A stretch of DNA of 33,605 nt, taken from contig CAJODU010000023.1 in assembly GCA_905233325.1 (NCBI GenBank), positions 1 through 33,605 of the forward strand. The letters run 5' to 3'. Of the stretch, positions 1 to 33,605 are shown one piece after another (position 1 is the first letter of the stretch; the number at the start of each line of letters is the position of its first letter). The notes beneath the pieces were generated by a model that made no database searches, was not told the DNA's origin, and worked only from the letters and a program-made list of their open reading frames with translations. The position numbers and the translations under genes are program-made. This stretch comes from an uncultured Selenomonadaceae bacterium. GTDB taxonomy: Bacteria; Bacillota; Negativicutes; Selenomonadales; Selenomonadaceae.

Positions 1-753
1 TTATTGAAGTTAAATGGCGAATTGATAGATTATATCATAAGCGGAAGTGAATTTGATGAAGAATCTTGCCGTAGCGGATTTGGCTTTAACGGTGAATTTT
101 TGAGATTTGGTTCTTCAAGAAGTGATGTGTTATTTCATCAAGAAAAGTATAAGGAGAAAATTTATAATCATTACAACATAAATAAAGATGAGCATATATT
201 GATATATGCCCCAACTTTTCGCAATCATGATGCAAAAAAAATCTTTCACGATTTCAAATGGCAAGATTTAAATTTTAATATTCTGATTAATTCTTTAAAA
301 AAACGCTGGCAAGGACAATGGAAAATCTTTCTTAGACTACACCCGACTGTTAAAATTAAGTCAAAACAAATCAAACAACCTAATTATGTAATAGATGTCA
401 GTGATTATGAGGATAGTCAAGAACTTGTTGCAGCAGCCGATGTTATGATTTCGGATTATTCAAGTATTATGTTTGAACCCGCATATGTAATGAAACCGGT
501 GTTTTTATATGCACCTGACAAAGATGAATATCAAAAAAATGATAGAGGACTTTTGTTAAATTACGATTCTCTACCATTTTCAATTTCAACCACAAATGAG
601 GAATTGTCAGAGCAAATATTAAATTTTGATGAAGTTGAATACAAGAAAAATGTTCAAGCATTTCTTGATAAGTATGATGTACATGAGGACGGTCATGCTA
701 GTGAACGTGCGGCTAACTTTATAATGGAATTGCTTGTTAAAAATAATATTTAG
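1..753 (+). CDS. CDP-glycerol glycerophosphotransferase-like protein, C-terminal part (cut by window edge)
   Basis: Only the C-terminal part is present: the frame is open from base 1, so the TTG at 4 offered by the ORF track is not a real start. The protein aligns along its length with the C-terminal half of the next gene. It carries the nucleotide-sugar-transferase-like stretch LIYAPTFR, then KIFLRLHP, and the ISDYSSIMFEPAY motif typical of the TagF/TagB (CDP-glycerol:poly-glycerophosphate transferase) family. Family members move glycerol-phosphate or a related polyol-phosphate from a CDP donor onto a surface glycan at the inner face of the membrane. The acceptor cannot be told from sequence. 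Composition is much more AT-rich than the genes to the right, which suggests a transferred surface-polysaccharide locus. The stop is 13 bases before the ATG of the paralogue. Confidence 0.8.
   Translation, partial: LLKLNGELIDYIISGSEFDEESCRSGFGFNGEFLRFGSSRSDVLFHQEKYKEKIYNHYNINKDEHILIYAPTFRNHDAKKIFHDFKWQDLNFNILINSLKKRWQGQWKIFLRLHPTVKIKSKQIKQPNYVIDVSDYEDSQELVAAADVMISDYSSIMFEPAYVMKPVFLYAPDKDEYQKNDRGLLLNYDSLPFSISTTNEELSEQILNFDEVEYKKNVQAFLDKYDVHEDGHASERAANFIMELLVKNNI
583..659 (+). repeat. 77-bp block identical to 2166-2242 (copy 1)
   Basis: This stretch of the first transferase gene matches 2166-2242 base for base, encoding ISTTNEELSEQILNFDEVEYKKNVQA. Flanking sequence of the two paralogues differs at many silent and replacement sites, so the perfect block stands out as a recent conversion or recombination tract. 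Confidence 0.9.
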
Positions 754-766
754 TTAGGTGTTTAAT

Positions 767-2330
767 ATGGATCGTATAGACAATTTTATTGCGAGAGGAA
801 TGCACATAACAAAAAATCCTATAATTATAGATAAAACTTGGGAAGATTTTTGTAATGCAACTAATAAAAGGAAATTAATATTATATGATATTACTGAAAT
901 GATAGATTTTGTATTTATGAGGTGCAAAAAATTTTTTCCTATAATTGCTGCTATTGATAATGATAAAGAAAAACAAGGATATTATTTATCAGATTTCTTT
1001 GATGAAGACATTATAAATAATAAAAAAGATATAAAAATTTCTTCAAAAGAAATATTAAATAATTATAATCCTGATGAAGTAGTTATCTTAATATTAAGTT
1101 CAAAATATTATGAAGAAATTTCCGATTATTTAAATAAAATAAATTTTTATTGTTATTTCAGCGTTTTAAATTTAGAATACAATTATAGACAAAATATGAA
1201 ACAAAAAAATCTAAATTTTTATACTCATGATACCTATATGGAAAATTATGTAAAAGAATGTATAAAACTTTTTCCTATAAAAAATAATAAGATTATTTTT
1301 TACGGTTTAGGAAATTATTCAGATCATGGAAAATACATCACCGAACAATTACTGAAGATAAATAAAAATTTGGATATAGTTTGGGCAGTTAATAAAATAT
1401 CTGTTGATGTGCCAGAAGGTGTCAGGACGGTATATACAGGTAAATGGAAACAATATTTATTCGAGGTAGAAACTGCCAAGATATGGGTTTACGATACGCA
1501 TATTTATTCATATTTTCTAAAGCGTAAAGGTCAAATATATATTCAAACCAAACATTGGGGTAGTATTACATTAAAAAAATTTTCTTTGGATATTTCAAAA
1601 AGTATAAACAATGATAGGCTTAAATTAAGTGGTAAACTTATGGATTATATAATTAGTGGAAGCGAATTTGATGAGAATGCCTCTCGCAGAGGATTTGACT
1701 TTAAAGGAAATTTTGTAAGATTAGGTTCACCAAGAAGTGATGCAATGTTTCAAATTCAAAAATACAAAGAAAAAGTTTATAATATTTTTGAATTAAATCC
1801 TGATGAAAAAATTTTAATTTATGCACCTACATTTCGTGTATTGGCAAAATTTAGACTTTAATATTCTTTTAACGTCGTTAAAACAAAAATGGAGTGGTAA
1901 ATGGAAAATATTTCTTAGACTACATCCAAATGTTAAGATGAAATCAAAGTACATTAATCATCCAAAATATGTAATTGATGTAAGCAATTATGATGATAGT
2001 CAAGAACTGGTCGCAGCTTCCGATATTTTAATTTCTGATTTTTCAAGTATAATTTTTGAACAAGCATATGTATTAAAACCGGTGTTCCTTTATGCACCAG
2101 ATAAAGATACTTACGAAAGAGATGATCGCGAACTTTTGCTTGATTATGATTCATTGCCATTTCCTATTTCAACCACAAATGAGGAATTGTCAGAGCAAAT
2201 ATTAAATTTTGATGAAGTTGAATACAAGAAAAATGTTCAAGCCTTCCTTGATAAGTATGGTGTACACGAAGACGGCCATGCAAGTGAAAGAGCAGCTAAA
2301 TTTATTATTGAAAAATTATTGGAGAAGTAA
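767..2330 (+). pseudogene. CDP-glycerol glycerophosphotransferase-like paralogue, frameshifted
   Basis: Two ORFs (758-1861 and 1821-2330) form one gene. ATG 767 is preferred over GTG 758 because AGGTG lies 6 bases before it. About 190 residues of N-terminal region, possibly a Rossmann-like sugar/cofactor-binding module (inference), precede a TagF-like domain that contains IYIQTKHWGS in place of the classical QTWHG. The frame is lost at about 1837. The upstream paralogue has 37 bases between TTTCG and TGGCAA, whereas this gene has 5. Restoring 32 bases puts both ORFs in one frame, so a deletion of about 32 bp is the simplest cause. The rest (ISDFSSIIFEQAY and the C-terminus) is intact. The gene is probably inactive as a full transferase unless the break is an assembly error. 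Confidence 0.78.
2166..2242 (+). repeat. 77-bp block identical to 583-659 (copy 2)
   Basis: Second copy of the direct repeat, in the C-terminal part of the frameshifted paralogue and in the same reading frame relative to the protein. Recombination between the copies would delete about 1.58 kb and fuse the two genes into one intact chimera. Confidence 0.9.
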
Positions 2331-2333
2331 ATT

Positions 2334-2627
2334 ATGAAACTAAAATGCGCACTCTGCGGCAAAAAACTTGATGAAAAGGGTGCATTGATTCACAAGAATC
2401 AACAAGGACAGCGTGAGGTTATTTGTTATGACTGTTTCGAGAAGGAGACCGGCGTCGACTATCAGACATTTGCCTATCGCAGAGAGTCAGCCAAGCAGGT
2501 TTTCTTTGCAACAATCTTTTGTATCATATTGACGATTTACGCTTTTGTTGAGCAGGGACCTCTCTATGGTGTTGCAGGAATTGTTATCACTGTATTGATA
2601 TTCCTATTTGCCGGTAAAGCCAAATAA
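2334..2627 (+). CDS. Small zinc-ribbon membrane protein, unknown function
   Basis: 97 residues. Two CxxC pairs (CALCGKK and CYDCFEK) about 25 residues apart form a probable zinc ribbon at the N-terminus. Two hydrophobic segments (about 52-70 and 74-93) follow and would anchor it in the membrane with the ribbon on one side. GGAG sits about 9 bases before the ATG, which starts 3 bases after the stop of the transferase paralogue, so it may be co-transcribed with it. Its base composition is closer to the rest of the window than to the AT-rich transferases. I do not recognise the family and assign no function. Confidence 0.75.
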   Translation: MKLKCALCGKKLDEKGALIHKNQQGQREVICYDCFEKETGVDYQTFAYRRESAKQVFFATIFCIILTIYAFVEQGPLYGVAGIVITVLIFLFAGKAK

Positions 2628-2646
2628 AAAGACTCTCTCCACGCGT

Positions 2647-3531
2647 TCAAATTAATCCAACTATTATGATGAAGTAGTAAAAGATCGGTGCGGTAAAAAA
2701 AATGCTGTCGAATCTATCCAACATTCCGCCATGACCAGGCAGAAGTATTCCCGAATCCTTGACACCCGCAAACCTTTTTATTACCGATTCGACAAGATCG
2801 CCAAGCGTAGCAACTATCGCAAGTATGAAACCTAATACTGCCATCTCTGCAAACGGAAAGCCAAAACCGACATGACCAATCAAGACCGCCATAGCCATTG
2901 TACCGAGTACACCACCTATAAAGCCCTCAACCGTTTTTTTGGGACTTATGGAACTCGCGAGTTTGTGAGAACCTATCGCCACGCCGACGAAATAAGCAAA
3001 AGTATCACTCGACCAAGTACAGATGAACAGCAGCCAGATCATTGCACTGCCGGCGTCGAAGTTCAATGCCATCAAATTTTCAAGAGCACTTCCCACTGCA
3101 GATAATCCCGTTGATGTGAATGACTCCAAAGGCATTGCCTGACTTTCGTCGTCAAGGAATCTCAAAAGTATCAAATGTGTAAACGGCAAACCTATATACA
3201 GAACGCCCGCGATTGAGGCACAGGCGTCTATTGGTCTTACTGACCCGTGCAAGATCACCGTCATCAAGAAAATCAGCAGCATACCAATAGTCAGCACCGC
3301 CAAGAGTTCCTCAGTATTGCCGAGCCAAGCACAGCACAACATCAATATCAGCGTTAAAGCTCCAAGAATAAAGGTTATATCAAGCCCTTTTGCCTTCATC
3401 ATTGCGGAATACTCATACCAACCGATCAATGTGAGCAAAATGGCAAAGGCGGCAAACGGCAAGCCTCCGAGTTGGATCACGATGGCGGCGATTGCTATTC
3501 CGACGATTCCGCTTATTATTCTAACTATCAA
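2647..3531 (-). CDS. cdsA: Phosphatidate cytidylyltransferase
   Basis: CdsA makes CDP-diacylglycerol from phosphatidic acid and CTP, the branch point for membrane phospholipids. The family signature is clear at the C-terminus: KRFAGVKDSGILLPGHGGMLDRFDS, preceded by SPKKTVEGFIGG. The protein is almost entirely hydrophobic segments, as expected for this polytopic inner-membrane enzyme. The ORF track starts at GTG 3540, but that GTG lies inside the ribosome site AGGTGG (3542-3537). TTG 3531, five bases downstream, gives MIVRIISGIVGIA and is preferred. It is the last gene of the pyrH-frr-uppS-cdsA run; dxr and rseP, which often follow, are absent. It converges with the zinc-ribbon gene with no visible hairpin between. 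Confidence 0.93.
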   Translation of the reverse strand: MIVRIISGIVGIAIAAIVIQLGGLPFAAFAILLTLIGWYEYSAMMKAKGLDITFILGALTLILMLCCAWLGNTEELLAVLTIGMLLIFLMTVILHGSVRPIDACASIAGVLYIGLPFTHLILLRFLDDESQAMPLESFTSTGLSAVGSALENLMALNFDAGSAMIWLLFICTWSSDTFAYFVGVAIGSHKLASSISPKKTVEGFIGGVLGTMAMAVLIGHVGFGFPFAEMAVLGFILAIVATLGDLVESVIKRFAGVKDSGILLPGHGGMLDRFDSIFFTAPIFYYFIIIVGLI

Positions 3532-3552
3532 TAATACCACCTATTTCAGGAA

Positions 3553-4269
3553 CTACTTAATACTTCCAAAACGTCTGTCACGTTTAGCAAAGTCGGAAAG
3601 AGCTTGCAAAAACTCTTCCGGCTTAAAATTTGGGAATGGCGTTTCAGTAAACCAAAATTCAGCATAAGCTGACTGCCACAACAAAAAATTGCTGACTCTG
3701 AGATCGCCGCCGGTTCTGATCATTAAATCGACGGGCGGACTGTCACAGGTATCCAGTGCAGCCTCAAAAATATCAGCATCAATATCGTCAACTTTTAAAG
3801 TGCCTTCATTAACTTGACGAGCAATTTTTTGAGTTGCCCTGACTATCTCATCTTGTCCACCGTAATTTGTCGCAACATTGAATTTCAGCCCGGTATTATT
3901 CATCATCATATTTTCAGCGTCTCGTGCTTGTTTTATGAGACTTTCAGGCAATTCATCAATCCTGCCGATGAAGTGGATTTTGACGTTCTTCTCGTTGAGT
4001 TCGCGTTTCTCTTTCTCAAGGTACTCGCTAAAGAGGTGCATAAGAAAATCAACCTCTGTATGCGGTCTGTTCCAATTCTCGGTTGAGAAGGCATACACGG
4101 TTAAGGCTTCCAATTCAATATTCACGGCTGTTTTGATGATCTCTTTGAGAGTTTTGACACCCGCCAAATGACCGGCACTTCTGATTAAACCTTGATTTTG
4201 CGCCCAGCGTCCGTTGCCGTCCATGATGATTCCGACGTGGTGCGGCAATAGATTTTTATCTAAATTCAT
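3553..4269 (-). CDS. uppS: Isoprenyl transferase (undecaprenyl diphosphate synthase)
   Basis: Cis-prenyltransferase that condenses isopentenyl diphosphate onto farnesyl diphosphate to build the C55 lipid carrier for peptidoglycan and surface polysaccharides. The N-terminus shows the catalytic HVGIIMDGNGRWA motif. Further family blocks are YAFSTENWNRP, NYGGQDEI and the C-terminal RTGGDLRVSNFLLWQSAYAEFWF. Length (238 residues) is typical. Its stop lies about 21 bases before the cdsA start and it follows frr by 24 bases, so the four genes look like one operon. The lipid carrier links it functionally to the glycan genes elsewhere in the window (inference). Confidence 0.95.
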   Translation of the reverse strand: MNLDKNLLPHHVGIIMDGNGRWAQNQGLIRSAGHLAGVKTLKEIIKTAVNIELEALTVYAFSTENWNRPHTEVDFLMHLFSEYLEKEKRELNEKNVKIHFIGRIDELPESLIKQARDAENMMMNNTGLKFNVATNYGGQDEIVRATQKIARQVNEGTLKVDDIDADIFEAALDTCDSPPVDLMIRTGGDLRVSNFLLWQSAYAEFWFTETPFPNFKPEEFLQALSDFAKRDRRFGSIK

Positions 4270-4293
4270 TATAAATTCAACATTCCAATCAAT

Positions 4294-4851
4294 TTAGACT
4301 TCCATAACCTCTTTTTCTTTTGTGGCTCTGGTGCTGTCAATTAATTTAATATACTTATCAAGTATCTTTTGAATTTTCTCCTGACCTTCTTTGCGATCGT
4401 CCTCAGTGATCTCCTTGTTCTTCTCTGCTTTCTTGATTGCCTCATTGCCGTCGCGGCGGATATTACGCATTGCAACTTTAGCCTCTTCGGCCTTTTTGTT
4501 GACAACTTTCACAAGTTCCTTTCGTCTCTCTTGAGTGAGCTGAGGAATGGCAAGGCGTATCGTTGTGCCGTCGGAGTTCGGAGTAAGCCCCAAATCTGAC
4601 TTTTGAATGGCTTTTTCAATGTCTTTCAGAGTGCCCTTATCATAAGGCTTAATCATTATCATACGTGCTTCGGGGACAGTGACGCTTGCCATCTGATTGA
4701 CAGGTGTCGGCGTTCCATAATAATCGACCATAACTTTGTCGAGGAGCGAAGGAGCCGCTCTTCCTGCTCTAAGCGAACCATAATCTTTTTTGAGACCTTC
4801 GAGGGTCTTTTTCATTTTCTCTTCTTGAGACTTCATTATGTCGTCAATCAT
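4294..4851 (-). CDS. frr: Ribosome recycling factor
   Basis: RRF splits the post-termination ribosome together with EF-G. The 185-residue length is canonical. Family blocks visible are [36 protein letters not shown], the [27 protein letters not shown] region and a basic C-terminal helix. ATG 4851 has AAAGG about 10 bases upstream; a second ATG at 4836 is possible but would remove part of the first helix. It lies 32 bases after pyrH in the usual order. Confidence 0.96.
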
Positions 4852-4883
4852 TATTTACATCTGCCTTTCAAAAAATTTTTATG

Positions 4884-5591
4884 TCAACTTACAGTTGTGC
4901 CGATCTCTTCACCCATCGCCGCTTTGTAGATGTTTTCGTAGTTATCAATATTGAACACGACAAGCGGGATCTCATTATCCATACAAAGTGAAGTTGCGGT
5001 TGAGTCCATAACATGCAAACCGCGATTCAATATCTCAATGTAGGAGAGCTTGTCGAACTTCTTCGCGTCGTTGCACTTGTTGGGGTCTTTATCATAAATT
5101 CCGTCAGTACCCTTCTTCGCCATGAGTATGACATCAGCCTCAACTTCTGCTGCCCTAAGTGCCGCAGTAGTATCAGTGGAGAAGTAAGGGTTGCCTGTTC
5201 CGGCTCCGAATATCACAACTCTGCCCTTTTCGAGATGACGGACTGCCCTTCTTCTGATGTAAGGCTCCGCAACCTCACGCATTTCAATAGCCGTCTGAAC
5301 TCTCGTAAAAACTCCCATCTTCTCAAGAGAGTCCTGCAGTGCCAAGGCGTTCATAACAGTAGCCAACATTCCCATGTAGTCCGCTGAGGCACGATCCATA
5401 CCTTTGGCACTTCCGCTCAATCCTCGCCAAATGTTTCCGCCGCCCACAACGATTGCCACTTCAAGTTTTTCGTCATGTATTTTTTTGATTTGTTTTGCCA
5501 GCTCTTCGACCACTTCTGGGTTTATACCGTAGGTGCGATCTCCTGCCAATGATTCTCCGCTTAATTTTAATACTATTCTTTTATATTTCAA
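4884..5591 (-). CDS. pyrH: UMP kinase
   Basis: Hexameric bacterial UMP kinase, phosphorylating UMP to UDP in pyrimidine nucleotide synthesis. Amino-acid-kinase family motifs are KLSGESL at the N-terminus, [10 protein letters not shown], the [17 protein letters not shown] loop, and [12 protein letters not shown]. The ORF track starts at ATG 5612, but a strong GGAGGTG at 5605-5599 is placed 7 bases before TTG 5591, giving [14 protein letters not shown], the normal start for this family. It is the first gene of the minus-strand cluster; rpsB and tsf, which usually precede it, are not here, and the neighbour is a divergent LysR gene. Confidence 0.95.
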
Positions 5592-5659
5592 TACACACAC
5601 CTCCATAAACATTTACTCTTGAAAATATCATTCAGCATAAATAAAAGTTTTCCTGCTTA

Positions 5660-5688
5660 TTGCACAAAAAAAGTTTTCGGTGTACAAT
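5660..5688 (+). promoter_or_regulatory. Sigma-A type promoter of the LysR gene
   Basis: TTGCAC (5660-5665), a 17-base spacer and TACAAT (5683-5688) lie about 40 bases before the LysR ATG. The match and spacing are close to consensus. Transcription would start near 5695. Confidence 0.75.
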
Positions 5689-5729
5689 AGTGACAATAGA
5701 TTTTAATTATTAAAGAAGGAAGTGTTGAT

Positions 5730-6599
5730 ATGGAACTCAGGCAATTAGAATATTTCCAGATGGCAAGCCGCCTCAAAAATATCACACGTGCGGCAAAGCG
5801 GCTGAGGGTTTCACAGCCAAATATTACCGTGGCAATAAAAAAACTTGAGGCGGAATTGGGGATTCAATTATTTGATCGTAGTCAAAAGCAACTCTCTCTC
5901 ACGCCGGAAGGTGCAGTATTCTTGGAACGTGTCAATACTGCTCTTCGTTGTTTAAATGATGCAGTTGCTGAAGTAAATGATTTCAAGCAGCTTCAAAAGG
6001 GTGTAATAAAGATCGGTATTCCTTCGATGATGGGTGCGTTTCTTTTTCCAAAAATCTTTTCTGGCTTTCAAACAAGGCATCCTTCTCTTGATGTCCTTTT
6101 ATTTGAAGAGGGATCCATTGCCATTCGTGAAATGCTTGATCGTGATGAATTGGATTTCGGAATAGTGATTACTTCGGACGCTTCGCCTTCTCTTAATATT
6201 CTGCCGATGACTCGCTCTCAGCTGGTTGCTTGTGTTCCTGCGGCCTCTTCACTCGCCAAGAAAAATAAAATCACAAATGAAGATATAGCTGATGCTAATC
6301 TCATTGTTATGAAACAAGGCTCTTACCTTAGGCAGATCGTTCAGGATAGATTCCACGCGATCAATGTTAAGCCGAATATTGTCCTTGAGTCCAGTCAAAT
6401 TACCACTATCAAGGGATTGGTAGCTCATGGCGTCGGAATAGCCTTTCTGCTGGATTTCATTGCAGAAGATAATTCTGACTTGCGTGCTGTGCCGCTGGAG
6501 GAGCCTATCTTTGTTGATATTGGGCTGGCTTGGAAAAAAGATCGCTACGTTTCTAAAGCTGCTCAGGCTTTTATCAATTTCTGCAAGGATCCGATTTAG
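5730..6599 (+). CDS. LysR-family transcriptional regulator
   Basis: 289 residues with the standard layout: N-terminal winged helix-turn-helix (ITRAAKRLRVSQPNITVAIKKLEAELGIQLF, about 18-48), a linker helix, then a periplasmic-binding-protein-like effector domain (about 90-289). AGGAAG is 7 bases before the ATG. It reads divergently from pyrH across a 138-base gap and is followed 18 bases later by rfbD. LysR proteins often control the divergent gene, but pyrH is an unlikely target, and the effector cannot be told from sequence. It may act on rfbD or on distant genes. Confidence 0.92.
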   Translation: MELRQLEYFQMASRLKNITRAAKRLRVSQPNITVAIKKLEAELGIQLFDRSQKQLSLTPEGAVFLERVNTALRCLNDAVAEVNDFKQLQKGVIKIGIPSMMGAFLFPKIFSGFQTRHPSLDVLLFEEGSIAIREMLDRDELDFGIVITSDASPSLNILPMTRSQLVACVPAASSLAKKNKITNEDIADANLIVMKQGSYLRQIVQDRFHAINVKPNIVLESSQITTIKGLVAHGVGIAFLLDFIAEDNSDLRAVPLEEPIFVDIGLAWKKDRYVSKAAQAFINFCKDPI

Positions 6600-6617
6600 T
6601 GAAAAGGAGTATCTTTC

Positions 6618-7460
6618 GTGAAAATATTAGTTACAGGTATAACGGGACAGCTCGGTTTTGATGTTATGGCTGAACTGCAGAGAAGAAATATTGAGGCTGT
6701 TGGTGCTGCTCGGAGAGATTTTGATCTCACAGATGATGCCGCCATTGAAAATTTTATCAAATTTCACAAGCCCGATGCTGTCATTCATTGTGCCGCCTAT
6801 ACTGCCGTCGACAAGGCAGAAGATGAGGCAGAAACGGCACTGCAGATCAACGGCCGCGCCACTGAGGTTATAGCCCAAACTTGCAAGGATATTGACGCCA
6901 AGATGATTTACATAAGCACTGACTATGTATTCCCTGGTACAGGTGATATGCCTTACGAAGTCGATGATCCAAAAGATCCGCCCAACGCCTATGGTCGTTC
7001 CAAGCTCGCAGGTGAAGAGGCGGTTATCAAAAATTTAGATAAATATTTCATTGTGAGGATTAGCTGGGTGTTTGGTGTCAACGGCAAGAATTTTGTCAAG
7101 ACAATGCTGCGATTGAGCGAGACTAAGGACAAGCTGACGGTTGTGAATGATCAGATCGGTTCACCGACTTACACCGCCGACGTTGCGCCTCTTCTCGTTG
7201 ATATGGTGCAGACTGACAAATATGGTATCTATCACGCGACAAATGAAGGTTTCTGCTCTTGGGCGGAGTTCGCCGCAGAAATATTCCGTCAAGCCGGTGC
7301 TAAGACGGAAGTTATACCTGTGCCTTCAACTGAATACCCCACTAAGGCAATAAGACCCAAAAATTCAAGACTGAGTAAACAAAAACTCGACAGTGCAGGA
7401 TTTAAACGTTTGCCTGATTGGAAAGATGCCGTCAAGCGTTTCTTGTCTGTCATCCGCTAA
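6618..7460 (+). CDS. rfbD: dTDP-4-dehydrorhamnose reductase
   Basis: Last step of dTDP-L-rhamnose synthesis: NADPH-dependent reduction of dTDP-4-dehydrorhamnose. It is an extended short-chain dehydrogenase with the Rossmann motif TGITGQLG at the N-terminus, VIHCAAYTAVDKAE, the catalytic ISTDYVF and YGRSKLAGE (YxxxK), and the SWVFG block. GTG 6618 has AAGGAG 8 bases upstream. The usual partners rfbA, rfbB and rfbC are not nearby, so it depends on genes elsewhere. The 18-base gap to the LysR gene suggests co-transcription. Confidence 0.92.
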   Translation: MKILVTGITGQLGFDVMAELQRRNIEAVGAARRDFDLTDDAAIENFIKFHKPDAVIHCAAYTAVDKAEDEAETALQINGRATEVIAQTCKDIDAKMIYISTDYVFPGTGDMPYEVDDPKDPPNAYGRSKLAGEEAVIKNLDKYFIVRISWVFGVNGKNFVKTMLRLSETKDKLTVVNDQIGSPTYTADVAPLLVDMVQTDKYGIYHATNEGFCSWAEFAAEIFRQAGAKTEVIPVPSTEYPTKAIRPKNSRLSKQKLDSAGFKRLPDWKDAVKRFLSVIR

Positions 7461-7513
7461 AAAATTGTACTTTCTCATCATTTGGAGATATTATACAGAT
7501 TATAAAAAAACAC

Positions 7514-7542
7514 TTGACAGACTTCACATTAGTTGGTATACT
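7514..7542 (+). promoter_or_regulatory. Near-consensus promoter of tRNA-Ser
   Basis: TTGACA (7514-7519), 17 bases, TATACT (7537-7542). The start point would be close to 7549, a few bases before the mature tRNA. Strong promoter matches of this kind are normal for stable RNA genes. Confidence 0.85.
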
Positions 7543-7555
7543 TGTAAAGTCTTAC

Positions 7556-7647
7556 GGAGAGTTGTCCGAGTTGGTCGAAGGAGCACGACTGGAAATCGTG
7601 TAGACGTTGATAGCGTCTCGAGGGTTCGAATCCCTCACTCTCCGCCA
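7556..7647 (+). tRNA. tRNA-Ser (anticodon GGA)
   Basis: The acceptor arms GGAGAGT and ACTCTCC pair, followed by discriminator G and an encoded CCA. The anticodon stem CACGA/TCGTG holds the loop CTGGAAA, giving anticodon GGA (UCC/UCU). A long variable arm (TAGACGTTGATAGCGTCTC) and the T-arm AGGGTTCGAATCCCT are present, as expected for a class II serine tRNA. Confidence 0.97.
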
Positions 7648-7684
7648 TTTGTTTGTTAAAGGTCTGCATTATGATTTTGAGTTG

Positions 7685-7831
7685 TTTCAGCTATGAATGC
7701 AGAGGACTGGTTTTTCCGAACAATATAAGGAGTTGGCAATCTCGCCAGGGCATGTGCAGCAACGAGAGTTTCTTGCAACACCGCTTGTTTCGGCTCAAGG
7801 CTAATCCTTTGCATTGATAGCTGAAATTTTT
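7685..7831 (+). ncRNA. ffs: Signal recognition particle RNA (4.5S-like / scRNA)
   Basis: A long hairpin is formed by TTTCAGCTATGAATGCAGAGGA and TCCTTTGCATTGATAGCTGAAA, closing on GTTGGCAATCTCG / CGAGAG...TTGCAAC. The tip reads CTCG-CCAGG-GC-ATGT-GC-AGCAA-CGAG, which fits the asymmetric-loop SRP domain IV that binds Ffh. Position between tRNA-Ser and dnaX matches the Firmicutes arrangement known from Bacillus. TATGAT at 7670-7675, with a poor -35, would start RNA near 7683; read-through from the tRNA promoter is also possible. The outer stem is followed by ATTTTTG, which may end the transcript. Ends are estimated to within about 10 bases. Confidence 0.82.
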
Positions 7832-7866
7832 GTATAGGAAATAATCAACAAGAAAGAGGCATTGTT

Positions 7867-9108
7867 ATGGCTTATGAGGCATTATACACCCGTGCACGTC
7901 CAAAAAATCTTGCTCAACTCGTCGGGCAGGAACATATAAGCAATTCTTTGGCACGTGCTTTGAATCAGGATCGGCTTTCACACGCCTATTTGCTTGTCGG
8001 TACTCGCGGCACAGGCAAGACTTCAACTGCCAGAATCCTTGCCAGAGCTATAAATTGTGATACTGTACACGAGGCTAACGAAAATAAAAAAATTTTGCCC
8101 AATGACGTGATTCCGTGCAATGAATGTGAGGCCTGCCGCTCGTTCAAAAGTTCGCCGGACAATATAGAATTTGATGCTGCCTCCAATCGTTCCGTTGAAG
8201 ATGTAAGCCGACTGCTGTCGACAGCTTACCTTGCACCCTTGCAATCCCGCTTTAAAACCTTTATCATTGATGAAGTGCATATGTTGTCATTTGAGGCAGT
8301 CAATTCCATTTTGAAACTCATAGAGGAGCCGCCGCCCAATGTCGTCTTCTTCCTTGCCACGACGGAATTTAACAAAGTGCCGCAAACCATTCGCTCACGT
8401 TGTCAAATTTTAAACTTCAAGCTCATTCCTCAAGATGTAATTGCAAATCACATTTTAAATCTCGCTAAAGACTTGAATTTCTCGCTTGAGGAGGCCGCTG
8501 TCAGAAAGATTGCACGCCTTGCCAAGGGTTCGATGCGTGATGCCTTGACTCTCTTTGATCAATGCTACTCTATGACTGATTCGGACTTGTTGACAGTTGA
8601 CATTGTTGATAATACTTTGGGTCTGGTCTCTGATTCTGATCTTGATGAGATTGTTGAGGCTGCCAAATCAAGAGATCGCCGTCAAATAATCGAAAGTACG
8701 GCAAAGGCGTTTAAATCCGGTCTTACTGCCAACATTATTGCAGAATCAATCATCACAAGGCTTCGAGATATTGTATCTGATATAAAGGACAGTCGATCTG
8801 CTGAGTTGGCTGTATACAACGAAATGATTGATCAGCTGCGGAAATCTGTAATTGAAATGCAGGGTTCCGGTATTCCTGAGGTTATACTTGAAACTGCACT
8901 CTTTAAATTCGCCTCTAATCCCGTTTCAATTCCCGTCTATGAAATGCCGAAAGATTATTCATTTGAGGAGACTTACTCTCCGCCTGTCAGAGAATCAGAA
9001 AACAGTCCCAAGCCTAATATCAAAGATAAAGTAGTAAATATCAAGGATTTCAAGACTTCCAAAAAAAATCAAAGTGACGCAGCAGGTGATCTTGACGACG
9101 GATCTTGA
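7867..9108 (+). CDS. dnaX: DNA polymerase III subunit gamma/tau (frame ends early at a tandem duplication)
   Basis: Clamp-loader ATPase. Domains: Walker A GTRGTGKTS (about 45-53), zinc module with cysteines 64, 84, 87 and 90 (CNECEAC), Walker B IIDEVH (about 133-138), the SRC motif (177-179) and the lid domain SMRDALTLFDQ. The frame stops after 413 residues in DLDDGS. The stop TGA lies in the second copy of a 13-base tandem repeat. The next ORF, in the +1 frame, holds the missing C-terminal domain. The 413-residue product is about the size of E. coli gamma and would be a functional ATPase without a tau tail. It follows the SRP RNA and leads the dnaX-ybaB-recR operon. The gene is essential in bacteria, so a gamma-like product or frame recovery must be sufficient if the break is real. 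Confidence 0.93.
   Translation: MAYEALYTRARPKNLAQLVGQEHISNSLARALNQDRLSHAYLLVGTRGTGKTSTARILARAINCDTVHEANENKKILPNDVIPCNECEACRSFKSSPDNIEFDAASNRSVEDVSRLLSTAYLAPLQSRFKTFIIDEVHMLSFEAVNSILKLIEEPPPNVVFFLATTEFNKVPQTIRSRCQILNFKLIPQDVIANHILNLAKDLNFSLEEAAVRKIARLAKGSMRDALTLFDQCYSMTDSDLLTVDIVDNTLGLVSDSDLDEIVEAAKSRDRRQIIESTAKAFKSGLTANIIAESIITRLRDIVSDIKDSRSAELAVYNEMIDQLRKSVIEMQGSGIPEVILETALFKFASNPVSIPVYEMPKDYSFEETYSPPVRESENSPKPNIKDKVVNIKDFKTSKKNQSDAAGDLDDGS
9061..9068 (+). other. A8 tract in dnaX, candidate slippage site
   Basis: Eight adenines (TCC AAA AAA AAT in the dnaX frame) lie 20 bases before the duplication. Loss of one A, or gain of two, in the transcript would join the dnaX frame to the following ORF with no stop between. 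Thermus dnaX is known to use transcriptional slippage on an A9 run; whether that happens here is inference. Confidence 0.45.
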
Positions 9109-9724
9109 CGACGGAAATTATACCGAAGAAGTTGATCCCGTTTTTGCAGAAATAGATAACGATTATATGGATAGTCTGGCTGATTCTCAAAATGAAGGTT
9201 ATTCTGTTTTTTCGGAATTTGACAGCGACTCTATGGATAGTCTGAATGAGTCTAAAAATCAAGAAGAGGCAATCTTTGAGCCGGAAATATCTGAGTCGGA
9301 AAACTTCACCGGCAGCAATCCTGATTTTGAGGAAATGGAGAATCAATCCGAAGATACAGGAGAAGATATATTTAATTTCATTCTAAAAAAACTCGAACAA
9401 AATGGAGAAATTGAAATATTTAATTGTCTTAAACTCGCAAAAGTGGTAAAATACAAATCGGAAACTTTTTTTCTGGAGTTTGCCGGTAGTACAGTTTCCG
9501 CAATGTTCCAAGGATATATTGAAAAATTAGAATTGCTGTCTGAAAAATATCTGGGAAATTATATTAAATTCCAACTTTTCAATGATGAAAACTTGTCAAA
9601 TGATAGCTTTAAGAAAAATGATATTTTTGGTAAGATGGCGGAGCCGGACAAAGAATATTTATTTAATATAATGAAATTTTTTAATGTCGACAAAAATGAT
9701 GTAAGACTTTTATATAATGATTAA
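9074..9724 (+). pseudogene. dnaX: dnaX C-terminal (tau-type) segment in the +1 frame
   Basis: This ORF has no convincing ribosome site at GTG 9074 and starts inside dnaX, so it is best read as the detached end of that gene. It begins with an acidic linker holding an imperfect repeat (DNDYMDSLADSQN, then DSDSMDSLNESKN). A folded region follows from about residue 95 (IFNFILKKLEQNGEIEIFNCLKLAKV...), which resembles the DnaX C-terminal domain of Firmicutes: helix, then alternating strands ending in IKFQLFNDE. In the family this tail binds the polymerase alpha subunit and the replicative helicase. ybaB follows after 33 bases. An alternative is translation as a separate small protein, which I think unlikely. 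Confidence 0.7.
9088..9113 (+). repeat. 13-bp perfect tandem duplication that breaks dnaX
   Basis: GATCTTGACGACG occurs twice head to tail (9088-9100, 9101-9113). Copy 1 encodes DLDDG in the dnaX frame and copy 2 encodes the same residues in the next ORF's frame. Removing one copy fuses 7867-9724 into a single open frame of about 614 residues, so this is the likely mutation. Confidence 0.92.
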
Positions 9725-9757
9725 TTATAGAAAATTAAAACTAAGGAGAAATGATCA

Positions 9758-10105
9758 ATGGCACATCCACCTAAAATTAATATGAATGAACTTCTCAAAA
9801 AAGCTCAAGAACTGCAAAAGTCTCTGGAGGACAGCAAGGAAAAACTCAAGGCAGAGACTGCGACGGCAAGCGTCGGCGGCAATATGGTCACCGCAACTGT
9901 CGACGGTGAAAAGAATGTCAAAGAAATCAAAATTGACCCTGAGCTCATCAAAGACGGTGATGTTGAAGTTATCCAAGACCTCATTGTCAGTGCAATCAAC
10001 TCTGCCAATGCCGAAATTGAGAAGAAAATCACTGATAAGATGAATTCTATGGCAATGCCCTCGCTTGATAATATCCCCGGACTTTCAGGGCTCTTCGGTA
10101 AGTAA
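9758..10105 (+). CDS. ybaB: YbaB/EbfC family nucleoid-associated protein
   Basis: 115 residues with the family pattern: N-terminal coiled helix (MNELLKKAQELQKSLEDSKEKLKAE), beta core (ETATASVGGNMVTATVDGEKNVKEIKIDPELI) and C-terminal helix ending in the glycine-rich PGLSGLFGK. Members are dimeric DNA-binding proteins coating the nucleoid. AAGGAG lies about 10 bases before the ATG. The dnaX-ybaB-recR order is conserved in many bacteria and supports the call. The stop is one base before the recR start. Confidence 0.94.
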   Translation: MAHPPKINMNELLKKAQELQKSLEDSKEKLKAETATASVGGNMVTATVDGEKNVKEIKIDPELIKDGDVEVIQDLIVSAINSANAEIEKKITDKMNSMAMPSLDNIPGLSGLFGK

Positions 10106-10106
10106 A

Positions 10107-10709
10107 ATGAGTTCAAAGGCAATGACAGCGTTGGTGGAATCCCTCACCAAGCTGCCCGGGGTTGGTTACAAGACAGCAACGCGATTAGCTTATCATATCG
10201 TCAATATGAAGGACGCAGAAGTCAAGCACCTTGCCGATACTATCCGCAATATAAAAACGAGTACCAAGGAATGTTCAATCTGTTTCAATACCATTGACAG
10301 CAACAAAGATATTTGCGATATTTGCGCTTCCAATGAGCGTGACGATTCAACCATTTGTGTTGTCAAAGATGCCAAGGATTTAGATGCGATTGAGCGCGCA
10401 GGTTTTTACAAAGGCAAGTACCACGTTACAAATGGGCTTATCTCACCGCTCGCAGGTATTACGCAGGAAAATATCAGACTTCGTGAACTTGTCCAGCGGC
10501 TAACCAAAACCAATGTCAATGAAGTTATCATTGCATTTGAGCCGACTGTCGAGGGTGACGCCACGGCGTTGTTTATTTCTCGTCTGTTGAGTCCGGCGGG
10601 AATTAAAGTCACAAAACTTGCACGCGGTCTGCCGCTCGGTACAGACTTTTCCAGTACAGACAGCTTGACAATCGCTAAAGCTATAGAGAATCGAGTTATT
10701 ATAACCTAA
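10107..10709 (+). CDS. recR: Recombination mediator RecR
   Basis: RecR works with RecO/RecF to load RecA at gaps. Layout: helix-hairpin-helix near the N-terminus (LTKLPGVGYKTATRLAYHIV), a four-cysteine zinc finger (CSICFNTIDSNKDICDIC, about 57-74), a Toprim domain (TICVVKDAKDLDAIERAGFYKGKYHVTNGLISPLAG), and the C-terminal LARGLPLGTDFSSTDSLTIAKAI block. The ORF track starts at 10065 inside ybaB; ATG 10107 (MSSKAMTALVESLTKLPG) gives the normal 200-residue protein and starts just after the ybaB stop, suggesting translational coupling. Confidence 0.95.
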   Translation: MSSKAMTALVESLTKLPGVGYKTATRLAYHIVNMKDAEVKHLADTIRNIKTSTKECSICFNTIDSNKDICDICASNERDDSTICVVKDAKDLDAIERAGFYKGKYHVTNGLISPLAGITQENIRLRELVQRLTKTNVNEVIIAFEPTVEGDATALFISRLLSPAGIKVTKLARGLPLGTDFSSTDSLTIAKAIENRVIIT

Positions 10710-10723
10710 ATTAGTAAAAGGAA

Positions 10724-10758
10724 CTCCTTGCCTTAAATGCAGGAGATTTTTTTTTTTT
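10724..10758 (+). terminator. Rho-independent terminator after recR
   Basis: CTCCTTGC and GCAGGAG pair around a short loop (10724-10745), followed by a run of 12 T. It ends the dnaX-ybaB-recR operon. Confidence 0.85.
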
Positions 10759-10790
10759 GAAGAATCAAATCAGCATAGAAAAATATTTGT

Positions 10791-10826
10791 TTGAAAATTA
10801 TATAAATTGAATTATTATTGATTCAA
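10791..10826 (+). promoter_or_regulatory. leuB promoter with overlapping inverted repeat
   Basis: TTGAAA (10791-10796), 16 bases, TATTAT (10813-10818) is a reasonable promoter. The -10 lies in the centre of TTGAAT-N8-ATTCAA (10807-10826), so a protein bound to the palindrome would block polymerase. The regulator is unknown. Confidence 0.45.
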
Positions 10827-10849
10827 TCTATATATCGGAGGGCGATTTA

Positions 10850-11914
10850 ATGAGTAAAATTGTTGTAATTCCCGGTGATGGAATAGGCAAGGAGATAACA
10901 GACAGTGCTGTCGAGGTTTTAAAGACAGTCGACAAAAAATTCAATCTCAATCTTGAATATGAGTATCACGATGCCGGCGGCACTGCCTATGATAAATTTG
11001 GTGTACCTCTGCCTGATGAGACGCTTGAGGCTTGCAAGAAGGCTGACGCCGTTCTCTTCGGAGCTGTCGGCGGCAATAAATGGGATAATGTTAAAGCTGA
11101 ACTTAGGCCGGAGCGTGCAATTCTCGGACTTCGCAAGGGTCTCGGTCTTTATGCCAATCTCAGACCTGTCAAAGTGGTTGATTCTCTCGTTGGCAACTCA
11201 CCTCTCAAGCCGGAACTTGTCAAAGGTGTTGATTTGGTGATTGTTCGTGAGCTCGTCGGTGGTATTTACTTTGGCGATCGCTGCGAATCTGAAATCAAAG
11301 ACGGCAGTGAGAGAGCGTGGGATTTAGAGAATTACTCGGTGCCGGAAGTTGAGCGCATAACTAAACTTGCCTTTGAGACGGCTAAGATCAGGCGTGGTAA
11401 ACTGACTTCAGTTGACAAGGCTAATGTTTTGGCTACTTCAAGACTCTGGCGTCGTACTGTCACAAAAGTCGCCGAAAATTTCACCGGCGTCGAACTCAAT
11501 CATCTTTACGTTGACAACTGTGCAATGCAGCTCTGTGTCAATCCCAAGCAGTTTGACGTTATCGTGACGGGCAACCTCTTCGGGGATATTTTGAGTGATG
11601 AGGCGGCTGTCATCGGCGGGTCAATCGGTCTCATGCCTTCTGCCTCAATAGGCGAACTCACCAGCCTCTATGAACCAATTCATGGTAGTGCGCCGGACAT
11701 TGCAGGTCAAGGTATAGCTAACCCAATGGGAACGATTCTTTCAGCGGCAATGCTCTTGAGGTACAGTCTCAAAGCTGAAGAGGCGGCTAAGGCAATAGAA
11801 GCGGCTATTGACAAAACTCTCGCAGATGGTTTCAGAACTGCTGATATTTACTCGGACGGTTTCAAGAAGATAGGCACCGAACAAGCCACTAAAGAAATCT
11901 GCTCAAGAATTTAG
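10850..11914 (+). CDS. leuB: 3-isopropylmalate dehydrogenase
   Basis: NAD-dependent oxidative decarboxylation of 3-isopropylmalate in leucine synthesis. Signature blocks: IPGDGIGKEI at the N-terminus, the LRKGLGLYANLRPVK and VRELVGGIYFGDR segments, KANVLATSRLWRR, and the C-terminal GSAPDIAGQGIANPMGTILSAAMLLRYS. The RPVK/VRELVGG pattern separates LeuB from isocitrate dehydrogenase. Length (354) is standard. GGAGGG precedes the ATG by 7 bases. leuA, leuC and leuD are absent, which is unusual. A glycosyltransferase gene starts 10 bases after its stop, so the gene may lead a mixed operon. Confidence 0.95.
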   Translation: MSKIVVIPGDGIGKEITDSAVEVLKTVDKKFNLNLEYEYHDAGGTAYDKFGVPLPDETLEACKKADAVLFGAVGGNKWDNVKAELRPERAILGLRKGLGLYANLRPVKVVDSLVGNSPLKPELVKGVDLVIVRELVGGIYFGDRCESEIKDGSERAWDLENYSVPEVERITKLAFETAKIRRGKLTSVDKANVLATSRLWRRTVTKVAENFTGVELNHLYVDNCAMQLCVNPKQFDVIVTGNLFGDILSDEAAVIGGSIGLMPSASIGELTSLYEPIHGSAPDIAGQGIANPMGTILSAAMLLRYSLKAEEAAKAIEAAIDKTLADGFRTADIYSDGFKKIGTEQATKEICSRI

Positions 11915-11924
11915 CAGGTAAATT

Positions 11925-13241
11925 ATGAAAATAAAATTAAACATAAAAAAACTTCAGAAAAAATTTAATGCTCTTCGTTCCTCATATGATATGCGCGGCT
12001 TTGCTGATTTGATGGTCGAGATATTTCAAATGCACGAAAATTTCCTCAAAAACGGTCAACCTGTCCCTCCTGAGTTCATGGAATTTTATAAGCATGTCGA
12101 CGCCTACAGCTATGTCATACTTATGGAACTTTCAAAACACAATGGGAAGGCCGCCGTAAAATATATTGAAGCCATTCTGAAAATCTCTCCAAATCTTGCA
12201 AATATGATGTTTCACCTCTACTATATCATGGGTATGGCTTATTATGAGGCTGAAGATTATCCTAAGGCTGAAGAAAATTGGAAGATTTATTTGACGTTTC
12301 GTCAGCAAAAGTGGCAGGACAGCGATGAAATGGCTCTTTTCTATCTCGGCAACACTTTCACCTATGAAAAAAATTTTCCTATGGCTAAGGTTGCTTACGA
12401 GGAATGTCTTAAAATGAAGAAGTCTTTCACGGACGCTGCCGATAACCTGGCTATAGTCAATGAAGTCATAAATACCAACAATTTAGACGGATTGAGTGAT
12501 TTGCACAGGTATATTAATGAAAAATCTCTGCTGAATGTTGATGAGAATGATGAGGCGGCTTGTTTCAATATTCCCATATTTATCAACGCCCGCGATCGTG
12601 TCGGTGTTATGCAACAGCAGATTGACTGGCTCCTCAACGCCGGTTATACAAATATCATAATCCTCGACAACAACTCGACCTATCCGCCGCTCATGGAATA
12701 TTATAAGTCATTTAAAGGCGACAAGCGCGTCAGGATTATTATCTTTGACCATAATCTCGGATTTAAATCAATCTGGTTGAGCGGAATACTTGAGGCTATG
12801 AATATTGACACCCCCTATGTTTACACTGATCCCGATCTCGTTCCCATTGATACCTGCCCAAAGAATGTTGTACAGCATTTATTAAAAATTCTCAAAAAAG
12901 CTCCATTTATAAAAAAAGTCGGGCTGGGTATGGTCTATGATGACATTACTTTCTACGACAAGGAACATTGGCAGGAGATTGAGCAGCACTACTATGACTA
13001 TACTGATGTTGCCAAAGATCTCTATTACATTCAGGTTGATACAACTTTTGCCCTCTATGTCAACTGCCGCCATTATAATTTGAGATTCTCAATGCGAACT
13101 CTTGGAGATTTGATGGCGAGGCATCTGCCGTGGTATTTTGACTATGACAATCTGCCAAAAGATGAAAAGTATTACCTGGAACACTCGGATAAATCTTCAA
13201 CTATTGGTAACAGATTGCATGAAAACAAAGGATTGGAGTGA
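11925..13241 (+). CDS. TPR-glycosyltransferase fusion protein
   Basis: 438 residues in two parts. The N-terminal about 200 are helical with TPR-like pairs (FHLYYIMGMAYYEAEDYPKAEENWKIYL; MALFYLGNTFTYEKNFPMAKVAYEECLKM). The C-terminal part is a GT-A type glycosyltransferase: IPIFINARDRVGVMQQQIDWLLNAGYTNIIILDNNSTYPP is a family-2-like nucleotide-sugar entry, and YVYTDPDLVP carries the DxD metal motif. Donor and acceptor are unknown. The next gene, glf, makes UDP-galactofuranose, so a galactofuranosyl or related transfer is a reasonable guess. AGGTAA precedes the ATG; its stop overlaps the ribosome-site region of glf, suggesting coupled translation. Confidence 0.82.
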   Translation: MKIKLNIKKLQKKFNALRSSYDMRGFADLMVEIFQMHENFLKNGQPVPPEFMEFYKHVDAYSYVILMELSKHNGKAAVKYIEAILKISPNLANMMFHLYYIMGMAYYEAEDYPKAEENWKIYLTFRQQKWQDSDEMALFYLGNTFTYEKNFPMAKVAYEECLKMKKSFTDAADNLAIVNEVINTNNLDGLSDLHRYINEKSLLNVDENDEAACFNIPIFINARDRVGVMQQQIDWLLNAGYTNIIILDNNSTYPPLMEYYKSFKGDKRVRIIIFDHNLGFKSIWLSGILEAMNIDTPYVYTDPDLVPIDTCPKNVVQHLLKILKKAPFIKKVGLGMVYDDITFYDKEHWQEIEQHYYDYTDVAKDLYYIQVDTTFALYVNCRHYNLRFSMRTLGDLMARHLPWYFDYDNLPKDEKYYLEHSDKSSTIGNRLHENKGLE

Positions 13242-13246
13242 TGATA

Positions 13247-14389
13247 ATGTTTGATGTAATTATAATCGGTGCCGGATTCGCCGGTGCGGTGCTGGCGGAG
13301 AGATTCGCCACACAGCAAAATAAATCAGTCCTGCTCATTGAGCGTCGTCAGCACATTGGCGGCAACTGCTATGATGAGCGTGACAACAATGGGATTTTGA
13401 TTCACAAATACGGCCCTCACCTGTTCCACACTGATGATGAGGAAGTTTGGAAGTATTTGTCGCAGTTCACTGATTGGCATGTTTATCATCATCACGTTGA
13501 GGCGATGATTGACGGTCAGATCGTGCCTCTGCCCTTCAACCTCAACACCCTGCATAAGCTCTTTCCGCTGCCTCTTGCTGAGAAGTTGGAGGCTGCTCTG
13601 CTTAATCGTTACGACTTCAATACAAAAGTTCCTATCCTCAAGCTCAAACAGTCAACGGATAAGGACTTGCGCTATCTCGCCGACTACATCTACGAAAAGA
13701 TTTTCCTGCATTACACGGAGAAACAGTGGGGACTTTCGCCGGAAAATATTGAGGGTGCGGTGACTGCAAGAGTGCCGGTCTTTGTCGGGCGTGATGACAG
13801 ATATTTCAATGACAGATTCCAAGCGGTGCCTCTCAAGGGTTATACCGAGGTCTTCCGCAAAATGCTCAACCACAAGAATATCAAACTGCTGCTCAACACC
13901 AAGTTCAACGATGTGATGAAAGTCGAAGACAATAAAATCTACTTCCTCGATCAACCTTTTGACGGGCAGGTTATTTATACCGGTCAGCTTGATGATCTCT
14001 TCAACGAAAAGTTTGGTGCTCTGCCTTACAGAAGTGTTGATATGAAGTTCAGGACGGTCAACGTCGAAAGCTACCAGCCCGCCGCTACAGTCAACTATCC
14101 CAACAACTACGACTTCACCCGCATAACCGAATTTAAAAAAATTCACCCGATCAATTCAACTTCGACGACTATCCTCAAAGAATATCCGCAAGATTATGTT
14201 CGCGGTCAGAATACTCCTTACTATCCCATCTTCACTGAGGAGAATCAAAAGCGTTATGAGCAGTATGCCGCTGAAGTCAACAAAATTGACAATTTGACGG
14301 CTGTCGGACGCCTTGCCGAGTATCGCTACTATGATATGGACGATATTATTCGCAGGGCTTTAGATGTGTTTAACACCTTCAGGGTTTAA
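13247..14389 (+). CDS. glf: UDP-galactopyranose mutase
   Basis: Flavoenzyme interconverting UDP-galactopyranose and UDP-galactofuranose, the donor for galactofuranose in bacterial surface glycans. N-terminal FAD dinucleotide motif VIIIGAGFAGAVLAERFA, then IERRQHIGGNCYDERD, YGPHLFHT and YTEKQWGLSPENI, all diagnostic, and the C-terminal GRLAEYRYYDMDDIIRRAL. The ORF track starts at GTG 13238, which lies in the ribosome site GGAG; ATG 13247, 8 bases after it, gives MFDVIIIGAG and is preferred. Length 380 is typical. Downstream, a DUF4422 gene starts 17 bases after the stop. Confidence 0.95.
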   Translation: MFDVIIIGAGFAGAVLAERFATQQNKSVLLIERRQHIGGNCYDERDNNGILIHKYGPHLFHTDDEEVWKYLSQFTDWHVYHHHVEAMIDGQIVPLPFNLNTLHKLFPLPLAEKLEAALLNRYDFNTKVPILKLKQSTDKDLRYLADYIYEKIFLHYTEKQWGLSPENIEGAVTARVPVFVGRDDRYFNDRFQAVPLKGYTEVFRKMLNHKNIKLLLNTKFNDVMKVEDNKIYFLDQPFDGQVIYTGQLDDLFNEKFGALPYRSVDMKFRTVNVESYQPAATVNYPNNYDFTRITEFKKIHPINSTSTTILKEYPQDYVRGQNTPYYPIFTEENQKRYEQYAAEVNKIDNLTAVGRLAEYRYYDMDDIIRRALDVFNTFRV

Positions 14390-14406
14390 TCAAGGCAGGG
14401 GTTGAT

Positions 14407-15183
14407 GTGGATTTAAAAATATTGGTTGCAACTCACAAAGAATATTGGCTGCCGACGGAAGATGTCTATCTGCCCATACACGTCGGCTGTAAAGATAAGC
14501 CGCATAACGGCTGCATTGGCGACAACACCGGCGATAATATCTCTGATCAAAATGCTAACTATTGCGAATTGACAGGGCTCTATTGGGCGTGGAAGAATTT
14601 AAAGTGCGATTATATGGGGTTGTGCCACTACCGCCGCTACTTCGGACGCAAGAATTACTTTGACGGCACAGAGAAACTCAAGCAGAAAATATTTCAGCGT
14701 TCGGATTATGAAAATCTTCTGCAAAATAACGATATTATCTTGCCAGTGCAGAGGCGATATTATATTGAGACTGTACGCAGTCAGTATGAACACGCTCACA
14801 GCGGACGAGACCTTGAGCAGATAGAAAATATCATCACTTCAAAATATCCTGAGTACTTGCGGTCGTTCCGTGCGGTTATGAATCGCCGCCGACTGCATCT
14901 TTGGAATATGTTTGTAATGAAAAAGCCGCTCGTTGATTCCTATTGCAAGTGGCTCTTTGATATACTTTTCACATATGAAAAATGGATGGACGAGAATGGG
15001 CTGAGTGACAAAAAGCTGCGTCTGTTCGGTTTTATATCAGAGCGTCTTCTTGATGTATGGATATTCGGCAAGGGATTAAAGATTGCTGAAGTAGATGTGG
15101 TTATGCTGGAGAAGGTGAATTGGTTCAAAAAGGGCAGTGATTTCCTGCGCCGTAAATTATTTAGTCGTCGTTCTGACGATTGA
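14407..15183 (+). CDS. DUF4422 family glycosyltransferase-like protein
   Basis: 258 residues. The opening LKILVATHKEY, then VGCKDKPHNGCIGDNTGDNISDQNANYCELTGLYWAWKN, CDYMGLCHYRRYF and the later LHLWNMFVMKK are hallmarks of DUF4422, which occurs in capsule, O-antigen and galactan clusters and is often next to glf. Activity is generally inferred as glycosyl transfer rather than proven. GTG 14407 follows GGGG by about 5 bases. Together with the TPR-glycosyltransferase and glf it forms a three-gene surface-glycan module. No membrane segment is evident. Confidence 0.85.
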   Translation: MDLKILVATHKEYWLPTEDVYLPIHVGCKDKPHNGCIGDNTGDNISDQNANYCELTGLYWAWKNLKCDYMGLCHYRRYFGRKNYFDGTEKLKQKIFQRSDYENLLQNNDIILPVQRRYYIETVRSQYEHAHSGRDLEQIENIITSKYPEYLRSFRAVMNRRRLHLWNMFVMKKPLVDSYCKWLFDILFTYEKWMDENGLSDKKLRLFGFISERLLDVWIFGKGLKIAEVDVVMLEKVNWFKKGSDFLRRKLFSRRSDD

Positions 15184-15196
15184 AAAGAGGTCCGAA

Positions 15197-15907
15197 ATGA
15201 AAAATTTACTTGTACTTTTGCTATGTTTCACGGTTTTGTCAATCATGACAACAACAGCATTTGCGGCTGAAACAAAAGTCCCGACATTATCAGTAAACGG
15301 AGAGGGGATAGTCGAGGCGGCACCGGACAGGGCAGCTATCTCCATTGGTGTTGTGACGCAGGATAAGGACGCCGCACGTGCTCAATCAGCAAATGCAAAA
15401 GCAGCACAGGACGTTATAAACTCTATAGTGGCACTTGGCGTTGATCGCAAAAATATCAACACCAGCGATTACAGTTTCCGCCCGACCTATCATCAAGATG
15501 CAAATCGTCAAAGTATTTTAAACGGTTATGAAGTTCGCAACACCGTTCACGTTATGCTTGATGATCTTGAGCTTGTCGGCAAAGTTATCGACACGGCTTT
15601 AAATCACGGTGCAAACAATATTGATTCTCTGGATTTTGGAATTAAAAATCGTAAAAAGCTGCAAGATGAGGCTCTTCTCCTTGCCATTCGCGACGCCCGT
15701 CAAAGAGCAGACCTCGTTGCTCGTGAGCTCGGAAAGACAATCACCGGCGTTCAAGATGTTTCGATCAATTTAGGTGGTGTCGGAGCGATGAGAATGAATA
15801 AAATGTATGCTATGGCGGCTATGGCTGATATGGAATCCTCAACGCCGATTGAAGCCGGAACTTTGAGTTGTTCGGCGTCAGTGCATATTATATATACTTT
15901 GAGCTAG
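15197..15907 (+). CDS. Secreted SIMPL-domain protein (DUF541)
   Basis: The real start is ATG 15197 (AGAGG 6 bases upstream), not 15137, which lies in the previous gene. Residues 1-23 are a signal peptide (MKNLLVLLLCFTVLSIMTTTAFA, cut before AET). The mature protein has the SIMPL pattern: LSVNGEGIVEAAPDRAAISIGVVTQDKDAARAQSANAKAAQDVI, the YEVRNTVHVMLDDLELVGKVIDTALNHGANNID block, and ARQRADLVARELGKTITGVQDVS. Relatives are periplasmic or surface-associated and linked loosely to stress tolerance; the biochemical role is not established. It starts 13 bases after the DUF4422 stop and may be in the same operon. Confidence 0.88.
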   Translation: MKNLLVLLLCFTVLSIMTTTAFAAETKVPTLSVNGEGIVEAAPDRAAISIGVVTQDKDAARAQSANAKAAQDVINSIVALGVDRKNINTSDYSFRPTYHQDANRQSILNGYEVRNTVHVMLDDLELVGKVIDTALNHGANNIDSLDFGIKNRKKLQDEALLLAIRDARQRADLVARELGKTITGVQDVSINLGGVGAMRMNKMYAMAAMADMESSTPIEAGTLSCSASVHIIYTLS

Positions 15908-15909
15908 AA

Positions 15910-15945
15910 AAAAAGGCAAGCAACATTTAACTTATTGCTTGTCTT
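15910..15945 (-). terminator. Terminator after gdpP (minus strand)
   Basis: AAGGCAAGCAA (15913-15923) pairs with TTGCTTGTCTT (15935-15945) with one wobble. Read on the minus strand the hairpin is followed by a run of T (TTTTTTTC). It overlaps the last codons of gdpP and may also slow transcription from the SIMPL gene. Confidence 0.75.
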
Positions 15946-17938
15946 CATTATCTGCCTCAACTATATATTTTTTGCTTATTTCAGCAATTTGTTCCTTGAT
16001 TTCCAAGAGATCCACATCTTTGATCTGAGCACCCGCTACATTTTGATGACCGCCGCCGCCGAATTTTTCCATGATGACTTGGACATTGAGTTCGCCCGTT
16101 GATCTGGCACTCACACCGACAGTGTCCGGCTTGAGTTGAAAACAGACTATGCTCATGCGGACATTCTCAATTTTTAAGAGACCGTCAGCAGCCTGCGCGG
16201 CAATGACTTGGACGTTAGGAATAACCTTATCAATATAAGATATAACCAGACCGCCCTCGTAGTATTCCGACCTTGCCTCTGCTTGGGCGAGGGCAACGGT
16301 TGTCTCATAATCGGATTTAAAGAGATCGCGGAGAATGACGGGATCCGCTCCGCTGCGTCTGAGATAAGAGGCAGCGTCGAAAGTTCGGGCACCTGTCTGT
16401 ACAGCGAAGTGTTTGGTATCGACAACAATGCCGGAATAAATTGCCGTCGCGTCCAGCTTGGAGAGCGGCACATCATCATCAAAATACATCAGCAATTCAG
16501 TAACCAGCTCGCAGGTTGAACTTGAGGAAGGCTCAAGGTATACCATTAATGGATTCTTGACAAAATTCTCACTGCGTCTGTGATGATCAATGACAATTAC
16601 TTGATTGATTCTATCCAAGAATTGCGGTGCAGCGGTGAGGTATGGAATGTGAGTATCAACGACAAAGAGCAGGGGTGCTATTGAAGAGCCGGTGTTGACG
16701 TCCGCTGCCTTGACAAAAATATCTTTGTATTCCGCCTTGTTTTCCATAATCTCAACAAGTTTGTCAATTCCCTCATTCATATCGCTGAGAATGATATGCA
16801 CAGGCTTTTTTAACTGCCTTGCCATCACTGCAACGCCAACCGCTGCACCAAAGCAGTCAAAATCCTCATTGCGGTGTCCCATTATGAATATCTCGTCCGC
16901 GTTGTCCATTGCATCTTTGATTGCATGTGCGACTACGCGGGCTTTTACTCTTGTGTGCTTTTCGACTGCCTTTGAACGTCCGCCGAAGAATTGAGACTTG
17001 CCATCAACCTTCATTGCAACTTGATCTCCGCCGCGTCCGAGTGCCAAGTCCAGCTCCGCCTGTGCCTCAATGCCCAGCTCTGTGAGTGAAATTTCATCTG
17101 AAGGCTTATCGGCAATGGCTACACCCATCGACAGTGTAACGGGAATTTTATTCTTGCCGGATATTTGACGCATTTTATCAAGAATATCAAACTTTTCTGC
17201 AATGGCTTGATCAAGTTTGCGACGCTCCAGCACTACTACATAGCTGTCTTCAGAGACTTTACGCATAAAGCCCGTCAAAGAGTTGATCCAATTATCCAGC
17301 ACCTCATTGATTGACAACATCAACGAATTTTTCTCTGCTTCAGTCAGACCTTGAGTAACCTCATCATAATTGTCAATTTGAATATAAATTATCACTGTTC
17401 GACTGTTGGTATATTCAATTTTGAGCTTTTCGTGTAAAGTGACTTCCTGAACGTAAAGTACAGCAAGCGGTGATTTCTCCTCTTTGAGTTTTAGGAGTTT
17501 ATGGCGAACTTTAAAAAATCTGTCATTATTGGAAAAGATATACTCACCATCGCCGGTGAAAATTTTTTTTGAAAACATACCCGGCCAAAATTCCTCAACG
17601 AGCATACCGGTTTCAGGATTTTTTTCAGTATAATTTTGAGTGCGATTGCTGCTCCATTCCATACGGCCGTCTTTGTTGATTATTAAAGTTGCCTGCGGTA
17701 ACCCTTCCAAAGCATGAAAGATCATCTCATTAAAACTGCCCACAACATTTTTGCAATAACTTTCAAATTCTTTAGCACGGACTTTGCATCTTTCGCGAGC
17801 AAACATAGCCAGAAACACCCACAAAGTAAAAGCTGCCATCGCCAGTATATGATTATATTGAGACAGCAAACTTATCAAGACCAGCATAACCACAAGATGA
17901 ATGGTCAAATCAAGCCAAGCCGAAAGATTCCTTGGCAA
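15932..17938 (-). CDS. gdpP: c-di-AMP phosphodiesterase GdpP
   Basis: Membrane enzyme that hydrolyses cyclic di-AMP. Layout: two membrane helices (first about 50 residues), a PAS-like region (GLPQATLIINKDGRMEWSS), a degenerate GGDEF domain (about 170-300), a DHH domain with IFIMGHRNEDFDCFG and VIDHHRR, and a DHHA1 domain with FGGGGHQNVAGA near the end. This order is diagnostic for GdpP. The ORF track uses GTG 17947, but AGGAAG overlaps it and TTG 17938 (MPRNLSAW) has an 8-base spacing, so TTG is preferred. It follows the broken yybS gene by about 38 bases; yybS-gdpP is a conserved Firmicutes pair, though rpsR and rplI, usually adjacent, are missing. Confidence 0.94.
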   Translation of the reverse strand: MPRNLSAWLDLTIHLVVMLVLISLLSQYNHILAMAAFTLWVFLAMFARERCKVRAKEFESYCKNVVGSFNEMIFHALEGLPQATLIINKDGRMEWSSNRTQNYTEKNPETGMLVEEFWPGMFSKKIFTGDGEYIFSNNDRFFKVRHKLLKLKEEKSPLAVLYVQEVTLHEKLKIEYTNSRTVIIYIQIDNYDEVTQGLTEAEKNSLMLSINEVLDNWINSLTGFMRKVSEDSYVVVLERRKLDQAIAEKFDILDKMRQISGKNKIPVTLSMGVAIADKPSDEISLTELGIEAQAELDLALGRGGDQVAMKVDGKSQFFGGRSKAVEKHTRVKARVVAHAIKDAMDNADEIFIMGHRNEDFDCFGAAVGVAVMARQLKKPVHIILSDMNEGIDKLVEIMENKAEYKDIFVKAADVNTGSSIAPLLFVVDTHIPYLTAAPQFLDRINQVIVIDHHRRSENFVKNPLMVYLEPSSSSTCELVTELLMYFDDDVPLSKLDATAIYSGIVVDTKHFAVQTGARTFDAASYLRRSGADPVILRDLFKSDYETTVALAQAEARSEYYEGGLVISYIDKVIPNVQVIAAQAADGLLKIENVRMSIVCFQLKPDTVGVSARSTGELNVQVIMEKFGGGGHQNVAGAQIKDVDLLEIKEQIAEISKKYIVEADNEDKQ

Positions 17939-17975
17939 TAAAATCACTTCCTCAAATTTGGTTAATCAGAACGAA

Positions 17976-18918
17976 TCATTTAAACCGACGGCGATAGTCA
18001 AAAAACATATCAAACAGACCGGTAATAGCAATAATCTGAAATAGCATAAAATTTAAAATAATAATCAGAAATACCAGACGGCGAATGAGTTTAGAGACAT
18101 TGAAACGCTCGGCGGCAAAAGTCAAAACTGACAAGCCTTGAATAAATCCTGCAAGCAGTGCCAAAATATTAGCATTTACCGAGACGGTGTAGAGGATTCT
18201 CAAATCTCTGGTCTCGCCCCAATAGATTCCCAAGAACGCCAATATCATCAAATATCCAAAAAGCGACGGGAAGTGCCATTGAGAGAACGGCGGCATCTCC
18301 GGCACGGACAGACCAATTTTTGGGAAAATCCACTTTGCCACATAGAAACATATCGCGGTATTGATTAGTGCCATCAACAGCAGCAATGTCGGTATCAGCA
18401 AGCTCAACAGCTTGATTGCCGGCTCAACTTGTGACTTTGCCTGAGCAATTTGTGCTTGATCTACTCCCAAAGTTTCATACATTGCAAAGGTCTCTTCAAA
18501 TGATTCCTTGACCAGGGCTATTTGAGTTTCAAGGAAATTTATATCCATGACGAAGAGCAGAAGGGCTATAGCAACAATTTGTGCCACAAATGCTGCCGTC
18601 AATGTTATCATGAATATTTTCACGGCACCGAAATTTTTTTGGATTGCAAAGCCGAGTGCAAGTCCCGTCAAACCGTAGGAAAGAGCCAGCCTGATGGTGA
18701 ATATCGGCCCAATGAAGAGCGACAACAAAATAATAGTTGCCATGAGAGCATAAGCTCTTTTGGATTCCCAGCCTCACAGACAGCACAGCAAACGGCAATG
18801 CCCAAAAGAAATCAACAAACATTCCAATAATCGGAACGTATGTAGATACTAAGCCTAAAATGACAGCAATGGCAATCACCAGACCGCCTTCAACAGTCGG
18901 AGTTATTTTACTTTTCAT
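17976..18918 (-). pseudogene. yybS: DUF2232 membrane protein (YybS-like), frameshifted
   Basis: Two ORFs make up one DUF2232 protein of about 313 residues. The first (from ATG 18918) gives VEGGLVIAIAVILGLVSTYVPIIGMFVDFFWALPFAVLSVRLGIQK. The second, in the +1 frame, gives RAYALMATIILLSLFIGPIFTIRLALSYGLTGLALGFAIQ and the remaining helices. Dropping one base from the TTTT at 18758-18761 (AAAA on the coding strand) gives a seamless VRLGIQRAYALMATII, which fits the family. The break sits beside the palindrome AGAGC-ATAA-GCTCT. Function of the family is unknown; it is a polytopic membrane protein paired with gdpP. The break may be real or a base-calling error. Confidence 0.8.
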
Positions 18919-18980
18919 TAATTAACACTCGCAATATAGGTTGATAATTTTTATAAGATTCACCAAAATATTTTTCAGTG

Positions 18981-18989
18981 TGATATAAT
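18981..18989 (+). promoter_or_regulatory. Extended -10 promoter of mqnA
   Basis: TGATATAAT is a TGN-extended perfect -10 box. There is no good -35 at the right distance, as is common for this promoter type. It is 22 bases before the mqnA ATG. Confidence 0.65.
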
Positions 18990-19011
18990 AGTCAAAAAAC
19001 GGAGTGATTAT

Positions 19012-19854
19012 ATGTCAATGCCAAGAGTCGGCCACATAAATTTTTTAAATGTATTGCCTTTAACTTACAGTTACAAGCACGGTTATGCTGATGGGTTATC
19101 CTTGACTTATGCCGTGCCTTCCGCACTAAACGATGATATAAAAAATGCTCGTCTTGACATTAGTCCGATTTCTTCCATTGAATATGCCGGACAGAGTGAA
19201 AATTTTTTACTTTTGCCTGATATATGTATTCGTGCTGATTGTGATGTTCAGAGTATAGTTTTGATGTCAAGGGTGCCGATAAATCTAATACAAAATGATA
19301 AAATTGCTTTGACTTCAAAATCTGCAACCTCACACCGTCTGCTGAAGATAATCATGGCTGAAAGCTATGGAGCAAGTCCGACATATGTGATTGAAAATAT
19401 AAATGCTGAAAATCCCGTCCCTGCTGATTCCACGGCCTCGCTTTTGATAGGTGACGACGCCTTATACAACTATCTGAATACGCCTGAGCATTTGTATTGC
19501 TACGATATAGGCAAAGAGTGGCATAACTTGACAGGCCATTCAATGGTTTATGCTGTCTGGGTTGTGCGGAGGGACTTTGCAATCAATTCGCCCAAACTTT
19601 TGAAATTTGCCTACAATAGAATTATTTCAGGTTTGCATAACGGAATACAAAACAAAAACCTTGCAATTAAATCTGTACTCTCTGAAAAGCCTTTCAGTTA
19701 CAGGGATTTAGATCAATATCTTGGCGGAATCATTAAATGGGATCTTCCAAAAGAGGCAATCAATTCATTGATGATCTACTATCAAGCTGCTCAAAGATTG
19801 AAGTTAATCGACAATGTGCCTGATATTGAATTTGCTGACGTTAAATCAATTTAA
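19012..19854 (+). CDS. mqnA: Chorismate dehydratase (futalosine menaquinone pathway)
   Basis: 280 residues of the MqnA/MqnD periplasmic-binding-protein fold. RVGHINFLNVLPLTYSY at the N-terminus and ARLDISPISSIEYA are MqnA-like; GDDALYNY and the GHSMVYAVWVVRR block follow. MqnA removes water from chorismate to give 3-[(1-carboxyvinyl)oxy]benzoate, the entry step of menaquinone synthesis by the futalosine route. GGAG precedes the ATG. No other mqn gene is in the window. It converges with the next minus-strand gene and the two stops overlap by 9 bases. Confidence 0.85.
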   Translation: MSMPRVGHINFLNVLPLTYSYKHGYADGLSLTYAVPSALNDDIKNARLDISPISSIEYAGQSENFLLLPDICIRADCDVQSIVLMSRVPINLIQNDKIALTSKSATSHRLLKIIMAESYGASPTYVIENINAENPVPADSTASLLIGDDALYNYLNTPEHLYCYDIGKEWHNLTGHSMVYAVWVVRRDFAINSPKLLKFAYNRIISGLHNGIQNKNLAIKSVLSEKPFSYRDLDQYLGGIIKWDLPKEAINSLMIYYQAAQRLKLIDNVPDIEFADVKSI

Positions 19855-21234
19855 AGCAATTCGAGCATACTCATCAAGCATATCAACAAAAGTCATATGT
19901 CCGCGCTTGTTAGCCTTACCTGTTCCGAGTTCAGCTATAACGCCGCTGTAAATGTAAGATTCCACACTGCCCGGTATGAGATATTCCCAATTTTTATAAT
20001 CGTAAGCTCTTTCTGATATGGCATTCTGCGGACGCCCAATTACTTCCAACTCACACAGAAATTGCACTTGCTTAGTTTTGGGTCTGATATAGTAATGCTC
20101 AAGGAAATATTTGCGAGAGCGGAGGACTTTTTCATCAACTTCATTGTAGACGCGACCTTTTTCAGCGGCATCAGCAATCTCACTGCTTTCGGAATTTAGA
20201 TACTGATATAAGTCATCAGGAATATCTTCAGACTGACCGGAAGTTTTCTCAATCATTCTGATCCAAACATCAGCCATATATTCACTCGTGGAGTAGGGCA
20301 TATTGACCCAGCGGACTGCACTGCGATCCAAATAATACTCATAAGTATCATCACTCAACAGCTTAACAAAGCGAGCTTTCTGTGTTTTGAGTTTCTTTTC
20401 GGTCTTGCCGCTCTTTTTGGTTTTCTTGGTTGTGGTAGCAGGTGGTTCAGTGGTGACGGTAGTGCCATCTGCCACAGGTATTTCACCATTCGTTGTGTAG
20501 CCGTCCCCGCTTGTCGGATAGCCGTTATAGACTTCACCGCTGCCGAATTCACCTTCAGAGGGGCTTGTTGTAACTACAAGCGGTTCATCAGTCTCAAAAG
20601 TCTCGTTTTTAGTCTCGACGGTTGAAGGCGTCTCACTTGTATAAAAATTTTCGTTTTCAGTGAATGAGGTATTCTCCTCAACAGGGATATTTTCATTCGG
20701 AGTATCATTGCTCAAAGGAGTAACTTCAACTTCCGGCGTTATTTCCTCCACCGGCGTTTCTGTCGAAGGATTATCAGAGGAATTATCTTCATCATCGCTA
20801 CTATCTTCATAAGCAGCAACTTCAGAAGTATTCTCATTATAAACCTCACCGTCGCCGACAGGAGTGTTTAAATTTTCAACTTTAATTTCAGGTTTTATTT
20901 CTTCGACAGGCTCTTGAACTTCAGGAGGAGCTACATTCTCAACAGGTGCCTCTGCCGGCGGTTCTGTGGATTCTGTTGTTCCTGCTTGAGTTTCTTCTGA
21001 AGTGGCAGGACTCTCTGTTTCAGTGATTTTTTCTTCAGGCGTTTCAACTGTGACCTCGCTGCTGTCTGTTGGCGGAGTTTCATTCGTTGCAGAAGTTTCA
21101 ACCGTCTCGGTTTTAGGTTCAAATTCCTCACCAAAGACAACTATGTCACCATCATCATCAGCGGAAACTAAAGGCAATGTAAAAAACATGGACATGACCG
21201 TCATTCCAACAATATACTTATGTTTCCATCTCAT
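19846..21234 (-). CDS. Secreted protein with long acidic disordered region, unknown function
   Basis: ATG 21234 is chosen because GGAG lies 8 bases upstream; GTG 21243 overlaps that site. A signal peptide (MRWKHKYIVGMTVMSMFFTLPLVSA) is followed by about 230 residues rich in E, T, P and S with recurrent ETP, PVEE and SGEVYNG-type units, clearly disordered. A lysine-rich joint (TTKKTKKSGKTEKKLKTQKA) leads to a folded domain of about 165 residues (RFVKLLSDDTYEYYLDRSAVRW... EYLIPGSVESYIYSGVI). The latter is reminiscent of small surface-adhesin-E-like domains in Gram-negative Firmicutes, but this is a weak resemblance. A periplasmic or surface role is likely; no function can be assigned. Confidence 0.78.
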   Translation of the reverse strand: MRWKHKYIVGMTVMSMFFTLPLVSADDDGDIVVFGEEFEPKTETVETSATNETPPTDSSEVTVETPEEKITETESPATSEETQAGTTESTEPPAEAPVENVAPPEVQEPVEEIKPEIKVENLNTPVGDGEVYNENTSEVAAYEDSSDDEDNSSDNPSTETPVEEITPEVEVTPLSNDTPNENIPVEENTSFTENENFYTSETPSTVETKNETFETDEPLVVTTSPSEGEFGSGEVYNGYPTSGDGYTTNGEIPVADGTTVTTEPPATTTKKTKKSGKTEKKLKTQKARFVKLLSDDTYEYYLDRSAVRWVNMPYSTSEYMADVWIRMIEKTSGQSEDIPDDLYQYLNSESSEIADAAEKGRVYNEVDEKVLRSRKYFLEHYYIRPKTKQVQFLCELEVIGRPQNAISERAYDYKNWEYLIPGSVESYIYSGVIAELGTGKANKRGHMTFVDMLDEYARIALN

Positions 21235-21311
21235 TTCAATCACTCCAATTAGATTACGCTCTCACCTTTAGCTGTGAGCAGTTGAACTATCCAAAGAATA
21301 AACCATAAATA

Positions 21312-21358
21312 GTGGACAATCTGAATTTTTTTGTAACTTCAGATCATCCACTTTTTTT
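21312..21358 (+). terminator. Strong hairpin with T tract between two minus-strand genes
   Basis: GTGGACAATCTGAA (21312-21325) pairs with TTCAGATCATCCAC (21338-21351) apart from a two-base internal mismatch, followed on the plus strand by TTTTTTT. No plus-strand gene precedes it. On the minus strand, where it would end the 94-residue gene's transcript, the hairpin is followed only by TATTTATGG. Confidence 0.6.
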
Positions 21359-21382
21359 CGTACAACGTAAATGATGAGATTA

Positions 21383-21667
21383 TTATTTTTTCGTGGCGAC
21401 TTTATTGATAACTTGTTTAACCGCTTTTCCTGCATTATCAACCACAGCCTCTTTGACTGCCTTACCTGTAACAACTTCAGACAATATACCGACAAGTGCA
21501 GTACTAACCACATTAAGTACATCTTTAAGTACAGCATTGTAAAGATCGCCGCCGTCCGTCACACCGCGACCGTTTTCTGTAATGAAAAATTTTTTAGGGT
21601 GTTCGGAATTTTTAAACGCCTCTTCGATTTTATCTTTTATAAGTTTTTCAAGCTGTTCGTTGCTCAT
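21383..21667 (-). CDS. Small hypothetical protein
   Basis: 94 residues from ATG 21667 (GGGAGAG 9 bases upstream; a TTG just before it is less likely). The N-terminal third is charged (MSNEQLEKLIKDKIEEAFKNSEHPKKFF), followed by GRGVTDGGDLYNAV and a C-terminal amphipathic, valine/alanine-rich helix region (LNVVSTALVGILSEVVTGKAVKEAVVDNAGKAVKQVI). There is no signal peptide. The alternating V/A/K pattern suggests helix bundling or membrane-surface contact. I do not recognise the family. Confidence 0.6.
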   Translation of the reverse strand: MSNEQLEKLIKDKIEEAFKNSEHPKKFFITENGRGVTDGGDLYNAVLKDVLNVVSTALVGILSEVVTGKAVKEAVVDNAGKAVKQVINKVATKK

Positions 21668-21854
21668 CAATAGTCACTCTCCCAAAATAAAAAAATTTTT
21701 ACTTTTGTAATTTTTCTACAATTACTTCAAAAATCCTGCTCAACGAAAATTTTTAATCTTAAACTGTGAAATTTTAATATTTTTTTAAATTTATTCTAAT
21801 GCTTGAATGTTAAAATCAACAGAGAGTTAAAAGAAGAGTGGAGGAATGATTGAA

Positions 21855-22067
21855 ATGAAAGAGTTAAAGAAAAAATTTTTGATCGGTATGCTTTCCGGTG
21901 TGCTGATCTTTACCGGCGGACTGGGAGCTTATTATTTCCTAAATACTGAAACTTTAAACGATATTGTAAAAATATCTGTAATTAAAGATATTGTACGACA
22001 AGCAGGAGAAATCGCGAAAACCTCGAATAAAAGCACAAATAATGCTTTAGCGTTGATAGAAATTTAA
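21855..22067 (+). CDS. Small single-pass membrane or exported protein
   Basis: 70 residues from ATG 21855; GGAGGA (21840-21845) abuts the upstream ATG 21846, so the second ATG, about 9 bases away, is preferred. A basic start (MKELKKK) and a hydrophobic segment FLIGMLSGVLIFTGGLGAYYF (about 8-28) form a membrane anchor, followed by a short polar tail. The stop is 32 bases before the trpF ATG. No family is recognised. Confidence 0.6.
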   Translation: MKELKKKFLIGMLSGVLIFTGGLGAYYFLNTETLNDIVKISVIKDIVRQAGEIAKTSNKSTNNALALIEI

Positions 22068-22099
22068 TGTCATATAGGAAATTTGAAAGGCGAGAAATT

Positions 22100-22762
22100 A
22101 TGCTGAAAGTCAAGATTTGCGGAATAAAGACTGTCGATGCAGCTATAGAGGCTGACCAAAACGGTGCAGACTATATAGGTTTCATCTTCTACAGAAAGAG
22201 TTCAAGGTTTGTCACTCCATTCAAGGCGGCGGAAATTGCTAAATCAATCAAATGCAAAAAAGTCGGTGTGTTTGTTGATGAAAGTGCCGGCGTCATCAAT
22301 GGGATTATAAATCTTGTGGGTCTTGACTATGTTCAGCTCCACGGCAATGAAGATGCTAAATTCGCGTCTAAAATTCGTCGCGTACCCATAATAAAGGCTT
22401 GGCGTTTCAATGATGATCTTGATATGCGTATGGTCAATAATTATCCTTGTGATATGATTCTGCTTGACAGTTTTGTCAAGGGCAGAGTCGGCGGCACGGG
22501 TAAGACTTTTGACTGGCATAAGGCCTCACTTGAAACACGGAAACTTACCAAGCCTTTTTTCATTGCCGGCGGAATATCCAAGCAGAATGTCCAGGAAGTC
22601 GTTAAGATATTCAGACCTTACGGCGTCGATGTGTCCGGCTCGTTGGAATTTAAGGGTGCCAAGTCAACTAATAAGATTCGTGAATTTATGGATTGGACGA
22701 ATAATTTAAGGGGATATGTTCCTGAACCTGCCATTTCTGATGAGATTGTATTATCTCAATAA
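22100..22762 (+). CDS. trpF: Phosphoribosylanthranilate isomerase
   Basis: Amadori rearrangement of phosphoribosylanthranilate in tryptophan synthesis; a (beta/alpha)8 barrel. Motifs: VKICGIKTVDAA (catalytic Cys in KICGI), DYVQLHGNED, LLDSFVKGRVGGTGKTFDW, FFIAGGISKQNV and the C-terminal GVDVSGSLE in place of the usual VDVSSGVE. ATG 22100 is chosen over 22067 because AAAGGCGAG sits just upstream and it gives the normal N-terminus. It is an orphan: no other trp gene is in the window. Confidence 0.93.
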   Translation: MLKVKICGIKTVDAAIEADQNGADYIGFIFYRKSSRFVTPFKAAEIAKSIKCKKVGVFVDESAGVINGIINLVGLDYVQLHGNEDAKFASKIRRVPIIKAWRFNDDLDMRMVNNYPCDMILLDSFVKGRVGGTGKTFDWHKASLETRKLTKPFFIAGGISKQNVQEVVKIFRPYGVDVSGSLEFKGAKSTNKIREFMDWTNNLRGYVPEPAISDEIVLSQ

Positions 22763-22774
22763 ATGTGCTATCAT
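22746..22774 (+). promoter_or_regulatory. Candidate promoter inside the 3' end of trpF
   Basis: TTGTAT (22746-22751), 17 bases, TATCAT (22769-22774) would serve the secreted protein gene. The -35 overlaps the inverted repeat TGAGAT-N6-ATCTCA (22741-22758), a possible operator. Confidence 0.45.
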
Positions 22775-22802
22775 TGCATAAATAGTAAAAGGAGGCAGTA
22801 TT

Positions 22803-23270
22803 ATGACGTTGAGATTTTTTTCAATTTTAGTGTTAATTATGATTTTAAATATCTCCATTTGTTCGGCTAAAATCTTCAATGCTGACCAGGCGGCTATCGG
22901 CGGAATATCTGTCGGCAGCAGCACTGAATATATAAAAGGTATTTATGGCGAACCGACAAAGATACGTTTTGATGAAAATACACAAGGCACAGAGACAGAG
23001 ACTCAGACTTGGTACTATGGCGATACTTTTCATATTGATTTTGTCAATGGAACAGCCGCTTGTATTACCACTTCCGGCAATAATGGCTTAACGACGCCTG
23101 ACGGTGTTACTGTAGGCATGGAAAAGAAAAAGATGACTTCAAAGTATGGAAGGCCCGAAAATACTGACAAGTACGGCAACCGTGCTATTTACACCTATCA
23201 AGCTGACAACGGCGTCTCAATGGTGTTTGTCGCTCGTGACGGGATTATTTCAGAAATTCGCGTCAAGTAA
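22803..23270 (+). CDS. Secreted protein with two SmpA/BamE-like repeats
   Basis: Signal peptide MTLRFFSILVLIMILNISICSA, then about 133 residues. Two similar units are visible: AAIGGISVGSSTEYIKGIYGEPTKI... with TWYYGDTFHIDFVNG, and DGVTVGMEKKKMTSKYGRPENTD with IYTYQADNGVSMVFVARDG. The G-x-S/T-V-G ... YG-x-P pattern followed by a short beta hairpin is like SmpA/OmlA (BamE) folds. The cleavage region has a cysteine (ICSAKIF), but without a clear lipobox. An envelope location is likely; function is unassigned. AGGAGG precedes the ATG. The methyltransferase-like gene follows after 9 bases. Confidence 0.7.
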   Translation: MTLRFFSILVLIMILNISICSAKIFNADQAAIGGISVGSSTEYIKGIYGEPTKIRFDENTQGTETETQTWYYGDTFHIDFVNGTAACITTSGNNGLTTPDGVTVGMEKKKMTSKYGRPENTDKYGNRAIYTYQADNGVSMVFVARDGIISEIRVK

Positions 23271-23279
23271 GGTGGAGAA

Positions 23280-24191
23280 GTGGAAGAGATCAAGCCTTTA
23301 CTAATGGACTTCGTGCAGCCTGATGATTTTTTTGAGACTATTCTCGTTGTTGAGACTGTAGAATATTTACCACCGCTCAGAGACAGGTATCCTAACGCGA
23401 AGATTTTTGCCGTTGTCAAAGATGAAGATGTTATGGAAAAGTTCGCGGGACTTGATGTTGACTTTCGTGTACTTGATTATCGTGAAGAGCGGTTGCCGTT
23501 CGACGAAGAGTTTTTTGATGCTATCATTGGCGACTTGACTCTTGAGGTGGTGATTAATCCTCAAGATATTGCCGCCGGTTTCAGCACATACCTCAAGCAG
23601 ACAGGTGTCTGGATCACAAGTTTCAGAAATATTCGTCACTGGTCAATCATTGATAAGTTGATGCGTGGACGTTTTGGCGGTATTGTATCGCGGCTCTATG
23701 CTAAGATTGAATTTGAGCGGCTTTGTTACGCCTCATTTTACAAAGAAGTCAGAATGATGCCTGTAGTTAAGCCCGCACCCGAAGGCTTGATTGACAAACT
23801 TTTGACATGCGGCTTTGAAAATATCAACAATGATCTTGAGACGGAATTTTGGTTAATCCGTGCGGCGAGATCCATGCCGGAGCTTGCACTTTTGAAGTCA
23901 ATGTATACCTTTGAACAGAGGCGCGAACTATCAAAAATACTTCATAGAATTGAATATGGAATTGAGATAAAAGCAAGCATTGAGAAATTTTGGTTACTCT
24001 ATGATGAGATTGGTCTGTTCCCTGACTACGCCGCTGCTTTTATCAGATCCGTCGTTGTACACCGTCAGAGATTTTACAAGACTTTAGTGGCAGAATCCGA
24101 TAATCGCAGAGAAATAGAGGAGATATTATCAGCCGCTGAAGAAGTCAACGAAATGGAACCCGCCTTAGTTGCCGGCGGCGTTTTTAGATAA
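23280..24191 (+). CDS. Methyltransferase-like protein (class I SAM fold), unknown substrate
   Basis: 303 residues. The first 150 follow a Rossmann-type methyltransferase order: ETILVVETVEYLPPLRDRYPNAKIFAVVKDEDV, DFRVLDYREERLPFDEEFFDAIIGDLTLEVV and FSTYLKQTGVWITSFRNIRHWSIIDKLMRGRFGG. The usual glycine-rich SAM loop is replaced by VVETVEYLPP, so binding is uncertain. The second half is helical (FEQRRELSKILHRIEYGIEIKASIEKF) without a familiar motif. GTG 23280 follows AGGTGG by 4 bases; ATG 23304 is an alternative start. It sits between a secreted protein and argD. Confidence 0.65.
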   Translation: MEEIKPLLMDFVQPDDFFETILVVETVEYLPPLRDRYPNAKIFAVVKDEDVMEKFAGLDVDFRVLDYREERLPFDEEFFDAIIGDLTLEVVINPQDIAAGFSTYLKQTGVWITSFRNIRHWSIIDKLMRGRFGGIVSRLYAKIEFERLCYASFYKEVRMMPVVKPAPEGLIDKLLTCGFENINNDLETEFWLIRAARSMPELALLKSMYTFEQRRELSKILHRIEYGIEIKASIEKFWLLYDEIGLFPDYAAAFIRSVVVHRQRFYKTLVAESDNRREIEEILSAAEEVNEMEPALVAGGVFR

Positions 24192-24215
24192 TTTATTAAT
24201 TGGGAGGAATTGAAT

Positions 24216-25427
24216 TTGAACGAAAACACTCAACAAATTTTTGATAAAGATGCAAGAGACTATCTGCCTGTATTCAATCGCTACAAGATAGTTGTAGATC
24301 ACGGTGAGGGTGTCTATACTTACGACAACGAAGGAAACAGGTATATCGACTTCCTTGCAGGAATCGCCGTCAACGTCCTCGGACACAATTATAAGCCGCT
24401 GGTTGAGGCTATCGCTGAACAGGCGGCTAAAGTTATTCATATTTCTAATCTTTACTATACCAAACCGCAAGCGGACGCAGCCTCCAAACTCGTCAAACTC
24501 AGCGGGCTTGGTCGTGCATTTTTTTGCAACAGCGGTGCTGAGGCCAATGAAGGTGCAATGAAGATTGCCCGCAAGTTCGCACATAATATCGACAAGGACA
24601 AGTCCCAGATAATCACAGCTTGGAACAGTTTTCACGGCCGCACTCTTGCCACTTTGACGGCGACGGGACAGCCTCATTATCAACACGGCTATGAGCCTTT
24701 GCCCGGTGGTTTTGATTATGTCCACTTCAATGATATTGATGAACTTGAGAAGATGATGAGCGACAAGACCTGCGCGGTTATGTTGGAGACTATCCAAGGT
24801 GAGGGCGGCGTATATCCTCCCAAAGATGACTATCTCAAGCAAGTCCGCGAACTTTGCGATAAATACAAGGCTTTGCTGATCCTCGATGAAATTCAAGCGG
24901 GTATCGGACGCAGCGGCAAGTTCTTTGCCTATGACAAATATGGAATCAAGCCGGATATTGTGACACTTGCCAAAGGTCTCGCCGGTGGTGTGCCGATTGG
25001 AGCCTTCATCACAACAGAGGAGGTTGCCCAAGCCTTCAAACCGGGTGATCACGGCACAACCTTCGGCGGCAATCCCCTCGCCTGTGCTGCCGCCAACATT
25101 GTCCTTGACACTGTCCCCGACGAAAAGTTCCTCAACAATGTCACTGAAGTCGGCAAGTATTTCAAGGACGCTCTGCTCAATCTCAAGAGTAAATATCCGA
25201 CGCTGATTGTTGATGTCCGTGGGGAAGGGTTGATTCTCGGTGCTGAGTTGAGCGATCAAAATAAACTCACCGGCGTGGAGATTGTCAACGAGTGTATGAA
25301 ACGCGGTGCCATTATCAACTGCACTGTCGGCAAGGTGCTGAGATTCATTCCGCCATTGATTATCACCAAAGAGCACGTCGATGAAGTTATCAATATTCTT
25401 GACGCCGTTTTGGCTAAGAGTCGTTAA
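24216..25427 (+). CDS. argD: Acetylornithine aminotransferase
   Basis: PLP-dependent class III aminotransferase of arginine synthesis, making N-acetylornithine from the semialdehyde and glutamate. Visible: DFLAGIAVNVLGH, FFCNSGAEANEGAMKIARKF, the TAWNSFHGRTLATLTATGQ block, LILDEIQAGIGRSG (the Asp that contacts the PLP ring), and DIVTLAKGLAGGVPIGAF with the PLP lysine, then GTTFGGNPLACAAA. GGGAGG (24202-24207) is too close to TTG 24210 and is 8 bases from TTG 24216, so the latter is chosen. No other arg gene is nearby. A related role (ornithine or succinylornithine aminotransferase) cannot be excluded. Confidence 0.88.
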   Translation: MNENTQQIFDKDARDYLPVFNRYKIVVDHGEGVYTYDNEGNRYIDFLAGIAVNVLGHNYKPLVEAIAEQAAKVIHISNLYYTKPQADAASKLVKLSGLGRAFFCNSGAEANEGAMKIARKFAHNIDKDKSQIITAWNSFHGRTLATLTATGQPHYQHGYEPLPGGFDYVHFNDIDELEKMMSDKTCAVMLETIQGEGGVYPPKDDYLKQVRELCDKYKALLILDEIQAGIGRSGKFFAYDKYGIKPDIVTLAKGLAGGVPIGAFITTEEVAQAFKPGDHGTTFGGNPLACAAANIVLDTVPDEKFLNNVTEVGKYFKDALLNLKSKYPTLIVDVRGEGLILGAELSDQNKLTGVEIVNECMKRGAIINCTVGKVLRFIPPLIITKEHVDEVINILDAVLAKSR

Positions 25428-25454
25428 TGTCTTTATGAGACGTTACACATTATC

Positions 25455-25483
25455 TTGACAAAAGACTGAAAATGGATTAAACT
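25455..25483 (+). promoter_or_regulatory. Promoter of pckA
   Basis: TTGACA (25455-25460), 17 bases, TAAACT (25478-25483). The leader would be about 45 bases before the pckA ATG. Confidence 0.75.
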
Positions 25484-25535
25484 AAATAAAATTCTAACAA
25501 TTCTAAATTTATTTTGTATAAAGGAGACAGATTTT

Positions 25536-27140
25536 ATGGCACAAATTGATCTTACCAAATATGGTATCACCGGCACGACAGAGGTATTTTACAATCCTAC
25601 TTATGAAGTTCTCTTCAATCATGAGATGGATCCTTCACTCACCGGCTTTGACAAAGGTCAGGAGACTGAACTTGGTGCAATCAATGTTATGACCGGCGAG
25701 TTCACCGGCCGCTCACCTAAAGATAAGTTCATCGTTGATGACAAAAACTCTCACGATACTATCTGGTGGACTTCCGACGAATACAAGAATGACAACAAGC
25801 CTGTCACTGAGGCAGCTTGGGCTGAATTGAAGAAACTCGCCGTTAAAGAACTTTCAAACAAAAAACTCTATGTTGTTGACGGTTTCTGCGGCACTCACAA
25901 GGATACCCGCATGAAGATTCGTTTCATCATGGAAGTCGCCTGGCAGGCTCATTTTGTTACTAATATGTTCATTCGTCCGAAGACCCAGGAAGAGTTTGAT
26001 CAAGAGCCTGATTTCGTCGTCTACAACGCCTCCAAGGCTAAGGTTGAAAACTTCAAAGAACTCGGCCTCAACAGCACCACTGCAGTTGTCTTCAACGTCA
26101 CCAGCAAAGAGCAGGTCATCATCAACACCTGGTACGGCGGCGAGATGAAGAAGGGTATGTTCTCAATGATGAACTACTTCCTGCCGCTGAAGGGTATTGC
26201 TGCTATGCACTGCTCTGCCAACACTGATATGAACGGCGAGAATACCGCTATCTTCTTCGGTCTCTCCGGCACAGGCAAGACAACCCTCTCAACCGATCCA
26301 AAACGTCTTCTCATTGGTGACGATGAGCACGGCTGGGACGATCAAGGCGTCTTCAACTTTGAGGGCGGCTGCTATGCTAAGGTTATCAACCTTGACAAAG
26401 AGTCCGAGCCGGACATCTACAACGCAATCACCCGCGACGCTCTCCTTGAGAATGTCACTGTTGACAAAGATGGCAAGATCGACTTTGCCGACAAGTCCGT
26501 CACCGAGAACACCCGCGTAAGCTATCCTATCTATCACATCAAGAAGATTGTCCGCCCTGACAGCCACGGCCCTGCTGCCAAGTCCGTTATCTTCCTCAGT
26601 GCTGATGCTTTCGGCGTCCTGCCTCCTGTCTCTATCCTCACTCCTGAGCAGACCAAATATTACTTCCTCAGCGGCTTCACCGCCAAACTCGCCGGCACTG
26701 AACGCGGTATCACCGAGCCTACTCCTACCTTCTCCGCTTGCTTCGGTCAGGCATTCCTTGAGCTCCACCCGACCAAGTATGCTGAGGAACTCGTCAAGCG
26801 CATGGAGAAGAGCGGCGCGAAGGCTTACCTCGTCAACACCGGCTGGAACGGCACCGGCAAGCGTATCTCCATTAAGGATACTCGCGGCATTATTGACGCT
26901 ATCCTCGGTGGAGCTATCCTCAAGGCACCTACCAAGAAGATTCCTATCTTCAACCTTGAAGTCCCGACTGAACTCGAAGGCGTTGCAACAAATATTCTCG
27001 ATCCTAAAGACACCTACGGCGATCCAAGCGAGTGGCAGAAGAAAGCCGAAGACCTCGCAGGTCGTTTCATCAAGAACTTCAAGAAGTACGAGGGCAATGA
27101 TGCAGGTAAGGCACTTGTTCCTGCAGGTCCTCAACTCTAA
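25536..27140 (+). CDS. pckA: Phosphoenolpyruvate carboxykinase (ATP)
   Basis: Converts oxaloacetate and ATP to phosphoenolpyruvate, CO2 and ADP, or runs in reverse for CO2 fixation in anaerobes. 534 residues, typical length. Motifs: [13 protein letters not shown], the kinase P-loop [28 protein letters not shown] (Walker A plus kinase-2), and the substrate-site [17 protein letters not shown]. Codon choice is strongly biased toward C-ending codons compared with the first 2.3 kb, consistent with high expression. AAGGAG precedes the ATG. It ends in a terminator and converges with recG. Confidence 0.97.
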
Positions 27141-27180
27141 TCTAAATTCAGACTATAATATCGCAATATAAATAAATCAA

Positions 27181-27211
27181 CCGCTCGGCAATGTGTCGGG
27201 CGGCTTTTTTT
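27181..27211 (+). terminator. Terminator after pckA
   Basis: CCGCTCG and CGGGCGG form a GC-rich hairpin (27181-27203), followed by CTTTTTTT. The minus-strand side is also AT-rich (TTGATTTATTTA), so it may serve recG as well. Confidence 0.88.
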
Positions 27212-27222
27212 GGGAAATTTTT

Positions 27223-29316
27223 TTAGACGTCTGTTATTTGTTTAAATTTATCGCCATATGCTACTGTCAAGCTGTCATTGAGGAGTTCGACTTCGTCGGC
27301 ATTATTTTTTTTCTGAATAAATTCCTCCGCAGCTTTCCTTGCCTTGATTAAGATGTCAACATCGCGGAATATATCGGCAATTTTCAAATCAGGAAGGCCA
27401 TGCTGTGCCTCACCAAAGAACTGTCCGGGACCTCTGAGGTGCAGGTCTTCTTCAGCGAGTTTAAATCCGTCGCTGGTTGTCTCCATAATCTCCAGCCTTG
27501 CCTTGCTGATATCGGACTTGCTGTCTGAAATGAGGATACAATAAGATTTATCACTTCCGCGCCCAACACGACCTCTGAGCTGGTGAAGTGTTGCAAGACC
27601 GAACCTGTCTGCATGCTCAATGACCATAACCGAGGCATTTGGCACATCAACACCAACCTCAACGACCGTCGTCGAAACAAGCAGATTAACTCGATTGGCT
27701 CTAAAATCGTCCATAATCTCATCTTTCTCTTTCGGCTTGAGTTTACCGTGAAGAAGGGCGCAGTTGAAGTCTCTGAAAGTATAGTTGCTGAGTTCGTCGA
27801 AAATCTCTTCTGCAGAGGAAACATTCTGCATTTTCTCACTCTCGCTGCGTTCAATCAGCGGACAGACAACATAAACTTGACGCCCTGCTGCCAATTCCTT
27901 CCTCACGAAGTTGTAGACTTGTTTCCTGCCGGCACTGTGTCTGACAGTAGTTTTAATCGGTTTTCTGCCCGGTGGCAGTTCTTTGATCAATGAGACGTCA
28001 AGATCGCCATAGACGGTTAGAGTCATCGTGCGCGGAATGGGTGTTGCTGTCATAACCAATATATCAGGGCTGAGTTCGGTTTTCCTCTCAAGTTTTGCCC
28101 TCTGCACTACGCCAAAACGGTGCTGCTCGTCAGTGATTATGAGACCGAGATTTTTGAATTGTACGCCTTCCTCTATCAGTGAGTGTGTACCGATTATTAT
28201 ATCAAATTCTTGATTCGCGATCTTTTGATAGGCCTCTTCGCGTTTTTTCTTCGTTCTTGTGACTTGAGCGGAGAGCAGCCCGACTTTCACTCCAAGCGGC
28301 TCCAGCATCTTCAAAAATTTTTCATAGTGCTGGACGGCTAATATTTCCGTTGGTGCCATAAATACGCCTTGATAGCCGTTTTCTACCGTCTTGACAAGTG
28401 CCAGCATTGCCACGACTGTCTTGCCGGAACCCACATCTCCCTGTATCAAGCGGCGCATAGGTGAAGGTTTTTCCATATCTTGTACCACCTCTTCCAAGAC
28501 ATGCTGCTGATCGCCTGTGAGTTCAAACGGCAGAGCCTCAAAAACCATCTGCATTAATTCACCGTTGGGCTTGTGAGTGATTCCGAGTTCCTCTTCCTGC
28601 GTCTCCTTCTTAATGAGCATAAGTCCGTATTGGATAAGGAACAATTCATTAAAGGCCAGCCTGTATCGTGCTTCAGAGAGGTCTTGTCTGCTTTTTGGAA
28701 AATGTATCGTTCTGATAGCGTCATCATATGGTATTAAATCGTGTTCTTTGATGATATATTTCGGCAGGATCTCACTCATTTTGGGCAATCTGTCCAGTAA
28801 TCCGCGCATTGTCGTTCGGAAGAATTTTTGATTGAGTGCTGCAGTGGAAGGGTAGATGGGAAATATTCCGAGATTGGGACTCTCATTCTCGCCGAGAATA
28901 TCAAAAGCCTGCACCGTTATGGAAAGTAAATCTCCTCTGCCGAAAGCCTCAGAGACTTTACCCTTGACCATAATTTTCATACCGCTGCTGAGTCTGTTTT
29001 TGAGATATTCTTGATTAAACCAGGTGACTTGAACGTAGTCAGTCTCATCTTCCAAGATAGCATTGATAATTTTCAGATTGCTGCGAACCTCTCTGAAGCT
29101 GATATTTGAAAGATGTCCGACAACTATGGCAACTTCGTCAACTATCAATTTATTCATCGGCGTGACTTCACGCTCATCTTCATAAGCACGCGGATAATGC
29201 ATCAAAAAATCATAAAAGGTGTATATGTTCATATGATTCAAAGCAGCCGCTTTTCGCGGTCCGACACCTTTCAGATACATTATATCGCTCCTAAGATCAA
29301 ATGGATAATTACTCAT
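27223..29316 (-). CDS. recG: ATP-dependent DNA helicase RecG
   Basis: Branch-migrating helicase that remodels stalled forks and Holliday junctions. Order: N-terminal wedge/OB region ([33 protein letters not shown]), helicase motif I ([16 protein letters not shown]), Ia ([12 protein letters not shown]), II ([11 protein letters not shown]), III ([11 protein letters not shown]), motifs IV-VI in the second RecA lobe ([37 protein letters not shown]), and the C-terminal ERLEI-like tail. ATG 29316 is chosen (GGAGG 8 bases upstream) over 29331. Length 697 is normal. It is divergent from bioB. Confidence 0.96.
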
Positions 29317-29334
29317 TGATTTTACCTCCAAATT

Positions 29335-29368
29335 ATTGTAAACCGAATATTTTTATGTTGTTGACAAT
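29335..29368 (+). promoter_or_regulatory. Candidate BirA (biotin repressor) operator at bioB
   Basis: ATTGTAAAC and GTTGACAAT form an inverted repeat with one mismatch; written as the family 9-mers it is TTGTAAACC-N14-TGTTGACAA. This fits the BirA operator (TTGTAAACC-N14/16-GGTTTACAA) known from E. coli and Firmicutes. The right half contains the -35 box of the bioB promoter. Confidence 0.7.
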
Positions 29369-29389
29369 GGATTAGCCCTTTTGTATAAT
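29361..29389 (+). promoter_or_regulatory. Perfect consensus promoter of bioB
   Basis: TTGACA (29361-29366), 17 bases, TATAAT (29384-29389). The transcript would start near 29396 and reach the AGGAGGG ribosome site at once, giving a leader of under 20 bases. Confidence 0.92.
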
Positions 29390-29412
29390 TGAAGTATAGG
29401 AGGGCTTTTATT

Positions 29413-30426
29413 ATGATAACAAAAGGTATTGACGTGCAGACCATTGCACAGAGGATTATTGACGGTGAGAGACTTCAACGCAGTGATGACTTGACTTTCC
29501 TGCTTAATACGCCGCTGGAAGAACTCCAAGCCGGAGCACATGAGATTCAAACTCACTTCTGCGGCAATCACATAGACTTCTGCACAATCATCAACGGCAA
29601 GAGCGGCCGCTGCGGTGAAAATTGCAAATACTGTGCCCAAGCAGCTTGCCATAAGACCGGTATTGAAGAATATGACTTTCTGCCCAAAGAGGAGATTTAC
29701 AGACATGCACTCTTAAATCAAAATGCCGGTGTCAATCGTTTCAGTATAGTCACTTCCGGCAGAGCATTGAGCGGCAAGGATTTTGATAAGGCTATCGAAG
29801 CCTATAACTTTATGCGAGAGCGATTGACTATTGATCTTTGCGCCTCGCATGGAATTTTAAATCGTGAACAATTCAAACGGCTCAGAGAGGCAGGGGTAAG
29901 CAGCTATCATCATAATATTGAGACGTCGCGCCGTTTCTTTCCTTATATTTGCACATCTCACAGTTACGACGACAGAATCAACACCATCCAGCTCGCCCAA
30001 TCAGAGGGTTTCTGTGTCTGTTCCGGCGGTATCATCGGAATGGGTGAGACTTGGGAAGATCGCCTTGATATGGCTGTATCTCTCAGTGAATTAGGTATTG
30101 AGTCAATTCCTATCAATGCACTGATGCCCGTCAAAGGCACTGCCCTTGAAAATCGTGAGCAGCTTGGTGCTGATGAGATTTTGAGAACGGTTGCCCTCTT
30201 CAGATATATCAACCCTACTGCCAACATTCGCCTTGCAGCAGGTCGCAAATTACTCCCTCAAAACGGTGCAACGGCTTTCATTAATGGTGCCTCGGCCTCA
30301 ATCACCGGCGATATGTTGACAACCAGCGGCACAACCATTGTTGAAGATATGAAACTTTTGGAAAGTCTCGGTCTCACCAATAAGGGTAGTTCCGGCAGCG
30401 CAGCGGCATCTTCAAAAATAAATTGA
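29413..30426 (+). CDS. bioB: Biotin synthase
   Basis: Radical SAM enzyme inserting sulfur into dethiobiotin. The iron-sulfur motif CGENCKYCAQ (CxxxCxxC) is at about residues 57-66, followed by YDFLPKEEI, FSIVTSGRALSGKDF, YHHNIETSRRFFPYICTSHSYDDRI and CSGGIIGMGETWEDRL, all BioB blocks. ATG 29413 is preferred over TTG 29389, which lies in the -10 box. Length 337 is standard. It stands alone without bioA, bioD or bioF, yet has its own consensus promoter and probable BirA site. It converges with the helicase gene: 3 bases separate the stops and there is no hairpin between. Confidence 0.95.
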   Translation: MITKGIDVQTIAQRIIDGERLQRSDDLTFLLNTPLEELQAGAHEIQTHFCGNHIDFCTIINGKSGRCGENCKYCAQAACHKTGIEEYDFLPKEEIYRHALLNQNAGVNRFSIVTSGRALSGKDFDKAIEAYNFMRERLTIDLCASHGILNREQFKRLREAGVSSYHHNIETSRRFFPYICTSHSYDDRINTIQLAQSEGFCVCSGGIIGMGETWEDRLDMAVSLSELGIESIPINALMPVKGTALENREQLGADEILRTVALFRYINPTANIRLAAGRKLLPQNGATAFINGASASITGDMLTTSGTTIVEDMKLLESLGLTNKGSSGSAAASSKIN

Positions 30427-30429
30427 TAT

Positions 30430-32959
30430 TTAATAATTTTGAATGTATTCCATAGGTATATCATTTATAAAGCGGCTTCTTTTCTTACCTTTGAAACTCA
30501 AAAACAGCTTTTTCTTGGCGCGTGTAATGGATACATAAAACAACCTTGTTTCCTCGTCAAGATGATTTTCTTTGATTGATTGCCAACTCGGAAAAGTATC
30601 TTCACTGAGTCCCGCAACAAACACATAGTCAAATTCCATACCCTTTGCCTGATGTACGGTAATGACGGGGATTTTGGTATTGTTCTTCATGAAAAGCTCC
30701 GTGTTGGAGAGCGTTGTATATTGCAATATCCTTTGAATGGCATCGCGTGAAGAGAGGGCAGGATCGTCTAAATCTTTGACGAATACATAGAGATCGCGCA
30801 GATAACCAACTCTTTCTCCTTCTTTGCGTTGCTCGTAATATTCTTTTATCCCAAAAGTTTTGATAATCTCCACCATTAAATCTTGCGGGTGAAGGGTGTT
30901 GACTTTTTCGCGAATGTTAGACATCAGTATCAACATATTGGTGAACTTATCCAGATATTTTGCTATAAGTTTTCTGCGATTCTCAAGGGTCGGCAGAATT
31001 TTTTTCTCAACGGCTATATTCAAAAGTTCCGCCGTGGCACATATGTCATCATAGGCATTATGTGTTGACTTGTGGCTGACGTTGAAGGTATCTCCCAAAA
31101 ATTCCAGCTTGTGATTTTCCAGACCGGGATAAAAACGGCGAAATATATCAAGGGTATCATAGTAATTATCATACTTGAGCGACGGCATTGACAACCTGCT
31201 CATTTGACTTGACAAGATGCTCAAATCATAGTTGACATTGTGACCAACGAGGACGGCACCGGCAACGAACTCAACAAAATCAGCAAATACGCGACGCGGC
31301 TCCTCGCCTTCGGCAGCTAAATATTCATCAGTGAATCCGTGAACAGCGGCGGAACTTCCAACGCTTATGGTGGGCTTGAGTATACGGTTAAATTTTGCCT
31401 TGATATTGCCCTGCTTGTCCAAGCGAACGGCTGCAATTTGGACAATCTCATCTAAAGTTGTGTCAAGTCCGGTTGATTCCACATCAAAAACAACGATATT
31501 TTCAGTCTCCAGTGCTTGGAGCAATTCTTCATAAGGATCACCGAATTTGTGAGTAGAAGGATCCAAAAAATCCGTCAATCGAACACCGCTTTTGTGTGAA
31601 TCGACAGAATTTATATTGTCAATCGTTGCCTCGCCGATACCCTTGCTGAATCTCTTCAAGACACGCTCAAGACTCATACCGTCATGCTTGTTGACTGCAA
31701 GTTTCATAAACGCCAGCACATCTTTAATCTCCTGCCGACGGAAAAAGAAAAATTCATCAATCAGCATAAAAGGTATTTTTTTTGGGGATTGCTTGTTAAG
31801 TTTGGCAAAATTTTCGGCAAGTTCCCTGTTATAGCCATTATTTCGCGTCAGCACACAGATTTTGGTTAAATCCTTGACTTTTAAATTTTCAATTTGATTG
31901 TAGATCCACTGTGCCTCAAGATAAATGTTGTTCGCACCGTAAAGTACAATTTTTTCACCGACGTCGGGACTTGCAACCTTTATATCATCAGGATAAACCG
32001 CATCAACATCGGCTCTGAAACATTTTTTCAAATACGAATAGGACGCTTGTAAAAGTGTACTTGTGGCACGGTAGTTTTCATCAAAGACTATTATTTTGGG
32101 ATTTTGATACTTTTTGTAGTTTTCCTCGACGAGCTTGGGCTTGGAGCCGCGCCACTCGTAGATTGTTTGAAAGGGATCGCCGCATAGCAGCAAATTACTT
32201 TTACCGAAAATTTTGGAGACAATTTTATATTCAAGTTCGTTGGTGTCCTGCACTTCGTCAACGTTGATAAATTTAAATTTCTTCTGCCAGCTCAGTCTGA
32301 TTTCACTATCCTGCAGAGCCTCATTAGCATAAATGATTAGATCATCAAAGTCAAGACCGTGTGCCTCATTTAGTCTGTTGTCATAATCAGCGATAATATC
32401 TGCGCCGTGAGTCCTCATTTCGTCATACAGTCGATTATTCTTTGAAAAGCAGCTTTTCAACCTCACCTGCTCGGTTCTGTAGACTTGTTCTATCGCTTTT
32501 TGATAGTTAGCTGCCCTGTTTGTGGAAGGCAGATCCATAATCCCTATAATTTCCTTGACGATTTTGATGAATCTTTGAATCATGCCGGATAAATGGGGAT
32601 CAATGCTTGGATTAGCCTCAATAAAGCTCTTGCAGTCTTCTTCGTCGAAGATTATAAAATCAGCGAACATTCTTTGCCGTCAAGCGGACTATATCGCAGC
32701 AAAAACTGTGAAATGTCCTAACGACAACATCACGCGCAGCATCTCCGACAATCTCTCCGATCTTGCTCTTGATTTCAATGCAAGCCCTGTTGGTGAAAGT
32801 TAGGCAGAGAATCTCATCAGGCTTGGCTTTGCCGCTGTCGATTATATTTGCAATTCGATATGCAAGTGTGCTTGTCTTGCCTGTTCCGGCTGAGGCAATG
32901 AGCAGAATATTTTTTCCCAATTCATTGACAACCGACTGCTGCAATTTATTCAGTTTCAT
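30430..32959 (-). pseudogene. UvrD-type helicase with internal DnaQ-type exonuclease domain, frameshifted
   Basis: ATG 32959 (GGAGG upstream) starts MKLNKLQQSVVNELGKNILLIASAGTGKTSTLAYRIANII (motifs Q and I) and TFHSFCCDIVRLTAKN. Then the frame is lost at about 32665-32670; one base too many near AATGTTCGCTGAT (for example TT for T) explains it. The second ORF continues with motifs II (NVDEVQDTN), III (LLLCGDPFQTIYEWRGS) and IV (ENYRAT). An exonuclease domain follows at ORF residues about 388-556: FDVESTG, GHNVNYD, HNAYDD. Motifs V (VITVHQAKGMEFDYVFVAG) and VI (ETRLFYVSITRAKKKLFLSF) come last. Restored length is about 844. The gene is a pseudogene only if the shift is real. Confidence 0.82.
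31003..31509 (-). other. DnaQ/DEDDh exonuclease domain inserted in the helicase
   Basis: All acidic and histidine residues of a DEDDh 3'-5' exonuclease are present: Exo I D-x-E in VVFDVESTGLD, Exo II GHNVNYDLSIL and Exo III HNAYDDICATAEL. It lies between the first helicase lobe and motifs V-VI, where UvrD has its 2A/2B subdomains. Confidence 0.88.
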
Positions 32960-32998
32960 TTTATTTCTACCCTCCAAAATTTCAAAATATTTACATAC

Positions 32999-33026
32999 AT
33001 TATACAACAAAAAAAACTTAAGGCAA
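32999..33026 (-). promoter_or_regulatory. Promoter of the helicase gene
   Basis: On the minus strand TTGCCT (33026-33021), 16 bases, TATAAT (33004-32999), about 40 bases before the ATG at 32959. Confidence 0.7.
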
Positions 33027-33121
33027 ATTGAAATTTTTAATCTAATTTTAATCTTTTACTAATCACTTTCAAAGAATAGCGGAGTATGATTAATTAAATT
33101 AATGTGTAGGAAGTGATTTTG

Positions 33122-33424
33122 ATGGGAAAGGTAGCGAGGAAATATCTCTTGCCTCTGATTCTCGGTAGTGTATTCATCTTCGCTATCGATATAGTAACAG
33201 CGGATGCCTCAACAAGAAAAGCGTCTTTGCCGGAGCACAATATTGTACAGACTAAATCATCAGTGAATTTGGAAAATGATAAATTTTGGGACAAATTCAG
33301 AGAATCTGTAATGAAGGACAGAGATAAAGATAAAAACGATCCTGATCGTCCGCCAAGCCCGCCAAGCGACAGCAATCATGAGAGAGCTCCTCACCATGAT
33401 ACAAATCAAAGCAGTCCATATTAA
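33122..33424 (+). CDS. Small secreted hydrophilic protein, unknown function
   Basis: 100 residues from ATG 33122 (AGGAAG 8 bases upstream; GTG 33113 overlaps that site). Signal peptide MGKVARKYLLPLILGSVFIFAIDIVTADA, then a charged region (ENDKFWDKFRESVMKDRDKDKNDP) and a proline/serine/histidine-rich tail (RPPSPPSDSNHERAPHHDTNQSSPY). The mature part looks disordered. TATGAT at 33085-33090 is a possible -10. Unrecognised; a metal-binding or envelope-matrix role is only a guess from the histidines. Confidence 0.65.
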   Translation: MGKVARKYLLPLILGSVFIFAIDIVTADASTRKASLPEHNIVQTKSSVNLENDKFWDKFRESVMKDRDKDKNDPDRPPSPPSDSNHERAPHHDTNQSSPY

Positions 33425-33456
33425 ATATTAAATAAGATGAATTTTTTTAATTAATC

Positions 33457-33485
33457 TTGACATTGTTCCGCTGTTGTGATAAAGT
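33457..33485 (+). promoter_or_regulatory. Strong promoter near the right edge
   Basis: TTGACA (33457-33462), 17 bases, TAAAGT (33480-33485), with TGA before the -10 making it extended. The transcript would start near 33492. Confidence 0.75.
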
Positions 33486-33489
33486 ATCA

Positions 33490-33605
33490 AGGTATCGAAT
33501 ACAAACACAAAAATTGTAGACAAAGATTGTTTTATGTTGTAAAATATTGCTTGATAAGCCTATGATGTACGAATGAGGCAACCCTTAGGTGATGGTTGTG
33601 CAGTT
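33490..33605 (+). ncRNA. Unassigned structured leader or ncRNA, cut by window edge
   Basis: No ORF with a ribosome site follows the promoter within the remaining 115 bases. Near the edge, GCCT (33558-33561) can pair with AGGC (33576-33579), and CAACC (33579-33583) with GGTTG (33594-33598), and CCTA with TAGG as an alternative or pseudoknot. This density of complementary blocks suggests a folded RNA. It fits no common riboswitch, tmRNA or RNase P signature I know. A faint likeness to HEARO/omega RNA is discussed under findings. Confidence 0.4.

Follow-up and report, generated by a model that had tools for sequence, protein, structure and literature searches.

Results

A helicase gene with a predicted internal exonuclease

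The window, i.e., the whole stretch of DNA analysed here (33,605 nucleotides), is an entire contig (C23) of a 2.0-Mb, 217-contig, 89%-complete Selenomonadaceae genome. ORF analysis identified two minus-strand ORFs (32660-33010 and 30430-32670) that together cover exactly 32959-30430. The features of this gene are listed below, with L034 denoting the locus of the nearest relative.

32959-30430, minus strand: whole gene for a helicase with an internal exonuclease, in two overlapping ORFs
32660-33010, minus strand: N-terminal ORF, with an ATG start at 32959 and a stop just past the frame break
32663-32959, minus strand: N-terminal helicase piece with subdomain 1A and Walker A (UvrD-helicase, 103.5 bits; 86% identical to L034)
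32873-32896, minus strand: Walker A/motif I, ASAGTGKT (read from the sequence; kept in every fusion that covers the site)
32660-32670, minus strand: frame break, the overlap of both ORFs, with 11 nt fewer than in the intact L034
30430-32670, minus strand: C-terminal piece of 746 aa with the remaining helicase lobes and the inserted exonuclease (ORF and Pfam; dN/dS 0.063 against L034)
31510-31641, minus strand: predicted first part of subdomain 2B, with the GIG motif, before the insertion (matches PcrA as far as residue 430; also aligned with PcrA proteins of Negativicutes)
31009-31509, minus strand: predicted inserted DEDDh exonuclease of about 165-167 aa (RNase_T, 92.6 bits; family exonuclease profile, 265 bits; high-confidence fold in the L034 model)
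31477-31485, minus strand: Exo I with the catalytic D and E (DVE of FDVESTG), invariant in 43/43 fusions
31225-31245, minus strand: Exo II, GHNVNYD, with N and D invariant in 43/43
31045-31062, minus strand: Exo III, HNAYDD (h and D of DEDDh), invariant in 43/43
30691-31008, minus strand: predicted second part of subdomain 2B, past the insertion (PcrA alignment resumes at residue 460; the L034 model has a long helix at 662-689)
30640-30663, minus strand: motif V, TVHQAKGM (sequence and family conservation)
30520-30540, minus strand: motif VI, FYVSITR (sequence and family conservation)

Pfam searches of the window protein returned UvrD_C with 319.5 bits and UvrD-helicase in two pieces with 92.6 and 103.5 bits, and an RNase_T exonuclease domain (92.6 bits) was located between the UvrD domains, where it spans residues 393-550 of the C-terminal piece. 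All UvrD and RNase_T scores were far above the curated cut-offs, and by both Pfam and the sequence the protein ends past motif VI. Walker A, Walker B, motifs III-VI and the UvrD domains are those of the SF1A UvrD-like helicase superfamily, and the RNase_T domain with its D, E, D, h and D residues has the sequence characters of the DEDDh (DnaQ superfamily) exonucleases, from which nuclease activity is predicted. A preliminary description of this DNA had reported all helicase motifs from the P-loop to motif VI, interrupted by about 170 residues with intact Exo I, II and III motifs, and had spoken of a frame-restored protein; the motifs and the interruption were confirmed, and the implied frame break was located at about 32660-32670.

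On the 3' side, the gene is followed by bioB and then by recG. On its other side, a divergently oriented gene encodes a 103-aa protein without a Pfam match (33113-33424), which has a counterpart of 54% identity at the nearest relative's locus (L034:2307-2615). In addition, the window's genome encodes an AddA-like protein and a distinct UvrD/PcrA-type protein of 754 aa.

The exonuclease is predicted to interrupt subdomain 2B

The family profile aligns to PcrA residues 166-430 before the exonuclease and 460-647 after it (UvrD: 168-429 and 457-642), and direct alignment with Negativicutes PcrA proteins likewise yielded PcrA-like sequence on either side. Since subdomain 2B of PcrA, which spans residues 376 to 554 or so, encloses the break in the alignment at 430/460, the exonuclease is placed by these alignments inside 2B, between motifs IV and V and shortly past the GIG element. 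As both halves of 2B are kept, the alignments indicate an insertion into 2B rather than its replacement.

An AlphaFold2 model of the L034 protein (mean pLDDT 85, pTM 0.69) shows a well-folded exonuclease at 491-657, with 2B helices resuming at 662-689, and the top PDB folds retrieved with this model by Foldseek were UvrD, PcrA and Rep (2is6, 1pjr, 1uaa). A sequence search of the PDB matched helicases and DEDDh exonucleases separately and returned no chain with both. The preliminary description had placed the exonuclease at the 2A/2B position, which the alignment narrows to 2B; of the two arrangements it had considered, replacing or adjoining 2B, replacement does not agree with the alignment, in which PcrA sequence is matched on both sides of the domain, as far as residue 430 and again from 460. 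The domain boundaries and the fold class of the model fit an internal position rather than one outside the helicase core.

The frame break in the window copy

The nearest relative, from a Selenomonadaceae genome of the roe-deer rumen (L034), encodes an intact protein of 852 aa that is 80% identical to the window copy. The window copy is 11 nt shorter near 32665, which splits the gene into two frames. The 746 codons downstream of the break nevertheless had a dN/dS of 0.063 against L034, and amino-acid changes were not in excess on the window branch (36 versus 41), indicating that the break is either recent or an artefact. As assembled, the window copy has an out-of-frame deletion and is probably non-functional, or it reflects an assembly artefact. 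That the break arose by assembly or strain mixture, the gene in the cell being intact, has in our estimate somewhat less than an even chance: the window branch shows no excess of amino-acid change and dN/dS is low, the source assembly is in 217 contigs, and a second small out-of-frame change occurs in the same contig, where dnaX is also broken, which makes such an artefact plausible; the loss of 11 nt is, however, atypical for a base-calling error. In dnaX (ORFs 7867-9108 and 9074-9724), the 13-bp unit gatcttgacgacg is tandemly repeated at 9088-9113, at the change of reading frame, and a run of eight A residues lies just upstream, at about 9061-9068.

Other causes of the break were considered and rejected. 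A single-base sequencing error is unlikely, as the difference from L034 amounts to 11 nt, a programmed frameshift is unsupported, as intact relatives are encoded in a single frame, and a long-dead pseudogene is ruled out by dN/dS and the relative rates. Intact copies occur in many other genomes, including two more of the window's genus (G308 and G705).

Distribution and conservation of the fusion

The same order of parts was found at 65 loci, representing 43 non-redundant fusions, and this family-wide conservation rules out a chance or ORF artefact. Residues D496, E498, D582, H637 and D642 (L034 numbering) were invariant in 43/43 fusions, down to about 24% identity. Among the same 43 fusions, the Walker A and B residues were invariant wherever covered and the helicase motifs essentially so. 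The gene is under strong purifying selection, and both active sites, helicase and exonuclease, look competent from their residues. The exonuclease fold might instead be a structural or regulatory insert that is inactive as a nuclease, and pseudo-exonuclease fusions (pExoDinG) do occur in DinG-like proteins (PMC11981726), but the invariance of all five catalytic residues across so divergent a set makes this very improbable.

Intact relatives were identified by genome scan in Veillonella, Megasphaera, Clostridium and Marinisporobacter; those of Veillonella, Megasphaera, Clostridium and Selenomonadaceae are about 860 aa long. A profile survey detected the fusion in 28/29 Veillonellaceae, in 64 of 108 Selenomonadaceae (genomes at least about 90% complete; the window's genome included) and in 28 genomes of a phylum-wide sample of 399, half of these 28 (14) lying outside Negativicutes; occurrence in Clostridia was scattered. 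Full-length distant relatives were found in Acetoanaerobium and in plasmid records of Bacteroidota. Databases label the members '3'-5' exonuclease' or 'ATP-dependent helicase'.

In a rapidly built tree of the helicase parts only, in which some rows were long, a single branch (SH-aLRT 99) separated the fusions, with one change of state, from the sampled PcrA proteins and the phage helicases. A single origin of the family is therefore supported rather than proven. One IMG/VR contig (L104) carries the full fusion. A phage origin was considered and rejected: apart from this contig, the phage helicases examined lacked the exonuclease, and none of 178 INPHARED matches covered 80% of the query. Four further IMG/VR contigs of 100-370 kb (L125, L128, L129 and L130) encode phage UvrD-like proteins of 965-994 aa, which exceed their phage relatives by about 300 aa, and the exonuclease profile had no match in these proteins.

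The preliminary description had proposed a survey of Negativicutes and Clostridia; the family and phylum surveys and the tree show a widespread architecture of apparently one origin. Whether it might already be a characterised common family had also been raised: common it is, but we found no description in the open-access literature of a DEDDh exonuclease built into 2B of an SF1A helicase.

Genomic context and possible functions

In Veillonella, the fusion gene stands in the order dnaX (clamp loader), ybaB, recR, a small ORF and the fusion, followed by a pseudouridine synthase gene. Outside this genus the gene has no constant neighbour and stands alone among unrelated genes, so that the genomic argument for a repair role comes from one genus together with homology. 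The window genome contains a dnaX-ybaB-recR cluster (7867-10709) without the exonuclease-helicase that adjoins it in Veillonella.

The dnaX cluster of Veillonella could also point to an accessory replication proofreader, i.e., a Rep/PcrA-like fork helicase with an additional proofreading exonuclease tied to the clamp loader, and the exonuclease does match PolC-type proofreading domains as well (107.5 bits). Yet the proximal neighbour is recR, the dnaX-ybaB-recR order also exists without the fusion, as in the window, and many relatives within the same family lack the gene, which shows that the fusion is not essential for replication. We therefore regard this function as improbable. Of the two functions that had been suggested for the arrangement, digestion of the 3' end along with unwinding in repair best fits the context, whereas replicative proofreading is possible and has no specific support.

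The main rival to a repair function is anti-phage defence, in which the protein would destroy invading DNA as a UvrD-like helicase-nuclease similar to GajB or RTasHel. The best PADLOC model for the family was RTasHel with 432 bits (PDLC03802), and GajB scored 243 bits. At the same threshold (E <= 1e-110), however, the RTasHel model also matched 163/200 Bacillota genomes as well as the B. subtilis genome used as a control; hence, a match to PDLC03802 alone is no evidence of a DRT system, and RTasHel was rejected as an identity because the model is non-specific. A literature search for 'RTasHel' found nothing. Several plasmid copies of Bacteroidota, which lie beside restriction-like genes for a DNA methyltransferase and helicases or beside genes for kinase, VWA, PP2C and FtsK proteins, also agree with defence, as does the copy on the IMG/VR contig. 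On the Chryseobacterium plasmid pA2BH1 (L054), the exonuclease-helicase gene directly follows those for a DNA methyltransferase, a helicase of DEAD/DEAH type and an AAA protein of 1612 aa. On a plasmid of Prevotella sp. E2-28 (L055), it belongs to a same-strand run with genes for TerY-C, a Ser/Thr kinase, VWA, PP2C, a formylglycine-generating enzyme-like protein and FtsK, a run with the look of a defence or stress island not yet described.

Against defence, the gene tables available for four Bacteroidota loci (L054-L057) list no reverse transcriptase (RT), the window copy is followed on its 3' side by bioB and recG, and the partner GajA (OLD nuclease) is not among the neighbours there or in Veillonella (dnaX, ybaB, recR, pseudouridine synthase). 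Unlike the patchy occurrence of defence genes, the fusion is near-universal in Veillonellaceae and sits beside dnaX-recR in Veillonella, a pattern that is that of a housekeeping gene. Defence as the general function thus appears unlikely, although repair and defence could both be true in different branches, the Bacteroidota branch being the more mobile.

Other repair enzymes were surveyed in the same families. AddA was present in 29/29 Veillonellaceae. ExoDinG did not exceed the cut-off in any of 29 Veillonellaceae or 108 Selenomonadaceae, and an MrfA-type MZB helicase was found in 0/29 Veillonellaceae. As Selenomonadaceae are without ExoDinG whether the fusion is present or not, there is no anticorrelation to demonstrate a replacement in this niche.

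Discussion

A candidate helicase-exonuclease for DNA repair

Taken together, the results make it probable that the gene belongs to a widespread, seemingly single-origin family of helicase-exonucleases acting in DNA repair, in which a PcrA/UvrD-type SF1A motor carries a DEDDh 3'-to-5' exonuclease inserted into 2B. We infer the repair role from the Veillonella operon, the selection on the gene and analogy; the polarity, the substrate and the coupling of both activities are likewise put forward by inference. PcrA and UvrD translocate with 3'-5' polarity, and 2B is an arm that swivels to switch the activity of PcrA, Rep and UvrD. By family resemblance, the motor would load onto single-stranded DNA, move 3'-to-5' as PcrA and UvrD do, and open duplex DNA where there is a gap, flap or lesion. 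Riding on the mobile 2B arm, the exonuclease might then be positioned near the ss/ds junction and trim the exposed 3' end, and the swivel of 2B might, speculatively, gate the nuclease. A single chain would in this way couple unwinding with removal of the 3' end for the repair of lesions, crosslinks or gaps.

A more specific proposal is offered tentatively: within an undescribed SF1A family of single origin, the 2B arm may have become the carrier of a DEDDh domain, so that its movement could place the nuclease at the ss/ds junction or withdraw it, and the enzyme may be the Negativicutes stand-in for the ExoDinG and MrfAB of Bacilli. The fusion is a chromosomal gene in Veillonella, a genus that includes culturable strains. 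This makes it testable how crosslinks or gaps are repaired in bacteria without ExoDinG and MrfA, and whether the conformational switching of 2B can gate a second enzyme.

Comparison with known systems

Helicase-exonuclease fusions are known as a kind, ExoDinG and WRN being examples. Bacterial ones have been called little known (PMC12345164). The described bacterial fusions join their parts end to end, while here the nuclease appears to be built into 2B, the regulatory arm of a motor that is well understood. The preliminary description likewise stated that exonuclease and helicase are usually fused end to end, or combined as in RecB/AddAB with a nuclease of another fold; the internal arrangement is itself common.

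With GajB and RTasHel the fusion shares the UvrD-like helicase, and the RTasHel model spans the whole protein except the exonuclease, which the match skips; no Gabija or RT partner was seen at the loci examined. AddA, RecB and AdnAB also combine an SF1A motor with a nuclease. Theirs is of the PD-(D/E)XK fold, not DEDDh, and no Pfam domain of a C-terminal PD-(D/E)XK nuclease (RecB/AddA) was present in the fusion protein. PcrA, UvrD and Rep share all SF1A motifs, the 1A/1B/2A/2B layout and the GIG element in 2B; the fusion differs by about 190 extra residues in 2B that hold the predicted DEDDh exonuclease. Besides the fusion, the same genome encodes a separate PcrA; the C-terminal piece of the fusion scores 243 bits against the PcrA equivalog TIGR01073 (cut-off 911), and the tree separates the fusions from PcrA.

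ExoDinG, e.g., DinG of S. aureus or B. subtilis, likewise holds a helicase and a DEDDh 3'-5' exonuclease in one chain with a probable role in repair (PMC12345164, PMC11981726), but in DinG the helicase is of the SF2 XPD-like 5'-3' type and the exonuclease is N-terminal, whereas the fusion is of SF1A type with an internal exonuclease, and it scores 75.9 bits against the ExoDinG model TIGR01407 (cut-off 547.7), through the exonuclease part only. In Bacillus subtilis, a 3'-5' helicase (MrfA) and a DEDDh exonuclease (MrfB) act together in the repair of mitomycin damage (PMC10889028, PMC12345164), but these are two separate proteins and the helicase is of the SF2 MZB type. Crosslink resistance through S. 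aureus DinG depends on its exonuclease as well as its helicase, and the authors of that study likened ExoDinG to a fusion of MrfA and MrfB (PMC12345164). The fusion family may do work comparable to that of ExoDinG and MrfAB with an SF1A motor, whose 3'-5' polarity would match that of MrfA.
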